Positions 1 through 64,000 of a DNA stretch of 64,000 bases are shown piece by piece. The stretch comes from Chitinophagales bacterium (lineage in GTDB: Bacteria > Bacteroidota > Bacteroidia > Chitinophagales > Chitinophagaceae): assembly GCA_013298665.1 (NCBI GenBank), contig JAAFIK010000017.1:1-64000 (forward strand), written 5' to 3'. Under the pieces are notes generated by a model that saw only the letters and a list, made by a program, of their open reading frames with translations, ran no database searches and was not told where the DNA came from. The translations under genes and the position numbers were made by a program. Positions within the stretch are counted from its first letter, which is position 1, and every line of letters starts with the position of its first letter.

Positions 1-115
1 GGAGATACTTGCACTGGAAAGCAGCCTGCTAAAACTGATAATACAGAAGCATTGCTGCTATGATAAACGAAGTGACCGCATTACAATGACAGATTTGTAT
101 CAAAAATTAACTTGA
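1..115 (+). CDS. Possible 3' end of an upstream gene (partial)
   Basis: An open frame enters from the left edge in frame 2 and ends at TGA 113-115, giving 37 residues with ordinary composition. The start lies outside the window. It ends about 65 nt before the KdnB-like gene on the same strand, so it could be an operon partner. In Shewanella, KdnB works with the aminotransferase KdnA, but this tail is too short to say whether it is KdnA. It could also be a chance open frame. Confidence 0.35.
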   Translation, partial: EILALESSLLKLIIQKHCCYDKRSDRITMTDLYQKLT

Positions 116-180
116 CGCCTATGCGAACACACGGCACCAAACCTGCCCCGCCTTTTCTTATCTTCGCAAAAATTTTCACT

Positions 181-1254
181 ATGCAGTTCCGCAACTTTAA
201 AATGATCGGTTATGTGGTCTATGGCCGCGGCGCCTTCAACCAACTCGATACCATACTGGCGCCCAACCGAAAGGCTGAGGCACCCATGATTTTTCTGGTG
301 GATCATTTTTTTGAAGGCCATACCCTGCCAGGCCGTATACCCCTCCGCGGCAACGATAAAGTGATCTTTGTAAACGTAACCCACGAGCCTAAAACCACTT
401 ATGTAGACAGCCTCGCCCGGCAACTCAAAGATCAATTTGGCACCGTCAGCGGTATCATCGGCATCGGCGGTGGCAGCACAATGGACCTGGCCAAGGCCGT
501 AGCGCTCATGATGACCAACCCGGGCAGCAGCGCCGACTACCAGGGCTGGGATCTCGTCAAATATCCGGGTGTATATAAGGCAGGTATCCCCACCCTCAGC
601 GGTACAGGTGCAGAGGTAAGCCGCACCACCGTTCTCACCGGCCCTACCCGCAAACTCGGCATGAACAGCGACTTCACCCCATTCGACCAGGTGGTACTCG
701 ACCCCGAACTGACGGCCAACGCACCCGCCAACCAGCGCTTCTATACGGGTATGGACTGCTATATCCACTGCATCGAAAGCCTCGAAGGCACTTACCTCAA
801 CGAATTCAGCAAAAGCTATGGCGAAAAAGCGCTGGAGCTTTGCCGCAAAGTATTTGTAGAAAAAGATACCTGGAATGAAGATTCAGACGATCAGCTCATG
901 ATGGCCTCCTACGCAGGCGGTATGAGCATTGCCTACAGCCAGGTAGGTGTGGCACACGCAGTAAGCTATGGCCTCAGCTATCTCCTCGGCACCAAACACG
1001 GCATCGGCAACTGCATCGTGATGAACCACCTGGAGGAATACTACCCCGCAGGCGTAAAGGAATTTAAATACATGGTGCAGAAAAACGGCATCGATATCCC
1101 CACCGGTATCTGCGCCAACCTCAGCGAAGAGGATTTCAATAAAATGATAGACGTAAGCCTCGGCATGAAACCCCTCTGGGAAAACGCGCTCGGCAAAAAC
1201 TGGGAAAGTATCATGACCAGGGAGAAGTTAAGGGCCTTGTACGGAAAACTATAA
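181..1254 (+). CDS. kdnB: Iron-type alcohol dehydrogenase, KdnB-like (Kdo 8-oxidase)
   Basis: A group III (iron-dependent) alcohol dehydrogenase of 357 residues. KdnB of Shewanella oxidises C8 of Kdo so that KdnA can aminate it to 8-amino-Kdo for lipopolysaccharide. Visible here are GIGGGSTMD (about 94-102, nucleotide binding), GTGAE (141-145) and probable metal ligands D192, H196, H259 and H273. The text around YTGMDCYIHC and LEGTYLNEFSK resembles KdnB as I remember it, more than a generic alcohol dehydrogenase. I chose ATG 181 because the N-terminus MQFRNFKMIG begins the family fold; an upstream TTG at 112 would add 23 unrelated residues. No KdnA is visible in the window, so the substrate is inferred. 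Confidence 0.75.
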   Translation: MQFRNFKMIGYVVYGRGAFNQLDTILAPNRKAEAPMIFLVDHFFEGHTLPGRIPLRGNDKVIFVNVTHEPKTTYVDSLARQLKDQFGTVSGIIGIGGGSTMDLAKAVALMMTNPGSSADYQGWDLVKYPGVYKAGIPTLSGTGAEVSRTTVLTGPTRKLGMNSDFTPFDQVVLDPELTANAPANQRFYTGMDCYIHCIESLEGTYLNEFSKSYGEKALELCRKVFVEKDTWNEDSDDQLMMASYAGGMSIAYSQVGVAHAVSYGLSYLLGTKHGIGNCIVMNHLEEYYPAGVKEFKYMVQKNGIDIPTGICANLSEEDFNKMIDVSLGMKPLWENALGKNWESIMTREKLRALYGKL

Positions 1255-1334
1255 ACCGGTACAGCAGGAAATGCCGGAGCAAACCGGTTTGCCCTCAACC
1301 CAAAACAATTCCTTACTTTTAGCCATACAAAGCC

Positions 1335-2426
1335 ATGCGCAAACGCAACTACCTTACGTATATCCTCAATCCGCTGGAGCTGCTGCGTACCAAAAAGGTA
1401 TTGCAGGTAAACCCCACGATACAGCCCGAACGCCGGGAAGAACAGGAAACCCGCATCTTTGTATACGACTACGACGCCGCTTCTATTACCGAAAAAGAAA
1501 TCAAATCCATTGCCGAATGTTTCGACTATATTGAAAGCCCGAAAACAACCTGGCTCAATGTGGATGGTCTGCGCAAAACTGAGGTGGAAACCATCTGCAA
1601 CCGCTTTGGCATCCACTACCTGATTCTTGAAGATATCCTGAGCCTGGGGCAGCGACCCAAAATGGATGAGGTGGACGGCTTACTTTTCTGTCTGCTCAAC
1701 ATGCTCTATTTCAACGAAACAGAATCCACCGTTGAAACCGAGCAGATCAGTATTGTACTCGGCAAGGGCTTTGTCATCAGCTTTCAGGAAGATGCCCACC
1801 GCGATGTGTTTAACCCCCTGCGCGACCGCCTCCGCATTGCCGGCAGCAAAATGCGCCAGGGCAGCCCCGATTTTCTGTTTTACGCGCTTATTGATATGAT
1901 CGTGGACAATTATTTTGTGGTGATGGAAAAACTGGGCGAACGCGTGGAAGCACTTGAGGAAGACATCATCCGCAATTCCAACAAGCGGAGCCTCGCAAAA
2001 ATAAATATGCTCCGCAAGGAAATGATTGTCCTCAAACGCAGCATCGGCCCTGTAAGGGAGATGGTGAATGGCATCCTCCGCAGCGACAGCGAACTCATCA
2101 ACGACAAAACCGAAAGGTATTTCAAAGACGTATATGACCATATTATACAAGCCAACGACCTCGCCGAAAACTACCGCGATATGATGATGAACCTGCAGGA
2201 CCTTTACCTCAGCAATGTAAACCTGAAAATGAATGAAGTGATGAAGGTGATGACGGTGGTAACCTGTCTGCTGGCGCCCGCAACGGTTATCGGCGGCATA
2301 TTCGGGATGAACTTTGAAAGCATTCCCATCATCCACAACAAATACGGTTTTTTTATTGCCGTATTCTTTATGCTGCTCATTCCCGTATGGATGATCATCG
2401 TTTTCCGCCGCAGGGGCTGGTTCTGA
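1335..2426 (+). CDS. corA: CorA-family divalent cation (Mg2+/Co2+) transporter
   Basis: Inner-membrane pentameric Mg2+ channel of 363 residues. A long soluble N-terminal part is rich in helices. Two C-terminal membrane segments follow, the first ending in the family signature GMN at about 324-326, then a short loop and a last segment finishing in a basic tail (FRRRGWF). The length is normal for CorA. ATG 1335 is preceded by TACTTTTA at about 1314-1321, close to the Bacteroidota -7 box. It follows the dehydrogenase by 80 nt and may be transcribed separately. Confidence 0.9.
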   Translation: MRKRNYLTYILNPLELLRTKKVLQVNPTIQPERREEQETRIFVYDYDAASITEKEIKSIAECFDYIESPKTTWLNVDGLRKTEVETICNRFGIHYLILEDILSLGQRPKMDEVDGLLFCLLNMLYFNETESTVETEQISIVLGKGFVISFQEDAHRDVFNPLRDRLRIAGSKMRQGSPDFLFYALIDMIVDNYFVVMEKLGERVEALEEDIIRNSNKRSLAKINMLRKEMIVLKRSIGPVREMVNGILRSDSELINDKTERYFKDVYDHIIQANDLAENYRDMMMNLQDLYLSNVNLKMNEVMKVMTVVTCLLAPATVIGGIFGMNFESIPIIHNKYGFFIAVFFMLLIPVWMIIVFRRRGWF

Positions 2427-2504
2427 ATACACCGTTGGTAAAATATACGCGGAAAACTTCGCGGAAATTGTATTTTTATTATCCCAAACCGAATCATCAG
2501 GCCA

Positions 2505-4034
2505 ATGCCAATAATCGATATCAAATTACCCAAATCCATCGCGCGGGCACTCAACCTCCCCGTAAGCGATCCCCGGCGGCAGCAGATCAGGGTATTGAAA
2601 AAACTCCTGAAAAAAGCACGCTTTACACAGTTTGGACAAATGTACCGGTTTGATGAGGTACTCCTCAGCCGCCATCCGGGCAAAAAATTCCAGCAACTCG
2701 TACCCACCTGTAATTACAGTAAAATCTTTGCCGAATGGTGGCACAAAACCCTGGAGGGCACGCCGGATGTATGCTGGCCGGGCGTCATCAAATATTTTGC
2801 CCTCAGCAGCGGTACCAGCGAGGCCGCCAGCAAGTATATCCCCATCACCAAAGAACTCATCCGCAGCAACAATATCACCAGCATCAAACAACTGATCAGC
2901 CTCACCCGCTATGAAGACGTACCCCGGAGTGCCGTTGGGAAGGGGTGGCTCATGCTCGGGGGCAGCACACAATTGCAAAAAAGCGCCACTTATTATGCGG
3001 GCGACCTCAGTGGTATCCAGGCCCGCAACATTCCCTTCTGGTTTCAAAGCCTCTACAAACCCGGCAAAAAAATATCGCGCGAAAAAGACTGGTCAAAAAA
3101 ATTAGACGAGATTGTGGAAAATGCCCCCGACTGGGATATTGGTTTTATCGTGGGCGTACCGGCATGGATACAGTTGGCTATGGAAAAAATTATTGAACGC
3201 TACCAGGTAGCCCATATCCACGAAATATGGCCCAACCTCTCCTTTTATGTACATGGCGGTGTAGCCCTGGAGCCTTATAAAAAGGGGTTTGAAAAACTTC
3301 TCGGCAAACCCATCACCTATATCGAAACCTACCTTGCCAGCGAAGGCTTTCTCGCTTACCAGAACCGGCAGCACGCCACAGGCATGCACCTCGCGCTCAA
3401 CAATAATATCTTCTTCGAATTTGTACCCTTCGATGATGACAATTTCGATGCAGACGGCAATATGACCGACCAGCCCGAAGCACTCATGATTCATGAAATT
3501 GAAGAAGGAAAAGATTATGCCCTCCTCATCAGCACCAATGCCGGCGCCTGGCGTTATGCCATCGGCGATACCGTAAAGCTGGTAGACAGGAGCCGGAGCG
3601 AAATCATCATCACCGGCCGCACCAAACATTTCCTCAGCCTCGTGGGCGAACACCTCAGTGTAGACAATATGAACAAAGCCATAGAACTTGTGAGCGAAGA
3701 ACTCAACATCAGCATACCCGAGTTTACCGTAGCCGGTATACCCTATGGCAGTTTTTTTGCCCACCAGTGGTACATTGCCACCAACGATGCCATCAACACC
3801 GAAACCCTCCGCGTACGCATCGACGAACACCTCAAATCCCTCAACGATGATTACATCGTAGAGCGCCAGCACGCCCTTAAAGAAGTTTTTGTTGAAGTAT
3901 TACCTGAGGAAACATTTATGAACTTTATGCAGTCCAAAGGCAAAGTGGGCGGACAACACAAGTTTCCGCGGGTACTCAAGGGCAGGATGCTGGAAGAGTG
4001 GCAAAGTTTTTTAGCCCATCAAAAAGTCTCATAA
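2505..4034 (+). CDS. GH3 auxin-responsive promoter family protein
   Basis: A 509-residue member of the GH3 family of acyl-adenylate-forming enzymes. Plant members conjugate amino acids to jasmonate or auxin; bacterial members are common in Bacteroidota and mostly uncharacterised. Typical blocks are visible: FALSSGTSEAASKYIP near residue 100 (phosphate-loop-like), YIETYLASEGF in the middle and GAWRYAIGDTVKL followed by IIITGRTKHFLS in the C-terminal half, where ATP and acyl-adenylate bind. No signal peptide is seen, so it should be cytosolic. The substrate is unknown and no neighbour points to one. Confidence 0.85.
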   Translation: MPIIDIKLPKSIARALNLPVSDPRRQQIRVLKKLLKKARFTQFGQMYRFDEVLLSRHPGKKFQQLVPTCNYSKIFAEWWHKTLEGTPDVCWPGVIKYFALSSGTSEAASKYIPITKELIRSNNITSIKQLISLTRYEDVPRSAVGKGWLMLGGSTQLQKSATYYAGDLSGIQARNIPFWFQSLYKPGKKISREKDWSKKLDEIVENAPDWDIGFIVGVPAWIQLAMEKIIERYQVAHIHEIWPNLSFYVHGGVALEPYKKGFEKLLGKPITYIETYLASEGFLAYQNRQHATGMHLALNNNIFFEFVPFDDDNFDADGNMTDQPEALMIHEIEEGKDYALLISTNAGAWRYAIGDTVKLVDRSRSEIIITGRTKHFLSLVGEHLSVDNMNKAIELVSEELNISIPEFTVAGIPYGSFFAHQWYIATNDAINTETLRVRIDEHLKSLNDDYIVERQHALKEVFVEVLPEETFMNFMQSKGKVGGQHKFPRVLKGRMLEEWQSFLAHQKVS

Positions 4035-4078
4035 TCCCCTTTTCTTTTTATCTTGTCTTTTTTTAAACCAGTTTGTTA

Positions 4079-4714
4079 ATGATTGATGCGATTGTAAAAG
4101 GGGTGGCGATTGGGCTGTTACTGGTCTTCTCCGTAGGGCCGGTTATTTTTACCATTATCAAACAGAGCATCAATAATGGCCGCGGCGGGGGATTCAGTTT
4201 TGTAGCGGGCGTCTGGCTCAGCGATATTCTCTGGGTAGTGCTGAGCAATGCCTTTTCTGAATTGATGACCGAACTGCTCAATTTCAAAAAAACCATCGGC
4301 TTTGCAGGCAGTATGTTCCTCATCGGCATGGGCGTTTATTACCTTTTTTTCAAGAAAATACACATTAAGCAGGACGAGGATAAAATCAAAATCTCTGCCG
4401 GTACCCATGCCAAGCTCATGGCATCCGGCTTCCTCATCAATACCCTCAATCCCACCGTTATTGCTTTCTGGCTCACCACCGCTACCGCTGTTGCGGTATC
4501 GAGTTCGGTCAACGAACGCATCGCCATCTTCAGCACCTGTATCCTCATCAACATAACGGCCGATATTTTGAAAGTAATCCTGGCCGGTAAGCTCCGCAAT
4601 AAACTCAACGAAAAAAACATTTCCTTAGTCAATAAAATTTCCGGTCTGCTCCTGGCCGCTTTTGGCATCGCCATCCTTATGGGTGTACTCTTCAGTATGA
4701 TGAAAAAGTCGTAA
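4079..4714 (+). CDS. LysE-family transporter
   Basis: A 211-residue membrane protein of the LysE/RhtB exporter superfamily, which pumps amino acids or related metabolites out of the cell. The N-terminus has the usual GLLLVFSVGPVIFTIIKQSI block, in which the G-P pair is characteristic, and about five to six hydrophobic segments follow. NTLNPTVIAFW in the second half is the other family block. I chose ATG 4079; a TTG two codons upstream is less likely. The substrate cannot be told from sequence. Confidence 0.85.
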   Translation: MIDAIVKGVAIGLLLVFSVGPVIFTIIKQSINNGRGGGFSFVAGVWLSDILWVVLSNAFSELMTELLNFKKTIGFAGSMFLIGMGVYYLFFKKIHIKQDEDKIKISAGTHAKLMASGFLINTLNPTVIAFWLTTATAVAVSSSVNERIAIFSTCILINITADILKVILAGKLRNKLNEKNISLVNKISGLLLAAFGIAILMGVLFSMMKKS

Positions 4715-4856
4715 CAGTTTTGAGCGTCATCACCGGTAATGGATCAAGGGCGGGATTATTTCAATGCTGTGTCGGCATGGATATCCTTGTCATCGCTCAC
4801 CCGACAAATCCGGGATTAACATCTTTTTAAATAATTATGTAGTATTTTGTCAGGGT

Positions 4857-5402
4857 ATGAAACATTTTTTACTGCCAATACTGCTCCTGCTTACCTGCGC
4901 AACCCTTGCCCAGCCTTCTGATTTTATCGTGCTGAAAAAACGCAACCAAACCCTCCGGAATTATTTCCCGGGCAGCCCCATCAGCTTCACCACTGTAAAT
5001 GGCGGCAACTTCAACGCCTATATCGAACGCATCAAAAAAGACAGTCTCTACGTTATTGAATACATGATCGCACAGGTACCCAACGCCATAGGCATTCTTG
5101 TACTCGATACCCTCGCCAGGTACCGCTACTACTTTCATTACAACAACATCAAATCCATTTATTTCGATAAGCGCGGCTTCAATTTCCGCGGCAGCGGGCA
5201 AACCCTCATGGGAGGAGCCGCCCTGATCGCAGTGGGTACCGGCGTTTCCTACCTGGTAAATCCCAAAAGAACAAGTTTACCCCTGCTTTTTACCGGGCTG
5301 GGTTTGGGAGCCGTGGGGTATTTCCTGTCGCGCCTGCAAACAAAAGCTTATACCATCGGTAAAAAATACCGGCTGAAATATATTTCAACACAGGCAAACT
5401 AA
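4857..5402 (+). CDS. Exported protein of unknown function
   Basis: A 181-residue protein I do not recognise. It begins MKHFLLPILLLLTCATLAQ, a clear signal peptide with a cleavage site after about residue 19. The mature part is beta-rich, followed by two hydrophobic stretches (about 124-139 and 146-160) and a basic C-terminus, so it may sit in or against a membrane. ATG 4857 is chosen because it begins the signal peptide; the frame is open upstream to 4764. It lies 27 nt before mtgA on the same strand and could be co-transcribed with it. Confidence 0.7.
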   Translation: MKHFLLPILLLLTCATLAQPSDFIVLKKRNQTLRNYFPGSPISFTTVNGGNFNAYIERIKKDSLYVIEYMIAQVPNAIGILVLDTLARYRYYFHYNNIKSIYFDKRGFNFRGSGQTLMGGAALIAVGTGVSYLVNPKRTSLPLLFTGLGLGAVGYFLSRLQTKAYTIGKKYRLKYISTQAN

Positions 5403-5428
5403 ATGCAAACTAAATATATCTTGCAGTC

Positions 5429-6121
5429 ATGGCGCTCTTTAAAACCCGTTTCTGGCGCATTTGCAAGCGCATTTTTTTATGGCTGTTTATCCTGCAGTTT
5501 GTGTACATCATCCTTGTACGCTGGGTCAACCCGCCCGTTACCCTCACCCAACTGGGCAGTCTGCTCAGCGGCAATGGCCTCAAAAGGGATTATGCAGACA
5601 TCAGTGAGATGAGCCCCAATATCAAACTCGCCGTAATTGCCAGCGAAGACCAGCTTTTCCCCGATCACGACGGGTTCGACCTCAAAGCCATCAAACTCGC
5701 CATGAAGTACAACAAAAAACACCCGGGTAAAGTGCGCGGGGCAAGTACCATCAGCCAGCAGGTGGCCAAAAATGTTTTCCTCTGGCAGCACGGCGGTTAT
5801 TTCCGCAAAGGACTGGAAGTATATTTCACTTTCATGATCGAAAAAATATGGAGTAAAAAAAGGATACTCGAAACCTACCTGAACGTTGCAGAAATGGGAC
5901 CCGGCATTTTTGGTATACAGGCTGCCGCCAGAACCTATTTCAATAAAAATGCAAAAGACCTTACCCGTGCCGAAGCCGCCCAGATTGCCGGCTGTCTGCC
6001 CAATCCCAAACTTTATACCGTAAAGCCACTCAGCGGTTATGTAGCCAGCCGCTATGATGATATCATGCGCCAGATGAACAACCTTGAGGGCGACCCCGAT
6101 ATACAGGAACTGATCAAATAG
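5429..6121 (+). CDS. mtgA: Monofunctional peptidoglycan glycosyltransferase MtgA
   Basis: A GT51 transglycosylase of 230 residues that polymerises lipid II into glycan strands at the outer face of the inner membrane. One N-terminal membrane anchor is present (about 11-31). The GT51 motifs are all present: SEDQLFPDHDGFD with the catalytic Glu, RGASTISQQVAKN, and KKRILETYLNVAEMGPG. There is no transpeptidase domain, which separates it from class A penicillin-binding proteins. Length is normal for MtgA. Confidence 0.92.
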   Translation: MALFKTRFWRICKRIFLWLFILQFVYIILVRWVNPPVTLTQLGSLLSGNGLKRDYADISEMSPNIKLAVIASEDQLFPDHDGFDLKAIKLAMKYNKKHPGKVRGASTISQQVAKNVFLWQHGGYFRKGLEVYFTFMIEKIWSKKRILETYLNVAEMGPGIFGIQAAARTYFNKNAKDLTRAEAAQIAGCLPNPKLYTVKPLSGYVASRYDDIMRQMNNLEGDPDIQELIK

Positions 6122-6142
6122 GAACAATACAAACCGGAGCTA

Positions 6143-6688
6143 CTATGCCGGCAACGCGTCTACCGCTGCGATGGCGGTTTGCAGGCGCTCATGCGCATCC
6201 CCGCGAATCTCTGCCCAGGGTGTAGCCTGGTTGATCAGCAGGTCTTTGTACATGTGGTAAAGTTTTTCCCGGGTTTCCGGATCGGGGTATTCGCGGAGTT
6301 CGTCTTTAACCCAGGGAAGGTCTGTCGCACACAACAGGTAGAGGTCGTATTGCCGCCCGGCCACCTGGTTCAGTATAAAGTGATGACAGTCGCCAAATAC
6401 AAACTCACACCAAACCTTCATCACATACATATCGGTATCAATAAACAGCAGCCGTTGTGCAGGATCATGACCGGCCAGGGTGGCTATTGCCGCATCTTCG
6501 CCTGCCAACTGTCCGCGGGCAATGGTGAGCAGGTCGTCATACGTATAGGCCATGCCATGCTGCAGCAGGTACTCCCGCGCATACTCTTTTACCCATAAGG
6601 TGTTAAAATGCGCTGCCAGTGCTGCACAAAGCGTGCTTTTGCCCGTACTTTCCGGGCCAAGGATAACAATTTTTTTAATGCCGCTCAT
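6143..6688 (-). CDS. NadR-type nicotinamide riboside kinase (AAA_28 ATPase)
   Basis: A 181-residue P-loop kinase like the C-terminal kinase domain of NadR, which phosphorylates nicotinamide riboside to NMN. Walker A is GPESTGKST near residues 11-19, followed by WVKEYAREYL typical of the family, and FIDTDMYVMKVW as the Walker B/substrate region. It lacks the NMN adenylyltransferase and repressor domains of enterobacterial NadR. It overlaps the end of pnuC by 14 nt on the same strand, so uptake and phosphorylation are translated together. The PnuC pairing supports NR over other substrates. Confidence 0.85.
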   Translation of the reverse strand: MSGIKKIVILGPESTGKSTLCAALAAHFNTLWVKEYAREYLLQHGMAYTYDDLLTIARGQLAGEDAAIATLAGHDPAQRLLFIDTDMYVMKVWCEFVFGDCHHFILNQVAGRQYDLYLLCATDLPWVKDELREYPDPETREKLYHMYKDLLINQATPWAEIRGDAHERLQTAIAAVDALPA

Positions 6689-7298
6689 GCTTTACCGTTT
6701 TTACCCAATCCCTGTAGCCCCACCAGGCCATGGCCAGAAAGAGGATATACATCAGCGTGAATAACATGTAGCCCTTGTAAAAGTTGAGTGGTATGGCCAC
6801 GATGTTGGAAGCGATCCAGGCCAGCCAGTTCTCAATCTTGCGACGGGCCATCCACCACATGGCCGTTACGGCAGAAGACGATACGAGAGAATCCAGCAAG
6901 GGTGTATTGCTGTTGGTGCCTTTCACCAGCACGATGTAAATACTGGTCCAGAAACCGGCAAACAGTGCAATACCCATAACCAGCTCGCGTCTGCTGCACC
7001 AACTGATGGGATAGCTGTACCCCCCTTCTTTTTTCTGCACCCAGTTGTACCAGCCATACACACTCATCGCAAAATAATAGATGTTCAGTGCGGCATCGGC
7101 ATACAGCGGCGGATCGGTCATAAAAAAATACACATAGGCCGCCAGCACCACACCCACAATACCCGTTGGATATACCCGGACATTGTTCTTACGCGCATAC
7201 CACACACTCGCCACCTGCGCTACTGTACTCACCCATTCCGGCCAGCGCGTATCGCGGATATTGGTCATAAAAGTCTGGTACATCTGTTGCCAGGTCAT
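6675..7298 (-). CDS. pnuC: PnuC-family nicotinamide riboside transporter
   Basis: A 207-residue membrane protein with about seven hydrophobic segments. PnuC proteins move nicotinamide riboside down its gradient; a cytosolic kinase then traps it. Family blocks seen include IYYFAMSVYGWYNWVQKK and the C-terminal MAWWGYRDW. The next gene is an NR kinase, which argues against the thiamine-specific PnuT branch. A TATCTTTG -7 box on the minus strand (7312-7319) lies just upstream of ATG 7298. No thiamine riboswitch is apparent in the roughly 120-nt gap shared with paaZ. Confidence 0.88.
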   Translation of the reverse strand: MTWQQMYQTFMTNIRDTRWPEWVSTVAQVASVWYARKNNVRVYPTGIVGVVLAAYVYFFMTDPPLYADAALNIYYFAMSVYGWYNWVQKKEGGYSYPISWCSRRELVMGIALFAGFWTSIYIVLVKGTNSNTPLLDSLVSSSAVTAMWWMARRKIENWLAWIASNIVAIPLNFYKGYMLFTLMYILFLAMAWWGYRDWVKTVKHERH

Positions 7299-7311
7299 TT
7301 GCTCGTTTTGT

Positions 7312-7319
7312 CAAAGATA
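7312..7319 (-). promoter_or_regulatory. -7 box of the pnuC promoter
   Basis: The minus strand reads TATCTTTG, an exact match to the Bacteroidota TAnnTTTG box, 13 nt from the pnuC start codon. No clear -33 TTTG was found at the usual spacing. Confidence 0.5.
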
Positions 7320-7390
7320 GGGATCAGAATATTTATGATGGCCTGATTATGTTTTGCCCGGGTTTATTCCCGTATTCGCTCAACTATCTG

Positions 7391-7398
7391 TAGTTTTG
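7391..7398 (+). promoter_or_regulatory. -7 box of the paaZ promoter
   Basis: TAGTTTTG matches TAnnTTTG exactly and lies 21 nt before ATG 7420. It argues against the upstream in-frame start at 7354, which would precede the promoter. The -33 element is not clear. Confidence 0.5.
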
Positions 7399-7419
7399 AC
7401 CCCTCAACACAACGATTGT

Positions 7420-9498
7420 ATGACCACCAGATTAGGCAACTACATTACGGGGCAATGGATTAATGGCGATGGCGACGGACAACTGCTGTACAACGCAGTT
7501 ACCGGCGACCCTGTTGCCCTTGCCAGCACACAGGGGCTCGACTTTGCAGCCGTTACACGCTATGCCCGCGAAAAGGGCAATCCCAACCTGCGCAGGATGA
7601 CCTTTCATGAAAGGGGTAATATGCTCAAAGCACTGGCACTGCACCTGCGCAAGCACCTCGATACCTTTTATACCACCAGCTACCAGACGGGCGCCACCAA
7701 AGCCGATAGCTGGGTGGATATTGAAGGGGGTATCGGCAACCTCTTCGCCAATGCCTCGCTCCGCCGGAAACTGTCGAACGAAACCTTTGTAGTGGATGGA
7801 GAGAGCCACAACTTTGGCAAAAACAACACTTTTATGGGTACGCATATACTCGTACCCAAGGAAGGGGTGGCCATACACATCAATGCCTTCAATTTTCCCG
7901 TATGGGGCATGCTTGAAAAAATTGCGGTAAACCTGCTCGCCGGTGTTCCCGCCATTGTAAAGCCTGCCACGGTTACGGCTTATCTTACCGAAGCCGTTGT
8001 TAAAGAAATCATCGCCTCAGGTATATTACCCGATGGCGCCCTGCAACTGCTTTGCGGCAGCGCGGGCGACCTGCTGAACCATGTTACCTCGCAGGACGTG
8101 GTTACATTTACCGGCTCAGCCACTACCGGGCAAATGCTCAAAGCACATCCCCGTATCCTCGCTGAAAATGTTCCCTTCAATATGGAAGCCGACTCGCTCA
8201 ACTGTATTGTGCTGGGCACAGATGTGGAACCGGGCAGCGCAGACTGGGATATCTTTGTTAAAGAAGTACGAAAAGAAATGACCCTCAAAGCGGGGCAGCG
8301 CTGTACAGGTATCCGCCGCATATTTGTACCCGAAAACCGTATGGAAGAAAGCTGGAAAGCCATTGCACAGGCACTCTCACAAACGGTAATCGGCAACCCC
8401 CTCAATGAAAAAGTACGCATGGGCAGCCTGGCCGGTGAAACACAACGCAGGGAAGTACGTGAGCAGGTACAATTATTACTCGCCAGTTCACAACTCATCT
8501 ATGGCAGCCTGGATAGCGTAACCGTGGTAGATGCAGACGCCACCAAAGGCTCTTTTTTGTCGCCCCTGCTGCTGCTCAACGAAACCCCCTTCAACAACAG
8601 CGCTGTACACGAGGTAGAAGCCTTCGGGCCTGTAAGTACCGTAATGCCTTACAACAATACCGACGAAGCGATCCGGCTCAGTAAACTGGGCAAAGGCAGC
8701 CTTTGTTCATCCATTGTTACAGCCAGCCCTTCCATAGCCCGCCGGTACGTGCTGGGTGCAGCAACACACCATGGCCGCATACTGGTGCTCAACAGCGAAT
8801 GTGCCAAAGAAAGCACAGGCCACGGCTCCCCGTTACCCCTGCTGGTACATGGCGGGCCGGGCCGCGCAGGCGGAGGTGAGGAGATGGGCGGGTTGCGTGG
8901 TGTCAAACACTACCTGCAACGCACAGCCATACAGGGCTCCCCTACCATGCTTACCGAAATAACCAGCATCTACCAGCCCAATGCCAAAGGAAAAGATCCA
9001 GGCAAACACCCCTTTAAAAAATACTTTGAAGAATTGCAGATCGGCGACCAGATCATTACCGAAAAAAGAACCATCACCAGCGAAGACATTGATAAATTTG
9101 CCGACCTGAGCGGCGATCACTTCTACGCCCATATCAAAACAACCGATTTTAAGGGTACCATGTTTGAAAAGCAGGTGGCACATGGGTATTTCATCATGAG
9201 TATCGCTGCAGGGTTGTTTGTGGACAGTTACGACAAAAATCCCGTATTGCTGAATTACGGTATTGATGAACTGCGGTTTACCAAACCGGTATACCCGGGT
9301 GCTGAAATCCATATCCGCTTTACCTGCAGGGAAAAATTGCCCAACGACAAAAGGGTGATTGAACAACCGGAGGATTTCAAAAGGGGCGATGATATTGACA
9401 AAGGTATTGTGAAATGGCTGGTGGAGATGATCGATGAAACCGGCGAAGTAACGGGCATCGCTACCATATTAACCATGGTTGAGCGGAAAATGCCCTGA
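7420..9498 (+). CDS. paaZ: PaaZ: oxepin-CoA hydrolase / semialdehyde dehydrogenase
   Basis: A bifunctional 692-residue enzyme of aerobic phenylacetyl-CoA breakdown. PaaZ opens oxepin-CoA with its hydratase domain and oxidises the resulting aldehyde with its dehydrogenase domain. Residues 1-520 form the aldehyde dehydrogenase: N158 (in NAFNFP), E256 (in NMEAD) and C295 (in GQRCTG) are the expected catalytic residues. About residues 545-692 are a MaoC-like hot-dog hydratase with DLSGDHFYAH and VAHGYFIMS. A crotonase-family gene follows, but the oxygenase genes paaA-E are not in the window. Confidence 0.9.
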   Translation: MTTRLGNYITGQWINGDGDGQLLYNAVTGDPVALASTQGLDFAAVTRYAREKGNPNLRRMTFHERGNMLKALALHLRKHLDTFYTTSYQTGATKADSWVDIEGGIGNLFANASLRRKLSNETFVVDGESHNFGKNNTFMGTHILVPKEGVAIHINAFNFPVWGMLEKIAVNLLAGVPAIVKPATVTAYLTEAVVKEIIASGILPDGALQLLCGSAGDLLNHVTSQDVVTFTGSATTGQMLKAHPRILAENVPFNMEADSLNCIVLGTDVEPGSADWDIFVKEVRKEMTLKAGQRCTGIRRIFVPENRMEESWKAIAQALSQTVIGNPLNEKVRMGSLAGETQRREVREQVQLLLASSQLIYGSLDSVTVVDADATKGSFLSPLLLLNETPFNNSAVHEVEAFGPVSTVMPYNNTDEAIRLSKLGKGSLCSSIVTASPSIARRYVLGAATHHGRILVLNSECAKESTGHGSPLPLLVHGGPGRAGGGEEMGGLRGVKHYLQRTAIQGSPTMLTEITSIYQPNAKGKDPGKHPFKKYFEELQIGDQIITEKRTITSEDIDKFADLSGDHFYAHIKTTDFKGTMFEKQVAHGYFIMSIAAGLFVDSYDKNPVLLNYGIDELRFTKPVYPGAEIHIRFTCREKLPNDKRVIEQPEDFKRGDDIDKGIVKWLVEMIDETGEVTGIATILTMVERKMP

Positions 9499-9778
9499 CC
9501 CGGTCAGGCCTTTGCCAAAAGTTGTCGCGGACACCGGAAAATGGTTGATCGGTGGGTTCCGCTACCGGAGAAATGAGGGCAGAAGACAGCTTACAAGCCT
9601 TGTCAGTGCCTGATGCAGGCTACGGCTGCGAGAGGATTATCCTTGCGGGTAACAATGATGCAAAATTTGTCCCGACACTGTGGCCGGGATTTGAAAACCT
9701 TCGGCTGACGCAAAATGCTATGCATTTGATCAGGGTAAACCCCGTGAAGCAGTACCTTTACACCATCAATCAACGGTT

Positions 9779-10540
9779 ATGACAGAAGCATATGTAAAAT
9801 CAGAAACCCACCAGGGTATCACCACCATCGAGTTTTTTCATCCGCAAAGCAATTCGCTACCCGGTAAGATACTGGAAGAGTTGGCGCATGAAATTCATTT
9901 TGCAGGCACCCACGAAGAATCAAAACTCATCATCCTGCGCAGTGCCGGTGAAAAGGCCTTTTGTGCAGGTGCCAGTTTTGACGAACTGGTGGCCATCAAA
10001 ACCGAGGCTGAGGGCTTGAAGTTTTTCAGCGGCTTTGCCCATGTGATTAACGCCATGCGCAAATGCCCCAAACTGATTATTGGCCGTATACAGGGCAAAT
10101 GTGTAGGTGGCGGTGTAGGCCTTGCTGCTGCTGTAGATTATGCCATTGCTACAGAAGCTGCAGAAGTAAAATTGAGCGAACTTGCCGTCGGTATCGGCCC
10201 CTTTGTAGTGGGGCCTGCGGTAGAACGCAAGATTGGTGCATCGGCCTTCAGCCAGTTGGCCATCGACGCCACCCTTTGGCGCAGCAGCGACTGGGCAAAG
10301 AAAAAAGGGCTTTTTGCCGAAACGCACACTTCAATAGCCAATATGGATGAATCGGTAAACCGCCTGGCCAATACCCTTGTACACAGCAGCCCTGAAGCAA
10401 TGGCTGAACTGAAAACCATTTTCTGGAAAGGAACAGCAGACTGGGATCAATTGCTCAAAGACAGGGCCGCCATCAGCGGAAGGCTCGTGCTGAGCAACTT
10501 TACCCGCCAGGCCATCGAAAAATTTAAAAGTAAAAACTAA
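9779..10540 (+). CDS. Enoyl-CoA hydratase/isomerase family protein
   Basis: A crotonase-fold protein of 253 residues. The CoA-binding and oxyanion-hole regions are visible as AFCAGASFDEL and KCVGGGVGLAAAVDYA. The position equivalent to rat crotonase Glu144 is Gly here (GGGVGLA), while the second Glu is kept (KLSELAVGIGP). Losing the first Glu is common in isomerase-type members such as PaaG, so isomerase activity is at least as likely as hydration. It sits 280 nt after paaZ on the same strand, which suggests a phenylacetate step, but this is inference. Confidence 0.75.
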   Translation: MTEAYVKSETHQGITTIEFFHPQSNSLPGKILEELAHEIHFAGTHEESKLIILRSAGEKAFCAGASFDELVAIKTEAEGLKFFSGFAHVINAMRKCPKLIIGRIQGKCVGGGVGLAAAVDYAIATEAAEVKLSELAVGIGPFVVGPAVERKIGASAFSQLAIDATLWRSSDWAKKKGLFAETHTSIANMDESVNRLANTLVHSSPEAMAELKTIFWKGTADWDQLLKDRAAISGRLVLSNFTRQAIEKFKSKN

Positions 10541-10565
10541 CCGATCAATACGCGCTTCCCGGTAC

Positions 10566-11201
10566 ATGACTGAACCCTCTCCATTTACTGCCCAAACTTT
10601 TATTGAACGGTGCAATATACTCGCAGGTAAAGACGATGATTTACAACAGATCATTACGCGCCATGGCTACCCGCCCATGTGGCAACGAAAGCCTGGTTTT
10701 GCCACCCTTATTCACATCATTCTCGAACAACAGGTATCGCTTGCTTCAGCCAAAGCCGCTTTTGACCAGCTTGCCTTAAAGCTGGGTACCATCACACCAC
10801 AACGGTTGCTGCAACTGAGTGATGATGAACTGCGGGCCTGCTATTTCAGCCGGCAGAAAGCAAAGTATGCCCGTGAACTGGCCACGGCCATACTATCCCG
10901 CCAGTTAAACCTTACAGCCCTGCACAAGCAGGAGGACGACGCTGTTCGGGAAGCACTGAAAAAGGTTAAGGGCATCGGCGACTGGACGGCCGATGTTTAC
11001 CTCATGATGGCGCTGCAGCGCACAGATCTCTTTCCACCGGGAGACATTGCACTGGTCAACAGTATGCGAAAGGTAAAGCAATTGCCCCCGGAAACCACGA
11101 GGGAAGAACTCCTGCGCATAGCCGATTCCTGGCGCCCGTACCGTACCGTGGCTGCCTTTCTGCTCTGGCATGCCTACCTTTCGGCCAGAAAAAAGGGTTA
11201 G
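10566..11201 (+). CDS. DNA-3-methyladenine glycosylase, AlkA/HhH-GPD family
   Basis: A 211-residue base-excision-repair glycosylase. The helix-hairpin-helix is VKGIGDWTAD, followed by the catalytic Asp of the GPD region in FPPGDIALVNS. It lacks the N-terminal domain of E. coli AlkA, as many Bacteroidota members do. It starts 25 nt after the crotonase gene and ends in a perfect terminator hairpin. A second family member lies at 47512-48132; the two differ in the key segments, so they are not recent copies. Confidence 0.85.
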   Translation: MTEPSPFTAQTFIERCNILAGKDDDLQQIITRHGYPPMWQRKPGFATLIHIILEQQVSLASAKAAFDQLALKLGTITPQRLLQLSDDELRACYFSRQKAKYARELATAILSRQLNLTALHKQEDDAVREALKKVKGIGDWTADVYLMMALQRTDLFPPGDIALVNSMRKVKQLPPETTREELLRIADSWRPYRTVAAFLLWHAYLSARKKG

Positions 11202-11220
11202 CTAAACATCTAACCCTTTT
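11191..11220. terminator. Bidirectional intrinsic terminator
   Basis: A perfect 11-bp inverted repeat: AAAAGGGTTAG (11191-11201), an 8-nt loop, and CTAACCCTTTT (11210-11220). It lies between two convergent genes, with A-rich and T-rich flanks that work in both directions. The stop codon of the glycosylase is inside the left arm. Confidence 0.85.
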
Positions 11221-11224
11221 GCGA

Positions 11225-11857
11225 TTACAAATTATCAAACGCATACAAATCATCAAGATGATGACCCGGTTCTATTTCTGAAACGGGTTTGATGATACCA
11301 TCATGCAGGTCATAAACCCATCCGTGCAGGTGCGGTTCATTCCTGTCTTTCCAGGCTTTTTGTATGATAGACGTTTTGGCTAAGTTTTGTACCTGCTCTT
11401 CCACATTCAGTTCGATCAACCGGTTGAGACGCCCCTCCTCCGTTTCAAGCACATCAATTTCATCACGGTGATACCGGTACACATCCTTGATGTTGCGCAG
11501 CCATTTATTGATGATGCCGAGATTATGCCTGCCCATAGCAGCTTTAACACCGCCACAGCCATAGTGTCCGCATACAATGACATGCTTTACCTTCAGTACA
11601 TTTACCGCATACTCCAGTACACTCAGCAGGTTGAGATCGGTATGCACAACCATGTTGGCAATATTACGATGGATAAAAATTTCACCCGGCTGGGTTTGTG
11701 TGATCTTGTCGGGCGGCACCCGGCTGTCGCTGCACCCGATCCATAGAAACTCGGGGGTTTGCACATGAAGCAGGCGGTTAAAAAATTCCGGGTCATCCTG
11801 CATTTGTTCGGCCGCCCAGGCCTTGTTCTCCAGTAATAAACGTTCGTAAGATTTCAT
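11225..11857 (-). CDS. can: Beta-class carbonic anhydrase
   Basis: A 210-residue enzyme that interconverts CO2 and bicarbonate. The zinc ligands and catalytic pair are visible: CSDSR (Cys, Asp-Arg) near residue 42 and HYGCGG (His, Cys) near residue 98. Length and motif spacing match the Can/CynT type. It lies 58 nt downstream of a SulP anion transporter on the same strand, so the two probably form a bicarbonate uptake unit. Confidence 0.95.
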   Translation of the reverse strand: MKSYERLLLENKAWAAEQMQDDPEFFNRLLHVQTPEFLWIGCSDSRVPPDKITQTQPGEIFIHRNIANMVVHTDLNLLSVLEYAVNVLKVKHVIVCGHYGCGGVKAAMGRHNLGIINKWLRNIKDVYRYHRDEIDVLETEEGRLNRLIELNVEEQVQNLAKTSIIQKAWKDRNEPHLHGWVYDLHDGIIKPVSEIEPGHHLDDLYAFDNL

Positions 11858-11915
11858 ATTGATGATTTTTTAGTTAAACCCGTGCAACCAGCCAACTGGC
11901 TTACACCGGCAAAAA

Positions 11916-13487
11916 TTAATGGTTACTCTTCTTTTCTGCATACCCCTCCGTCACAAAGCCCTGGTCACGGTTAAGACTTTTTTTAATTTCCACCTCAATG
12001 TTTTTTAGCGGTGCATGCGTGATGAAATCTTCAATCACCTCAACCACATCCGGGTCGATAAATTCGACCCGGCTGGTGTCAATCAATACACGGCAGTCTG
12101 CAGGGATCTGTTCAAGCCTGGATTTAATAATGGGCTTATTGAGAAAGGAGACGTTCTTGTGCAGACGAAACAGGTAGATATTTTTATCATTGAACACAAA
12201 AACTGCTGTTCTGAAATTGCTGCGTAATACAAAGAAAATTCCGACCGCAATACCGATTAATACGCCATACAGGAGGTCAATAGTGAGTATGGCAAGAATC
12301 GTTACCACGAAAGGAACAAACTGGTTGAATCCCTTTTTATAAAATGCGCGGAATAATGATGGCTTGGCAAGTTTATAACCGGTAAAAATTAATATCGCAG
12401 CAAGTGCAGATTTAGGAATCATGTTGAGCAATCCCGGGATAAATGCAACAGACAACAGCAACAGCATACCATGCAATATTGTTGACGTTTTTGTTTTTGC
12501 CCCGGCATTCACATTGGCAGACGAGCGCACAATCACGCTGGTGAGCGGAAGACCGCCAATCAGGCCGCTGATGATGTTACCAACGCCCTGTGCTTTCAAC
12601 TCACGGTTGGCAGGCGTAACCTGTTTATAAGGATCCATATCATCACAGGCTTCAATACTCAGCAAGGTCTCCAGGCTGGCCACAACAGCAAGGGTAACAG
12701 CAATCATCCATACCTGTTTATTGCCCAGGGCCGACCAGTCGGGCGATCGGAAAAAGCTGAAAAAATCATTTGCCGAACCGGCAACCGGCAGATTGACCAA
12801 ATGTTCGGGGTCGATGGAGAACGTACTGCCTGATGAGATAAATGCAGCATTAATACCAACGCCAATAAATACCACCATTAATGAAGGAGGAATCAGTTTT
12901 GCGCTGCTCCCTATTTTTGTCCCCCATTTTTCCCAACCAAACAGGAAGAGCAATGAGATGATTCCTATAAGAACGGCTACGGGTGTGATATGATTAATCG
13001 CCGAAACAATCGCCGAGAAGGTATTGTCACCATCCACCTGTATAAAAGATTCATCCCCTTCAGGATCCTTATCATATCCGATAAGGTGGGGCAACTGCTT
13101 TAAAATGAGCAGCAAACCGATGGCAGCCAGCATACCTTTGATGACACTGCCCGGTATATAATCGCCAACCACACCTGCCCGCAGAAAACCAAAAATGACC
13201 TGGAGCACACCACAGATAACCACTGCCAGCAAAAAGGTTTCAAAACCGGGCACTTTGGCGATGGATGCCGCAACGATTGTGGAAAGACCCGCCGCCGGCC
13301 CGCTCACACTCAGTTGTGAACCACTAAGTAATCCGATAACAATACCACCGATAATACCACCGATAATACCCGAGAACAGGGGTGCGTTCGATGCTAGGGC
13401 AATACCGAGGCACAAGGGTAATGCCACTAAAAATACCACTACAGATGAGGGTATATCAGCACCGGCGTGCTGAAAATATTTTTTCAT
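11916..13487 (-). CDS. SulP-family anion transporter with STAS domain
   Basis: A 523-residue inner-membrane transporter. The first roughly 410 residues contain many hydrophobic segments with the SulP core (GLLSGSQLSVSGPAAGLS near residue 52; the GPAAG turn binds substrate). The last roughly 100 residues are a cytosolic STAS domain (RVLIDTSRVEFID). SulP proteins carry sulfate, bicarbonate or other anions. Pairing with a beta carbonic anhydrase favours bicarbonate here. It shares a promoter region with the small upstream gene at 13509-13829. Confidence 0.9.
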   Translation of the reverse strand: MKKYFQHAGADIPSSVVVFLVALPLCLGIALASNAPLFSGIIGGIIGGIVIGLLSGSQLSVSGPAAGLSTIVAASIAKVPGFETFLLAVVICGVLQVIFGFLRAGVVGDYIPGSVIKGMLAAIGLLLILKQLPHLIGYDKDPEGDESFIQVDGDNTFSAIVSAINHITPVAVLIGIISLLFLFGWEKWGTKIGSSAKLIPPSLMVVFIGVGINAAFISSGSTFSIDPEHLVNLPVAGSANDFFSFFRSPDWSALGNKQVWMIAVTLAVVASLETLLSIEACDDMDPYKQVTPANRELKAQGVGNIISGLIGGLPLTSVIVRSSANVNAGAKTKTSTILHGMLLLLSVAFIPGLLNMIPKSALAAILIFTGYKLAKPSLFRAFYKKGFNQFVPFVVTILAILTIDLLYGVLIGIAVGIFFVLRSNFRTAVFVFNDKNIYLFRLHKNVSFLNKPIIKSRLEQIPADCRVLIDTSRVEFIDPDVVEVIEDFITHAPLKNIEVEIKKSLNRDQGFVTEGYAEKKSNH

Positions 13488-13508
13488 GATTGTGTAAGAT
13501 TTTGATGA

Positions 13509-13829
13509 TTAAGCGTAAAAAACAAAAGATCTCCGGTATTTGTCAGGAGGTGGTGTATGTACGTCTTTGACCGGTTTGAGCAGTGCCAGATGACCGGTAA
13601 AGAAAAGATTACACCGGAAAGAACCTGCCTGAAGACTAAGGCTGGAAGCCCCTGGCAGGGTATATAAATTTACCGTATTGTCTTCTTCCTGAACTTTCTT
13701 ACCGCCGTCTTTTTCACAAGCAATTTCCTCCGTACAGCAATCGTCTGGCAGCAGAAAATCGAGATACTTTATAAGGATCAACTGAAACCCAAAAAAAAGA
13801 AATAATATGCGGATATAGTTTTTTTTCAC
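13509..13829 (-). CDS. Small hypothetical protein, membrane-anchored
   Basis: A 106-residue protein I cannot assign. It has an N-terminal hydrophobic stretch (MKKNYIRILFLFFGFQLILI), then a Cys pair in DDCCTEE and a polar tail with HTPPPDKYRR. Small proteins of this layout occur beside ion-transport genes in Bacteroidota. It has a good promoter in front (13863-13892) and ends 21 nt before the SulP gene, so it is probably the first gene of that operon. It could be a processed surface peptide or a short anchored sensor. Confidence 0.55.
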   Translation of the reverse strand: MKKNYIRILFLFFGFQLILIKYLDFLLPDDCCTEEIACEKDGGKKVQEEDNTVNLYTLPGASSLSLQAGSFRCNLFFTGHLALLKPVKDVHTPPPDKYRRSFVFYA

Positions 13830-13862
13830 AAAAAATAACGCCGGGAGTATATGCTACCCTTA

Positions 13863-13892
13863 CAAATATAAACTAAATCGAAAAACTGTCAA
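13863..13892 (-). promoter_or_regulatory. Bacteroidota-type promoter of the SulP/carbonic anhydrase operon
   Basis: On the minus strand, TTG (13890-13892) and TATATTTG (13863-13870) are separated by exactly 19 nt, matching the phylum's -33/-7 promoter layout. It faces the small gene at 13509-13829 and the SulP gene behind it. Confidence 0.7.
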
Positions 13893-13925
13893 TAATCAGG
13901 GGGTAATCCGGTTTACAGGTCAGGC

Positions 13926-15119
13926 TCAGTAAAAAAACTCGGCTTTATAAGGATAGCGGATCCGGTACATTTCGCGCACTTTATTGAGGATCGTCTGACG
14001 CAGACCATCAATATTGGTCCGTTCCGTTGCAGATACAAACACACAATTGTCCTTGGTTTCATGCTGCCAGCGCTCTTTCAGCTCCTGCAGAATTTCTTTC
14101 TTGATATCGTCTTCCAGCCATTGATCGAAAGTATGGGCTTCATACAGATCCATTTTATTGAAAATGGTCACGCAAGGTTTATCACCGGCTTTAAGCTCTG
14201 CCAGGGTTTTATTAACCACCTGCAGTTGTTCCTCGTATTGCGGATGGGAGATGTCCACCACATGCAGCAATACATCAGCCTCACGTACTTCATCCAGCGT
14301 ACTCTTAAAGCTTTCTACCAGGTGGTGCGGAAGCTTACGGATAAATCCAACGGTATCGCTCAGCAGGAAGGGCGTATGCTCAAACACTACTTTCCGGGTG
14401 GTGGTATCAAGCGTGGCAAAGAGTTTATTTTCGGCAAAGACCTCGCTCTTGCTCAACAGGGTCATAAGGGTGGATTTGCCTACATTGGTATAGCCAACCA
14501 GGGCTACCCTGATGAATTCACCCCTGTCTTTGCGCTGGGTAAATGCCTGTTTGTCAAATTCAGCCAGCTTACGACGCAGGAGGCTGATCTTGTCTTTTAC
14601 AATACGGCGATCCGTTTCGATTTCGGTTTCACCCGGTCCCCGGGTACCCACACCACCACCCTGGCGCTCCAGGTGTTTCCACATCCCTTTCAGGCGGGGC
14701 AGAATATACTGGTACTGTGCCAGCTCAACCTGGGTTTTGGCCTGCGCAGTTTTGGCCCGGCGTGCAAAAATGTCGAGAATAAGATCGCTGCGGTCGATTG
14801 TTTTTACCCCCAGTTCTTTTTCAATATTACTGATCTGCGAGCCCGTAAGCTCATCATCAAAAATAACAAGGTTGATATCGCCCTTAAATTGTATGAATTG
14901 TCTGATTTCCTCCAGTTTGCCCTTGCCTACAAAAGTGCGGCTGTCCGGGTGTTGCAGCTTCTGGGTGAAGCGTTTCTGGGCAATGGCACCTGCCGTTTCG
15001 GCCAGGAATGCCAGTTCGTCAAGATACTCTCTTAGCTGGTGTTCGGTCTGGTCTTTTTGCACCACCCCCACCAGCACTGCCTTTTCCTCCTCGTGTACGA
15101 GTTGTTTTTTTTCTATCAA
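13926..15119 (-). CDS. hflX: GTPase HflX
   Basis: A 397-residue ribosome-splitting GTPase. The N-terminal HflX domain contains HPDSRTFVGKGKLEE and the glycine-rich GGGVGTRGPGE segment. The GTPase domain follows with G1 VGYTNVGKST, G3 DTVGFI and G4 NKMD. Length and order are normal. It is monocistronic as far as can be seen, with the SurA-like gene about 100 nt downstream in the same direction. Confidence 0.95.
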   Translation of the reverse strand: MIEKKQLVHEEEKAVLVGVVQKDQTEHQLREYLDELAFLAETAGAIAQKRFTQKLQHPDSRTFVGKGKLEEIRQFIQFKGDINLVIFDDELTGSQISNIEKELGVKTIDRSDLILDIFARRAKTAQAKTQVELAQYQYILPRLKGMWKHLERQGGGVGTRGPGETEIETDRRIVKDKISLLRRKLAEFDKQAFTQRKDRGEFIRVALVGYTNVGKSTLMTLLSKSEVFAENKLFATLDTTTRKVVFEHTPFLLSDTVGFIRKLPHHLVESFKSTLDEVREADVLLHVVDISHPQYEEQLQVVNKTLAELKAGDKPCVTIFNKMDLYEAHTFDQWLEDDIKKEILQELKERWQHETKDNCVFVSATERTNIDGLRQTILNKVREMYRIRYPYKAEFFY

Positions 15120-15217
15120 TTTGCGTCAGGTTTTTTAAATAATGGTAACCCGATACAAAAATAGGCTTTAACCCCCGACAATACCTCCACAGGGTGTATA
15201 ATGGAAGGAATTACTGC

Positions 15218-16591
15218 TTAGTTTCCGGCAGTGCTTGATTGCGCACCCTTCGACCACTTCTGCATTTCAGGGCATTGCCTGAACTCATTATCAAGCATGA
15301 TATAATAGGTAGGTATTTTTTGTGTAAACCATTTTTCCAGTGCCTCGGTTTTCTTTTCTTCCAGTGCACGCTGCGAAACCCTGCTGTAATCATCTTTCAG
15401 GTTTTCGCGATGCGGATCCGTACGCTGTACCAGGTAAATAATCCGGATGCCCTTTTTACCACGGTCGTCGGTATATTCGATCGGCTGGGAATACTGACCC
15501 ACTTTCAGTGTTTTGAGGTTGCTCACCATATTGGCGTCCAGCTGATCGATGGTCAGATAACTGCTGCCATCCTTACCCTGGATCATTCCTCCCGAAAACT
15601 TACTGTACTCATCGTTCGAGTATTTGGCAACAGCTTCGCCAAAAGCCATGGTACCCACAATAAGCTTTGAACGTATCGAGTCCAGTTTATCCATTACCTC
15701 CCGGGTTTCCGCAGGAGTAATCTGCGGAATTTCGAGGATATGGCGTACCACGGCATCGTCTCCCGCACGGCTTACCAACTGAATAATATGATACCCGAAT
15801 TTTGTTTTAAAAGGTGCTGAAACCTGCCCTTCTTTAAGGGTGAATGCTTTGGAAAGCCAGGTGGGATCGAGATCGCGCTGGTTGCGGTTGATTTCATATT
15901 GCCCGTGGTTGTCCCTTACCGCCGGATCTTTGGAGTAAATATCCGCAAGCGTTTTAAAATCTTTCTTTCCGCTTTCTATCTGCTGCTTATACTGTTTCAA
16001 CTGCGCAATACAATATTCTTCGGCATCCCGGTTGGCCTTGGGATAAATGATGATCTGACCAACCTGCACCTCACTCTCATAAAAAGGCAGACTGTCTTTG
16101 GGAAACCGGTCAAAATAGGCCTTGGTTTCATTGGGTGTAATCTTGATGTTTTCAACAATCTTATTACGCATGGCCGCCGCAAGCTTTCTTTCACGGAAGC
16201 CCTGTTTGAAATCGTCTTTAAGCTGATACACCGTTTTTCCGGCAATACGCTCCAGCTCGTCTTTCGATCCGTAAGAGTTGATAAAATAACGGATCTGGTT
16301 ATCAATCTCAGCCTCCACCTCTTCATCAGAAACGGGGATCGAATCTTTTTCAGCCTGGAGTACCAGCGCTTTAATACCCATCGTTTGCTCAAGGGTCAGG
16401 CATTTTGCATTGGCCGGAACCTCCATACCCTGGCGCTGCATATCAAGAATGCTGTTGTCCACATCACTCTTCAGGATAAGTTTATCGCCCACTACGGCTA
16501 CAATTTTATCCGCTACAACCTTACCCGGCTGTGCAAAAACAGCCCCGGTAATATAAACACTGATCAGAATAAGTATAAAACGTTTCATCAA
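15218..16591 (-). CDS. SurA-like periplasmic peptidylprolyl isomerase
   Basis: A 457-residue chaperone/isomerase. A signal peptide (MMKRFILILISVYITGAVFA) is followed by a SurA-type N-terminal domain (DKIVAVVGDKLILKSDVD) and two parvulin domains, at about 170-275 and 280-390. The first keeps the parvulin end block (FGYHIIQL). It should help fold outer-membrane proteins in the periplasm. A second, longer parvulin protein lies at 37923-39860. No Bacteroidota gene name is secure for it. Confidence 0.85.
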   Translation of the reverse strand: MMKRFILILISVYITGAVFAQPGKVVADKIVAVVGDKLILKSDVDNSILDMQRQGMEVPANAKCLTLEQTMGIKALVLQAEKDSIPVSDEEVEAEIDNQIRYFINSYGSKDELERIAGKTVYQLKDDFKQGFRERKLAAAMRNKIVENIKITPNETKAYFDRFPKDSLPFYESEVQVGQIIIYPKANRDAEEYCIAQLKQYKQQIESGKKDFKTLADIYSKDPAVRDNHGQYEINRNQRDLDPTWLSKAFTLKEGQVSAPFKTKFGYHIIQLVSRAGDDAVVRHILEIPQITPAETREVMDKLDSIRSKLIVGTMAFGEAVAKYSNDEYSKFSGGMIQGKDGSSYLTIDQLDANMVSNLKTLKVGQYSQPIEYTDDRGKKGIRIIYLVQRTDPHRENLKDDYSRVSQRALEEKKTEALEKWFTQKIPTYYIMLDNEFRQCPEMQKWSKGAQSSTAGN

Positions 16592-16700
16592 TAATGTAAT
16601 TTATTGGTTACTGGTGCCGCTCCACGACACTTCTTTCAGGCCCCAAAAGTAGAGTTCCCGCAGCAAAGGCTGTATAAGCCCGCTGCTATTTAACAAAATA

Positions 16701-17099
16701 TTAGGTTGCCGGTGTATGAAAGGATCCAAGGTTTTCACCCAGTTGTTCCATGGCAGTCCCCAGTTTTTTCAGTTCCTTGTTCAGCTTCACCATACCAATA
16801 ACACCACCCGAAAATCCCGAATGTCCTTTTTCCACTTTAACGGCAATTGTTCGTTCATCATGGCGGTTTACCTCAACATTGAATTTGAAATACCGGACAA
16901 ACGCACCAAATAAAAGACGGAGTATATAATTCCCGTGTTCATACACCCCATTACCAGGGAATCCACCCTGTTTCAGTTTGTATTTGTTGTTGATGAAAAA
17001 GTCGTGCGCCTTTTCTGAAAGACCCTCTACCGATGCCTGTTCGAACAGGAGGATAACCCGCCCGCTGATCACTTCTTTGCTGATAAATTTATATTCCAT
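16701..17099 (-). CDS. Hypothetical protein
   Basis: A 132-residue cytosolic protein with no motif I recognise. It begins MEYKFISKEV, has a basic middle and a Gly-containing stretch (GHSGFSGGVIGMVKLNK) before a charged helix. It lies 8 nt downstream of infB in the same direction, so it is probably co-transcribed with the translation-factor operon. Codon use looks like that of its neighbours. Confidence 0.7.
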   Translation of the reverse strand: MEYKFISKEVISGRVILLFEQASVEGLSEKAHDFFINNKYKLKQGGFPGNGVYEHGNYILRLLFGAFVRYFKFNVEVNRHDERTIAVKVEKGHSGFSGGVIGMVKLNKELKKLGTAMEQLGENLGSFHTPAT

Positions 17100-17107
17100 A
17101 GCTCAAC

Positions 17108-20029
17108 CTATAATGTCCGTTTAACTTCTACTTCTTCAAAAGCTTCAACAATATCACCAGGGCGGATATCATTATAATTCCTGATACTCAAGCCACACTC
17201 CATATTGGTTGTTACCTCTTTCACATCATCTTTATACCGCTTAAGGCTGCCCAACTCGCCTGTATAAACAACGATACCATCGCGGATCAGGCGGATACGG
17301 TTGTTGCGGCTCAGCTTACCATCGAGTACCATACAGCCGGCCACACTGGCTTTATCAAACTTGTATGTTTCCTTGATCTCAACATTGGCCAGGATTTTTT
17401 CCTCCACCGAAGGTTCAAGCATACCTTCCATCGCGCTCTTGATTTCTTCAATAGCGTTGTAAATGATGGAGTACAATTTAATCTGAATGGATTCGTTCTC
17501 CGCCAGTTTCGCCGCCTGCATGGACGGACGAACGTTAAAGCCGATGATGATGGCATCAGAAGCCGTTGCAAGCGTAACATCACTTTCGGTAATCGCACCC
17601 ACAGCTTTGTGGATCACCCGTATAACGATTTCCTCAGTACTCAGTTTCTGCAATGAATCGCTCAGGGCTTCTACTGATCCATCCACATCACCCTTGATGA
17701 TAACGTTGAGTTCTTTAAAGTTACCAAGGGCAAGACGACGGCCGATTTCATCCAGTGTAATATGTTTCTTGGCACGCATACCCTGCTCGCGCAGGATCTG
17801 CCCGCGTTTGTAAGCTACTTCTTTGGCATCTGCCTCATCATCATATACCTTAAAGGTTTCACCGGCCTGCGGCGCACCGTTCAGCCCGAGAATAAGTACC
17901 GGTGTCGAAGGTGGTGCAACTTCAATACGCTGGTTTCGCTCATTGTACATGGCTTTCACTTTACCAAAGTGCTGACCGGAAACGATCATATCACCCTGGT
18001 GGAGCGTACCGTTCTGTACCAGGATGGTGGCCACATAACCACGCCCCTTATCTAATGACGCCTCAATGATGGTGCCATTGGCGCGTCGTTCATGTCCTGC
18101 TTTAAGCTCCAGCAACTCAGCCTCAAGCAAAATCTTTTCCATCAGCAGGTCGATATTAATACCTGTTTTGGCACTCAGTTCCTGGCTTTGAAATTTACCC
18201 CCCCAGTCTTCTACGAGGATATTCATACCAGAGAGCTGTTCTTTTATCTTTTCGGGGTTTGAACCGTCCTTATCAATTTTGTTGATGGCAAAAATCATTG
18301 GTACGTTGGCTGCCTGGGCATGCGAAATCGCCTCTTTGGTTTGCGGCATTACCGCATCATCTGCAGCCACTACAATAACAGCAATATCCGTTACCTTGGC
18401 ACCACGCGCACGCATCGCCGTAAAGGCTTCGTGACCAGGAGTATCAAGAAAAGTAATATTCCTGCCATCGGGAAGCGTTACCTCATACGCGCCGATGTGC
18501 TGCGTGATACCACCAGCCTCGCCCGCAATCACATTGGTATTACGGATATAATCAAGCAACGAGGTTTTACCATGATCAACGTGACCCATAATCGTTACAA
18601 TGGGCGCCCTTGGCCGCTGGTCTTCGTCATCATATTCATCATCATCATCATCGAGGTCTGCCTGATCATCCACTCCGATAAATTCAACATCATAACCAAA
18701 CTCATTGGCAACCAGCTCAATTACATTAGCTTCAAGGCGCTGGTTGATCGACACCATGATACCAAGTACCATACATTTGCTGATTACATCAGCAAAACTT
18801 ACATCCATCAGGCTGGCCAGTTCACTTACCGAAATGAACTCGGTTACCTGCAGCTTATTGTCTTCTGCACCCTCGGCTCCCATCTGTTCGGCCATCTCTT
18901 CGCGCTTGGCTTTACGGTATTTTGCCTTAAGGCTTTTACCCCTTCCGCTTGATCCCGCCAGTTTGGCCTGGGTTTCCTGTATTTTTTTCTGAATTTCTTT
19001 TTTGTCTATCTCCTTGTCATCACGGCGACCAGGGGTTGCCGGGCCACGGTTGCCACCAGGACGGGCCGGACCACGGTTGCCACCGGGACCACCGCCTTGC
19101 TGACCACCACGGTTGTAATTGCCAGGTCCACCCTGTTGCTGACCACCGGAACGATTACCACCGGGGCCGCCGCCTTGCTGTTGCTGCTGCTGACCAGGCT
19201 TCTTTTCAAGTGGAATCCGCTTGCGTTTGCGCCGCTCATCACTGTCTTTTTTGGGACGCGTATCATTATCCACCGGCAACTGAATTTTACCCAGGATTTT
19301 GGGGCCTTCGAGTTTGTCTGCCTTGATGTTTTCAATAAGCGGGGGCAATATTTCTTTAGGCAGTTCCTGGCTTCCGGTGGGTACAGCCACCTCTTCAACG
19401 GGTGGAACAACAGGCGCCACAGGTGCCGGTACCGTAGCCGCGGGCTCTTCCTTCTTTTTAACCCCCTTGATCGGGCGGGTTGAAGAATCGATAGCCGAAA
19501 GGTCAATCTTATCCAATACTTTGGGACCTTCAAGTTCAGGTGCCTCAATTTTAACAACCGTTACAGGTGCTTCGGAAGGTTCTTTGACAGGCTCAACCGG
19601 AGGCAGAACAACTTCCGGTACAACCACTACCGCAGGAACTTCCTCAGCCACTACCGCTTCTTTTATCACCTCCTCAACTACCGGTGGCACAGGCTCCGCT
19701 TCGGGTAAGGGTACCGCTAAGGGCTCCTCTTTTGCCTTGGTTGCCGCTTCTTTCTTCTTAAAATAGGCGTCTTCCTCCTCCTTCTTCTTCTTGGATTCGG
19801 TTGCCCCGGGGGATTTAACCAACTCAACCTTCTCTGCCTTTTGCTTGGCAGCTTTATCCTGCTGAAACTCTCCCTGGCACACACGGTACATTTCTTCCGT
19901 GAGTTTGGACGTTGGTTTCAAGTCATCACTGCTGAACCCCTTAGACACCAAAAAGTCTATCAGCGTATCCTTACCGATATTAAACTCTTTGGCGGCTGCC
20001 ATTAAACGTGGTGTTGTTGTATCTGACAT
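17108..20029 (-). CDS. infB: Translation initiation factor IF-2
   Basis: A 973-residue GTPase that brings initiator tRNA to the ribosome. The N-terminal IF2_N region is followed by a long Pro/Val/Glu-rich and then Gly/Gln/Arg-rich disordered linker (about 90-370), typical of Bacteroidota IF-2. The GTPase domain starts at about 475 with GHVDHGKT, then DTPGHEAF and NKIDKD. The C-terminal domains end at [17 protein letters not shown] chose MSDTTTPRL at 20029 because it matches the usual start; the frame is open 15 codons further upstream. Confidence 0.96.
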
Positions 20030-20121
20030 TCTGTATTTTTTGTCTCCAGACCAACCCGGTCTGCTGACGATCAATTTTTTTATATAATCCCCTGCACCTG
20101 TGGTACAAAGGGTTGTTGTTA

Positions 20122-21372
20122 TTATTCTTTCTTAAATTCTTCAGCCAATATCCGCTTCACCTCGGCAATCGTTTCTTTCTCAAGATCTGTCCTGCGCTCC
20201 AGTTCTACCTCGGTCAATTCGAGTACTGAGCGCGCCGTATCACAACCAACACGCTTCAGTTCATCAATAACCCAGCCCTCAATCTCGTCACTAAATTCAT
20301 CCAGGTCAATATCAAATTCGTCTTCTTCGCCTTCATTATCGCGGAATACATCAAGTTCATAACCCGTAAGTTCGCAGGCAAGTTTTATGTTCACCCCGCG
20401 GCGGCCGATAGCCAGGGATACCTGGTCGGGCTTGAGGAATACACTGGCATGTTTGCCTTCCTGGTCGATATCCATGCTCGAAATACGGGCCGGTGTAAGC
20501 GAACGCTGGATCAGCAACTGGATATTATTGGTCCAGTTGATCACATCAATATTCTCATTTTTCAATTCCCTTACAATGCCATGGATACGGCTGCCCTTCA
20601 TACCCACACAGGCACCCACGGGATCGATACGGTCGTCGTAGCTTTCCACAGCCACTTTAGCCCGCTCCCCGGGATCCCTTACAATCTTTCTCACCACAAT
20701 CAGGCCATCAAATATTTCAGGAACCTCAATTTCAAGCAGTTTTTCAAGGAAAACAGGACTGGTACGCGATACGATAATCACCGCCTGACCGTTTTTCAAT
20801 TCCACCTTTCTTACCACCCCACGGATGGTTTCCCCCTTTTTAAAATAATCTGTAGGAATCTGCTCAGACTTTGGCAGGATCATTTCATTGCCTTCTTCAT
20901 CAAGCAGCAATACCTCTTTTTTCCATACCTGGTAAACCTCACCACTTACGATTTCGCCGATGCGGTCTTCGTATTTTTTAATGAGTATGTTCTTTTTCAG
21001 GTCTCCGATACGGGCAGCAAGCGTTTGCTTACCCGCCAGGATTGCACGGCGGCCAAATTCCTTCTGGATGTCCACTTCCTCATACAATTCTTCCCCAACC
21101 TGGTAATCAGGTTCGATCTTGATAGCGTCGCTGTATTCAATTTCCGTAAGCGTGTTATAAATATCTCCATCATCAACGATCGTGCGACGGCGGAAGATCT
21201 CAAGGTCACCCTTCTGGTCGTTTACGATTACGTCAAAACACTCGTCGCTGCCGTATTTTTTACGGATCAGCGTTTTGAAGACGTCTTCCATCACTTTCAT
21301 CAGTGTAGGGCGGTCGATATTCTCTGCGTCCTTAAATTCCTGAAATGAGTCGATTAAATTAATTCGTGCCAT
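20122..21372 (-). CDS. nusA: Transcription termination/antitermination factor NusA
   Basis: A 416-residue RNA polymerase-associated factor. The order is an N-terminal RNAP-binding domain, an S1 domain (about 135-200) and two KH domains including [12 protein letters not shown] and [14 protein letters not shown]. An acidic C-terminal stretch ([20 protein letters not shown]) comes before a helical end. It sits between rimP and infB in the classic order, all on the minus strand. Confidence 0.96.
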
Positions 21373-21430
21373 AGACCTCGCCGGCTGCTTTTTGACTTCC
21401 CCGCCGGTAAAGGGGTTTTGTTATCGATAT

Positions 21431-21895
21431 TTAAAATGAAACCTCTATAATGGTCTGCCGGATAGCAGCAAACAGCACCGTTTCTTTTACAAGTACGGCC
21501 TTTTTGCCTTTGCCCTCGCTGCGTTCTATCTCTACAGCATCAGCACTTACCGCCAGCAGCTTTCCTGTCTTTTTGCTGTTGTCTTCGAGCGTTATCTCCA
21601 CCATCCGGCCGGTATTCTTAACATACTGGCGATGCAGCAACAACGGCTCACCTATACCCGGACTCGACACCTCAAGCGAAAAATTGCCATCGGGGTACAG
21701 CCCTTTTTCTTCCATAATTTTGTACAAAGCACGATTGATCCGGATGCACTTCTCAATACCTAAGCCACTGTCTGCATCAAGAAAAATCCTGATATTATTA
21801 ACCGGCTTTACCCGGATAGACACCAGAAAAATGTCATCCGTCAAAAGCGGCACAACAAGCGCCTCAACCTCCTGTATTTGCGTTACTGCAGTCAT
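21431..21895 (-). CDS. rimP: Ribosome maturation factor RimP
   Basis: A 154-residue factor needed for 30S subunit maturation. The family signature is clear: DADSGLGIEKCIRINRAL followed by SLEVSSPGIGEPL. It is the first gene of rimP-nusA-infB. I chose MTAVTQIQEV at 21895; an in-frame start 14 codons upstream is less likely because it adds a basic tail not seen in the family. Confidence 0.93.
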   Translation of the reverse strand: MTAVTQIQEVEALVVPLLTDDIFLVSIRVKPVNNIRIFLDADSGLGIEKCIRINRALYKIMEEKGLYPDGNFSLEVSSPGIGEPLLLHRQYVKNTGRMVEITLEDNSKKTGKLLAVSADAVEIERSEGKGKKAVLVKETVLFAAIRQTIIEVSF

Positions 21896-22146
21896 AGTAA
21901 AAGAAGAAGGGAACGGTCTTCGTTCCCTTCTGTACATTCATTTTCCGCTGCAAATATAGCCAAAACTATTGGAAATGCAAATTTTGAAGCCGTGGATATG
22001 GGAAAATGACAACAAAAAACGCCGATCGCCCGGCACCCGTATGCCACCATCTACCCCTCTTCTTTCCCGGCAAACAACCGCAACCTTCCGGCTACCGGCA
22101 TAAAAAAACCGGGTTGTTACCCGGTTATATATACCTGATTCATTGC

Positions 22147-23262
22147 TTAGTTGTTCAGCATCAGTGGCATTACGAGCATCAGCAATTCTTCATTTTCCGA
22201 CTGCTCACTGGGCTTTATGATACCAGCCTTGGTGGGCGTACTCAATTCCATACCTACTTCTGTGGTTTCGGCGCCATTCAGCATCTCGATGAGGAATTTG
22301 GCATTGAAAGCAATCTGCAGGTCTTCCCCGTCGTACTGGCAGACCATGCGCTCGTTACCCTCAAAGCTGAAGTCCACATCCTGGGCAGCCAACTGCAATT
22401 CACTACCTGTAATGGTCAGGGCAACCTGATTGGTGCTTTTGTTACTGAATATGCTTACCCGGCGCAGGGCATTCTGAAAATCACCCCGGTTAACGGTCAT
22501 CTTATACGGATTATCCACCGGAATCACCACTTTATAATCCGGGAACCGGGCGTCAATAAGCCGGCAAACCAACTCTGTGCCACCATGTGTTACAAAAAGA
22601 TGGTTGCTGTTATAACTCAGTTTGAGTACATCACTATTATCGGGAAGCGCACTCTTGAGCAGATTCAGCGGCTTGCGTGGTACAATGAAAGAATCCTTTT
22701 GCGGGCAACTTACATCGGTACGCATATAACGTACCAGACGATGTGCATCAGTAGCCACAAATGTGAGCCCTTTTTTATCCAGTTCAAAAAACACACCGGT
22801 CATGGCAGGGCGGAGATCATCGCTGCTCACCGCAAATATGGTTTTATTAATCGCCGTTACCAGTCCGCTGGAACTCATTTCAAAACTGTTGGCATCGTCG
22901 GCTGCCGGTTCTTTCGGGAAATTATCCGGGTTTTCACCCATCACCTTGTACTTACCATTATCACTCGTAATTTCTACCGAAAAACTCTTATCAATAGTAA
23001 ATGTAAGCGGCTGTTCCGGGATATTTTTCAGTGAATCCATCAGGATCTTGGCCGGAATACACACCCTTCCACTGTCTTTGGCTTCGATATCCATATGGAT
23101 CTTCATCACCGTTTCCAGATCTGTGGCAACTACGGTCAGCTTGTTTTTATCGATCTCAAACAAAAAATCCTCCAGTATAGGCAGTACGGTATTGGAATTA
23201 ATCACCCCGCTGATCTGCTGCAACTGTTTTAATAACCCCGAAGACGATACGATAAACTTCAT
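22147..23262 (-). CDS. dnaN: DNA polymerase III beta subunit (sliding clamp)
   Basis: The processivity clamp of 371 residues, made of three similar domains. It starts MKFIVSSSGLLKQLQQISGV and ends with the usual LLMLVMPLML. The length is normal. A promoter with TATCTTTG lies just upstream (23285-23316). dnaA is not adjacent, so this is not a classic origin-linked dnaA-dnaN pair. Confidence 0.96.
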   Translation of the reverse strand: MKFIVSSSGLLKQLQQISGVINSNTVLPILEDFLFEIDKNKLTVVATDLETVMKIHMDIEAKDSGRVCIPAKILMDSLKNIPEQPLTFTIDKSFSVEITSDNGKYKVMGENPDNFPKEPAADDANSFEMSSSGLVTAINKTIFAVSSDDLRPAMTGVFFELDKKGLTFVATDAHRLVRYMRTDVSCPQKDSFIVPRKPLNLLKSALPDNSDVLKLSYNSNHLFVTHGGTELVCRLIDARFPDYKVVIPVDNPYKMTVNRGDFQNALRRVSIFSNKSTNQVALTITGSELQLAAQDVDFSFEGNERMVCQYDGEDLQIAFNAKFLIEMLNGAETTEVGMELSTPTKAGIIKPSEQSENEELLMLVMPLMLNN

Positions 23263-23284
23263 AATGCTATGATTGTGTTAAAAA

Positions 23285-23316
23285 ACAAAGATAAAATAAT
23301 GGCGCTAATCAGTACA
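23285..23316 (-). promoter_or_regulatory. dnaN promoter
   Basis: The minus strand has TTG (23314-23316), 21 nt, then TATCTTTG (23285-23292), an exact Bacteroidota -7 box. The distance to ATG 23262 is 22 nt. Confidence 0.65.
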
Positions 23317-23409
23317 ACTATTATTTATCCCGGCCAATAACACCACCAGGAAGTACCCGGGCAAAGCTTTCAGGAGCCGGTTTACCAAAGCCGGGGCGTG
23401 AAAAATCAT

Positions 23410-23457
23410 CCCGCAAGGTTATTTTAACCCAAATCGTAGTTATTGCGGGGCTTTTTT
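23410..23457 (+). terminator. Terminator-like hairpin ahead of the sensor kinase
   Basis: CCCGCAA (23410-23416) pairs with TTGCGGG (23443-23449), followed by GCTTTTTTC. A second hairpin, GGTTA/TAACC (23417-23429), is nested inside. It lies on the + strand about 94 nt before the kinase start with no + gene in front of it, so it may end a small RNA or act as an attenuator. Confidence 0.5.
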
Positions 23458-23550
23458 CTATTTTTAGGTTTCTTACCGGGTACGCGACTGGTACTTCCCC
23501 ATCAGGTATGTAAAAGCCTCCCCCGCCGGGTTAAAGCCAGGATACTGCTC

Positions 23551-26442
23551 ATGCAATCAAAACTGCTGTATATCATTTGTATGTTGCACTTTGCCATTTT
23601 TGGTAAAGGGTTCGCACAATCAACACAGGCCGTTACCTACACCACAAAGGATGGACTGCCTTCCAATAATATATACCTCACCCGTATCGACAAAAAAGGG
23701 TTTTTATGGATCGCTACCGACAATGGGTTAGCCCGGTTTGACGGAAAGAGATTTAAAGTATTTACCACCGCACAAGGCCTTACCGACAATGAAATCGTGG
23801 ATCTGCATATCGACAGCAATAATGTTATATGGGCCATACCATTCCTGCACACACCCTGCTATTTCAATGAAAAAAAGCAGCGGTTTGAAAATCCGGATAC
23901 AGATCCCGAGTTGGGAAAGATTATTGTTGGTAATACCAACAGCGTCAGCGCTTTACGTTTCGGAGGCATTTTGTTTGGCACCAATACCCGTAATGCCTAT
24001 CTCTACCGCAATGGAAAAACAACCCTTTACCAGGAGTATATTGGCAAAAGACTATCTGCATTCAGAAAAGCCGTGGACTACCAGCCGGATAAGTACCTGC
24101 TCTTTTCTGATGACAGTATCCGGCGTTTTGAAGAGGGAAAAATAAGTGCCTCATTTGCAGCGCCCAAAACACTGTCGTCCATCACACTCCTTTACGACCG
24201 TGTTGCCGCAGTAATGAATGACGAAGTAATGGTGATGCGGGTAGCCGGTGATGGTATACCACAGGTGCTGCACCAGAAAAAATTCAGCTTCCCGGTTACC
24301 TTTTTTTCCTTTACGGGCAAACATTTTATGGTAGTAACCCATACCGGCAGCAAATACCTCGTGGATACGGCTACGCTGGAGATCAGGGAAGAACTGGTAA
24401 ACAGCAATACCGTCAGAAGTGTGCTTGAAGACAACAATGGAAATACATGGCTCTGTACCGTCAACAGCGGACTGATCAAAATACAGCCCAAAAACATCAA
24501 ACCATTTTTTCCGGCAGAACTCGCGGCAACCTTCAATACGCTGGCCAAAACCAGCCAATTGCTGATATCGGGTAATAATTCCGGCGAACTCATCTCTTAC
24601 GATGGCCTGTTTCACATCAATAAAGTACAACTATCCGATGCTAAAAAGCTCGATGGCACCATACGTAAAATTATACCCCTGCCCGAAGCCATATTTGTAT
24701 CCTGCCAGGGAGGGTCGGTATTGATGAACAAATCGGGTACAAAGATACTCAGGCGGTTTGAGCGATCGCGCAACAACGCATCCAAAATGGCGGCTAAAAT
24801 CAATGATTCCATGATTTGTATGGGGTCGCATGCCATGGCTTATAAGTACAACTATTACCGGAATACCTATACAGACAGCGTGTTGAAACGGGTATCGGCA
24901 CTTTGTGTAGACAAGGACGGAGACATTTATATCGGCTCTACAGACGGCATTTACAAATGGACCGCCAACCACCTGCAGACCTTCGGTCAGCGCCATAAAG
25001 CCCTTTCTTACCGTACCAATACCATCATTCAAAGCCCTGAGGGACTGGTTTGGGTGGGTTTGGGCACCGATACACTGGTCGTAATGCAGCAGGATAACCC
25101 GATCGCCTTCATCCCCCTTGGCCGGGCCATCATTGGCAGTATGTGCAAGGCCCTTTATTGCGACAAACCGGGCCAGGTATGGTTGGGTACCAATAAAGGA
25201 TTGAATAAAATCAACTACAGTTTTGCAGACAATACATTTACCTACAGCAGCACAGCATTTGGCATGGCTGATGGCTTACCCGGCGAGCAGGTTAACGACA
25301 TCACCGGCTTCAACGATACCATGTACGTTGCTACACAGGGAGGGCTCTGTTTTCTGCCGGAAAACCTGCGGGTTGACACAAAGGACATTCCCTCCTTTAT
25401 CAACAGCGTAAGCATCAACGGTACAGACCGGGTACTGGAGCCATCGTACGAGCTGAATTATGATGAGAACAACATCAGCATAGATTTTTCAGGAATTGAC
25501 CTCAGCGGATTTATTCCCCATTTTGAATACAGCATCAATAACGGGTCCTGGCTACCCACCGAACGCATCGAACTCAGCCGGTTGGCTCCGGGGTCGTACA
25601 ATATCCGCATAAGAGCCATCAATCGCGACAGCACACCCTCTGCCCGGGAAGCAAGGATTGATTTTTATATCCGTACCCCCTTCTGGAAGAATAGTCTTTT
25701 CTGGTTGCTGGCCACGTTCCTCTGCTTTGGAGCAATCATTTATTTTTTACAGAAACGGAGCCGGGAAAAACAGCGGCTCGCACTTGCACGGTCGGAAACG
25801 GAAAGAAAACTCGCACAATTGGAAATGCAGGCGCTGATGGCGCAGATCAATCCCCACTTTGTATTCAATTGCCTCAACTCCATTAAAGGGCTGGTATACG
25901 ACAAAGCCTACAAACAGGCCGACAGCTACCTGGATAAGTTTGCCGATCTTTTACGCAGCACAATGGATAATGCCGAAGCTTCGGTGATCACGCTGGAAAA
26001 GGAAATCAATTACCTCGATACCTACCTGCAATTGGAAAAGCTTCGGTTTGACAATACCTTTGATTACGTCATCAATGCCAATGCAGCCATAGATGCCCGT
26101 TCATGCTATGTACCGGCCATGCTGCTGCAGCCATATGTAGAGAATGCCATACGCCACGGTGTCCGTTACCTCGACAGCCGGAAAGGCAATATTACCATTT
26201 CGGCACATACAACAAAAGATACACTGGTATTTACCATTGAAGATGATGGCATCGGCCGCGCAAAAGCCCAGGCACTCAAAAGCAGCCGGCATATGGAATA
26301 CCAGAGCCGGGGAATGCTGCTGAGCAAAAGAAGGGCTGAGTTGTACCAGATCGGACAGCAAGTGATCGACAAAACAGACGAAACAGGAAACGGTACAGGA
26401 ACCATCATTGTATTACAGATACCGCTGTCACTTAAACCATAA
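23551..26442 (+). CDS. Two-component sensor kinase with reg_prop beta-propeller (LytS type)
   Basis: A 963-residue membrane sensor. After a signal peptide (MQSKLLYIICML...FAQS) comes a large periplasmic beta-propeller of two-component-regulator repeats (for example TKDGLPSNNIY and DNNGNTWLCT), a Y_Y_Y domain (about 620-700), one membrane segment (about 711-733) and a His_kinase domain. The phosphoacceptor is H769 in QINPHFVFN; the ATPase N-box is LLQPYVENAIRHG. ATG 23551 is chosen for the signal peptide. The partner regulator follows by 8 nt. The ligand is unknown; in gut relatives such sensors often read glycans. Confidence 0.92.
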   Translation: MQSKLLYIICMLHFAIFGKGFAQSTQAVTYTTKDGLPSNNIYLTRIDKKGFLWIATDNGLARFDGKRFKVFTTAQGLTDNEIVDLHIDSNNVIWAIPFLHTPCYFNEKKQRFENPDTDPELGKIIVGNTNSVSALRFGGILFGTNTRNAYLYRNGKTTLYQEYIGKRLSAFRKAVDYQPDKYLLFSDDSIRRFEEGKISASFAAPKTLSSITLLYDRVAAVMNDEVMVMRVAGDGIPQVLHQKKFSFPVTFFSFTGKHFMVVTHTGSKYLVDTATLEIREELVNSNTVRSVLEDNNGNTWLCTVNSGLIKIQPKNIKPFFPAELAATFNTLAKTSQLLISGNNSGELISYDGLFHINKVQLSDAKKLDGTIRKIIPLPEAIFVSCQGGSVLMNKSGTKILRRFERSRNNASKMAAKINDSMICMGSHAMAYKYNYYRNTYTDSVLKRVSALCVDKDGDIYIGSTDGIYKWTANHLQTFGQRHKALSYRTNTIIQSPEGLVWVGLGTDTLVVMQQDNPIAFIPLGRAIIGSMCKALYCDKPGQVWLGTNKGLNKINYSFADNTFTYSSTAFGMADGLPGEQVNDITGFNDTMYVATQGGLCFLPENLRVDTKDIPSFINSVSINGTDRVLEPSYELNYDENNISIDFSGIDLSGFIPHFEYSINNGSWLPTERIELSRLAPGSYNIRIRAINRDSTPSAREARIDFYIRTPFWKNSLFWLLATFLCFGAIIYFLQKRSREKQRLALARSETERKLAQLEMQALMAQINPHFVFNCLNSIKGLVYDKAYKQADSYLDKFADLLRSTMDNAEASVITLEKEINYLDTYLQLEKLRFDNTFDYVINANAAIDARSCYVPAMLLQPYVENAIRHGVRYLDSRKGNITISAHTTKDTLVFTIEDDGIGRAKAQALKSSRHMEYQSRGMLLSKRRAELYQIGQQVIDKTDETGNGTGTIIVLQIPLSLKP

Positions 26443-26450
26443 ATCAAAAC

Positions 26451-27215
26451 ATGACTACAATCAGTTGTATTATTCTCGATGATGAGCCCCAAAACGTAAA
26501 GTTGCTCGGACACATGATAGCAGAATATTGTCCGCACCTGCAGGTACTCGCCGCAGAAACCAATGCAGAAAAGGGGCTTACCCATATAGAAGCCCTCCAG
26601 CCGCAGTTGCTCTTTCTTGATGTGGAAATGCCCAGACTTAACGGGTTTGATGTATTAAAGAAACTGGAGCCTGTTGACTTTGAGGTCATCTTTGTTACAG
26701 CCTATAACAAATATGCCGTAGAAGCCTTCGAAGTACATGCCACTGGTTTTATCACCAAGCCCGTAGCCGCTGAAAAACTAATCGCCGCGGTAGAAACGGC
26801 AACCCGCCGTATTGCGGAAAAGGCCGTTAATAAAAACATTTTCAGTCTTCTGGCACAAACCACAACCGATAACCACGCACAGAAGATCCCGCTATCAACT
26901 TCAAACGGATTGCTTTTTGTAAAAATAGCAGACATCATGTATTGCGAAAGCAGCGGAAACTATACCCATTTTTTCATGAACGATGACCAGAAAATTGTAG
27001 TAAGCCGCCAGTTGGGCGAATATGAAAAACTATTGCCCGAAAAAGATTTTATCCGCATACACGACAAATACATCATCAACCTGTCGTATATAAAAGCCTA
27101 TATTAAAGGTAGTGGTGGTGATGTGGTGCTGGAAAATGGGCGCGAACTCCCGGTAGCCAGCCGGCGCAAGGATGATTTTTTACTGCGCTTTGAGAAATGG
27201 CTGCGGCGGAAATGA
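26451..27215 (+). CDS. LytTR-family response regulator
   Basis: A 254-residue regulator with a receiver domain (phosphoacceptor D57 in LFLDVEMP, conserved Thr and Lys in FVTAYN and ITKPV) and a C-terminal LytTR DNA-binding domain (DIMYCESSGNYTHFF to VASRRK). It starts 8 nt after the kinase gene and is the natural partner. No target operon is obvious, because the next genes are on the opposite strand. Confidence 0.94.
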   Translation: MTTISCIILDDEPQNVKLLGHMIAEYCPHLQVLAAETNAEKGLTHIEALQPQLLFLDVEMPRLNGFDVLKKLEPVDFEVIFVTAYNKYAVEAFEVHATGFITKPVAAEKLIAAVETATRRIAEKAVNKNIFSLLAQTTTDNHAQKIPLSTSNGLLFVKIADIMYCESSGNYTHFFMNDDQKIVVSRQLGEYEKLLPEKDFIRIHDKYIINLSYIKAYIKGSGGDVVLENGRELPVASRRKDDFLLRFEKWLRRK

Positions 27216-27399
27216 TTAAAGATACAGGGGAAGAGAAGCAGGATGTGACACATAAGACATAAGAGGACACCCGTTATGTAACCCGATGTTCAAGACACTC
27301 TGCTGCCGCTCCGGATTTGAGATAAAAGACGCCAGATTCAGAAAAACCCGGTTCTGTAGCGCGTACTGACTAAGTAGTCAACCCAAAGTTGAAACACGG

Positions 27400-27605
27400 C
27401 TTCCGTCCGCTCAGGTTCTGCAAATACAGCTCATGGAAGCCGGTAATAGTAGATAATTTGGCAGAAAGTGTTGCAGCAACCATTGCAGCTCAATGTTACG
27501 GCAGCATCCCTTCTCCAGTTTACGGCTGCTGCGCATTTTGTTGAAATAGTCGTACAGGTAGCATTTTAACAGTGTCCCGGATTCTTAAGGTGGCCGCCCT
27601 TCCTG
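27400..27605 (-). pseudogene. Degraded IS1182-type transposase fragment
   Basis: Between the response regulator and the STN-barrel gene, the minus strand encodes GRPP, an in-frame stop, then LLKCYLYDYFNK, MRSSRKLEK and RNIELQWLLQHFLPNY. After a one-base frameshift it reads TITGFHE. This is the N-terminal block of IS1182/DUF772 transposases as I know it. The rest of the gene is missing, and no terminal inverted repeats were found. It is a dead remnant at the left edge of the A+T-rich block. The remainder of 27216-27630 shows nothing I can assign. Confidence 0.65.
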
Positions 27606-27630
27606 TCTGGATTATTAAATAATACTTGTC

Positions 27631-29055
27631 TTAATTTATCCTCCATCGAATAAAAATATGTCCATTTACTGGCCGGGAGGTACTTACAGAACCAGCAAAT
27701 ATGCTGGTGATTGGCATATGTGCATCACAGCCAATTTCAAACGTCTTTAAATTGTATGATACCCCAAGTCTTGCTGAAATAAAAGAGGATTTAAAGTATT
27801 TCCAGTCTTGTGATGATTTTTTAATTCCATATAACGAATCAGTAAGTAATACGCCACTTGACAACCGTGTTGTTTGCTGATTTATCAACGCTGCATACTG
27901 CCAATTAAAATTAAGGCCGCCACCAATATTCCATTTAGTACTTAGATGGTAATTGTATTGCAGTCCTACGTATACAGAGTTTGTTTTAATTAAAACCGTG
28001 TTTCTCCGGATCAGCGTTGAATCCTGAACAGAAAAAGAGCCAGTAAAGGTTGCAACAACTTTACTTCCGGTAAAATATTGCTGCTCCGGTTTCAGCAATA
28101 ATAATAATTCATTGGCCCGTTTTCCGATAATTTTACTTACCCATAAACCAGGTAGCAGTAAATTATAAGGCTGGTTTTTAGCATTTGTGCCGGTAAAATA
28201 TTCATTAAATCCATAGACAGGAATATTTACATTCCATTGGATACCGTAATGAAATGCCGCTCCGTTTTTATTGTTTTTCCTTCTGCTTTTGTTGGTGGAA
28301 GTTGTTGGTGATGATTGGTTAGCCGTAATGCTATCCGTGTTTCTGGAGGCTGTAACAACCTTGGGAGAATCAATCAAACTTACCTCCGTGTTTACCCTGG
28401 TTGGTTGGGAAGCCTGTTTGGTATTAACTGTTTGGGCAGAATCATTCAAGCCTTTATTTTCTGCTGTCCTTTTTTGATTCTGTGTGCCACTCAGGGTACT
28501 GATGTTCTGGTCAGGATAATTACTCCCCGTATTTGGAAACCGTATTGGTTTCTGTTTTACTGTGTCTTTGAGCAAGAGGTTTCGTACAATTGCATCCTTT
28601 TTCTTTATAGTTTGGTTTTTAGTTTTGAGGTTCCTGTTTTGCAATGTAGCATTGGCTTTTGCCAAAGGTTTTTTGCTGATATTTGTGTTTACTTTCTGCG
28701 GGTCTGGTTTTTGTCTCTGCTTTGGAGGGTTATCCTGGAATATCACATATCCGGAATAAAAGGAATAATATAAAGAAGTAGTTTTTCTTATCTGCTGAAG
28801 AATTTCCTGGATAGAATACCGGGATTTTTTAAAATTAATTTCTTTAGATCCTTTCACCTTTACTGAGTTAAAGGAAAATCTAATTGCACTTCTTTTATGA
28901 ACAACTTTTGTGAGTGAGTCCAATGAAATATTTCCATCAAGCAAAAAAATGTCTTTATCCGCTTTTGACTGCTTCAGTTGCCCTTGTGCAATAGTGTATT
29001 TACTCGCTGAAAAAACGAGAAACAATATCAGGCAAATAAAATATCGCTTATTCAC
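27631..29055 (-). CDS. STN-domain protein with C-terminal beta-barrel
   Basis: A 474-residue exported protein. A signal peptide (MNKRYFICLILFLVFSA) is followed by an STN-like domain (about 38-110: SLDSLTKVVHKRSAIRFSF and SIQEILQQIRKTTSLYYSF), a long polar low-complexity linker rich in Lys, Asn, Thr and Gln (about 112-265), and a C-terminal region of alternating beta strands ending in FIRWRIN. This looks like a small outer-membrane barrel rather than a TonB receptor. It overlaps the fecR end by 8 nt, so it should be the surface partner of that anti-sigma factor. The composition is A+T rich. Function is inferred from domains and context only. Confidence 0.7.
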   Translation of the reverse strand: MNKRYFICLILFLVFSASKYTIAQGQLKQSKADKDIFLLDGNISLDSLTKVVHKRSAIRFSFNSVKVKGSKEINFKKSRYSIQEILQQIRKTTSLYYSFYSGYVIFQDNPPKQRQKPDPQKVNTNISKKPLAKANATLQNRNLKTKNQTIKKKDAIVRNLLLKDTVKQKPIRFPNTGSNYPDQNISTLSGTQNQKRTAENKGLNDSAQTVNTKQASQPTRVNTEVSLIDSPKVVTASRNTDSITANQSSPTTSTNKSRRKNNKNGAAFHYGIQWNVNIPVYGFNEYFTGTNAKNQPYNLLLPGLWVSKIIGKRANELLLLLKPEQQYFTGSKVVATFTGSFSVQDSTLIRRNTVLIKTNSVYVGLQYNYHLSTKWNIGGGLNFNWQYAALINQQTTRLSSGVLLTDSLYGIKKSSQDWKYFKSSFISARLGVSYNLKTFEIGCDAHMPITSIFAGSVSTSRPVNGHIFIRWRIN

Positions 29056-29941
29056 ATCCTTCTCCGGTTAATACAACTTGATTATTCTTTTCATCGATTT
29101 GATAACTAAAATTGAGTGTGTAAGCCAGTACATCAAATACTTCTTTCAGACTCCTGTTATCAAATCGTGTTGTTATCCTGCAGTTGTACAGGTTCTTATT
29201 TTTAAATACTATGGTAACCCCATAAGTGTTTCCTATAGATTCAGCAGCTTCTTTAAGCGGGGTATCCATAAATTCAAAGATCCTTGTGGCATAACTGAAT
29301 AAACTTACATCAACCTTTTGCTTATCACTCATATGCCTGGTTTTTTCATCATACTTCAAGGCCTCTCCTGCATTGAGTGTAATTTTTTTTCCATCTGCTT
29401 CAATTACAGCGCTTCCTGATTGTATATGTACAGATGAAACAGCCAATACTGTATCAAAAGATACATAAATATCTGCCTGTACGGGTACTACATCAAGAGT
29501 GCCGGCTTTTAAATGATGTGCTGGTTGGTTACTGATTTGTCCTTCGGCGAAATAAGCAGCGCCCTTAACAGCGGTTTGCCTTTCTTCAGCCGTATTACCA
29601 AGTTCACTGATGCTGCTGTTTTTGTTTAAAAATGCTACCGTGCCATCTGATAAAATAACTTTCTGCGGTTGGGCATGACTATAATATGTTTTTACTGAAG
29701 GTTGTTTTTGGGGTGTATCATTCAAAAAATAATATGCAGTTACTGCCATAATTATTAATCCAATTCCTGCATAAGTAAAATATTTTGCGGGAAAAGGTTT
29801 GCCTGATTTACCCAGGTTCGCTTTTCCTGGCATATTGTTAAGCAGATTTTTCATATCAGCCCATGCCTCATCTGCAGGAATATCCGGTTCTGGATAATTT
29901 TTTTGATTCAAGTGATTGCTATGTAAATTTTTGTCATCCAT
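29048..29941 (-). CDS. FecR-family anti-sigma regulator
   Basis: A 297-residue single-pass membrane protein. Residues 1-55 are cytosolic and would bind the sigma factor; a membrane segment (FTYAGIGLIIMAVTAYYFL) follows. The periplasmic FecR domain then has VILSDGTVAFLNKNSSI, AVKGAAYFAEG and a C-terminal STN-like region (PLKEAAESIGNTYGVTIVF). It overlaps the sigma gene end by 8 nt and the STN-barrel gene start by 8 nt, so the three are translationally coupled. I chose MDDKNLH at 29941; an earlier start at 29965 is possible. Confidence 0.88.
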   Translation of the reverse strand: MDDKNLHSNHLNQKNYPEPDIPADEAWADMKNLLNNMPGKANLGKSGKPFPAKYFTYAGIGLIIMAVTAYYFLNDTPQKQPSVKTYYSHAQPQKVILSDGTVAFLNKNSSISELGNTAEERQTAVKGAAYFAEGQISNQPAHHLKAGTLDVVPVQADIYVSFDTVLAVSSVHIQSGSAVIEADGKKITLNAGEALKYDEKTRHMSDKQKVDVSLFSYATRIFEFMDTPLKEAAESIGNTYGVTIVFKNKNLYNCRITTRFDNRSLKEVFDVLAYTLNFSYQIDEKNNQVVLTGEGCE

Positions 29942-30476
29942 TTTTTTTAATATTATGTTGTTCAAAAATTATTTTAAGCCTGCATCGGCATTCACTGAGG
30001 TGCCATTTTACCGCTCCTTCTTTCATATCAATAGAATCTGATATTTCTTTCATAGAGAAACCTTCCAGGTAATAAAGGCTGCAAACACATCTTGTTTTTG
30101 CCGGTAATTTATCCAGGTAATAGTAAATATCTTTCCATTCAAGCTGCTTAAACGGGTTGTTGTCAGTTTTTTCTTTTACATTTTCAGTCAGTTCAAAGGT
30201 GAGGTTTGTTTTCTTATCCCTGATTACAGTAAGTGCCGAATTTCTAACTATTGTATAGACCCAGTTAAAAAAAGTGCCTTTACTTTCATCATATTGTTCT
30301 ATATTTTTAAAAACCCTCAACATTCCATTGTTTAAAGCAGTTAGTATATCATGATTATCTTCAAAGAAGGTTTTGCACAACGCAAATAAAGCAGGGTAAA
30401 ATTGCCGGTACAATTTTTCCTGGCTCAGTTGATTCTGCTTTTTACAGCCTGCAATAATATGTGAGATATTTTCCAA
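29934..30476 (-). CDS. ECF-type RNA polymerase sigma factor
   Basis: A 180-residue group 4 sigma factor. Region 2 includes FFNWVYTIVRNSALTVIRD, and region 4 has LPAKTRCVCSLYYLEGFSM followed by the recognition helix KEISDSIDMKEGAVKWHLS. Genes of this type pair with FecR in Bacteroidota, and fecR follows directly. A strong hairpin separates it from the lipoprotein gene upstream. It is the best candidate to read the bipartite motif found upstream of the lipoprotein and the peptide/radical SAM genes, though that is untested. Confidence 0.92.
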   Translation of the reverse strand: MENISHIIAGCKKQNQLSQEKLYRQFYPALFALCKTFFEDNHDILTALNNGMLRVFKNIEQYDESKGTFFNWVYTIVRNSALTVIRDKKTNLTFELTENVKEKTDNNPFKQLEWKDIYYYLDKLPAKTRCVCSLYYLEGFSMKEISDSIDMKEGAVKWHLSECRCRLKIIFEQHNIKKNG

Positions 30477-30486
30477 AACTTAAAAT

Positions 30487-30521
30487 GGAGCCGTTTTGCT
30501 TTTCCCGTCCAAAACGGCTCC
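30487..30521 (-). terminator. Hairpin terminator between lipoprotein and sigma genes
   Basis: A perfect 12-bp inverted repeat: GGAGCCGTTTTG (30487-30498) and CAAAACGGCTCC (30510-30521) around an 11-nt loop. On the minus strand it follows the lipoprotein stop and is followed by ATTTTA. It would end the lipoprotein transcript or limit read-through into the sigma operon. Confidence 0.75.
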
Positions 30522-30539
30522 GTAAATTTAATTTATTTA

Positions 30540-31283
30540 CTATAAACTGGTTGGAGAAATGATAACACCTGTTGTGTAAGGCCAATTTATTGTATAGCTG
30601 TTGCCGGTTTTAACAATTGTTCCTGAATAAGTCGTACCATTAAAATTAATGGTAAGCGTACTCGTACCACTCGCAACAGGATATAAATAACTAAACCCGC
30701 CTGCCTTTGCTGTTCCCGCAGTACAACCAGCAGGTACAGATACTCCGGTGAAGTTAATTCCGTAGCTGTTTGTTCCTGAAGTAAAGGTTGACAACAAGGA
30801 ATTGCTTAAGCATGTATAGCTATTAGTGGTTAAAGCAGATAAAATCAAGCCTGAAGCAGAACCGGAGTCCATCCTTGATGCTGTAATTTTAATTACTTCC
30901 CCTGCAGAAAATGATAATGTGGTTGAGGGAGTTCCGCCACCGCCACTACCGCCGCCTGTGTAACTTGAATCTGAAACAGAAACAGACCTGGAAGCAGAAA
31001 CATTTCCTGCAACAGCAGTAACAACGTAATTACCCTTTGCCCCGAACATTATTGATGCCTGGTTTCCACTGGCATTAATTTGTGTATTGGCGGAAGGATT
31101 TACACTCCAGTTTACTGTGCTCCCGGCAGGTTGCGATAATGTAAATAGCACCGGTTCACCTTTTTTAACTAAACTGGTTTTGGTAGCATCTAAGCCGGCA
31201 GTACCAATAGTATCATTTTTTTTGCAGGCCATAAAGCCAATTGTCAGCAGTAACCCTAAGGTCAAGATTTTTACTTTTTTCAT
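30540..31283 (-). CDS. Surface lipoprotein with PKD-like domain
   Basis: A 247-residue lipoprotein. The signal ends in the lipobox GFMACKK (Cys20). An Ig/PKD-like domain follows (about 35-105, with GSTVNWSVNPSAN and GNYVVTAVAG), then a Gly-rich linker (TGGGSGGGG) and a Ser/Thr/Gly-rich C-terminal domain with two Cys. It should sit on the membrane, perhaps at the cell surface. A conserved bipartite motif lies 38 nt upstream and a strong terminator downstream, so it is probably its own transcript. The function is unknown. Confidence 0.8.
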   Translation of the reverse strand: MKKVKILTLGLLLTIGFMACKKNDTIGTAGLDATKTSLVKKGEPVLFTLSQPAGSTVNWSVNPSANTQINASGNQASIMFGAKGNYVVTAVAGNVSASRSVSVSDSSYTGGGSGGGGTPSTTLSFSAGEVIKITASRMDSGSASGLILSALTTNSYTCLSNSLLSTFTSGTNSYGINFTGVSVPAGCTAGTAKAGGFSYLYPVASGTSTLTINFNGTTYSGTIVKTGNSYTINWPYTTGVIISPTSL

Positions 31284-31320
31284 TTTGTAATTGCTTTTAA
31301 TTGAATAAACTTATTTGTCT

Positions 31321-31357
31321 GATAGATAAACTACAGGAGGATAACAAAAGGTTAGGT
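31321..31357 (-). promoter_or_regulatory. Bipartite promoter-like motif, copy 1
   Basis: The minus strand reads ACCTAACCTTT, 11 nt, then TGTAGTTTATCTATC. The second copy at 34148-34184 has the same first block, the same spacer length with unrelated sequence, and 13 of 15 matches in the second block. Two conserved blocks with a fixed neutral spacer are what a sigma-factor promoter looks like. It lies 38 nt upstream of the lipoprotein start. Confidence 0.5.
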
Positions 31358-31465
31358 CGGGTCAGAATTATTTTAGCGTACAGCAACGAAAGGGGGTAGC
31401 ACTAAGCGGGTGGACAGTAGCAGTTTGTTGAGTAAATATATTTGTAACAGTAATAAATAACTAAT

Positions 31466-31608
31466 TTATCCCAAAAGTAAAATGGATCACAAAAACACTA
31501 AGAACCACGAAGTGCACAAAGAAAATCTTACAGGTTTTCCTGCCCTCGTGCTCTTTATGACGGCTTTGCGCCCTTTGTGTTCCCTTACGAAAAGGACTTT
31601 TGAGATAA
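31466..31608. repeat. Palindromic intergenic element
   Basis: Outer arms TTATCCCAAAAGT (31466-31478) and ACTTTTGAGATAA (31596-31608) pair with one mismatch. Inside are CCACGAAGTGCACAAAG and CCTTTGTGTTCCCTTACG, and CAGG-TTTT-CCTG forms the central turn. It resembles the CACGAAG/CACAAAG intergenic repeat seen in many unrelated bacterial genomes. It lies between the oxidoreductase stop and the lipoprotein promoter. The rest of 31284-31648 holds only the bipartite motif. Confidence 0.6.
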
Positions 31609-31648
31609 GTTCTGGTCATATTTTTCTGCCACAGGGAATGCGGTTAGC

Positions 31649-32689
31649 TTAAACCTCGGTGGTTTTTTGTTTAATATAGTCCAGCACCCTCCATGTTTCC
31701 AGCAGCATTAAAGCAGCGCTTTTATTTGCATTTGCACTGCCACTAACAAGCTTGATAAACTCCCGTAGTTCATTGTAGTATCCATGCAGGTAAACAGGGT
31801 TTTGCTCAAGTACAGGTGCGCCATTGTTCACATTCAACAGTTCAATGTACTCGGGCTTCCGGCTAAATATTTTTTCTGCGGGAATGGAGAAAACACCACC
31901 TTTTTTCTTTCTAATGATAATTTCACCGGGGTAAGTTGCTGTTGCGGTCTTATCCGGATAATTAATGGATATTTTGTCTGTAAAACTCTTCCAGCTATAG
32001 GCAGTAGACAGTTCAACATTACCGATTACTCCGCTCTCATGCAGGATGTTTATTGCATAACTGATATTGTGGCCGCCGGTACGTGAAAGGATATTTATTC
32101 TGCTTACGCTTCCGAAAAGAAAAACAATATTATCAACAGCATGTGAAAAGAGTTCATACAATGCATCTCCCTCAGGGTATGAACCTGTGAGGTATTGATA
32201 ATTATACGACAGGGCATTGGCAGATTTCTTCAGGTATTCATTTACTATGCCATACCTTTTTTGAAATGCAATCAGGCATTTAGTCCCACCCGTTTCATCA
32301 AGTTGTTTTAATTCTGACATGCTGAAACAAGGAGGCTTTTCTAAAAAAACATATTTGCCTGCTTTTAATGCTGCCATGGCATATTGGAAATGAAGCGAAG
32401 GTTTTGTGCAGATAAAAACAGCTTTTACAGCGTCATCGGTTAAAATGGTTTCAATATTTGTGCAGGGTTGGCACCCTGGAAATCGCTGTGCAGCCATTCC
32501 GGCAACTTCTGCATCTCTTGAATAAATATATTTTACCGGGATACCCAGATAATGCAGACAGGGAAATAGATTTTGACGGCTGTGGCTTCCCACCCCGATA
32601 AAAGCAAAAAAATCTCCCTGCCGGTGAACAATGCCCAAAGAGGTTTTCCTGCGCAGATTCTTTAGTTGGTTAATAAGTTTGTCCTGCAT
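31649..32689 (-). CDS. Gfo/Idh/MocA-family oxidoreductase
   Basis: A 346-residue NAD(P)-dependent oxidoreductase. The Rossmann fold starts late, at FIGVGSHSRQN (about 31-40), after about 28 extra N-terminal residues. The family EKP motif is present (E117-K118-P119), and CLIAFQKRYG starts the second domain. Members act on sugars, inositols and similar alcohols. It lies 14 nt downstream of the radical SAM gene, so the two enzymes are almost certainly co-expressed. The substrate is unknown. Confidence 0.85.
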   Translation of the reverse strand: MQDKLINQLKNLRRKTSLGIVHRQGDFFAFIGVGSHSRQNLFPCLHYLGIPVKYIYSRDAEVAGMAAQRFPGCQPCTNIETILTDDAVKAVFICTKPSLHFQYAMAALKAGKYVFLEKPPCFSMSELKQLDETGGTKCLIAFQKRYGIVNEYLKKSANALSYNYQYLTGSYPEGDALYELFSHAVDNIVFLFGSVSRINILSRTGGHNISYAINILHESGVIGNVELSTAYSWKSFTDKISINYPDKTATATYPGEIIIRKKKGGVFSIPAEKIFSRKPEYIELLNVNNGAPVLEQNPVYLHGYYNELREFIKLVSGSANANKSAALMLLETWRVLDYIKQKTTEV

Positions 32690-32703
32690 TTGTACTGTTT
32701 CTG

Positions 32704-33882
32704 TTACTTGCTTTCAGAAATATAATTCTTATAAGAAGTATTCTCAGTTTCGCACCATTGATAATAACCTAAAAGTTTTTTTGTAGCATTTCGTCCAAAC
32801 ATTTTTTCAAAATTCCTGAACAGCACAATATCATACTTACGGTGAAAATTTATCCAGCATTTATTGCAGTTATGCACATAGTACTCCTGTGTTTTCTTCA
32901 CGGCTACATCGTTAATAATTTCATCAAGGGATGTACTGTTTACATTTCCCAGCATAACATCCAGGTTCTGACAAATAGGGACATCTCCGTTTGGTAAAAT
33001 AACGAGGTTGTCCCGGATAGAATAGCAGGGCAATACCAGATCTCCCTTTTTCCATTCTTCATAAAGCACAATGAAATCGTAGTTTTCTTTAAACTGACTG
33101 ATTTTCTCATAAATTAATTTTCTATCAAAGGGTTTTTGCAAAGTATCAGTGGCTTTTGAAGAAGGCGGCGTGTTGTTTTTTATACCCACCATATTTTTCA
33201 GTTCAGAAACCTTGAGTGGCTCTTTTATTTTCAGCGAAGAAACCTCATTAGTGTGCGCTTCATCAATGGTGTCAAAAAAGGCGATATTATTGTAAATACC
33301 GATACGCAAATCAAGGCTGTATTTTTTACACACTTCCGCCACATGAAACATATCATCAAAACCATTGTATGGCGACAGCGTAAACATTACAGAAACAGGA
33401 ACTGTTTGATGAAGTGACTCTATTACTTTTATCACCTTTTTGTATCCGTCTTTTCCCCGCATATACAAATAAGTTTCTTCTGTTCCATCAAGAGAAATAA
33501 ATAACCGCCTTGGTTTGTATTTCCCTGCTAATGTAATTAACCTTTCTGGTTGTAAACAATTTGAAAGCAGGTCGTAGTTCTTATGATTAAGGCTGAACCA
33601 TTCCAATATTTCTTCAGCTTCAGGATGCAATAGAAACTCACCGCCCTCCAGCCCAACGTTCGTATTCTGAGTAACACAGGAACTCTTCATTATTTCCAGT
33701 ATTTTACTCGTGGGCATATACACAATTGGGCGTTTAGCCCAAATAAGACAATGTTTGCATCGGGAATCGCATATATCAGTTGCGTAAAACATCAGTTTAC
33801 TCAACTTCTTTTTGGAAGAAGGCAGGTATTGCTGCTTCAAAAAGTTAACACCCTTGGCCAAGTAATCAGTTGCTGTATACAT
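32704..33882 (-). CDS. Radical SAM/SPASM-type enzyme
   Basis: A 392-residue iron-sulfur enzyme. The radical SAM cluster motif is C38-X3-C42-X2-C45 (ICDSRCKHC), with the SAM-binding GLEGGEFLL block following. A SPASM/twitch-like C-terminal region carries C286, C304, C339 and C342 (CYSIRD, PNGDVPIC, NCNKC), enough for an auxiliary Fe-S cluster. Such enzymes mature peptides or modify sugars. A 37-codon membrane peptide gene ends 10 nt upstream, and a Gfo/Idh/MocA oxidoreductase follows by 14 nt. The target, peptide or small molecule, cannot be read from sequence. Confidence 0.88.
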   Translation of the reverse strand: MYTATDYLAKGVNFLKQQYLPSSKKKLSKLMFYATDICDSRCKHCLIWAKRPIVYMPTSKILEIMKSSCVTQNTNVGLEGGEFLLHPEAEEILEWFSLNHKNYDLLSNCLQPERLITLAGKYKPRRLFISLDGTEETYLYMRGKDGYKKVIKVIESLHQTVPVSVMFTLSPYNGFDDMFHVAEVCKKYSLDLRIGIYNNIAFFDTIDEAHTNEVSSLKIKEPLKVSELKNMVGIKNNTPPSSKATDTLQKPFDRKLIYEKISQFKENYDFIVLYEEWKKGDLVLPCYSIRDNLVILPNGDVPICQNLDVMLGNVNSTSLDEIINDVAVKKTQEYYVHNCNKCWINFHRKYDIVLFRNFEKMFGRNATKKLLGYYQWCETENTSYKNYISESK

Positions 33883-33892
33883 TTAGTCGATT

Positions 33893-34006
33893 TTATATTA
33901 AGTAGATTAGGGTAGCTATGAGAAAACCGATTCCCGTGATGGCTATAATAAGATAGTAGATTGCTTTTGCAAGAAGCCACCATTTCTCTTCTTCATTATT
34001 ATACAT
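33893..34006 (-). CDS. 37-codon single-pass membrane peptide ahead of radical SAM gene
   Basis: ATG 34006 to TAA 33893 encodes 37 residues: a polar head MYNNEEEKWW followed by a hydrophobic stretch (about 11-37) ending LIATLIYLI. The stop is 10 nt before the radical SAM start, and the bases before ATG are purine-rich (AAAGAAAATAAG). It may be a small membrane partner or the substrate of the radical SAM enzyme. It has no Cys and no typical RiPP leader, which weakens the substrate idea. The frame is open further upstream to a TTG at 34060. I do not recognise the family. Confidence 0.5.
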   Translation of the reverse strand: MYNNEEEKWWLLAKAIYYLIIAITGIGFLIATLIYLI

Positions 34007-34147
34007 CTTATTTTCTTTACTGAGCTGATTCTGATTTTTAAATGATTCGCTGCAGGACAATAATTACTCCACACTAATTCATGTAAACCATGTATGAATA
34101 AGTAAAGCAACTGATGCAGACCAGTTTAGAAAATGAATCCTCGTGCA

Positions 34148-34184
34148 GATAGATGTACTACAGAGAATGCAAGAAAGGTTAGGT
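34148..34184 (-). promoter_or_regulatory. Bipartite promoter-like motif, copy 2
   Basis: The minus strand reads ACCTAACCTTT, 11 nt, then TGTAGTACATCTATC, matching the copy upstream of the lipoprotein. It lies 142 nt upstream of the small peptide gene and would drive the peptide, radical SAM and oxidoreductase genes, leaving a leader of about 130 nt. Confidence 0.5.
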
Positions 34185-34347
34185 ATTGGCAAAGGTTTAC
34201 TTTGGCAGGTATGGAGTGTTTGTAAAGCAGTAGTTTAACAGGCTTTTAGTTTTAGGAAAGAATTTAGGCATTAGACTAAACCAGCAGAAATAGGAAGAAA
34301 AGTAGATGCGACTTTTTTTCATTGATAGTAGAACATCGGCTGGTTAG

Positions 34348-34379
34348 GGTGACGTACAACAAAAATAAATGTACGCACC
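34348..34379. repeat. Hairpin in the right intergenic region
   Basis: GGTG-A-CGTAC (34348-34357) pairs with GTACG-CACC (34371-34379) with one bulged A, followed on the + strand by TTTTATTG. It is terminator-like for the + strand, but no + gene precedes it. The 764-nt gap 34007-34770 also holds the bipartite motif, a 15-bp direct repeat copy and another inverted repeat; no gene was found in the rest. Confidence 0.45.
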
Positions 34380-34410
34380 TTTTATTGTGACAAATTAGGG
34401 TTTACTTCAC

Positions 34411-34425
34411 AATTTATCCCAAAAG
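34411..34425 (+). repeat. 15-bp direct repeat, second copy
   Basis: AATTTATCCCAAAAG occurs here and at 31463-31477 in the same orientation. The two copies bracket the peptide/radical SAM/oxidoreductase genes. At 31463 it overlaps the left arm of the palindromic element. Confidence 0.5.
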
Positions 34426-34649
34426 GGGAATATGCGAGCCTTTTCGGCTATAAAATAACATATTATAAAAAAACACAAGGGGAATTGCCGCACTTTTTAC
34501 AGGTTCAAATCTTCCAACTCCCTTCTATTTTATTTAAATCTCTTGTGGTTGCCCCAACTGAGTACTGCTCTCCCTCCTGCTCCTACTCCAGGAGGATACG
34601 CCCAGACCATCCCCCTTTTCCACCCCTGTTCCGATAGTGATCACCCACT

Positions 34650-34680
34650 GATATCCCACTTCCCTTTACAGTGGGATATC
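34650..34680. terminator. Perfect inverted repeat downstream of the amidohydrolase
   Basis: GATATCCCACT (34650-34660) and AGTGGGATATC (34670-34680) form a perfect 11-bp stem with a 9-nt loop. It lies 90 nt beyond the stop of the minus-strand amidohydrolase. No T-run follows on that strand, so it may be a weak terminator or a protein-binding palindrome. Confidence 0.45.
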
Positions 34681-34770
34681 CTACCTTTTGCCCACCCTTT
34701 GCCATGGTTAGGCATAAGATATTGAGACGATAGTATCAGGGACCCCCTCCCCATACTGCTTATCCTGCTG

Positions 34771-35922
34771 CTACCCCAAACGATCAACCCGCCGTATGGT
34801 CAGCCATTCATCATCCAGCAGCACTACGCCCGGTGTTTTGCCCGTATCAAAACTACCCAAATCGTCTTCCATACCCAGCGCAAGGGCACCATTAAGGGTG
34901 GCCCATTGCAGAAGCGTTGCGGGGGGCAGGCCGGGGCAGGCCGAAAGCAGGGTGTTCAACTCGGCCAGTATGCTGAGGCTGTTATTACTGGCAAGACTAT
35001 CCGTACCCAGGCAGAGCCGGATATTGTGCTGGCGCAGCAATGCTACAGGAGGGAGTTTTTGCTGTATATACTGATTGGCATTCGGACACAGACAGCAAAA
35101 TGTACCTGCCGGCAGGAGAGCAGCATCGATAGCCGTCATGGCCACATTGTGTACAAGCAGCAGGTGCCTGAGTCCGGTAAACCGGGGCAGACAGGCCGCA
35201 AGAGCCGATTGACCCGTTGGGGTAAAAAAGTCAATATCGATACCCAGTGTCTTATACAGGCGCAGGAAATCGCCTGACTTATCCCGGAAGAACGCGTTTT
35301 CTGCCGCAGACTCCTGGTTGTGCATCGACAATATCTGCCCTGCTGCCGACGCATTCACCAGCGAAAACAGCGCCGGCGATACCGAATAGGGGGCATGGGG
35401 CACAATCGTATTTAATCCCGGATGATGCTGTTCAAATATGGCCCAGACCTCCTTTGCAGCAGCAAAACGGGTAGCAGCAGACGCAGTTACAAAGCCGGTG
35501 GTTTCAATAAAGTTTCGCCAGCGCAGTACACTGTTCTGCTTTATGGCAACCGAATCGGCAGTATTGCAGATATCGCCCACGGCTACAATGCCATTGCTGT
35601 ACATTTCGTGAATGGCTGCATCCATCGCAGCGGCTTTAACCTCAGCACCAGCCTCGCGCTGCTGTACTACAGCCAGTAAAAAGTCAACCAGCCCGCTGCC
35701 CCTGGGTACTGTTCCTTTAAGGTGACTGAGTTCCAGGTGGCAATGCGCATTGATAAAGCCCGGGCAGAGTAGGCCGTCAAATTGCCGGATATCATCCCCC
35801 GCATCGGCAGCAGGCACTATTTCCTGTATCCTGCCGTTGCCATCGGTAATCAGCACCGGGCTGCCGGTGCGGATACGGTAACCATCGAACAACCGGGGAG
35901 CCTGAAATTTTTGCCAGCGCAT
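34771..35922 (-). CDS. Amidohydrolase-family deaminase
   Basis: A 383-residue metal-dependent hydrolase of the amidohydrolase superfamily. The first metal site is [13 protein letters not shown] (His-X-His), followed by [15 protein letters not shown] and the catalytic LGTDSLASN Asp. This layout fits the chlorohydrolase/SAH-deaminase branch, which includes aminofutalosine deaminase (MqnX) of menaquinone synthesis. No other mqn gene is in the window, so that role is only possible. I chose [10 protein letters not shown] at 35922; the frame is open upstream to 36003. Confidence 0.82.
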
Positions 35923-36046
35923 GCGATGATTTGGTTTAAATTTGCGCCCACCAACAGCAGCAGGCTCCGCAAAGGTATAGCGCTGAAGGGAGTGACACAA
36001 CAATGACCGGCAGGATAACTACCGCCGGTAACCAATTGACCTGAAT

Positions 36047-37111
36047 ATGTTAGATAAATTAGACGCAATAAAGGGAAAGTTTGACGAACTGGGTACAGCA
36101 CTGACAAACCCGGAGATCGTGGCAGACAATAAACGTTTTGCCGCTATCAGTAAGGAATACCGCAGCCTCGAAAAAATTGTGCTCGCACGCAATGAATATG
36201 TAAAAACCCTTGAAGACATTGAATTCAACAAAGAAGTGCTGAACAGCGATGACGAAGAAATGCGTGACCTTGCCAAACTCGACCTGCCCGTACTGGAAGA
36301 GAAAAAGGAAAAGCAGGAGGCGATGTTGCGGAATATGCTGATTCCTAAAGACCCCTACGATGAGAAAAATGCCATCCTCGAAATAAGGGCGGGAACCGGG
36401 GGCGATGAAGCAAGTCTTTTTGCCGGGAACCTGCTGCGGATGTACCTGAAGTATTGTGAGAAAAAGGGTTGGAAAACAGCAATACTGAGCGAAAGCGAGG
36501 GAACAGTAGGGGGGTACAAGGAGGTGCAGGTAGAAGTGGTGGGAGATGATGTATATGGTGTACTGAAATTTGAGAGTGGTGTACACCGGGTACAGCGGGT
36601 ACCCGATACAGAGGCCAGTGGCCGGGTGCATACCAGCGCAGCCACCGTGGCCGTAATGCCCGAAGCCGAAGAAATTGACTTTGAACTGAAGGAAAGTGAC
36701 GTAAAGATGGAAACCGCCCGAAGCGGCGGAGCAGGCGGGCAGAATGTAAATAAGGTGGAGACAAAAGTGTTTCTTACGCACAAGCCTACCGGCATTGTGG
36801 TGGTTTGCCAAACAGAACGAAGCCAGTTGGGCAACCGCGAGAAAGCAATGAATATGCTCCGTACCAGGCTTTACGATGAAGAAGTGAGAAAAGCCGAGGA
36901 GGCCATTGCCCACAAGCGTAAAAGCCTTGTAAGCACCGGCGACAGGAGCGCCAAGATACGTACGTACAACTACCCGCAGGGACGGGTAACGGATCACCGG
37001 ATCGGGCTTACGGTGTACAACTTAGACAGTGTGCTTAATGGTGAGGTACAGGAGTTTATTGACGCACTGCAGTTTGCCGAGAACGCAGAGAAACTAACCA
37101 CACAGGGCTAA
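36047..37111 (+). CDS. prfA: Peptide chain release factor 1
   Basis: A 354-residue class I release factor that reads UAG and UAA. The catalytic GGQ is in [13 protein letters not shown]. The codon-recognition region contains the RF1-type PxT-like segment in [14 protein letters not shown]. The length is normal. prmC (hemK) is not adjacent. Start ATG 36047 fits the usual [16 protein letters not shown]-terminus. Confidence 0.95.
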
Positions 37112-37211
37112 ACCTGACGGTGCATTATTTTCCCGTTAAATCTGCCCAAACTACCAATTTTTTTCTACCTTGGTACCGGCTTAAATATTTTTCACGATTA
37201 AAACTATAACG

Positions 37212-37832
37212 ATGTTAGAGAATCTTTTTAACCTGGTGAAGGAATTTGCAGGCGATGCCGTTGTTAATAACCCCGATGTACCCAATGAACACAATGATGC
37301 GGTAACCGCGGAAGCCACCAAGACCGTAGCCAGTGGTTTACAAAACCTGATGGCAGGCGGTGGCCTGGAAAATGTGTTGTCTATGTTCAGCGGTGGCAAC
37401 AACCAGGCTGGCGGCGGCGGATTAATGAAAAACCCCATCGTGAATATGATGATCGGGCATTTTGCCGGCAAACTGATGAGCAAGTTCGGGCTGGGCAGCA
37501 ACCAGGCCAGCGGTGTGGCCGGCAACCTGATTCCCAATGTAATCAGCAACCTGATCAACCGGACCAACGATCCCAACAACAGCAGTTTCAATATCAACAG
37601 CATCATTGGCGCGTTAAGTGGTGGCGGGCAGCAAGCCCAGGCTGCAGGCGGTGGTGGTGGATTTGATTTTCAGAATATCCTCAACAGCTTTACCGGTGGT
37701 GGTAATGGCGGTGGCGGCGGATTGGCCGATATCATCAGCAAAGTAACCAGTGGTGCTCAACAGCAACAGCAGCAACAGGGCGGCGGCGGCGGCGGCGGAC
37801 TGATGGATATGATCAAAGGATTTATGGGTTAA
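37212..37832 (+). CDS. Gly-rich protein, DUF937-like
   Basis: A 206-residue protein. The N-terminal helical part (MLENLFNLVKEFAGDAVVNN) and repeated helical segments with amphipathic spacing resemble DUF937 proteins. Several Gly-rich linkers ([24 protein letters not shown]) break it up, and it ends MDMIKGFMG. No signal peptide is seen. The poly-Gln and poly-Gly tracts may vary between strains. The function is unknown. A strong terminator follows at 37869-37900. Confidence 0.65.
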   Translation: MLENLFNLVKEFAGDAVVNNPDVPNEHNDAVTAEATKTVASGLQNLMAGGGLENVLSMFSGGNNQAGGGGLMKNPIVNMMIGHFAGKLMSKFGLGSNQASGVAGNLIPNVISNLINRTNDPNNSSFNINSIIGALSGGGQQAQAAGGGGGFDFQNILNSFTGGGNGGGGGLADIISKVTSGAQQQQQQQGGGGGGGLMDMIKGFMG

Positions 37833-37868
37833 GCCAACCGGTCGGATCAATAAAATATAATTATTATA

Positions 37869-37900
37869 GAACAGGCGACCGTATAAAGGGTCGCCTGTTC
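37869..37900. terminator. Bidirectional intrinsic terminator
   Basis: GAACAGGCGACC (37869-37880) and GGTCGCCTGTTC (37889-37900) form a perfect 12-bp stem with an 8-nt loop, flanked by T/A-rich sequence. It separates the convergent Gly-rich and PPIase genes. Confidence 0.88.
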
Positions 37901-37922
37901 CATAATAAAACTGTTGCGCTAT

Positions 37923-39860
37923 TTATTTAAGCAGGGTTTTAAATACTGCTTCATCAATTTTAACAGGGTATTTTTTCCTGAGTACATCCACCCACTCCTC
38001 TTCAAGTTGTAACTGATAATCATTGATCACAAGACCGCGGGCCTCCTCAAAACTCCTCTGCTGCCCGGCTGGATACAGACGCAGTATCTTCACAAAAATT
38101 GCTGTACCATCCGTATTATTAACCAGGGGTTCTCCAATCATACCTGGGGTGGCTTTTGTGCCTTCGGCCAGGGGTACCTGGTTAAGTTCATACCTGGCAG
38201 AGTCGGCCTGTATAGCGCCCGAAGAAGAATCGGCAACCGCTTTCCAGGACCAGCCGTTTTTGAGTAATGCAATGCCATCAGTTGCGGCTTTGCTGTTGCT
38301 GCAATTGAACACCAGCACATCCGCGCTTTCCGGCCAGAGATAACTGCTCTTCTTATTCCTGTACAATTTTGTCAGACCTGCAGAGTCATTTGCAGCCTTA
38401 CTCCACACATTACGCTCCATGATTTCAAAAAGCATATTGCCTTCCCTGAACTCCTGCATCTGGTATTTAAAGTCTGGGTTGTATTCTTCCAGGTGCTTTT
38501 TGTAGTATTCCAATGCCGTAGCTTCCTTATATTTCTGCAGCAGATCGGTATTGGACTCATTGCGGTACAATTCGGAAGACTTATAATCATACACAAAATT
38601 CAGAAAGTCGCCTGCGGTTATACTGCTTTTAGTAAAGGAAAAGATGGGCTTATTACTGATGGCAAAACCGCGGATCGCCGTTGGTGCCATGCCTGGTTTT
38701 ACGCTATCAGCCATCCGGAAAAGATCTGCATCCTTCACCCGCAGGTTACGTTTATAACCAACCTTTACAATAACATCGCGGATGAATTTTTCTCTGGCGG
38801 CTGCCACCCGGTCATCCTGCAATACTTTTTGCTTCAGCTCATATTGATAACCGGCATCATTAGGATCGGAGGGGGTCGGCACCTGGCTGATCCGTTTTAC
38901 AATATGGTAACCAAAGGGGGTTAGGATGGGCTTTGAAATTTCACCGTCTTTCTTCAATTTAAATACTTCATTCTCAAAAGAAGCGTCAAAACGTCCGGTA
39001 CCAAATTCAGGGAGTTCACCACCGTTCAGGTACGTAAGTTTATCCTGGCTGAACTCTTTGGCGAGTGTTGCAAAATTGCCTCCTTTAGCCAATTCACGAC
39101 CCAGAGAATCTGCTTTGGCTTTGTAATCGTCGGCACTGAAAGAGGTACCCTCAGGTGGAAAAGCCAGCAATATCTGTGCTACCTTCCATTTACCGGCACT
39201 CTTTCTTTCATCCACCACTTTAAAAATATGCCAACCCGATTTAGAGCGGTAAGGCTGACTCGCTTCCCCCGGCTTTAATCCGAAAATAACCGTTTCATAT
39301 TGATAAGGCAGTGAAAACCCGGTTATAAAACCAAGATCAGCTTGTTTTACAGGAAACCCTTTACCCGACACTTCACTGGCAATACCCCCATAATTGGTAT
39401 TGCCTTTTTTAAGGGCCTCATACACTTCCCCGATGGCTTTCACCGCACGAAGCGTATCTGTGGCCAACATTTTCGTGTCAACTGCCGCATAGAAATGTAT
39501 CACCCGCAAGTCTTTCTGGCTGCGGTCAAATGCCTCTTTAACCAATTCATTTACGCCATGTTCGTCATTCATATAACTCTCCTGCACCTGGTTGCGGAAA
39601 TTGGCCACATCAGCCTTCAGGGTTTCGAGTGTATCAAGCCTCAATACAGATGCCGCCTTTACTTTCAGCTTAAACCGGATGTAGAGATCGAGGTATTCAC
39701 GCAGTGCCTTCTCCTTATCGGTAACGGGGGTTTTATTTTTATTATAGGCACGCAACAACTCTTGCGGATCCACTTTATCACCGCCGTAAGTAAAAATGGG
39801 TTGTGCCGAAGCCATTACTCCGGTAAGCACAAATGCCAGCAAAAAAAATAATTTTCTCAT
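37923..39860 (-). CDS. Periplasmic peptidylprolyl isomerase with two parvulin domains
   Basis: A 645-residue exported folding factor. A signal peptide (MRKLFFLLAFVLTGVMASA) precedes a SurA-like N-terminal helical region. Two parvulin domains follow, at about 120-230 (GFITGFSLPYQYE, SGWHIFKV) and 230-340 (FGTGRFDASFENEV, FGYHIVKR). The C-terminal 280 residues are helical with no motif I can name. It lies 22 nt after a thioredoxin-like gene on the same strand, so both may serve envelope protein folding. Confidence 0.85.
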   Translation of the reverse strand: MRKLFFLLAFVLTGVMASAQPIFTYGGDKVDPQELLRAYNKNKTPVTDKEKALREYLDLYIRFKLKVKAASVLRLDTLETLKADVANFRNQVQESYMNDEHGVNELVKEAFDRSQKDLRVIHFYAAVDTKMLATDTLRAVKAIGEVYEALKKGNTNYGGIASEVSGKGFPVKQADLGFITGFSLPYQYETVIFGLKPGEASQPYRSKSGWHIFKVVDERKSAGKWKVAQILLAFPPEGTSFSADDYKAKADSLGRELAKGGNFATLAKEFSQDKLTYLNGGELPEFGTGRFDASFENEVFKLKKDGEISKPILTPFGYHIVKRISQVPTPSDPNDAGYQYELKQKVLQDDRVAAAREKFIRDVIVKVGYKRNLRVKDADLFRMADSVKPGMAPTAIRGFAISNKPIFSFTKSSITAGDFLNFVYDYKSSELYRNESNTDLLQKYKEATALEYYKKHLEEYNPDFKYQMQEFREGNMLFEIMERNVWSKAANDSAGLTKLYRNKKSSYLWPESADVLVFNCSNSKAATDGIALLKNGWSWKAVADSSSGAIQADSARYELNQVPLAEGTKATPGMIGEPLVNNTDGTAIFVKILRLYPAGQQRSFEEARGLVINDYQLQLEEEWVDVLRKKYPVKIDEAVFKTLLK

Positions 39861-39882
39861 AATCTGTTCTGTTAGTGTTTTA

Positions 39883-41310
39883 TTACTTCTTCCACTTTTC
39901 TTTTAGTACTTCGTTCAACTGATCCCAACTCAGGCCTTTTGCAACAATTCGTTTCTCTTTGTCCAGCAGGTAAAGTTTAGGCGTTTGCGTAACATCGTAC
40001 AACTGCCGGTAAGGTGGCCTTTGCGCTGCAGCTTCCGCATCAGCCATTGCTTTTGTCTGGTAAACGTGTATCCAGTCGCCCAAATGATGGTCGCGGATAT
40101 AAGCTACCCAATCCTTCTTCACATCTTCGGTAAGAATGGCATAGATTTTCAGGTTGTGCGATTTCCAGGACAACTGATAAACAGAGTCCAGTTTTGGAAC
40201 CACTTCCTTACAATGACCACAGGTGGGATCCCAGAAGCAGACCACCGTATAGTCGGCATTCACGTCATACAAGGCAGCAGGCTTACCTGTACTATCAATC
40301 AGTTCAAGGTTCGCTGCCTTTTCGCCGATCAGGTTGGCCATGAGCATATAGGCCCTGCGACTGAGTGACTGCATCTGCTTTTCGTTGAGCCATGGACTAA
40401 GACCCTTGGAGTGATACTTTTCAAACAGGTGCACAAAAATGGCGTCCTGTCCCATGTACTTCGGATTATAATACTCGTCCGAAACCCAATTGAGGATATA
40501 CTTGTACAGCTCTGGGGCAGATCTTGCGAGCAGCAGTTTATAATCAACATCCTGAATGATACTGTCTGCCGACTGTATGATTACCTCCCGGTAATACCTT
40601 TCCAGCCGGGGCAGGAAAAAGGGTGTACGCAGCACACGTTCATCCATAAATGTCAGGCCATCCCAGTAATGCGCTTTGTAGTACCTGTAATTGATCAGCG
40701 AGTCTTCATGTGTAAGCGGAATCCTGATCGGGATTTCAGGCTCCTGCATGGCATTAAGTAATACTGCCATCATACTTTTGGGCTGTTTGGTCATTATGCC
40801 CTTACGGTATTCATTCAGTTCCCTGTTATACTTATTGTAATTGGCTTCATATAATACGGAGTCGGTCTTTGTCCGGGCCTGGGCATAACCCATTTTTGCC
40901 TCCTGCAACTGCTTGCCCTTTACAGACACAAAACGCTGGTATTGGGTAAACAGGATGTTTTCCCTGGATCCGGTGACCGTCACCTTGTTCAGCAGATCAC
41001 TGGTATCCGTCACAACAATTGCGATCTTTTGCTCCTTATCCACAAAAAAATCAAAACTTTGGCGCTTTCCGGGCAATACGATTACATAAATACCCCCGGG
41101 AAGTTTGCTTTTCCCCTTAAAAATGGCCAATCCCTTATTGCTCAGGGCCGCCGAGTCCTGTACCGTAAGGGCCGCCCCCATACGGTAAGTGAGATAAGCC
41201 AGGCCACTCTTATATTGCGGAGCCCTCAGGCTAACCTCATAGCCCTGGCCAAAACCAGTTGCTGCAAGCAGGAGCAATACTGCTGTAAATATGCTTTTAT
41301 ATTGTTTCAT
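39883..41310 (-). CDS. Thioredoxin-like (TlpA-type) protein with DUF4369/DUF5106-type N-terminus
   Basis: A 475-residue exported redox protein. After a signal peptide come a beta-rich DUF4369-like domain (about 20-110) and a helical DUF5106-like middle. The C-terminal redoxin domain (about 335-475) has the active site CGHC in CFWDPTCGHCKEVVP. This layout is typical of Bacteroidota periplasmic thiol oxidoreductases. I chose MKQYKSIF at 41310; an in-frame ATG four codons upstream is possible. It is followed by the parvulin gene. Confidence 0.85.
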   Translation of the reverse strand: MKQYKSIFTAVLLLLAATGFGQGYEVSLRAPQYKSGLAYLTYRMGAALTVQDSAALSNKGLAIFKGKSKLPGGIYVIVLPGKRQSFDFFVDKEQKIAIVVTDTSDLLNKVTVTGSRENILFTQYQRFVSVKGKQLQEAKMGYAQARTKTDSVLYEANYNKYNRELNEYRKGIMTKQPKSMMAVLLNAMQEPEIPIRIPLTHEDSLINYRYYKAHYWDGLTFMDERVLRTPFFLPRLERYYREVIIQSADSIIQDVDYKLLLARSAPELYKYILNWVSDEYYNPKYMGQDAIFVHLFEKYHSKGLSPWLNEKQMQSLSRRAYMLMANLIGEKAANLELIDSTGKPAALYDVNADYTVVCFWDPTCGHCKEVVPKLDSVYQLSWKSHNLKIYAILTEDVKKDWVAYIRDHHLGDWIHVYQTKAMADAEAAAQRPPYRQLYDVTQTPKLYLLDKEKRIVAKGLSWDQLNEVLKEKWKK

Positions 41311-41415
41311 ACAGGATTGCAAATGTATTCAAAAACGGCTTTTGAAATGCTTTTATTATGCCATAACCCTTGAGATTGGAGAAGCCTGAACCCTGTCGTT
41401 TCCCTTTTGTATCCG

Positions 41416-41423
41416 TAATTTTG
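41416..41423 (+). promoter_or_regulatory. -7 box of the rlmD promoter
   Basis: TAATTTTG is an exact TAnnTTTG box ending 6 nt before ATG 41430. The mRNA would be nearly leaderless, and the in-frame start at 41370 would lie upstream of the promoter. Confidence 0.55.
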
Positions 41424-41429
41424 CGCCTT

Positions 41430-42851
41430 ATGGCCAGAAAAAAGAAAGTTACCCTGCAAGATGTACTGGTAACCGATTATGCAGCAGAAGGGAAATCCAT
41501 CGCCAAACATGAGGGGAAAGTGATTTTTATTGAGCAAGCCGTTCCCGGTGATGTGGTGGATTTGCTGCTCACCAAAAACAAGCGTGATTGGGCAGAGGGG
41601 CTTGTACTGGGTTACAAAAGCTACTCTCCGCAACGGGTAAACCCTGTCTGCACGCACTTTGGCACCTGCGGAGGTTGTCAATGGCAGATGCTGCCTTACC
41701 CGCAACAGCTCTTGTACAAACAGCAACAGGCAGCGCAACAGCTTCAGCGCATCAGCAAGGTGGCATTACCGGAAATACTCCCCATCGCCGGAGCGGTAAA
41801 AGCGATGGGCTACAGAAACAAAATGGAATATACTTTTGGAAACAAACGTTTTATTCCCCGTAAAGAACTTGATGCCGCAGCCGGAGCCGTGATTACAGGT
41901 GATGAAAACTTTGCGGGAGCCGCGGGTTTTCATGCACGGGGCGTGTTCGATAAGGTTGTCGATATTACCGCATGTCATCTCCAGCCCGAGCCTGGTAATG
42001 CAATACGGTTATGGGTCAGGCAATACGCCATCGACCGGAAGTTGTCTTTTTATGATATCAAACAACACACCGGTTTTATGCGCAATATGCAATTGCGTAT
42101 CTGTACCACCGGCGAAGTGATGGTTAACCTTATTTTTGGCGAGGCCGGCATGGAGCAGATCACCCCCATGCTTGAAGCACTGCTGAAAGCCTTCCCCGCA
42201 ATCACGACCCTGCTTTATACCATTAACCTCAAGTGGAACGACAGCATTAATGACCTGCATCCGCATATATTTTATGGAAAGGGCTATGTGATTGAAAAAT
42301 TAGAGGACCTGATGTTTAAGATCAGCCCTAAATCTTTTTTTCAGACCAATACCCAACAGGGCGAACAACTCTACAGCATCGCACGGAACTTTGCTGCCCT
42401 TACCGGCAGGGAGATTGTATATGATCTTTATTGTGGTACAGGCAGTATTGGTATTTTCGTGAGTCGCCAGGCCGCGAAAATTATCGGGGTGGAAGTAATT
42501 CCCGAAGCCATTGCTGACGCCAGGGAAAATGCCGCGCTCAATGGAATTGATCATGCACATTTTTTTGCGGGTGACGTGATTGAAGTCTGTACTGACGATT
42601 TTTTTACCACACACGGCCGGCCGGATGTGATCATTACTGACCCGCCACGCGCAGGTATGCATGAAAAGCTGGTTAATAAACTGCTGGATATTGCTGCACC
42701 GGTAATTGTATATGTCAGTTGTAATGTGGCTACACAGGCACGCGATATTGGTCTGCTTTCACAAAAATATAAGGTGGAGAAAGTGCAGCCGGTAGATATG
42801 TTTCCGCAAACCCATCACATCGAATGCGTGGCTTTGTTAAAATTGAAATAA
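41430..42851 (+). CDS. rlmD: 23S rRNA (uracil-5-)-methyltransferase RlmD
   Basis: A 473-residue class I methyltransferase that methylates a uracil of 23S rRNA. A short TRAM-like N-terminus precedes three cluster Cys at C74, C80 and C83 (CTHFGTCGGC), with a fourth further on, for a 4Fe-4S cluster. The SAM-binding block is YDLYCGTGSIGIF, and the catalytic Cys is in YVSCNVATQARD. ATG 41430 is supported by the promoter box just upstream. The specific target U1939 is inferred from family naming; RlmC/TrmA-type activity is possible. Confidence 0.88.
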   Translation: MARKKKVTLQDVLVTDYAAEGKSIAKHEGKVIFIEQAVPGDVVDLLLTKNKRDWAEGLVLGYKSYSPQRVNPVCTHFGTCGGCQWQMLPYPQQLLYKQQQAAQQLQRISKVALPEILPIAGAVKAMGYRNKMEYTFGNKRFIPRKELDAAAGAVITGDENFAGAAGFHARGVFDKVVDITACHLQPEPGNAIRLWVRQYAIDRKLSFYDIKQHTGFMRNMQLRICTTGEVMVNLIFGEAGMEQITPMLEALLKAFPAITTLLYTINLKWNDSINDLHPHIFYGKGYVIEKLEDLMFKISPKSFFQTNTQQGEQLYSIARNFAALTGREIVYDLYCGTGSIGIFVSRQAAKIIGVEVIPEAIADARENAALNGIDHAHFFAGDVIEVCTDDFFTTHGRPDVIITDPPRAGMHEKLVNKLLDIAAPVIVYVSCNVATQARDIGLLSQKYKVEKVQPVDMFPQTHHIECVALLKLK

Positions 42852-42860
42852 CTTTATGCT

Positions 42861-43535
42861 ATGGCATACTATAACTCCGGTAATTCCATTCAACGTAACA
42901 ACCCGGTTGTATTCAATTTAATTATCATCAACGTGCTGGTACTGGCCGCACAGCACATTGTTACCCAGTTTGATATCACCACATGGGGTGCCCTGCATTA
43001 TTTTAAAAGTAATGGATTCAAGCCCCACCAATTGATTACCCACATGTTTCTTCACGACAAAGCCAGCTTTGCACACATCATTTTTAATATGCTGGCTTTA
43101 TGGATGTTCGGGGCAATACTGGAACGCTTCTGGGGATCAAAAAAATTTCTCATCTTTTACCTGGTTTGCGGCCTGGGCTCCGCAATACTGGTGCAGTTTA
43201 CCATTCCATTCAGCGCAGAGCAGGTAGCCAATGCACAGCATATCCCCGTTTCGATCGTTGAAGAGCTGTATCAGTCAATCGGTGCATCGGGCGCTATCAT
43301 GGGCGTGATGGCAGCTTTTGCCTATCTTTTCCCCAATACCGAATTGTTTATGTTCCTGATTCCTGTGCCGATCAAGGCTAAGTTTGCGATACCCATCATG
43401 GCATTAATCGACCTGTTTGGTGGTCTTTACCGTATAGAGGGCGACTCCATCGGTCACTTTGCGCACCTTGGCGGGGCTTTGGTTGGCTTTTTGCTCGTCT
43501 TATACTGGAATAAAAACAGGAAGACCTTTTATTAA
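42861..43535 (+). CDS. Rhomboid-family intramembrane serine protease
   Basis: A 224-residue multi-pass membrane protease. The catalytic dyad is complete: S143 in GASGAIMG and H202 in FAHLGG. The H72-X3-N76 motif (AHIIFNM) and six or so hydrophobic segments complete the rhomboid core. It lies 9 nt after rlmD. A related gene that has lost all these catalytic residues follows at 43588. Confidence 0.92.
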   Translation: MAYYNSGNSIQRNNPVVFNLIIINVLVLAAQHIVTQFDITTWGALHYFKSNGFKPHQLITHMFLHDKASFAHIIFNMLALWMFGAILERFWGSKKFLIFYLVCGLGSAILVQFTIPFSAEQVANAQHIPVSIVEELYQSIGASGAIMGVMAAFAYLFPNTELFMFLIPVPIKAKFAIPIMALIDLFGGLYRIEGDSIGHFAHLGGALVGFLLVLYWNKNRKTFY

Positions 43536-43561
43536 ACCGGTTGTCAAACCGGTACATTGCC

Positions 43562-43569
43562 TAACTTTG
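43562..43569 (+). promoter_or_regulatory. -7 box ahead of the second rhomboid-like gene
   Basis: TAACTTTG is an exact TAnnTTTG match, 18 nt before ATG 43588. It suggests the pseudoprotease gene can be transcribed apart from the active rhomboid. Confidence 0.5.
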
Positions 43570-43587
43570 CAGGTAAATACATGAACA

Positions 43588-44532
43588 ATGGGGGAGTCTG
43601 AACGATATCAGGATTACCAGCGTTACAGCCGACGCCGGAGAACGATTCTCCTTGGTGCTGAAAACAACGCGCTGCTTTGGCTGACTGCCATAAATATAGT
43701 TGCTTTTCTCATCCTGCTTTTTATCAGCATCTCTTATACATTTACCGATGGCGGCACGCAGGCTTTTAATAATAACGCGATGCCATTTTTCCGGATGCCT
43801 GCACAATTAGGCTTACTCAGCGAAAAGCCATGGACTTTTTTCACCTATATGTTTACTGACGATAACGTAATCCGCCTCATCAGTAATATGTTATGGCTAT
43901 GGGCATTCGGACGTATCATGCAGGAGTTAACAGGCAATAGTAAGCTGATTCCGATTTTTATTTACGGAGGTTTGGCAGGCGCTGTTCTTTTTATTGCGGC
44001 CTACTATATTTTTCCCCAGATTGCTGCTGACAGACCTGGGGCGGCACTTATCGGTGCCAATCCTGCCGTAATGGCGGTTGCGGCGGCGGCAACCACCCTT
44101 GCACCTGATTACCGTTTTTTCCGTAACCTGGGTAATGGCATACCCATTTGGGTATTGTTGCTTATTTACATACTGGTCGCTTTTGCAGGTATAGCCAGCC
44201 ATGGTGCCGGATACAGCCTTGCCACGCTGGGCGGAGCCGCTGCCGGTTTTTGCTTTGTTGTATTCCTTCGGCGCGGACGGGATGGCAGCATCTGGATGTT
44301 AAAGTTTCACCATTGGATCACTAATCTTTTTACCCCGGCACCCTCGCCCAATACTACCGAGAAAGACAAAATCTTTTACAACAGCCCCAACCGCAGCCCA
44401 TATACCAAAACGGCAAACATCACTCAACAGCGGGTAGATGAAATTCTGGATAAAATCAGCCAGCAAGGTTATCATTTCCTTACAGAAGAAGAGAAAAATA
44501 TTCTGAAAAAAGCTGCCGAACTGGATCTCTAA
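43588..44532 (+). CDS. Inactive rhomboid-like membrane protein
   Basis: A 314-residue rhomboid-fold protein. The aligned active-site serine is Asn (GANPAVMA, N158), the catalytic His is Thr (LATLGG, T213) and the His of the HxxxN motif is Arg (RLISNM, R96). It therefore should not cut peptides, like eukaryotic iRhoms and derlins. The membrane core is followed by a polar C-terminal tail (about 240-314) with a conserved-looking end LTEEEKNILKKAAE. It sits 52 nt after the active paralogue. It may regulate that enzyme or bind its substrates; this is inference. Confidence 0.82.
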   Translation: MGESERYQDYQRYSRRRRTILLGAENNALLWLTAINIVAFLILLFISISYTFTDGGTQAFNNNAMPFFRMPAQLGLLSEKPWTFFTYMFTDDNVIRLISNMLWLWAFGRIMQELTGNSKLIPIFIYGGLAGAVLFIAAYYIFPQIAADRPGAALIGANPAVMAVAAAATTLAPDYRFFRNLGNGIPIWVLLLIYILVAFAGIASHGAGYSLATLGGAAAGFCFVVFLRRGRDGSIWMLKFHHWITNLFTPAPSPNTTEKDKIFYNSPNRSPYTKTANITQQRVDEILDKISQQGYHFLTEEEKNILKKAAELDL

Positions 44533-44612
44533 CCATTTAGCACTTCATTTGGGCAACACGCCAAAAAATCGGTACTTTCGGTATTGTAAATAAACCTTTT
44601 CCGATAGCAAGC

Positions 44613-45737
44613 ATGCCAAAAAGTATTTTCAGGAGGCTTACAAAAAAATTTTTCATCATAGCCAATATTGTTGTGGCCATCCTGTACCTGCTGGGCAGCT
44701 ATGTATATTGGCTCAATCCCGCGCATTGGTGGTGGCTCGGGTTACTCAATCTCGGTGCCTTTTACCTGTTGCTGCTGTTGCTGCTCTTTCTCCTTTTCTG
44801 GTGCTTTGCCAAACCACGCTGGAGTTTGTTGTCAATTATTGCCATTGCGGCGGGTTTTCCTTCGCTGCGGCAAATGATTGCCATGCGTTTGCCTGGTCAA
44901 TTTGCCATGACACAAAGCGCCGGTAGCACAAGGGTTATGAGCTGGAATGTTGAGCATTTTGATATCCTTAAGCACAAAACGCATCCCGAAAACAAACAGG
45001 TTATGCTGGACCTTATCAAAAATTACCACCCGGATATTGCCTGTTTCCAGGAAATGGTGGGAGCCGATACCGATAGCCGGGCCATCAACTATATTCCGGA
45101 CATACTGAAGCAAACCGGTTTTTCTGATTATCATTATGCTTACAACACCAAGCTGGACTTTGATGCCAATCATCACTTTGGTATCATGATCGCCTCCCGC
45201 TTTCCCATCATCAACAAACAGATGATCAGCTTTCCGCCAAACGATTACAACTCGATTTTTCAATACGCAGATATTGTGGCGGGGCAGGATACCGTAAGGG
45301 TTTTTAACATTCACCTGCAATCGCTGAGGTTTACCAATAATAACCGCAAATACCTGGATAATCCCACAATCAATGATGATAATGCTGTAAAGGAGTCAAG
45401 AAGCATCATCAGCAAACTCAAGCTTGGTTTTATAAAGCGCGGCATCCAGGCCGATCGTATTCACGAGCTGATTAAGCAGAGCCCCTACCCGGTTATTGTA
45501 TGTGGCGACCTGAACGATCTCCCCAACTCATATGCCTATCATACCATTGGCAGCGGTTTGCAAAATGCGTTTGCGGAAAAGGGGAGCGGGCTGGGACGTA
45601 CATTCACCAGTATTTCTCCAACACTCCGGATAGACAATATTTTCGCCGGCACAACCATGGATGTTATTCAATATACGCGTATTGCCCGTCAACTGAGCGA
45701 TCACTTTCCGGTGGTGGCCGATGTCAAAATAAAATAA
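44613..45737 (+). CDS. Endonuclease/exonuclease/phosphatase-family protein, membrane-anchored
   Basis: A 374-residue protein with three N-terminal hydrophobic segments (about 9-95) followed by an EEP catalytic domain. Motifs seen are MSWNVEHFD, ACFQEMVG, NIHLQS, CGDLNDLPN and the final SDHFPVVAD, the metal-binding and catalytic set. The catalytic domain would face the periplasm or cell exterior. Members include DNases, phosphodiesterases and sphingomyelinases; the substrate cannot be told. Confidence 0.87.
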   Translation: MPKSIFRRLTKKFFIIANIVVAILYLLGSYVYWLNPAHWWWLGLLNLGAFYLLLLLLLFLLFWCFAKPRWSLLSIIAIAAGFPSLRQMIAMRLPGQFAMTQSAGSTRVMSWNVEHFDILKHKTHPENKQVMLDLIKNYHPDIACFQEMVGADTDSRAINYIPDILKQTGFSDYHYAYNTKLDFDANHHFGIMIASRFPIINKQMISFPPNDYNSIFQYADIVAGQDTVRVFNIHLQSLRFTNNNRKYLDNPTINDDNAVKESRSIISKLKLGFIKRGIQADRIHELIKQSPYPVIVCGDLNDLPNSYAYHTIGSGLQNAFAEKGSGLGRTFTSISPTLRIDNIFAGTTMDVIQYTRIARQLSDHFPVVADVKIK

Positions 45738-45820
45738 CAATCCGGGTGTTTGCAGAGAAACGCTTTGCATCGTGTCACATATTTTTCAGATAACAAAATG
45801 CTTTCTTTCGCAAAAATCCC

Positions 45821-45828
45821 TATTTTTG
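45821..45828 (+). promoter_or_regulatory. -7 box of the Cys-leader peptide
   Basis: TATTTTTG is an exact TAnnTTTG match, ending 10 nt before ATG 45839. A transcript starting here would have almost no leader in front of the peptide. No good -33 element was found. Confidence 0.5.
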
Positions 45829-45838
45829 AGGTACTGAG

Positions 45839-45898
45839 ATGATCAATACATTATTTACATATCACCACTCCTGCTGTTGCCCTTGCGGCTGCATATAA
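45839..45898 (+). CDS. Cys-rich 19-residue leader peptide upstream of cysS
   Basis: ATG 45839 to TAA 45896-45898 encodes MINTLFTYHHSCCCPCGCI. Five of seven codons near the end are Cys (TGC TGT TGC CCT TGC GGC TGC). A run of scarce-amino-acid codons close to a start is the hallmark of translation-dependent leader peptides. It lies 107 nt before cysS, the gene for charging tRNA-Cys. It could also be a metal-binding peptide. A second -7 box at 45924-45931 means cysS may have its own promoter, which complicates a simple attenuation model. Confidence 0.6.
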   Translation: MINTLFTYHHSCCCPCGCI

Positions 45899-45923
45899 TT
45901 TTCTCAGAACCCTGTTCTTCTTA

Positions 45924-45931
45924 TATTTTTG
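45924..45931 (+). promoter_or_regulatory. -7 box between the leader peptide and cysS
   Basis: TATTTTTG matches TAnnTTTG exactly. It would give cysS a leader of about 70 nt that includes TCCGG-N10-CCGGA, a short hairpin. Confidence 0.45.
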
Positions 45932-46005
45932 TAGTTGCTCACATCATTTTCCGGAAATATTGTCCCGGATGCTGATACAGTAAAATCATAAAATCAATCA
46001 TTACC

Positions 46006-47496
46006 ATGTCACTTAAAGTATATAATTCTTATACCCGTACCAAAGAAATTTTTGAACCCCTTACACCGGGCCATGTAGGTATGTATGTTTGCGGCCCCAC
46101 TGTAAGCGGTGAAAGCCACCTGGGTCATGCACGGCCTTTTATCACCTTTGATATTATTTACCGTTATTTGTTGCACCTCGGATACAAAGTGCGTTATGTA
46201 CGCAACATCACCGATGCGGGCCATTTTGAGGAAGAGGGTCGTGATGCAGAAGATAAGATTTCGAAGAAAGCAGTACTGGAACGATTAGAGCCGATGGAGC
46301 TGGTGCAGAAATACACCAACCTTTTTCACTGGGCTATGAAACAGCTCAACAACCATGAACCCAGTATTGAACCCACTGCCACCGGGCATATTGTAGAGCA
46401 GCTCAACATGATCCAAACGATCATTGATGCCGGCTATGCCTATGAAACCAATGGTTCTGTTTATTTTGACGTGAAAAAGTATGCTGCCAGTCACGACTAT
46501 GGCAAACTCAGCGGCCGTGTGCTTGACGACCTGCTGGAAACCACGCGCGAACTTGATGGACAGGAAGAAAAGCGCGACCGTGCCGATTTCGCCCTGTGGA
46601 AAGCTGCTCCACCGGAGCACATCATGCGCTGGCGCAGTCCGTGGGGTGAGGGTTTCCCGGGTTGGCATATTGAATGTTCGGCTATGGCCACCAAGTACCT
46701 TGGCGCACAATTCGATATTCATGGGGGAGGGATGGATCTCATGTTTCCACACCATGAAAGCGAGATAGCACAAAGTACCATCTGCAACCATCATACCCCG
46801 GCAAAATACTGGCTGCATAACAATATGATCACGGTTGGTGGTAAAAAAATGGGCAAGAGTTACAACAACCACATCAAACTCACTGAAATGTTCAGCGGTA
46901 ATCATCACCTGCTTACGCAACCGTTCAGCCCGATGACCATCCGCTTCTTTATACTGCAGACGCATTACAGGAGTACGCTCGACTTCAGCAGCGAGGCATT
47001 GGCAGGTGCTGAAAAAGGCTTGAAAAGACTCTGGGAGGCGTATACATTACTACAACAATTGCCCGCTGAACATAGTGGTGAGGCTGCGGATCCTGCATTG
47101 GACGAGCGTTGCAAATCGCTGATCCTTGCTTTTGATGAGTTTATGAACGACGATTTCAGTACGGCCAAAGTATTGGCGAATATGTTTGAACTCGTACCCG
47201 TAGTTAATTCGCTTAAAGACGGGCATATAAAAAGGGATGCAGTTGCTGCTGATACAATACGACTCATGCAACAAAAATTTCGTATTTATCTGGAAGATAT
47301 TTTTGGTCTGGTACAGGAGCAGGCAGCAGACAACAGTAAGCTTGCAGGGGTTATGCAGTTGCTGATCGACATCCGCGGGGAAGCAAAAAGCAAGAAAGAT
47401 TTTGTAACATCGGATAAAATCAGGAATCAATTGACCGGGCTGGGTATCCTTTTAAAAGACGAGAAAGACGGCAGCGTAAACTGGACGCTTGCCTGA
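46006..47496 (+). CDS. cysS: Cysteinyl-tRNA synthetase
   Basis: A 496-residue class I synthetase that charges tRNA-Cys. The HIGH motif is SHLGHARP near residue 38, and the KMSKS loop is KKMGKSYN at about 285. Zinc-site residues are present in MYVCGPTV and GWHIECSAM, with the following HHESE. The C-terminal helical anticodon-binding domain is complete. A Cys-rich leader peptide lies upstream. Confidence 0.96.
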
Positions 47497-47511
47497 TCAT
47501 AAAAATATACT

Positions 47512-48132
47512 ATGCCACATTTCGATCATCTCTGTAAAGACAAAAAATTGGCTGCCGTACTGGCTGGCCAGCAAAAATATGTGCTGAACAAACGGAAAAA
47601 CGTTTGTCTGCATCTGTGCAGCAGTATCATGAGCCAGCAGCTAAGTGTAAAAGTTGCAGATGTTTTCTGGGCACGTTTTCTCAACCTCTTCACGACAAAA
47701 TCGCCTTCCGCACAAGACATCCTGTCTATCCCGTTTGAAACCCTTCGCGGTATCGGGCTGAGTAATGCAAAAGCGGGTTATGTGCAGAATATCTGTCGTT
47801 TTTTTATTGACAATAAAACAAGCGATCGCGAACTGTACCGGATGAGTGATGATGAAGTGATTACATTCCTTACGCAGATCAAGGGTGTGGGGCGGTGGAC
47901 GGCAGAGATGGTGTTGATGTTTACACTTGGCCGGGAAGATGTGTTTCCCGCAGATGACCTGGGCATACAGCAAGCCATGTGCAGCATCTATAAAATAGAT
48001 GCCACAGATAAAAAGGCGATGAAAGAGAAAATGGTGCTGCTGAGTAAAAAATGGAGCCCATACCGCACATACGCCTGCCGTTACCTCTGGGGGTGGAAAG
48101 ACAATAGTCCGGCAAAAAATAACCAAAAGTAA
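47512..48132 (+). CDS. DNA-3-methyladenine glycosylase, AlkA/HhH-GPD family
   Basis: A 206-residue repair glycosylase. The hairpin is IKGVGRWTAEM, and the catalytic Asp lies in VFPADDLGIQQAM. It starts 15 nt after cysS, so the two may be co-transcribed. Compared with the paralogue at 10566-11201, the N-terminal half and key loops differ, suggesting distinct substrates. Confidence 0.85.
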   Translation: MPHFDHLCKDKKLAAVLAGQQKYVLNKRKNVCLHLCSSIMSQQLSVKVADVFWARFLNLFTTKSPSAQDILSIPFETLRGIGLSNAKAGYVQNICRFFIDNKTSDRELYRMSDDEVITFLTQIKGVGRWTAEMVLMFTLGREDVFPADDLGIQQAMCSIYKIDATDKKAMKEKMVLLSKKWSPYRTYACRYLWGWKDNSPAKNNQK

Positions 48133-48133
48133 G

Positions 48134-48493
48134 TTAGCACCTGACCAGCCGGTAATACCCATGCGCTGTGGGAGCATAGCCATACTCATAACAAAACCGG
48201 ATCGCCTGACCTTCTTTGTCTTTACGGGCGTGGGTATAGTACTCAAAATGAAATCCGCGCCGCAACATGTCGTCGCGGAAAACAACTGCATCAGGTCCGA
48301 TCGTTTCCAGAAATAGTTTAATGATCTGCCTGTTTCTGCGGAGCAAACTGTTGATGCTTCGTACAAACTGTTCGTTTGTTTTCTGCTGGTTGTTATAACT
48401 GTTGCGGCAATACTCACTACAGAACTTTTTGTCTGACCGGCCCTGGATGGCCGTACTACATGCAGTACAGGTGCGGTTTTGTGATAACCTCAT
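48134..48493 (-). CDS. Small zinc-ribbon protein
   Basis: A 119-residue protein with an N-terminal Cys4 site (CTACSTAI then KKFCSEYC) typical of short zinc ribbons found in Bacteroidota. The rest is basic and aromatic with no second motif. It is likely a nucleic-acid or protein-binding factor. I chose MRLSQNRTC at 48493; an ATG one codon earlier is equally possible. It ends 1 nt from the convergent glycosylase stop. Confidence 0.75.
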   Translation of the reverse strand: MRLSQNRTCTACSTAIQGRSDKKFCSEYCRNSYNNQQKTNEQFVRSINSLLRRNRQIIKLFLETIGPDAVVFRDDMLRRGFHFEYYTHARKDKEGQAIRFCYEYGYAPTAHGYYRLVRC

Positions 48494-48688
48494 CATAAGT
48501 TAGTCTTTAGCAGGGCTAAGGTATCACATTTTTCATTTTTATCCGTGTATAAACACTTATTTCAGAAGTAAATACTTTTTTACCGGGTATTCGTTTCTGC
48601 CGGTTGCATATTTGCATTGTTGTTCAATACTACAGCAACGAAAACAATAAACGATCACCACCCGGATCGCGGGTAAAAACAAAAACTT

Positions 48689-49033
48689 ATGTCTACACTT
48701 CGAAACAAAGTAATGCTGATTGGTCACCTGGGTAAAGTTCCTGAAATGATCACTACAGATAAAGGTAAAAAATTAGCGAGATTCAGTCTCGCCACCAATG
48801 AAACCTACCGGAATGCAAGTGGAGATAAGATTACCGAAACACAATGGCATAATCTGGTGGCCTGGGACAAAACCGCAGAGTTGGCGGAAAAGTTTCTGAA
48901 CAAAGGCAGTGAGGTCGCCATTGAAGGGAAACTGATTAACCGTAATTATACAGATAAGGAGGGAAACAAGAAATACATTTCTGAAATACAGGTTAATGAA
49001 ATTGTATTGCTTGGCGGTAAATCCGCTGCCTGA
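48689..49033 (+). CDS. ssb: Single-stranded DNA-binding protein (short form)
   Basis: A 114-residue OB-fold protein. The SSB signature is visible in LRNKVMLIGHLGKVPE and TQWHNLVAWDKTAELAEKF. It lacks the long acidic C-terminal tail and its terminal DDDIPF-type tip, which in E. coli recruits partner proteins. Many Bacteroidota carry such a short SSB in addition to a full one, so this may be an accessory form. Confidence 0.9.
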   Translation: MSTLRNKVMLIGHLGKVPEMITTDKGKKLARFSLATNETYRNASGDKITETQWHNLVAWDKTAELAEKFLNKGSEVAIEGKLINRNYTDKEGNKKYISEIQVNEIVLLGGKSAA

Positions 49034-49452
49034 AAGTTTACAAATTTTCAATCGCCACGCCCGTGGTAAAAGTTAGTCAAAATTGTTGTTTTTTAAGGTT
49101 AGGTGTTGGTAAACAGGGCAGATGCTGGTAGCATCAATAGGGTGTTTCCTGCTGAAATCCCTGGTTACAAAGGGGTACCGGTGTGCAACTGGCTTTTGCA
49201 CAAGGCTTACGGCGAGATCGGCAAAACGGCTGGTATTATCAACCTGCTGTTTGCGTCAGATCTGCTTAAGGCTTCCCAACCGGTACTCCCTTTCATATTC
49301 TGCAACTGCCCCCTTATCATTATTTACTGTATATGCTCAAATGGCTGTTGCATGATGTATACTGAAGTATCAAATTTAAAATTCTTGCCACATCTCATCA
49401 ATATTGACGATACCAGTTGCGTTTTTTTGTGTAGATTTCCATTTCATCAGAT

Positions 49453-51705
49453 ATGCAGGGTACAGATACAGATAATGAATACTTCAGGTTGGCAACAGCC
49501 TTTGTGAACCACACTGGTCAACATATTTTTCTTACCGGTAAAGCCGGTACGGGCAAAACCACGTTTCTGAAGTATATACAGACAACCACCTTCAAAAAAA
49601 CAGCCGTAGTAGCACCAACCGGCGTAGCAGCAATCAATGCAGGTGGCGTTACCTTGCACTCTCTTTTTCAGTTGCCCTTTGGTTGTTTTATTCCGGTTAC
49701 CCACAGTGGGTGGAACGTCAACGCAGTTAATCGCCAGGGGCTGCTGCAAAAAGTGCGGCTGAATAGCGCCAAACGTGAGTTGTTGCAAGAACTGGAATTG
49801 CTCGTCATAGATGAAGTGAGTATGGTAAGGGCCGACCTGCTTGATGCAGTTGATACCTTGCTTCGGCATTACCGGCAACAGCCCGATCGCGCTTTTGGGG
49901 GGGTACAGGTATTGTTTATCGGTGACTTGTTCCAGCTTCCGCCGGTAGCAGATACAACAGCCTGGGAAATACTGGCACCTTATTATAAAAGCCCATTTTT
50001 CTTTGATGCACAGGTTTTGCAGGAAAATCCACCCGTTTGTATTGAATTGAAAAAGATTTACCGCCAGCGTGACATCGGATTTATCGATCTGCTCAACCAT
50101 ATCCGGAATAACGTAGCAGATAAAACTGACCTTAATGCGCTCAACGCACTTTATCAACCGGGTTATCAACCCCGGGAAGACGAACATTACATCACACTCA
50201 CCACACATAATGTTCGGGCAGACGCCATCAACCAATCCCGCCTGAAACAACTGCCCGGGCAAACCCGCGATTTTAAAGCTGTCATCAAAAAAGATTTCAG
50301 CGAAAAAGCCTATCCGGCAGATGAAGTTTTACAACTCAGGGAAGGCGCACAAATAATGTTCATTAAGAATGATAAAGGAGAAGTGAGAAGGTACTATAAT
50401 GGAAAGATCGCCACTATTACCAAACTCACCGATGAAAAAATTATGGTGACTTTCCCGGGCGAAAAAGAGGAGATGGCCGTCGAGCTGGAAACATGGTCAA
50501 ATATTCGTTACCAATACAATCGCGATACAGATCAGCTTGAAGAAGAAGAGCAGGGCAGCTTCACACAGTATCCCATCCGGCTGGCGTGGGCCATTACCAT
50601 ACATAAAAGTCAGGGACTTACTTTTGATAAAGCCATTATTGATGCGGGTGATGCATTTGCGCCAGGGCAGGTCTATGTGGCACTCAGCAGGCTTACAGGG
50701 CTGGACGGTTTAGTGCTGTATTCCCGAATATTACCCCAGAGTATCAGTACAGACAAACGGGTTATAGAATACACCGAAACCCATGTCCAGGATACTGAAA
50801 CACTCAGGCGTATCCTACAACAGGAGCAGGAAAGGTATATACAGGAATCGCTGATCAGGAACTTCGGCTGGCAGAAAATCAGGCATGAGGCCCTTGCTTT
50901 TCACGACGCTTACGAAAGCCGTACACTACCAGATAAAGTAGATGCCGTAATATGGTCGAAAGCACTGCTATTGGCTATTACCAATCAGGGGGAGATTGCT
51001 TCCCGGTTCAAACAACAATTATCCTTGCTTCTCCAAACAGCAAAAGCCGATCAATACCGGCAGTTGCAGGAAAGGGTAACCGCAGCCAAAGACTATTTCC
51101 ATCAGTTGCTGGATAAAAGTATTACAGAAGTAGAGCTTCATATGAACGCCTGGAAAAACAAACAGCGCACGAAAAGGTATATTGGTGAGCTGAAGGCCTT
51201 AACTCTTTTGCTTACGCGTAAACAACAGCAACTCAAACAGGCAGAGGCAATTGCAACAGGCTTGCAGCAAGGAGTAGCCCCTTTTGAACTGCTTGAACAG
51301 GTGGACGCCTTGCGTCAGTCGGCTATTAGCCCTGAAGCCGGGGCTGAAAATGCGGCTAAACCCACAAAACTGCCTAAAGGAGAGACAAAGCGCATCAGCT
51401 TTGCCTTATTTAAGGAAGGAAAAACGATTGAGGATATCGCAACTGAAAGAGGTATGGTTAAAAGTACCATAGCAGGACATCTTGCCGAATTTGTAAAAAC
51501 CGGAGAGTTGGATATCACGAGTCTGCTACCCGCAGAAAGGATCGCCGTCATTCTCAATACTATATCAATCGCCGATGGGGAAGTTTCTCTGAATGCAATC
51601 CGTGAAAAACTCAACAATGAATATGATTTTGGTGAAATACGGCTGGTACTCAGCTATCACCAATGGCAATCAGGGTTAAAAACACCAGCCACCGGGTTAA
51701 CCTGA
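49453..51705 (+). CDS. PIF1-type helicase with C-terminal winged-helix domain
   Basis: A 750-residue helicase. Walker A is TGKAGTGKTTFL near residue 26 and Walker B is LLVIDEVSMV; further SF1B motifs include QLPPVAD and YVALSRLTGL. The first 450 residues are the PIF1 core. The C-terminal part has a helical region and a helix-turn-helix segment (SFALFKEGKTIEDIA, MVKSTIAGHL) like the RQC/HTH end of RecQ. PIF1 enzymes unwind G-quadruplexes and stalled forks. The 419 nt before it (49034-49452) hold no feature I can assign. Confidence 0.9.
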   Translation: MQGTDTDNEYFRLATAFVNHTGQHIFLTGKAGTGKTTFLKYIQTTTFKKTAVVAPTGVAAINAGGVTLHSLFQLPFGCFIPVTHSGWNVNAVNRQGLLQKVRLNSAKRELLQELELLVIDEVSMVRADLLDAVDTLLRHYRQQPDRAFGGVQVLFIGDLFQLPPVADTTAWEILAPYYKSPFFFDAQVLQENPPVCIELKKIYRQRDIGFIDLLNHIRNNVADKTDLNALNALYQPGYQPREDEHYITLTTHNVRADAINQSRLKQLPGQTRDFKAVIKKDFSEKAYPADEVLQLREGAQIMFIKNDKGEVRRYYNGKIATITKLTDEKIMVTFPGEKEEMAVELETWSNIRYQYNRDTDQLEEEEQGSFTQYPIRLAWAITIHKSQGLTFDKAIIDAGDAFAPGQVYVALSRLTGLDGLVLYSRILPQSISTDKRVIEYTETHVQDTETLRRILQQEQERYIQESLIRNFGWQKIRHEALAFHDAYESRTLPDKVDAVIWSKALLLAITNQGEIASRFKQQLSLLLQTAKADQYRQLQERVTAAKDYFHQLLDKSITEVELHMNAWKNKQRTKRYIGELKALTLLLTRKQQQLKQAEAIATGLQQGVAPFELLEQVDALRQSAISPEAGAENAAKPTKLPKGETKRISFALFKEGKTIEDIATERGMVKSTIAGHLAEFVKTGELDITSLLPAERIAVILNTISIADGEVSLNAIREKLNNEYDFGEIRLVLSYHQWQSGLKTPATGLT

Positions 51706-51713
51706 GTGCTGCA

Positions 51714-53726
51714 TCAACGGATCAATACAGTTGTACCCCGCTGCGATACAGGCTGGCCTGTATCCCTGTCTGTATAGCGCAGCGTCCATACATAAGTTGC
51801 AGGTTCCTGAGGTATGCCTTTAAAAGTACCATCCCAGCCTCTCCGCCAATCGTTGGTGGTAAAAAGCAATTGCCCCCAGCGATTATACACCCTGAAGTCG
51901 AGGTTATTGGCCTTAATGGCATACATGGGGAACAACTTATCATTACGACCATCCCCATTAGGTGTAAATCCTGTAGGCACACCAATAAAACAACTCCGTA
52001 CAACAGTTATTCTTTTAGTAATCGATTTCTGGCAGCCCAACACATCGGTAACTGTCAGGCGAACAGCATAGGTTTTATCGGTATTGAAAACAGGGTATAA
52101 GTGATTGAGGGAAATACCTGTTCCCACATCCCCATCACCAAAGAACCAATCATAACGTGCAATATTACCCACACCTGAAAACCGGAAGCTGACAGGCTCG
52201 TTGGGGCAATTAAATTCATTGGCTGTAAAATCGGCAGAGAAGAAATTGGTTAGCGCTACTTTCCCGGACGCAGTATCACTACAGAATCCATTACTCACAA
52301 TCAACCGTACTGTTTTTTCATCAAATATCCTGTATCGTGCCTGGGGATTTTGTATGGTACTGCTCAACCCTTCATCAAGGCTCCAGTTCCACCGGTCAAC
52401 ACCATTGCCACCCGGATGAATATAATCCACCGTATCAAACAGACAGCCTTGGCGGATGATGAAGCTGAAATCGGCATTTACAGTATCCTTTACAGAAAAA
52501 TTGAGGAAAGATCCTGCAGGAGTTTCTTCACTGCATTCGTCTAAGATAGTATTCCCGTCAGTACCCGTGCGCAAGGTAAGGGTGAAGTTTCCTGCAGTTA
52601 ACAGAGGCTTTGAAAGATTAACAATAATTTCCCTGGCATTAGCCGTTCCGCCAGCGCAAGCCGCTCCGGTAACCGTAACCGGGTAGCTGCCCGTAACACT
52701 AAAATCACTGCCATCCGGTGCTACTGTGCTGCACCTCATCGGTTTACGGAAAACCAGGCGAAGGCTTTGTGGTGCGCAAGCTACCGGTGCCAGGCTATCC
52801 ATCGGGGTGGGTGCGCGCGGTACGATCACAAAGTCCAGCTTATCTGTTGTGGGGATAGGCTTATCACAATAATCAAGGATCGTGTTCCCGTCCGTACCTG
52901 CTCTCATATTCAATTGATAGTTTCCCGGAGGCAATGGTTGGTTGAGCAAGAGTTCAATGCTGTCGGTATCAAATTTGGCTGAGCAATCAATTGCTGTTGC
53001 GCCTGTAACCGTAACTATACCAGCAGGGGTAACAAAAAATTCGCTGCCACTACCCGTGATGGTACTGCATTTCATTTTTTTATTCAGTTTTACCCGCAGG
53101 ATGTCACCCCCGCAATTGGCCTCCACCCTTTTAAGATGGGGCTGTGTAGAGTCGGTAATAACGGCCGTACCACCGGTAAACTGTAAATTATACCCACTTT
53201 GTGAATCTGAAAAGTGGCTGACGAGCAGCAGGTAATCGTGTCCCACCACCAGGTTAGGCATGCTGCTGAACAGTGGTTGCCCGAATCCTTCACAAACAAA
53301 CAAACGGTTACCCGCGGTTGATGCACCGGTAACCCCTCCCTCACCACTCCAGTTACTACCGATACCCAGGCTTACATTTGTATATACCTCATCCGGATTG
53401 CGGCCGGTTACATCAAATACCTGCCAATCGTAATCTTCAGATAATGTGAGTGGAGTAATCCTAAACCCCAGCGAACCCGATTCAAAACAGGTAAATTTAT
53501 ACCAGAAGGGGTTCTTATCAGTAAGTATATTGGAGTTGCAACCGGAATTTGGAACTGCCCTGCCACCGCAAATAGGTACAGAAGCCTGGGCAAATACACT
53601 CGTACCACATACCGGGAAAGCGGTAGAAGGGTTTTGACCTGGGGTTGAGCAGGATTGCGCCCAAACCTCATCCGTTGCTACCAGCAATAAAAGCATGCCC
53701 AGCAGTGATTTCATCAATCTGTTCAT
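51714..53726 (-). CDS. T9SS-exported protein with PKD and gliding-type C-terminal domain
   Basis: A 670-residue secreted protein. A signal peptide (MNRLMKSLLGMLLLLVATDEV) is followed by repeated Ig-like/beta-sandwich domains (about 40-470), a PKD domain (YDWFFGDGD) and a C-terminal domain with VPTGFTPNGDGRNDKLFP and FRVYNRWGQLLF. This is the type B signal that directs cargo through the type IX system. I chose ATG 53726 because it starts the signal peptide and a TAACTTTG box lies just upstream. It is probably a surface adhesin; the ligand is unknown. Confidence 0.88.
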   Translation of the reverse strand: MNRLMKSLLGMLLLLVATDEVWAQSCSTPGQNPSTAFPVCGTSVFAQASVPICGGRAVPNSGCNSNILTDKNPFWYKFTCFESGSLGFRITPLTLSEDYDWQVFDVTGRNPDEVYTNVSLGIGSNWSGEGGVTGASTAGNRLFVCEGFGQPLFSSMPNLVVGHDYLLLVSHFSDSQSGYNLQFTGGTAVITDSTQPHLKRVEANCGGDILRVKLNKKMKCSTITGSGSEFFVTPAGIVTVTGATAIDCSAKFDTDSIELLLNQPLPPGNYQLNMRAGTDGNTILDYCDKPIPTTDKLDFVIVPRAPTPMDSLAPVACAPQSLRLVFRKPMRCSTVAPDGSDFSVTGSYPVTVTGAACAGGTANAREIIVNLSKPLLTAGNFTLTLRTGTDGNTILDECSEETPAGSFLNFSVKDTVNADFSFIIRQGCLFDTVDYIHPGGNGVDRWNWSLDEGLSSTIQNPQARYRIFDEKTVRLIVSNGFCSDTASGKVALTNFFSADFTANEFNCPNEPVSFRFSGVGNIARYDWFFGDGDVGTGISLNHLYPVFNTDKTYAVRLTVTDVLGCQKSITKRITVVRSCFIGVPTGFTPNGDGRNDKLFPMYAIKANNLDFRVYNRWGQLLFTTNDWRRGWDGTFKGIPQEPATYVWTLRYTDRDTGQPVSQRGTTVLIR

Positions 53727-53734
53727 AGTAGACC

Positions 53735-53742
53735 CAAAGTTA
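53735..53742 (-). promoter_or_regulatory. -7 box of the T9SS cargo gene
   Basis: The minus strand reads TAACTTTG, an exact TAnnTTTG match, 8 nt before ATG 53726. It supports that start over the open frame reaching 53825. Confidence 0.5.
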
Positions 53743-53913
53743 ATACAATATGATCGGTCAGCAGACCGGTGCCGGAATAGATCTGTTAAGGTTTTGTAAA
53801 TGTAATCTTTCTCTTTCAGAGCCATTTCGGCAGCATCACGCTGCTTTGCGTGGATGATTGGCCGTGCCGCCGGACGATGAACACCCGATGTTTTTTTTAG
53901 CTAAATTTATGCC

Positions 53914-56745
53914 ATGGTTTATCAAAAACTCCTTATTCCCCTGGCAATACTCTTGCTGGGTATCCCGACCCGGGCGCAGGATCGCTTCGGGCGCAACCCT
54001 GCTTCCGCCCGTTGGTTGCAAATTAACACCGACACGGCCAGGATTATTTTCCAGCCTGAACAACAGGCACAGGCACAGCGTATTGCAAGTGTTATCCACC
54101 AGATCAACCGTACTACGGGCAACACAATCGGCGAGGCGCAAAAGAAGATCAATATGGTCTTGCAGCCGCAAACAGTGATACCCAATGCCTATGTACGTAT
54201 GGCACCCTTCCGCAGCGAGTTGTTTATGACACCCGGGGCCGATAACTTTACCTCGGGCAGTATTCCCTGGGCCGATAACCTTAGCATACACGAATACCGT
54301 CATGTGCAACAGTTTACCAATTTTAACAGGGGCTTTACCAGGGCCTTTTCTTTCCTGCTGGGCGAAGAAGGGCAATTGCTGGCCAATGGTATAACTGTTC
54401 CTGATTATTTTTTTGAAGGCGATGCCGTTTTTCAGGAAACCCTCGTGAGCCACCAGGGCAGGGGCAGGATGCCTTTTTTCTTCAATGAGCATAAAGCAAT
54501 CTGGCAGGTAAATAAAAAATTTTCCTGGATGCGTTGGCGCAATGGGTCTCTCCGCTCACTCTCTCCGGATCACTACCAAACGGGGTATATTTTAGTAGCC
54601 TATGGTTATCAGAAATATGGTGCCGCTTTCTGGAAAAAGGTAACCGGTGATGCTGTGCGGTTTAAAGGGCTTTTCTACCCGCTCCCACAAGCAATCAAAG
54701 CACATACAGGTATTTCGTACCAGCAATTCAGGGAAGATGCTTTCCGGTACTTCCGGGAAAAATCCTTCCCCGAAAAAAACACCTTTTATAACAACCTCAA
54801 CTATATCACCCCCATTGAACGGGGCAATGTGGTCAATTATTACCATCCACAGTTTGAAGACAACAACAAGATTATTGTATTGAAGGAAAGCAACCGTGAT
54901 GTACCCGCGTTTTACCGGCTGCAGAATGGACATCAGCAAAGGATCAGGGTAAAAGATATTGGTATTGACAACTACTTCAGCTATCGCAACGGCAGGATTG
55001 TATATGCAGCCTACAACATCGATGCCCGCTGGACCTGGAACGAATACAGCGAGATCCGTCTGCTTGATGCCGCAACCGGCGAACAAAAGAAACTAACCAC
55101 CAAAACACGGTATTTCTCACCCGATATTTCTGAAGATGGCAGCCGGGTATTAGTGGTACAGACTAATACAGATGGCAGTAGTGAACTCCGCATTATCAGT
55201 GCCGGTAATGGTGAAGTGATCAGCCGCATTGCTAATCCCAATCATTATTTCTTTACACAGCCAAAGTTCATCAGTGCTAATGAAGTCATATCAGCGGCAC
55301 GTCACCCCGATGGCCGGATGGCATTGGTAAAGGTTGATCTGCAGACGGGGAATACTGAAGCGGTTACCCCGTTTACACATCAGGTAATGGGTTATCCGCT
55401 TGAAAAAAATGGTACGGTATATTTTTCCATGACACATCAATACGCTGATAAGATATTTGCACTGCGCCTGTCAGACAAAAATCTGTCGCTCATAACCAAC
55501 AATGACAATGGTGTTTATCAACCTGCGGTAAATGATAATGGTGATATGCTTTGCAGTGTGGTGTGCTATGAGGGCAGACGGGTAGCCAGGATTCCATTGT
55601 CAGCGTTACAGCCGACACCTGTGTACGAAAAAAGCATCAGTCGGGCAAATGATATCTACACTGTTGAGGCACTCAAACAACCGGGGGCAGCCCTGCTTGA
55701 TTCCGTATCTGCTGTAACTTATCCCGTAAAAAAATATAGAAAAGCTTTTCAATTGTTTCATTTTCATAGTGCACGCCCCGTCATCGCCACACCCGAATAC
55801 GGGTACAGTATTTTCAGTACCAATATGCTCAATACCCTTACCAGTACACTTACTTATACCTACAACGAAAATGAACGCAGTCATAAAGGCGAATGGCTGA
55901 CCACCTGGGGTGGATGGTTACCCGTATTGTACATGGGCGCAGATGGCACTTTTAACCGCAACTTTACGCTGAATAACAATTCAAGGGTCAACTTTAACAG
56001 CGCAACATTAAAAGCGGGAGCCTATCTGCCCTTCCGGTTCGGTGGCGGCCGTACCGCACAAAGCCTCTCATTCGGGGGTGGATTCAATGCTGAACAACTC
56101 TATTACACGGGAATAGGTAAAAATATTTTCAGCAATAAAAGTTTTAACTACTATAACCTCTTTTTAAATTTTGCATCATCGGCTCAGCAAGCAAAACAGC
56201 ACATTTTCCCACGTTGGGCGCAGAACCTGACCATAAGCTACCGCGATGCCATTACCCGCACCAACAGCCACAAACTGGTGGCTACGGGTAATCTTTATTT
56301 TCCGGGATTATTCAAGAACCATAATCTGGTGATCAACCTGGCCTACCAGAAAAGAGATACCCTTGGCGATATTTTCAGCAATACATTTCCCTTCAGCAGG
56401 GGTTATGAAGCCCTGCGTACCAGAAGGATGTACAAATGGGGGGTAAACTACCATTTCCCGGTTTGCTATCCCGATTGGGGGGCAAGCAATATCGCTTTTG
56501 TACAACGCATCCGTGCGAATGCCTTTTTCGACTATACCCGGGCAAAAGCGCGGCTTAATGGTATATTACAGGAAATACCTGCACGTACTGCCGGAGTAGA
56601 ACTCTATTTGGATGGAAAAATCTGGAATGCGTTACCTGTCAGCATTGGAGTCAGGTACAATCGCCTGCTGGATAAAGACCTGCTCAACCGGGGTGTGCAA
56701 AATGTATGGCAGATAGTATTACCAATTGGATTGATTCCCAATTAA
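53914..56745 (+). CDS. HExxH metalloprotease-like protein with beta-propeller and C-terminal barrel
   Basis: A 943-residue exported protein. After a signal peptide the N-terminal domain carries a gluzincin-type zinc site H126-E127-Y128-R129-H130 with a likely third ligand E167 in FFEGDAV, as in M1/MA-clan peptidases. Residues about 300-620 look like TolB-type propeller repeats (for example SEDGSRVLVVQ). The last roughly 290 residues are amphipathic beta strands ending GVQNVWQIVLPIGLIPN, like an outer-membrane barrel. This domain order is unusual to me. Function is unknown; proteolysis is inferred. Confidence 0.75.
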   Translation: MVYQKLLIPLAILLLGIPTRAQDRFGRNPASARWLQINTDTARIIFQPEQQAQAQRIASVIHQINRTTGNTIGEAQKKINMVLQPQTVIPNAYVRMAPFRSELFMTPGADNFTSGSIPWADNLSIHEYRHVQQFTNFNRGFTRAFSFLLGEEGQLLANGITVPDYFFEGDAVFQETLVSHQGRGRMPFFFNEHKAIWQVNKKFSWMRWRNGSLRSLSPDHYQTGYILVAYGYQKYGAAFWKKVTGDAVRFKGLFYPLPQAIKAHTGISYQQFREDAFRYFREKSFPEKNTFYNNLNYITPIERGNVVNYYHPQFEDNNKIIVLKESNRDVPAFYRLQNGHQQRIRVKDIGIDNYFSYRNGRIVYAAYNIDARWTWNEYSEIRLLDAATGEQKKLTTKTRYFSPDISEDGSRVLVVQTNTDGSSELRIISAGNGEVISRIANPNHYFFTQPKFISANEVISAARHPDGRMALVKVDLQTGNTEAVTPFTHQVMGYPLEKNGTVYFSMTHQYADKIFALRLSDKNLSLITNNDNGVYQPAVNDNGDMLCSVVCYEGRRVARIPLSALQPTPVYEKSISRANDIYTVEALKQPGAALLDSVSAVTYPVKKYRKAFQLFHFHSARPVIATPEYGYSIFSTNMLNTLTSTLTYTYNENERSHKGEWLTTWGGWLPVLYMGADGTFNRNFTLNNNSRVNFNSATLKAGAYLPFRFGGGRTAQSLSFGGGFNAEQLYYTGIGKNIFSNKSFNYYNLFLNFASSAQQAKQHIFPRWAQNLTISYRDAITRTNSHKLVATGNLYFPGLFKNHNLVINLAYQKRDTLGDIFSNTFPFSRGYEALRTRRMYKWGVNYHFPVCYPDWGASNIAFVQRIRANAFFDYTRAKARLNGILQEIPARTAGVELYLDGKIWNALPVSIGVRYNRLLDKDLLNRGVQNVWQIVLPIGLIPN

Positions 56746-56979
56746 GCCTTTACACCAATGGATGTACCGGTTATTGCATCTTCAATTGCAATTGTATTCC
56801 TGTAAGGAAACTATATGGCGCATCATGCATTGAACGTGTATGGGCAGCTAAGCCATCAGTTTAGCCTGCGATTTAAGGATTGTATGGTCTGGTCAAAAAT
56901 AGTTACAGAGTACCGCAGTACATAAAGAATAGAGCGATATTATTCCTGAAGCGTGCTGGTCGGGCTATTTTGACGAAGG

Positions 56980-57228
56980 TTAGTTCTTATTATTGAGGAA
57001 AACGAATGGTTTTTCTTTATGCTGACGAAAATAGTCGCGAAGGAGAGCCGGCTTACTGATGATTTTGTATCGATTCAGGTCAATGAGTTCATGGGCAATA
57101 AGAAGCTTATCCGAACACTCTACAGTGTACAATAATTCATGAAGCATTTCTACCTCATGTTCCATCGCCCGTTGGCTGATGGGATCCTGTTTGAACAATA
57201 CGAGTAAATCCCGGTTGGACCTGCTCAT
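56980..57228 (-). CDS. Small hypothetical protein
   Basis: An 82-residue polar protein from ATG 57228, with a helical middle (AMEHEVEMLHELLYTVE) and a basic end. A longer frame reaches 57321, but it would overlap the lipoprotein gene at 57258-57383. With the start at 57228 the two are separated by 29 nt, so I prefer the shorter form. I do not recognise it. It may be exported or cytosolic; no signal is visible. Confidence 0.5.
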   Translation of the reverse strand: MSRSNRDLLVLFKQDPISQRAMEHEVEMLHELLYTVECSDKLLIAHELIDLNRYKIISKPALLRDYFRQHKEKPFVFLNNKN

Positions 57229-57257
57229 CTGTAGTGTTGGTTTTTCGGAGCTGTTGT

Positions 57258-57383
57258 TTAGTAGCCAACCATACCATTTTTGCCCGGGCAACCACATTGG
57301 CTCTTCTTGCTGGAAGAACATCCGGTAATGGCCAAACTGGCGATCAGTACCAACAACATTGTTATTTTAATAAAGCGTTGCAT
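57258..57383 (-). CDS. 41-residue Cys-rich lipoprotein
   Basis: ATG 57383 to TAA 57258 encodes a short lipoprotein. The signal is MQRFIKITMLLVLIASLAI, with lipobox ITGC (Cys22). The mature part is only 20 residues and contains SQCGCPGKNGMVGY with two more Cys. Small lipoproteins ending in a Cys/Pro/Gly motif recur in Bacteroidota, but their role is not known to me. It is followed by the small gene at 56980-57228. Confidence 0.65.
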   Translation of the reverse strand: MQRFIKITMLLVLIASLAITGCSSSKKSQCGCPGKNGMVGY

Positions 57384-57434
57384 AATATCAGAATATGAAA
57401 TTAAACTATTTTCACAATTATTTATTGCTTTGTT

Positions 57435-58565
57435 TTGCGAATCGGGGAAAAATTTAACAAATCAGGTAATGTACCCAGGGTACTTGTAGCACCGCTCAAT
57501 TGGGGTTTGGGTCATGCTACACGTTGCATTCCCCTGATTCATGCGCTTACCGCAAACGGTTGCGAAGTAGTTATCGCTGCCCCGGAAAGTATACGCAGAC
57601 TATTGCAGGAAGCCTTTCCGGAACTGCAAATATTACCCATTATCGGATACACAATACAATACAGCAAATCCCGTTTTATGTTCCCATTCAAGTTACTGCT
57701 CCAGTTACCCGGACTGCTGCTTACAATTTACCGCGAACAAAAATGGCTAAAGAAGGCAATTGTTGCTGAGCGGTTAGACGCAGTGATTTCCGATAATCGT
57801 TTTGGTTTACACAGCCGTTACATTCCTTCCGTATTCATCACACACCAACTGGCCATTCAGGCTGGCAGCAGATTGATGAACAGACTCAGCCAACGGATTA
57901 ATTATTTTTTTATTCGCCGGTTTAATGAATGTTGGGTACCCGATGCAGCAGGAGTGCCTAATCTTGCCGGCAGTCTCTCGCACCCTTCGGTGCCTTGTCC
58001 CACCAAAGTAAAGTACCTCGGCCCTTTGTCGCGATTGGAAAAATCAGCCCCGGCAGATAAAAAATACGATCTCCTGATCCTGCTCTCAGGACCAGAGCCA
58101 CAACGCAGCATATTTGAAACAATGATATTACAAGAGTTGCAGGGCTTTCCCGGGAAAATTTTATTGATCAGGGGGTTACCTATGCAACACAACCACCGCA
58201 TCAGTCGTCTGCCACAAATGGATGTTGCCGATTATTTAGCTGCCCCTCAACTGGCAGACGCCATCAGCCAATCGGCCACCATACTTTGCAGGAGTGGTTA
58301 TACTACCATTATGGACCTGGTTAAACTCGGACGAAGCGCCATTCTGGTACCCACCCCCGGGCAAACAGAGCAGGAATACCTCGCCAGATACCTGGAAATG
58401 CAGGGATTTTTTACCACAATAACACAGAGCAATTTTTCACTGGCGGCTTTAACACGAAAAATGACCACCATGGCGGAAACAACACCTTTCGCAGGAGCGG
58501 CAGATGATTACAGGATTGTTGTACAGGATTGGGTAGCCATATTGGCAGATAAAGGCAATGGTTAA
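57435..58565 (+). CDS. Glycosyltransferase, GT28/MurG-like
   Basis: A 376-residue GT-B glycosyltransferase. The N-terminal acceptor domain begins VLVAPLNWGLGHATRCIPL, the glycine-rich loop of this family. The C-terminal donor domain contains LLILLSGPEPQRS and FTTITQSN. Some relatives are sterol or macrolide glycosyltransferases. The start is uncertain: TTG 57435 is the furthest in-frame start, and no ATG fits. It shares a 4-nt stop overlap with the convergent GT2 gene. Confidence 0.78.
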   Translation: MRIGEKFNKSGNVPRVLVAPLNWGLGHATRCIPLIHALTANGCEVVIAAPESIRRLLQEAFPELQILPIIGYTIQYSKSRFMFPFKLLLQLPGLLLTIYREQKWLKKAIVAERLDAVISDNRFGLHSRYIPSVFITHQLAIQAGSRLMNRLSQRINYFFIRRFNECWVPDAAGVPNLAGSLSHPSVPCPTKVKYLGPLSRLEKSAPADKKYDLLILLSGPEPQRSIFETMILQELQGFPGKILLIRGLPMQHNHRISRLPQMDVADYLAAPQLADAISQSATILCRSGYTTIMDLVKLGRSAILVPTPGQTEQEYLARYLEMQGFFTTITQSNFSLAALTRKMTTMAETTPFAGAADDYRIVVQDWVAILADKGNG

Positions 58566-60529
58566 TAACCCAGGTAGCGGTAGCCCCGGCTCAGTTTGCG
58601 CAGGTCTGTATAAACAGAAAAACCCGTAGCATACCATTCATCAGATATCTGCAAGCTTTCCGGGGGCAGGGTATTGATAGATGCAGGTAAGGCAGTGGAT
58701 GTAAGTACGCCTGGCCGCAGGGGCGGTAAATGTCGAGGGGATACAGCGTATCCTACCCATGATTTTTTTCGCAACAATACAGCTAGAATATTTTTCAGGA
58801 ATCCGCCAGGCCGTTTCTGTAATAACAGGTGAACGGGTAAACTGGCTATAAACAACAGTACTACCAGTATATCGGCTAAACTTTTATGCCGGCGGTTGAC
58901 GTCGTTTCCAATGGAATATTTATTTTCGACAGACAGGTATTCGCCACCCATATCTTTACTGTCGCTGCCTACAATGCTGCTGCTTCCCGAGGCGTGAAAT
59001 TTGTTCCTGACACCGACGGGCAATTGTTGTATAACATGGATAATTTCTTTAAAAGAGTATCCGTCGGCGCAGAAAATGATTTCCTTAACGGGATACATTT
59101 TTATAAGATTAACCAATTGCGCGGTATTCCCCAGTGTGCCAGTTGTTGTACTTGAATCATCATTTATCCTGCCAAGCACCCGCTCCCGCATACCCGCCTC
59201 TTCCATCAGAACCCCCACTCTTTTATAATCCAATTCACTTGCAACGATAATTGTTTGGCGGTGTTCATCGTCTTCATCAGCAGTATTCATCAATTGCCAA
59301 TAAATAAAAAGTTTGCGCAATAAACTCATACAAAAAAAGGAGAAGATAATACCAAAAACAAGGATACCTCTCGAAAACCGCAGCGATTCAGGCAAAAGCG
59401 CATAGCCGCTCAGCAGGATAAGTGCTGCCGAAAAAGTGGAGCGGTTGAGTCTTGCCTGACGGTACCCTTTATCATACAAACCCGAGTAGTAGGAGGCTGA
59501 AAGGAAAATGATGCCGTATACAGGAAAGGCGATACCAAGCATATTGGAGGAATAATTAACATCATTACGTATGCTTGTATTCCACCAGAGTTTAACAAGT
59601 GAGAAACTCAGCAGGATGATGGTTGCATCAAGCAGGGGCAAGCCGATCCGCTGCACCAGCCTTGCGAGTGCAGACAAGGCCGCCCGGCTCCAGATGGCGG
59701 TTTGCACAAAAGCATTGAACAGACCCGCACGGCTGCCGCTATAATGCTTTTGTACGAACTGGCTCATGGCTTTATAAAACAACCGCACATAATTCAGGCT
59801 TCCCTTTTTGGTGCTTTCTCCCTTAAAATGAATAATGGTAGTACCCGCAAAATAATAATTCTGATATGGTTTCCCCTGTTGTATACTGGTAAAACGCTGT
59901 ATACGATAGCTCAGGTCCACATCTTCCCCATACATAAAGAAGGCCTCATCAAAGCTGCCAACCTGATCCAGCACCGGCCGGGGTATAAGCATAAAAGCAC
60001 CAGCCAGTACGTCTACAGCGTGATTTTCGTGCTCGGAAAGATGCCCAAGATGATAGCGTGCAAAAAGGGCAGAATGAGGGAAAAGACGGGAAAGGCCGGA
60101 CAATTTATACAATGACGTCATTGGTGAAGGGAACGCGCGTTTGCTTTCTTTCAGAAATTGCCCCGCACCATCCACCATACGTACACCCAGGGCACCAGCA
60201 TCGGGATGATCGTCAAAAAAAGCCAGACAGTTGCTGAAACAGTCTTCCGGAACAATGGTATCGGGGTTGAGGAATAAAATATACTCTCCTTTAGCCTGCG
60301 CAAGAGCCTGGTTGTTGGCCCGGCCAAACCCTTCATTGGTGGTATTCCATATAAACCGTACCTGTTGCTGAAACCTTTCTGTCAGAAATTCCCTGCTGCC
60401 ATCCGTTGAATTGTTGTCCACCACTAATATTTCGGCAGCAATACCACGGCAAGCCTTCAGTACCGAGTAAAGGCATTGCTCCAGGAAGTACCTGACGTTA
60501 TAGTTTACTATGATGATGGATAAACGCAA
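58562..60529 (-). CDS. GT2 glycosyltransferase fused to a degenerate phosphoglycosyltransferase module
   Basis: A 655-residue fusion. Residues 1-250 are a GT2 enzyme (MRLSIIIVNYNVRYFLEQC, LVVDNNSTDGS, FLNPDTIVPEDC). Next come four membrane segments, a Rossmann-like domain (TIIVASELDYKR), one more membrane segment and a tail with KKSWVGY and LPPLRPGVL. These last pieces match the start and end of a polyprenyl phosphoglycosyltransferase (WbaP type), but the catalytic segment between them is missing. The GT2 half should work; the second half may only anchor or scaffold. Confidence 0.78.
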   Translation of the reverse strand: MRLSIIIVNYNVRYFLEQCLYSVLKACRGIAAEILVVDNNSTDGSREFLTERFQQQVRFIWNTTNEGFGRANNQALAQAKGEYILFLNPDTIVPEDCFSNCLAFFDDHPDAGALGVRMVDGAGQFLKESKRAFPSPMTSLYKLSGLSRLFPHSALFARYHLGHLSEHENHAVDVLAGAFMLIPRPVLDQVGSFDEAFFMYGEDVDLSYRIQRFTSIQQGKPYQNYYFAGTTIIHFKGESTKKGSLNYVRLFYKAMSQFVQKHYSGSRAGLFNAFVQTAIWSRAALSALARLVQRIGLPLLDATIILLSFSLVKLWWNTSIRNDVNYSSNMLGIAFPVYGIIFLSASYYSGLYDKGYRQARLNRSTFSAALILLSGYALLPESLRFSRGILVFGIIFSFFCMSLLRKLFIYWQLMNTADEDDEHRQTIIVASELDYKRVGVLMEEAGMRERVLGRINDDSSTTTGTLGNTAQLVNLIKMYPVKEIIFCADGYSFKEIIHVIQQLPVGVRNKFHASGSSSIVGSDSKDMGGEYLSVENKYSIGNDVNRRHKSLADILVVLLFIASLPVHLLLQKRPGGFLKNILAVLLRKKSWVGYAVSPRHLPPLRPGVLTSTALPASINTLPPESLQISDEWYATGFSVYTDLRKLSRGYRYLGY

Positions 60530-60653
60530 ACTGAAATAACTGCCCCCGCAGGAAATAGAACGCGTAAAACTATCACAAAATAGGGGATATCAGTTTAAAA
60601 AAAGAAATCCGCGGGGGTGAATTGCTTAGCAGATAAATTGAAAGGCGAATGGG

Positions 60654-60661
60654 TATCTTTG
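60654..60661 (+). promoter_or_regulatory. -7 box ahead of the IMPase gene
   Basis: TATCTTTG matches TAnnTTTG exactly but ends only 4 nt before ATG 60666, so the transcript would be leaderless or translation may begin further in. Confidence 0.45.
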
Positions 60662-60665
60662 CAGG

Positions 60666-61445
60666 ATGCTGAAAACAACATTATTAGACGCCGTACAGGC
60701 AGGTGCAGCACAATTGCAGTATTTTTTTACCCGCGAGTTTCAGATTGCGGAAAAAGAAGGGGTTAACAACCTGGTTACCGAAGCCGATCATGCGGCCGAA
60801 AAAGCGATTATTGATGTCATCCGAAGTACATTTCCCGATCATTACATCCTGAGTGAAGAAACAGGTACGCAGCCAACGAACAGTGATATAAAATGGATCA
60901 TTGACCCGATTGATGGTACAGTTAACTTTGCTAATCATATTCCCATTTGTGCAGTGAGCATCGGGGTTGAAAAAAACGGGGAGATGATTCTTGGAGCCGT
61001 GTATAACCCTCTTATGAATGAGCTTTTTGTAGCAGAACGCGGCGCAGGAGCCACACTAAATGGCAAGCCTGTAAAAGTTACCACTAAAGCTACACTCCCA
61101 AAAAGTTGCCTGGTCACCGGTTTCCCTTACAGTTATACCGAATCGCCCAATAGTCCGCTGCAGGTAGTATCCCGGCTCATTAAAGCTGGCATACCCGTCA
61201 GGCGCCTCGGCAGTGCGGCCATCGACCTCTGCTGGGTGGCTGCGGGTCGCTTTGACGGCTTTTACGAACACCATCTTGAGGCATGGGATAGTGCGGCTGG
61301 CTTCCTTATGGTACAGGAAGCAGGTGGACTCGTGACAGATTTTGACGGCAACCTCTTTTCACCTTATCAGCCACATATTATCGCAACCAATGGGCAGCTC
61401 CATGAAGCACTCAGGGCTGTAATCAATGGTGCGGAAGTCGCATAA
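60666..61445 (+). CDS. Inositol monophosphatase-family protein
   Basis: A 259-residue Mg2+-dependent phosphatase. The two signature sites are present: SEETGTQ with WIIDPIDGTVNFANHIP, and WDSAAGFLMVQEAGG. Substrates in the family include inositol phosphate, PAP (CysQ type) and fructose bisphosphate; the sequence does not decide between them. The thiL gene starts 28 nt further on. Confidence 0.88.
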   Translation: MLKTTLLDAVQAGAAQLQYFFTREFQIAEKEGVNNLVTEADHAAEKAIIDVIRSTFPDHYILSEETGTQPTNSDIKWIIDPIDGTVNFANHIPICAVSIGVEKNGEMILGAVYNPLMNELFVAERGAGATLNGKPVKVTTKATLPKSCLVTGFPYSYTESPNSPLQVVSRLIKAGIPVRRLGSAAIDLCWVAAGRFDGFYEHHLEAWDSAAGFLMVQEAGGLVTDFDGNLFSPYQPHIIATNGQLHEALRAVINGAEVA

Positions 61446-61473
61446 ATTACAATACAGAAAAAAGATACGCTTT

Positions 61474-62502
61474 ATGATGCGAACAGAAATAGGCAGTTTG
61501 GGTGAGTTCGGCTTAATCCGCCACCTGACGAAAAATAATGAGACAAAGAATGTTTCCACCATTGTAAGTGTAGGTGATGACGCTGCAGTGATTGACCACG
61601 CAGGTATGCAAACGGTCATCAGCACCGACCTGCTGCTGGAAGATATTCACTTCGATCTGGGGTATACTCCGCTCAAACACCTGGGGTACAAATCAATCGT
61701 GGTCAACCTGAGCGATATATATGCCATGAATGCTACACCTACACAGGTTACCGTGAGTATTGGCATCAGTAACCGGTTCAGTGTTGAAGCACTGGAGGAT
61801 TTTTATGAAGGCGTTTATGCTGCATGCGAAAAGTACGGGGTCGATCTTGTGGGCGGTGACACCAGTTCTTCAAAAAAAGGTTTTATCATCAGTATCACCG
61901 CCATCGGTGAAGTACCTATAGATAAATATGTTACCCGGTCAGGCGCAAAAAAGGGCGACCTCATTTGTGTAAGTGGCGATCTTGGCGGCGCTTTTCTTGG
62001 ACTCACCTTGATGGAAAGAGAAAAGAAAATATTTGAAGAGACCGGAGCACAGCCTGATCTTGAAAACCAGGCCTATATCGTGGGGCGTCTGCTCAAACCC
62101 GAAGCGAGGAAGGATGTGGTGGAATACTTTGCTACTGAGGGAGTTATGCCCACAAGTATGATGGACATCAGCGATGGCCTCAGCAGTGAATTACTGCACC
62201 TCTGCCGCGAGAGTAATTGTGGCTGTTTACTCTATGAAGACAAGATACCGCTGGCAGAAGAAACACGACAGTTTGCCTATAAACTTGAAATAGACCCGAC
62301 AGCCTGTGCCCTTAGTGGCGGTGAAGATTATGAGCTGGTTTTCACGCTGGATCAGTCATTATATGAAAAGGTAAAAAATAACCCGGATATCAGTATCATT
62401 GGGTACATTACTGATCACACTGAGGGTAAACACATCATTACCCGTGGCGGGAACAAATATGAGTTGACTGCTCAGGGATGGAATCATCTCGGAGGGGCAT
62501 AA
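61474..62502 (+). CDS. thiL: Thiamine-monophosphate kinase
   Basis: A 342-residue PurM-fold kinase that makes thiamine diphosphate from the monophosphate. Family blocks are GDDAAVIDHAGMQTVISTD, VVNLSDIYAM, VGGDTSSSKKG and DISDGLSSELLHLC. I chose the first ATG of MMRTEIGSLGEFG at 61474; the next ATG (61477) is equally possible. No other thi genes are in the window. Confidence 0.93.
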   Translation: MMRTEIGSLGEFGLIRHLTKNNETKNVSTIVSVGDDAAVIDHAGMQTVISTDLLLEDIHFDLGYTPLKHLGYKSIVVNLSDIYAMNATPTQVTVSIGISNRFSVEALEDFYEGVYAACEKYGVDLVGGDTSSSKKGFIISITAIGEVPIDKYVTRSGAKKGDLICVSGDLGGAFLGLTLMEREKKIFEETGAQPDLENQAYIVGRLLKPEARKDVVEYFATEGVMPTSMMDISDGLSSELLHLCRESNCGCLLYEDKIPLAEETRQFAYKLEIDPTACALSGGEDYELVFTLDQSLYEKVKNNPDISIIGYITDHTEGKHIITRGGNKYELTAQGWNHLGGA

Positions 62503-62673
62503 TCACAAAGAAAGCCTGTTCCGGCTCCACAAAACTTTTAGGTTTTGCCGAATTAATTTAAGTTTACTATTCAAAAAATTATCTCATGTTCAAACAGTGT
62601 TATGCGCAGCAAAAAATTCCGTCTTCAGGCCTCGTGATTGTTTCATCAATTTGTCAAAGACTGTACCCCCAAT

Positions 62674-64000
62674 ATGCATAGCCGATTATGGAGGCTTTCC
62701 GGCCTCTTTGCTGTACTTGTGCTGCTGTTTTCCTGTTCTGCATCAAAAAAAGTGTATCATCCCGCTAAAAAATATGCACGTCAGGTTTTACAGCAAGATT
62801 ATACCCTGCTGCGTAATATCCTCGAAAAAAAACACCCTTCACTTTATTGGTATACGGGTAAAGACAGTATGGATTATTATTTCAATCAGTATTACCAGGC
62901 CATTACAGATAGTATGACAGAGATGGAGTTTGGCTGGAAAGTACTGGCACCGCTTACCAATAAGATTCATTGCGGACACACAAGTTTCGGAATGAGCAGG
63001 GGCTTTAATCGCTGGGCATCTGGTATGCGCTTTGCATCCTTCCCCCTTTTTATGAAGGTATGGAATGATACCATGGTCGTAACAGGAAACCTGAACCGTA
63101 AAGACTCCATCCTGAAAAGGGGTACGCTTATCACCTCGGTAAACAGCCAATCGCCTGTGGCACTCATCAATAAGCTGTTTGGGTATATGACACAGGACGG
63201 GTATGCCGGCAATGTAAACTACCTGCGCCTGAGTGCTAATTTTCCTTATTATCACCGGCAGGTATATGGACTCAGCAAAAAATATACTGTTGGTTATATT
63301 GACAGTACCGGTAAGGCAGCTACTGCCAGTATACCATTCTACGATCCTTCAGCAGATACCCTTCAAAAAAACAGGATTACCCCACTCACAAAAATGAATC
63401 GGCGGCAAAGAAAGAAGCAAGCACTGCTTGCTTTACGTTCGCTGACAATTGATACGGCACAAAATACGGGGATCATTACGCTCAATACTTTCAGCGGGGG
63501 GCGACTGCGAAGGTTTTTCAAACGCTCGTTCCGTACGCTCGCGAAGAGAGGCATCACCAATCTTGTGCTGGATCTGCGAAGCAATGGTGGTGGAAAAATC
63601 GGCATGTCTACCCTGCTCACCAAATACATCAGCCGCCAGCCTTTCCGGGTTGCCGATTCGGCAACAGTGGCTGCAGGATCATTACGGCCTTATACACGGT
63701 ATATCAAAAATGGGATTCTCAATAATCTTGGCTTGTTCCTCTTTACCAGAAGAAAAGCAGACGGGCGACGGCATTTTGGTTTCTGGGAGCGGCGGATTTA
63801 CCAGCCCAAATCAAATGATCATTTTGGCGGAGATGTATATGTACTCATCAATGGCCCCACATTCTCGGCTTCCACATTGTTTTGCAATGCTGTAAAGGGA
63901 CAGCCTGGCATTACACTTGTTGGTGAGAATGCCGGTGGGGGCTGGCATGGCAACAGCGGCGTAATGATCCCGGATATTACCCTTCCCAATACCCGACTGC
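62674..64000 (+). CDS. S41-family C-terminal-processing-like protease, lipoprotein (partial)
   Basis: About 442 residues are visible and the frame runs off the right edge. A lipoprotein signal (MHSRLWRLSGLFAVLVLLFS) ends at a lipobox Cys in LFSCSAS. The protease part shows LDLRSNGGG and the nucleophile region TFSAST (about 396-401), then VGENAGGG. This layout matches S41 peptidases with an N-terminal helical domain, as seen in many Bacteroidota surface proteins. The C-terminus, and with it any extra domain, is missing from the window. Confidence 0.85.
   Translation, partial: MHSRLWRLSGLFAVLVLLFSCSASKKVYHPAKKYARQVLQQDYTLLRNILEKKHPSLYWYTGKDSMDYYFNQYYQAITDSMTEMEFGWKVLAPLTNKIHCGHTSFGMSRGFNRWASGMRFASFPLFMKVWNDTMVVTGNLNRKDSILKRGTLITSVNSQSPVALINKLFGYMTQDGYAGNVNYLRLSANFPYYHRQVYGLSKKYTVGYIDSTGKAATASIPFYDPSADTLQKNRITPLTKMNRRQRKKQALLALRSLTIDTAQNTGIITLNTFSGGRLRRFFKRSFRTLAKRGITNLVLDLRSNGGGKIGMSTLLTKYISRQPFRVADSATVAAGSLRPYTRYIKNGILNNLGLFLFTRRKADGRRHFGFWERRIYQPKSNDHFGGDVYVLINGPTFSASTLFCNAVKGQPGITLVGENAGGGWHGNSGVMIPDITLPNTRL

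Follow-up and report, generated by a model that had tools for sequence, protein, structure and literature searches.

Gene content of the block

What does an ECF sigma factor/FecR pair act on when no TonB receptor lies beside it, and do the radical SAM and oxidoreductase genes next to it belong to the same system? Both questions are raised by a block of genes in the 64,000-nucleotide stretch of Chitinophagales DNA analyzed here (the window). The seven minus-strand genes that a first-pass annotation had listed at 27631..34184 were all verified as ORFs in the sequence (Table 1), and the block is as A+T-rich as was claimed, with a G+C content of 37.5% vs 47.2% and 47.6% in the 10-kb flanks; it looks acquired. 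Pfam domains above the cut-off in the block are Radical_SAM, SPASM, GFO_IDH_MocA, ECF sigma regions 2 and 4 and FecR_C, with STN (E = 5.2e-5) and FecR (E = 4.3e-4) below it. The annotation had also remarked on the missing TonB receptor, and indeed none was found by Pfam among the neighbouring genes, the block being flanked by a histidine kinase/LytTR pair and an amidohydrolase. No empty insertion site was recovered, as six congeners, over 6.7 to 15 kb of sequence beyond the kinase/LytTR pair, show no amidohydrolase or prfA match. Scans for tRNA and Rfam families gave no matches, and those for sigma-70 promoters and terminators gave results near chance level.

Table 1. Positions of the block's features in the window, with the evidence for each
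Feature	Position	Strand	Evidence
Promoter-like bipartite motif 1, 5' of peptide-radical SAM-Gfo	34148..34184	-	motif search, draft genome
37-aa single-helix membrane peptide gene	33893..34006	-	sequence; similar Chitinophaga-type peptides
Radical SAM/SPASM enzyme	32704..33882	-	Pfam; alignment
Gfo/Idh/MocA oxidoreductase	31649..32689	-	Pfam; neighbour counts
Promoter-like bipartite motif 2, 5' of lipoprotein-sigma operon	31321..31357	-	motif search
Lipoprotein (PKD-like, Gly-rich linker, conserved C-terminal domain)	30540..31283	-	lipobox; homologues
Attenuator-like 12-bp hairpin and U-rich tail, lipoprotein/sigma gap	30487..30521	-	folding
ECF sigma factor	29934..30476	-	Pfam, TIGR02937
FecR-like anti-sigma: N-terminal sigma-binding segment, membrane helix, FecR and FecR_C	29048..29941	-	Pfam, profile
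STN domain, disordered tether and small outer-membrane barrel	27631..29055	-	AlphaFold2, Foldseek, profile

A putative anti-sigma factor in two pieces

The missing receptor can be explained by the relatives of the sigma factor: among 43 sigma loci, FecR and the barrel are one protein in 31, they are split in 9, and 3 were not classed. The one-piece proteins consist of a sigma-binding helix, one membrane helix, a disordered tether and an outer-membrane barrel. Such a layout, and its operon, are described in Bacteroides (Dma1 and Dma2; excerpts of PMC13088901), and a barrel anti-sigma is described in Phocaeicola vulgatus (EcfO-Reo; excerpts of PMC13114119 and PMC9308784). In the window the same parts are distributed over two overlapping genes rather than one polypeptide, FecR bearing the N-terminal sigma-binding segment with one membrane helix and the STN protein the long disordered tether with the C-terminal outer-membrane barrel. 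Profiles built from the N-terminal 80 aa and the barrel of 10 local one-piece proteins match FecR residues 9-86 (E = 6.5e-17; next window ORF, E = 8.7) and the C-terminus of the STN protein (E = 1.2e-78), respectively. AlphaFold2 places STN at residues 37-107, the tether at 115-265 (pLDDT <50) and the barrel at 268-472 of the STN protein, and the predicted model of a one-piece relative (P0317) has helices at 23-35 and 55-72, low confidence over 72-239 and a barrel at 243-449. Foldseek matches of the window barrel are OmpA, OmpX and Ail.

All 9 split rows fall into a single clade of the sigma tree, supported at 95/84 and recovered in 94% of 200 bootstrap trees; its sister is the one-piece locus L152 (97/90), and more one-piece rows lie outside. 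The profile matches of both halves, together with this single split clade among one-piece relatives, indicate on sequence grounds that FecR and the STN-barrel protein are a Dma-type anti-sigma factor cut in two, the space between the halves being taken up by FecR_C and STN. Chance adjacency is unlikely here, since only 2 FecR_C proteins occur in the genome.

FecR_C (E = 7.7e-16 on the anti-sigma) and STN are cell-surface signalling domains, paired here as in FecI/FecR/FecA, and the model folds a domain at the STN position. The two genes could thus be a FecR/FecA-type pair unrelated to Dma, whose TonB receptor has decayed to a small barrel. This reading is very improbable: the window sigma factor groups with sigmas of one-piece loci, and domain scans of the STN-barrel protein found no plug or TonB-receptor domain. 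A degenerate TonB receptor as such was set aside in view of the matches of the barrel and the sigma-binding segment to one-piece relatives.

The anti-sigma cut in two shares features with both known types. As in Dma/Das and EcfO-Reo, the ECF sigma gene adjoins that of an anti-sigma with a cytoplasmic sigma-binding segment, one membrane helix, a long disordered tether and a C-terminal barrel, and the output is of the lipoprotein type. It differs from Dma in that two proteins make up the anti-sigma, FecR_C and STN lying between the halves, that a peptide-radical SAM-Gfo cassette carries the same motif, and that the lipoprotein has no NigD match in Pfam. The cognate sigma of Dma systems belongs to group ECF21; kinship of the window proteins with Dma is read from the layout and from the profiles of local one-piece relatives. 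With FecI/FecR/FecA and Fox the system shares an ECF sigma, a FecR protein with FecR_C and an STN domain on the outer-membrane partner; unlike them it has neither TonB-dependent receptor nor plug, and the place of FecA is taken by a small barrel of the OmpA kind, carried on a disordered tether. In FoxR, a C-terminal STN domain contacts the signalling domain of FoxA and protects the anti-sigma (excerpts of PMC11637429).

The lipoprotein and the hairpin before sigma

A lipobox can be recognized by eye in the window lipoprotein, which otherwise matches just PKD, and weakly (E = 0.006). A homologue precedes sigma in 24 of 40 loci, and the lipoprotein, sigma, anti-sigma and barrel genes are a recurrent module. 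The gap between lipoprotein and sigma (30478-30540) folds at -23.6 kcal/mol (z = -5.9), and other hairpins, judged by eye, lie at the same place in 8 of 20 folded relatives; the hairpin would attenuate read-through into sigma.

The peptide-radical SAM-Gfo cassette

The enzyme of the cassette has an invariant radical SAM CX3CX2C motif (C38, C42 and C45) and invariant SPASM cysteines (C286, C304, C339 and C342) among 25 aligned sequences (SPASM E = 1e-8), and thus carries the cysteines expected of a radical SAM/SPASM maturase. It has many relatives across Bacteroidota, and in 56 of 78 loci the radical SAM gene has a Gfo homologue no more than 1 kb away; the two are a widespread pair in Bacteroidota. 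Glycan genes are found near some of the relatives, and the commonest neighbours are not glycan genes but those for a ~1,690-aa protein, a tyrosine recombinase and a riboflavin-synthase-like protein. The cassette most likely alters an envelope sugar, with the sugar chemistry predicted, and its radical SAM enzyme may remodel the cell surface. Loss of a barrel anti-sigma leads to a longer O-antigen (excerpts of PMC9308784).

Alternatively, the radical SAM/SPASM enzyme could mature the 37-aa peptide as a RiPP-like pair with Gfo as helper, the product of the regulon then being a modified membrane peptide. The radical SAM gene starts 10 nt beyond the peptide gene in the window, and similar peptides of 38-40 aa lie 9 nt before it in ten Chitinophaga-type loci, where they are under purifying selection (pN < pS in 21 of 21 pairs compared). 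Summed over six of these, their likeness to the window peptide was equalled by 4 of 3000 shuffles; for single ones the figure was 4 to 44 of 3000. Moreover, SkfB, a peptide maturase, is the one relative with a solved structure that scores E ≤ 1e-5. We nevertheless regard this alternative as unlikely: a clear peptide was found only in those ten when the loci of 82 relatives were scanned (L031 being a possible case), Gfo adjoins as often as stated above, and the peptide is almost wholly a membrane helix.

Alteration of an envelope sugar thus stays our preferred role for the cassette. Neither the radical SAM-Gfo pair nor the split anti-sigma is described in the titles and abstracts found on barrel anti-sigmas, FecR/STN and radical SAM with Gfo, a set from which slash-printed Gfo/Idh/MocA may escape.

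Linkage of cassette and module

A radical SAM match is present in 10 of 39 sigma-bearing genomes. Judged by contig position, the cassette adjoins the module in only two of the 39, namely in the window and in congener G017, where it is a broken remnant, so that the cassette was rejected as an obligate part of the module. The module (lipoprotein, sigma, FecR and STN-barrel) and the cassette (peptide, radical SAM and Gfo) form two distinct units. The first-pass annotation had proposed an undescribed surface system and had named unlinked genes in relatives as evidence against it. This is partly what we find: the module recurs in relatives while the cassette is rarely beside it, the seven genes are not one conserved system, and the sigma/FecR/STN-barrel part is, by profiles and sigma tree, a two-piece variant of the known Dma kind. 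A surface-sensing role for the block is still plausible.

It is also evident that a similar arrangement occurs in Chitinophaga, where six loci (L037, L039, L040, L042, L043 and L044) have the cassette beside a sigma/FecR/STN-barrel system, with the same three genes in the same order at almost equal spacing. As in the window, cassette and neighbouring sigma operon have a motif in common; unlike in the window, the motif is another one and the layout is convergent. The Chitinophaga sigma has no BLASTP match to the window sigma at 1e-4, and the FecR proteins match at 23-25%. TARGGGTA-N13-GTGTTRT precedes both cassette and sigma operon in 6 of 10 Chitinophaga-type genomes, all 12 sites being perfect to a pattern taken from those loci. 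No site occurs in 3 of the 10, and in one more the sole site, with 1 mismatch, lies elsewhere; matches of the backward control numbered 6 at ≤1 mismatch in the 10 genomes, so 1-mismatch matches are meaningless. Of four Chitinophaga loci put to a shuffling test, L042 has two upstream regions whose likeness is at chance level (59/300), and the likeness in L044 was equalled by 3/300. That the window and Chitinophaga cassettes descend from one ancestor was dropped as a demonstrated result, since the radical SAM tree is compatible with either answer and, by the program's warning, has long branches that meet.

A bipartite motif upstream of both units

The bipartite motif that the annotation had seen upstream of the lipoprotein and of the peptide/radical SAM unit, ACCTAACCTTT-N10-CTGTAGT-N2-ATCTATC (34184-34148 and 31357-31321), was derived from both window sites, whose matching it is therefore uninformative. 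Two other results are informative: no third site was found when the 4.8-Mb draft genome was searched at ≤3 mismatches (0 also for the backward control), and the likeness of the two upstream regions, with 26 identities over their best-matching 37 nt, was equalled by 2 of 500 Markov shuffles. Of 43 loci, 28 have a related CYAACCTT element 5' of sigma and 15 lack it, compared with 0/43 on the reverse strand and a mean of 2.2 (maximum 8/43) in 200 Markov shuffles; the backward control (10/43) is spoiled by the overlap of the backward word with the forward motif. With a pattern taken from the loci themselves, a related motif was seen at the corresponding operon in each of 9 related genomes (control, 0). 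In Niastella-type genomes the motif marks the module alone, or the module and a glycosyltransferase gene, and the cassette is unmarked.

The window sigma factor presumably reads the bipartite motif, and the cassette is probably switched on by this sigma system. The two motifs could instead be read by another factor, or be alike by chance or transfer, the units being mere neighbours without common function. The A+T-rich, seemingly acquired block and the rarity of the linkage would fit such an account, as would the 2 of 500 shuffles that equalled the likeness of the two upstream regions. It is nonetheless quite unlikely in view of the confinement to two sites in 4.8 Mb, of the related motif in all nine genomes and of the Chitinophaga parallel. 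With the parallel arrangement in Chitinophaga, the two genomic sites support the annotation's claim of one regulon.

Proposed mechanism and implications

We consider it fairly probable that the block is two units governed by one ECF sigma factor: a split Dma-type unit 1 (lipoprotein, sigma, FecR and STN-barrel) and an envelope-sugar unit 2 (peptide, radical SAM and Gfo). Computed support comes from the homology of both halves to one-piece proteins, the single split clade, the two motif sites, the conservation of the cassette and the Chitinophaga parallel. FecR, predicted to bind sigma, would keep it at the inner membrane, and the barrel would reside in the outer membrane according to the model, with a FecR_C-STN contact bridging the cut tether. 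A disturbance of the outer membrane, as the supposed signal, would break this contact, whereupon FecR would be degraded and the freed sigma would transcribe from both bipartite promoters. The first would give lipoprotein as main product, with sigma and anti-sigma beyond a hairpin that lowers read-through; the second would drive the small membrane peptide, the radical SAM enzyme and the Gfo oxidoreductase.

More tentatively, with about as much doubt as confidence, we propose that a covalent cytoplasm-to-outer-membrane anti-sigma was cut once and re-joined via a FecR_C-STN contact, as a Dma/FecAR intermediate, and that an envelope-modifying cassette was captured at least twice by two barrel-sensing sigma systems, each via the private promoter of that sigma. 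The two-piece form bears on how the outer membrane signals to a cytoplasmic sigma without a TonB receptor, as in the Dma type. A natural split reveals at which point the chain tolerates a cut and what takes over there, and makes covalent and non-covalent versions directly comparable. Dma-type signalling would also gain a compact set of targets: the genome has just two motif sites, and among the targets is an enzyme pair of predicted chemistry spread through Bacteroidota.

Gene content and distribution of the block

All seven minus-strand genes reported by the first-pass annotation are present as ORFs with the domains it named: a cassette encoding a 37-aa membrane peptide, a radical SAM/SPASM enzyme and a Gfo/Idh/MocA oxidoreductase (Gfo), and a module encoding a lipoprotein, an ECF sigma factor, a FecR protein and an STN-barrel protein. 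The last three genes overlap end to start and therefore look translationally coupled.

Coordinates of the overlapping sigma, FecR and STN-barrel genes in the window
Feature	Position	Strand	Remark
ECF sigma gene	30476-29934	minus	ORF
FecR gene	29941-29048	minus	ORF; overlaps end of sigma gene
STN-barrel gene	29055-27631	minus	ORF; overlaps end of FecR gene

The block is A+T-rich, as had been claimed (37.5% G+C versus 47% in the flanks), while the modules of nine related loci lie within about 3 points of their own 20-kb surroundings; recent acquisition in the window's genome (a draft of 4.83 Mb in 108 contigs) would fit these figures. Most named relatives of the block genes come from Chitinophagaceae and other Bacteroidota. 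The sigma factor is present in 4 of 93 genomes of the genus, and 4 of 39 genomes match the radical SAM enzyme at E<=0.001, both counts including the window's own; the best radical SAM match beyond it, in the congener G017, is a fragment of 65 residues that contains a stop. In G017, a radical SAM gene remnant (locus L103, 9922-10113) and the STN-barrel gene are convergent. Window positions 31470-31620, which are intergenic and separate the Gfo operon from the lipoprotein operon, have the look of a dispersed repeat (CTTTGTGCACTTCGTGGTTCTT); similar sequence precedes sigma in L162. On the plus strand (23443-27215), a large sensor kinase adjoins a LytTR response regulator, and this pair is kept in six congeners.

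A probable split anti-sigma factor

We classified 43 sigma loci (the window, 40 loci and two congeners, with four further listed places left out). Downstream of sigma, FecR and an STN-barrel are separate proteins (the split form) in 9 loci, a single barrel-holding protein (the one-piece form) is found in 31, and 3 loci (L121, L122 and L174) were assigned to neither class. A lipoprotein homologue precedes sigma in 24 of the 40 loci. When profiles of the two halves were built from ten local one-piece proteins, 20 of the 31 passed both and 11 the barrel profile alone, these 11 showing, on visual inspection, an AW motif and a hydrophobic helix at the N-terminus. One-piece proteins run from a sigma-binding segment through one membrane helix and a long low-complexity tether to a barrel, and their profiles match the window's FecR (E 6.5e-17) and STN protein (E 1.2e-78). 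The same domain order is described for the Bacteroides thetaiotaomicron proteins Dma1 and Dma2 (PMC13088901) and for an anti-sigma of Phocaeicola vulgatus (PMC9308784; PMC13114119), the comparison being one of layout. The window's anti-sigma resembles a Dma divided between two proteins.

In the sigma tree, all nine split loci fall into a single clade, sister to the one-piece locus L152, with further one-piece loci outside. The tree is midpoint-rooted, and the split form would be derived from the one-piece form unless the true root lies inside the split clade. Both forms occur within the window's genus: the window and G017 carry the split form, G654 and G660 the one-piece form. The predicted model of the STN protein comprises the STN domain, a 150-residue low-confidence stretch and the barrel; Foldseek ranks OmpA, OmpX and Ail highest for it, at modest target-based TM-scores of 0.4-0.5. 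FecRs of the six Niastella-type loci have just 195-206 residues. At L153 and L154, a Gfo-family gene lies no more than 9 kb from the one-piece sigma module, and no radical SAM match was found there.

A shared motif and the cassette

The bipartite motif said to precede both the lipoprotein and the peptide/radical SAM unit is borne out. This motif, ACCTAACCTTT-N10-CTGTAGT-N2-ATCTATC, begins 74 nt upstream of the lipoprotein gene start and 178 nt upstream of the peptide gene start; a draft-genome scan allowing three mismatches found these two sites and none elsewhere, and the backward control none. The two upstream regions are identical at 26 of 37 positions, which 2 of 500 Markov shuffles matched. 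In 28 of the 43 loci, window included, a CYAACCTT element lies upstream of sigma at a distance of up to 1300 nt (other strand, 0; shuffled mean, 2.2). A pattern drawn from Niastella-type loci and two other genera has a site at the module in 9/9 genomes searched (6 perfect; control 0), the pattern coming from those same loci. Three of the nine have a second site with 1 mismatch (L207, L208 and L209, at 1501-1530), each immediately ahead of a glycosyltransferase gene with a small gene behind it. The window's own two-site motif, which also marks the cassette, is probably read by its ECF sigma.

Radical SAM relatives were taken from the best 80 of 346 encoding loci, 78 of them with a full ORF. A Gfo homologue lies within 1 kb in 56 of the 78 (convergent in 21, upstream on the same strand in 19, downstream on the same strand in 16), farther away in 2, and is absent from the available stretch in 20, some on short contigs. 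Glycan genes stand close to some of these relatives: two GT2 families occur in 10 and 8 loci, an acyltransferase in 10 and a short-chain dehydrogenase in 8; UDP-glucose dehydrogenase, dTDP-4-dehydrorhamnose epimerase, a Wzz-type kinase and GT25 are each present in one to three. Proteins of about 476-513 aa, one family, are encoded beside the radical SAM gene in 24 loci and a ~666-aa family in 8; neither family matches Pfam at the thresholds used, and both resemble polytopic membrane glycosyltransferases. The other neighbours met most often in this set are a ~1,690-aa protein (in 28 loci), a tyrosine recombinase (in 26) and a lumazine-binding protein (in 25), which makes the glycan context a partial one. 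For the cassette we tentatively favour envelope glycan remodelling, at rather less than an even chance, in part because activation of the Phocaeicola system lengthens the O-antigen, according to PMC9308784.

A parallel arrangement in Chitinophaga

Ten Chitinophaga-type loci (one labelled Flavihumibacter) share the window's order of a 38-40-aa membrane peptide, 9 nt, the radical SAM gene and Gfo. In six of them (L037, L039, L040, L042, L043 and L044) a sigma/FecR/STN-barrel operon is convergent on Gfo, and a TARGGGTA-N13-GTGTTRT motif precedes both cassette and sigma operon. Shuffling found the upstream likeness clear in L037 and L039 (0/300 each), weaker in L044 (3/300) and none in L042 (59/300 shuffles reach it), these being four of the six loci. 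We counted this motif, a pattern drawn from these same loci, across ten genomes with up to one mismatch. In six, two perfect sites are separated by about 5 kb, one at the cassette and one at the sigma operon: G695 and G696 have no other site, G691 and G693 one more with 1 mismatch, and G692 and G694 a third perfect site that lies ~0.24 kb ahead of a gene for a GH18-like lipoprotein (L195 and L187, at 1501-1530). In G697 the sole site, with 1 mismatch, lies elsewhere in the genome. Three genomes have no site at up to one mismatch, yet TAAGGGTAT precedes the peptide gene. The backward control gave 6 matches over the ten genomes, and single 1-mismatch sites are therefore at chance level. Being close kin, the six genomes with perfect sites at both operons are counted as a single event. 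The window's genome holds two FecR_C proteins; if Chitinophaga genomes hold many, chance adjacency would be likelier there.

Proposed mechanism

In the Fox system without signal, the FoxR C-terminal domain contacts the FoxA signalling domain and this contact shields FoxR from proteolysis, as described in PMC11637429. By analogy, FecR_C may contact the STN domain here, which would restore the span formerly provided by the tether. Disturbance of the outer membrane would break this contact, expose FecR to proteolysis and so free sigma. A strong hairpin between the lipoprotein and sigma genes (30487-30521; 12 bp, U-rich tail, z -5.9) we read as a putative attenuator making the lipoprotein the main product; other hairpins were seen by eye at the same place in 8 of 20 relatives folded (L117, L146, L147, L150, L158, L159, L161 and L212).

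We consider it fairly probable that a split Dma-type anti-sigma controls a sigma factor that switches on the lipoprotein operon and the cassette. That the anti-sigma was cut once and re-joined by FecR_C-STN contact, and that barrel-sensing sigma systems captured the cassette at least twice, is nearly evenly balanced. Confidence in both readings was lowered by the backward-control hits of the Chitinophaga motif count and the non-glycan neighbours of the radical SAM relatives. The known kind here is the dual-membrane-spanning anti-sigma; what would be new is its split form, accompanied by a motif whose two sites mark a peptide-radical SAM-Gfo cassette as well.
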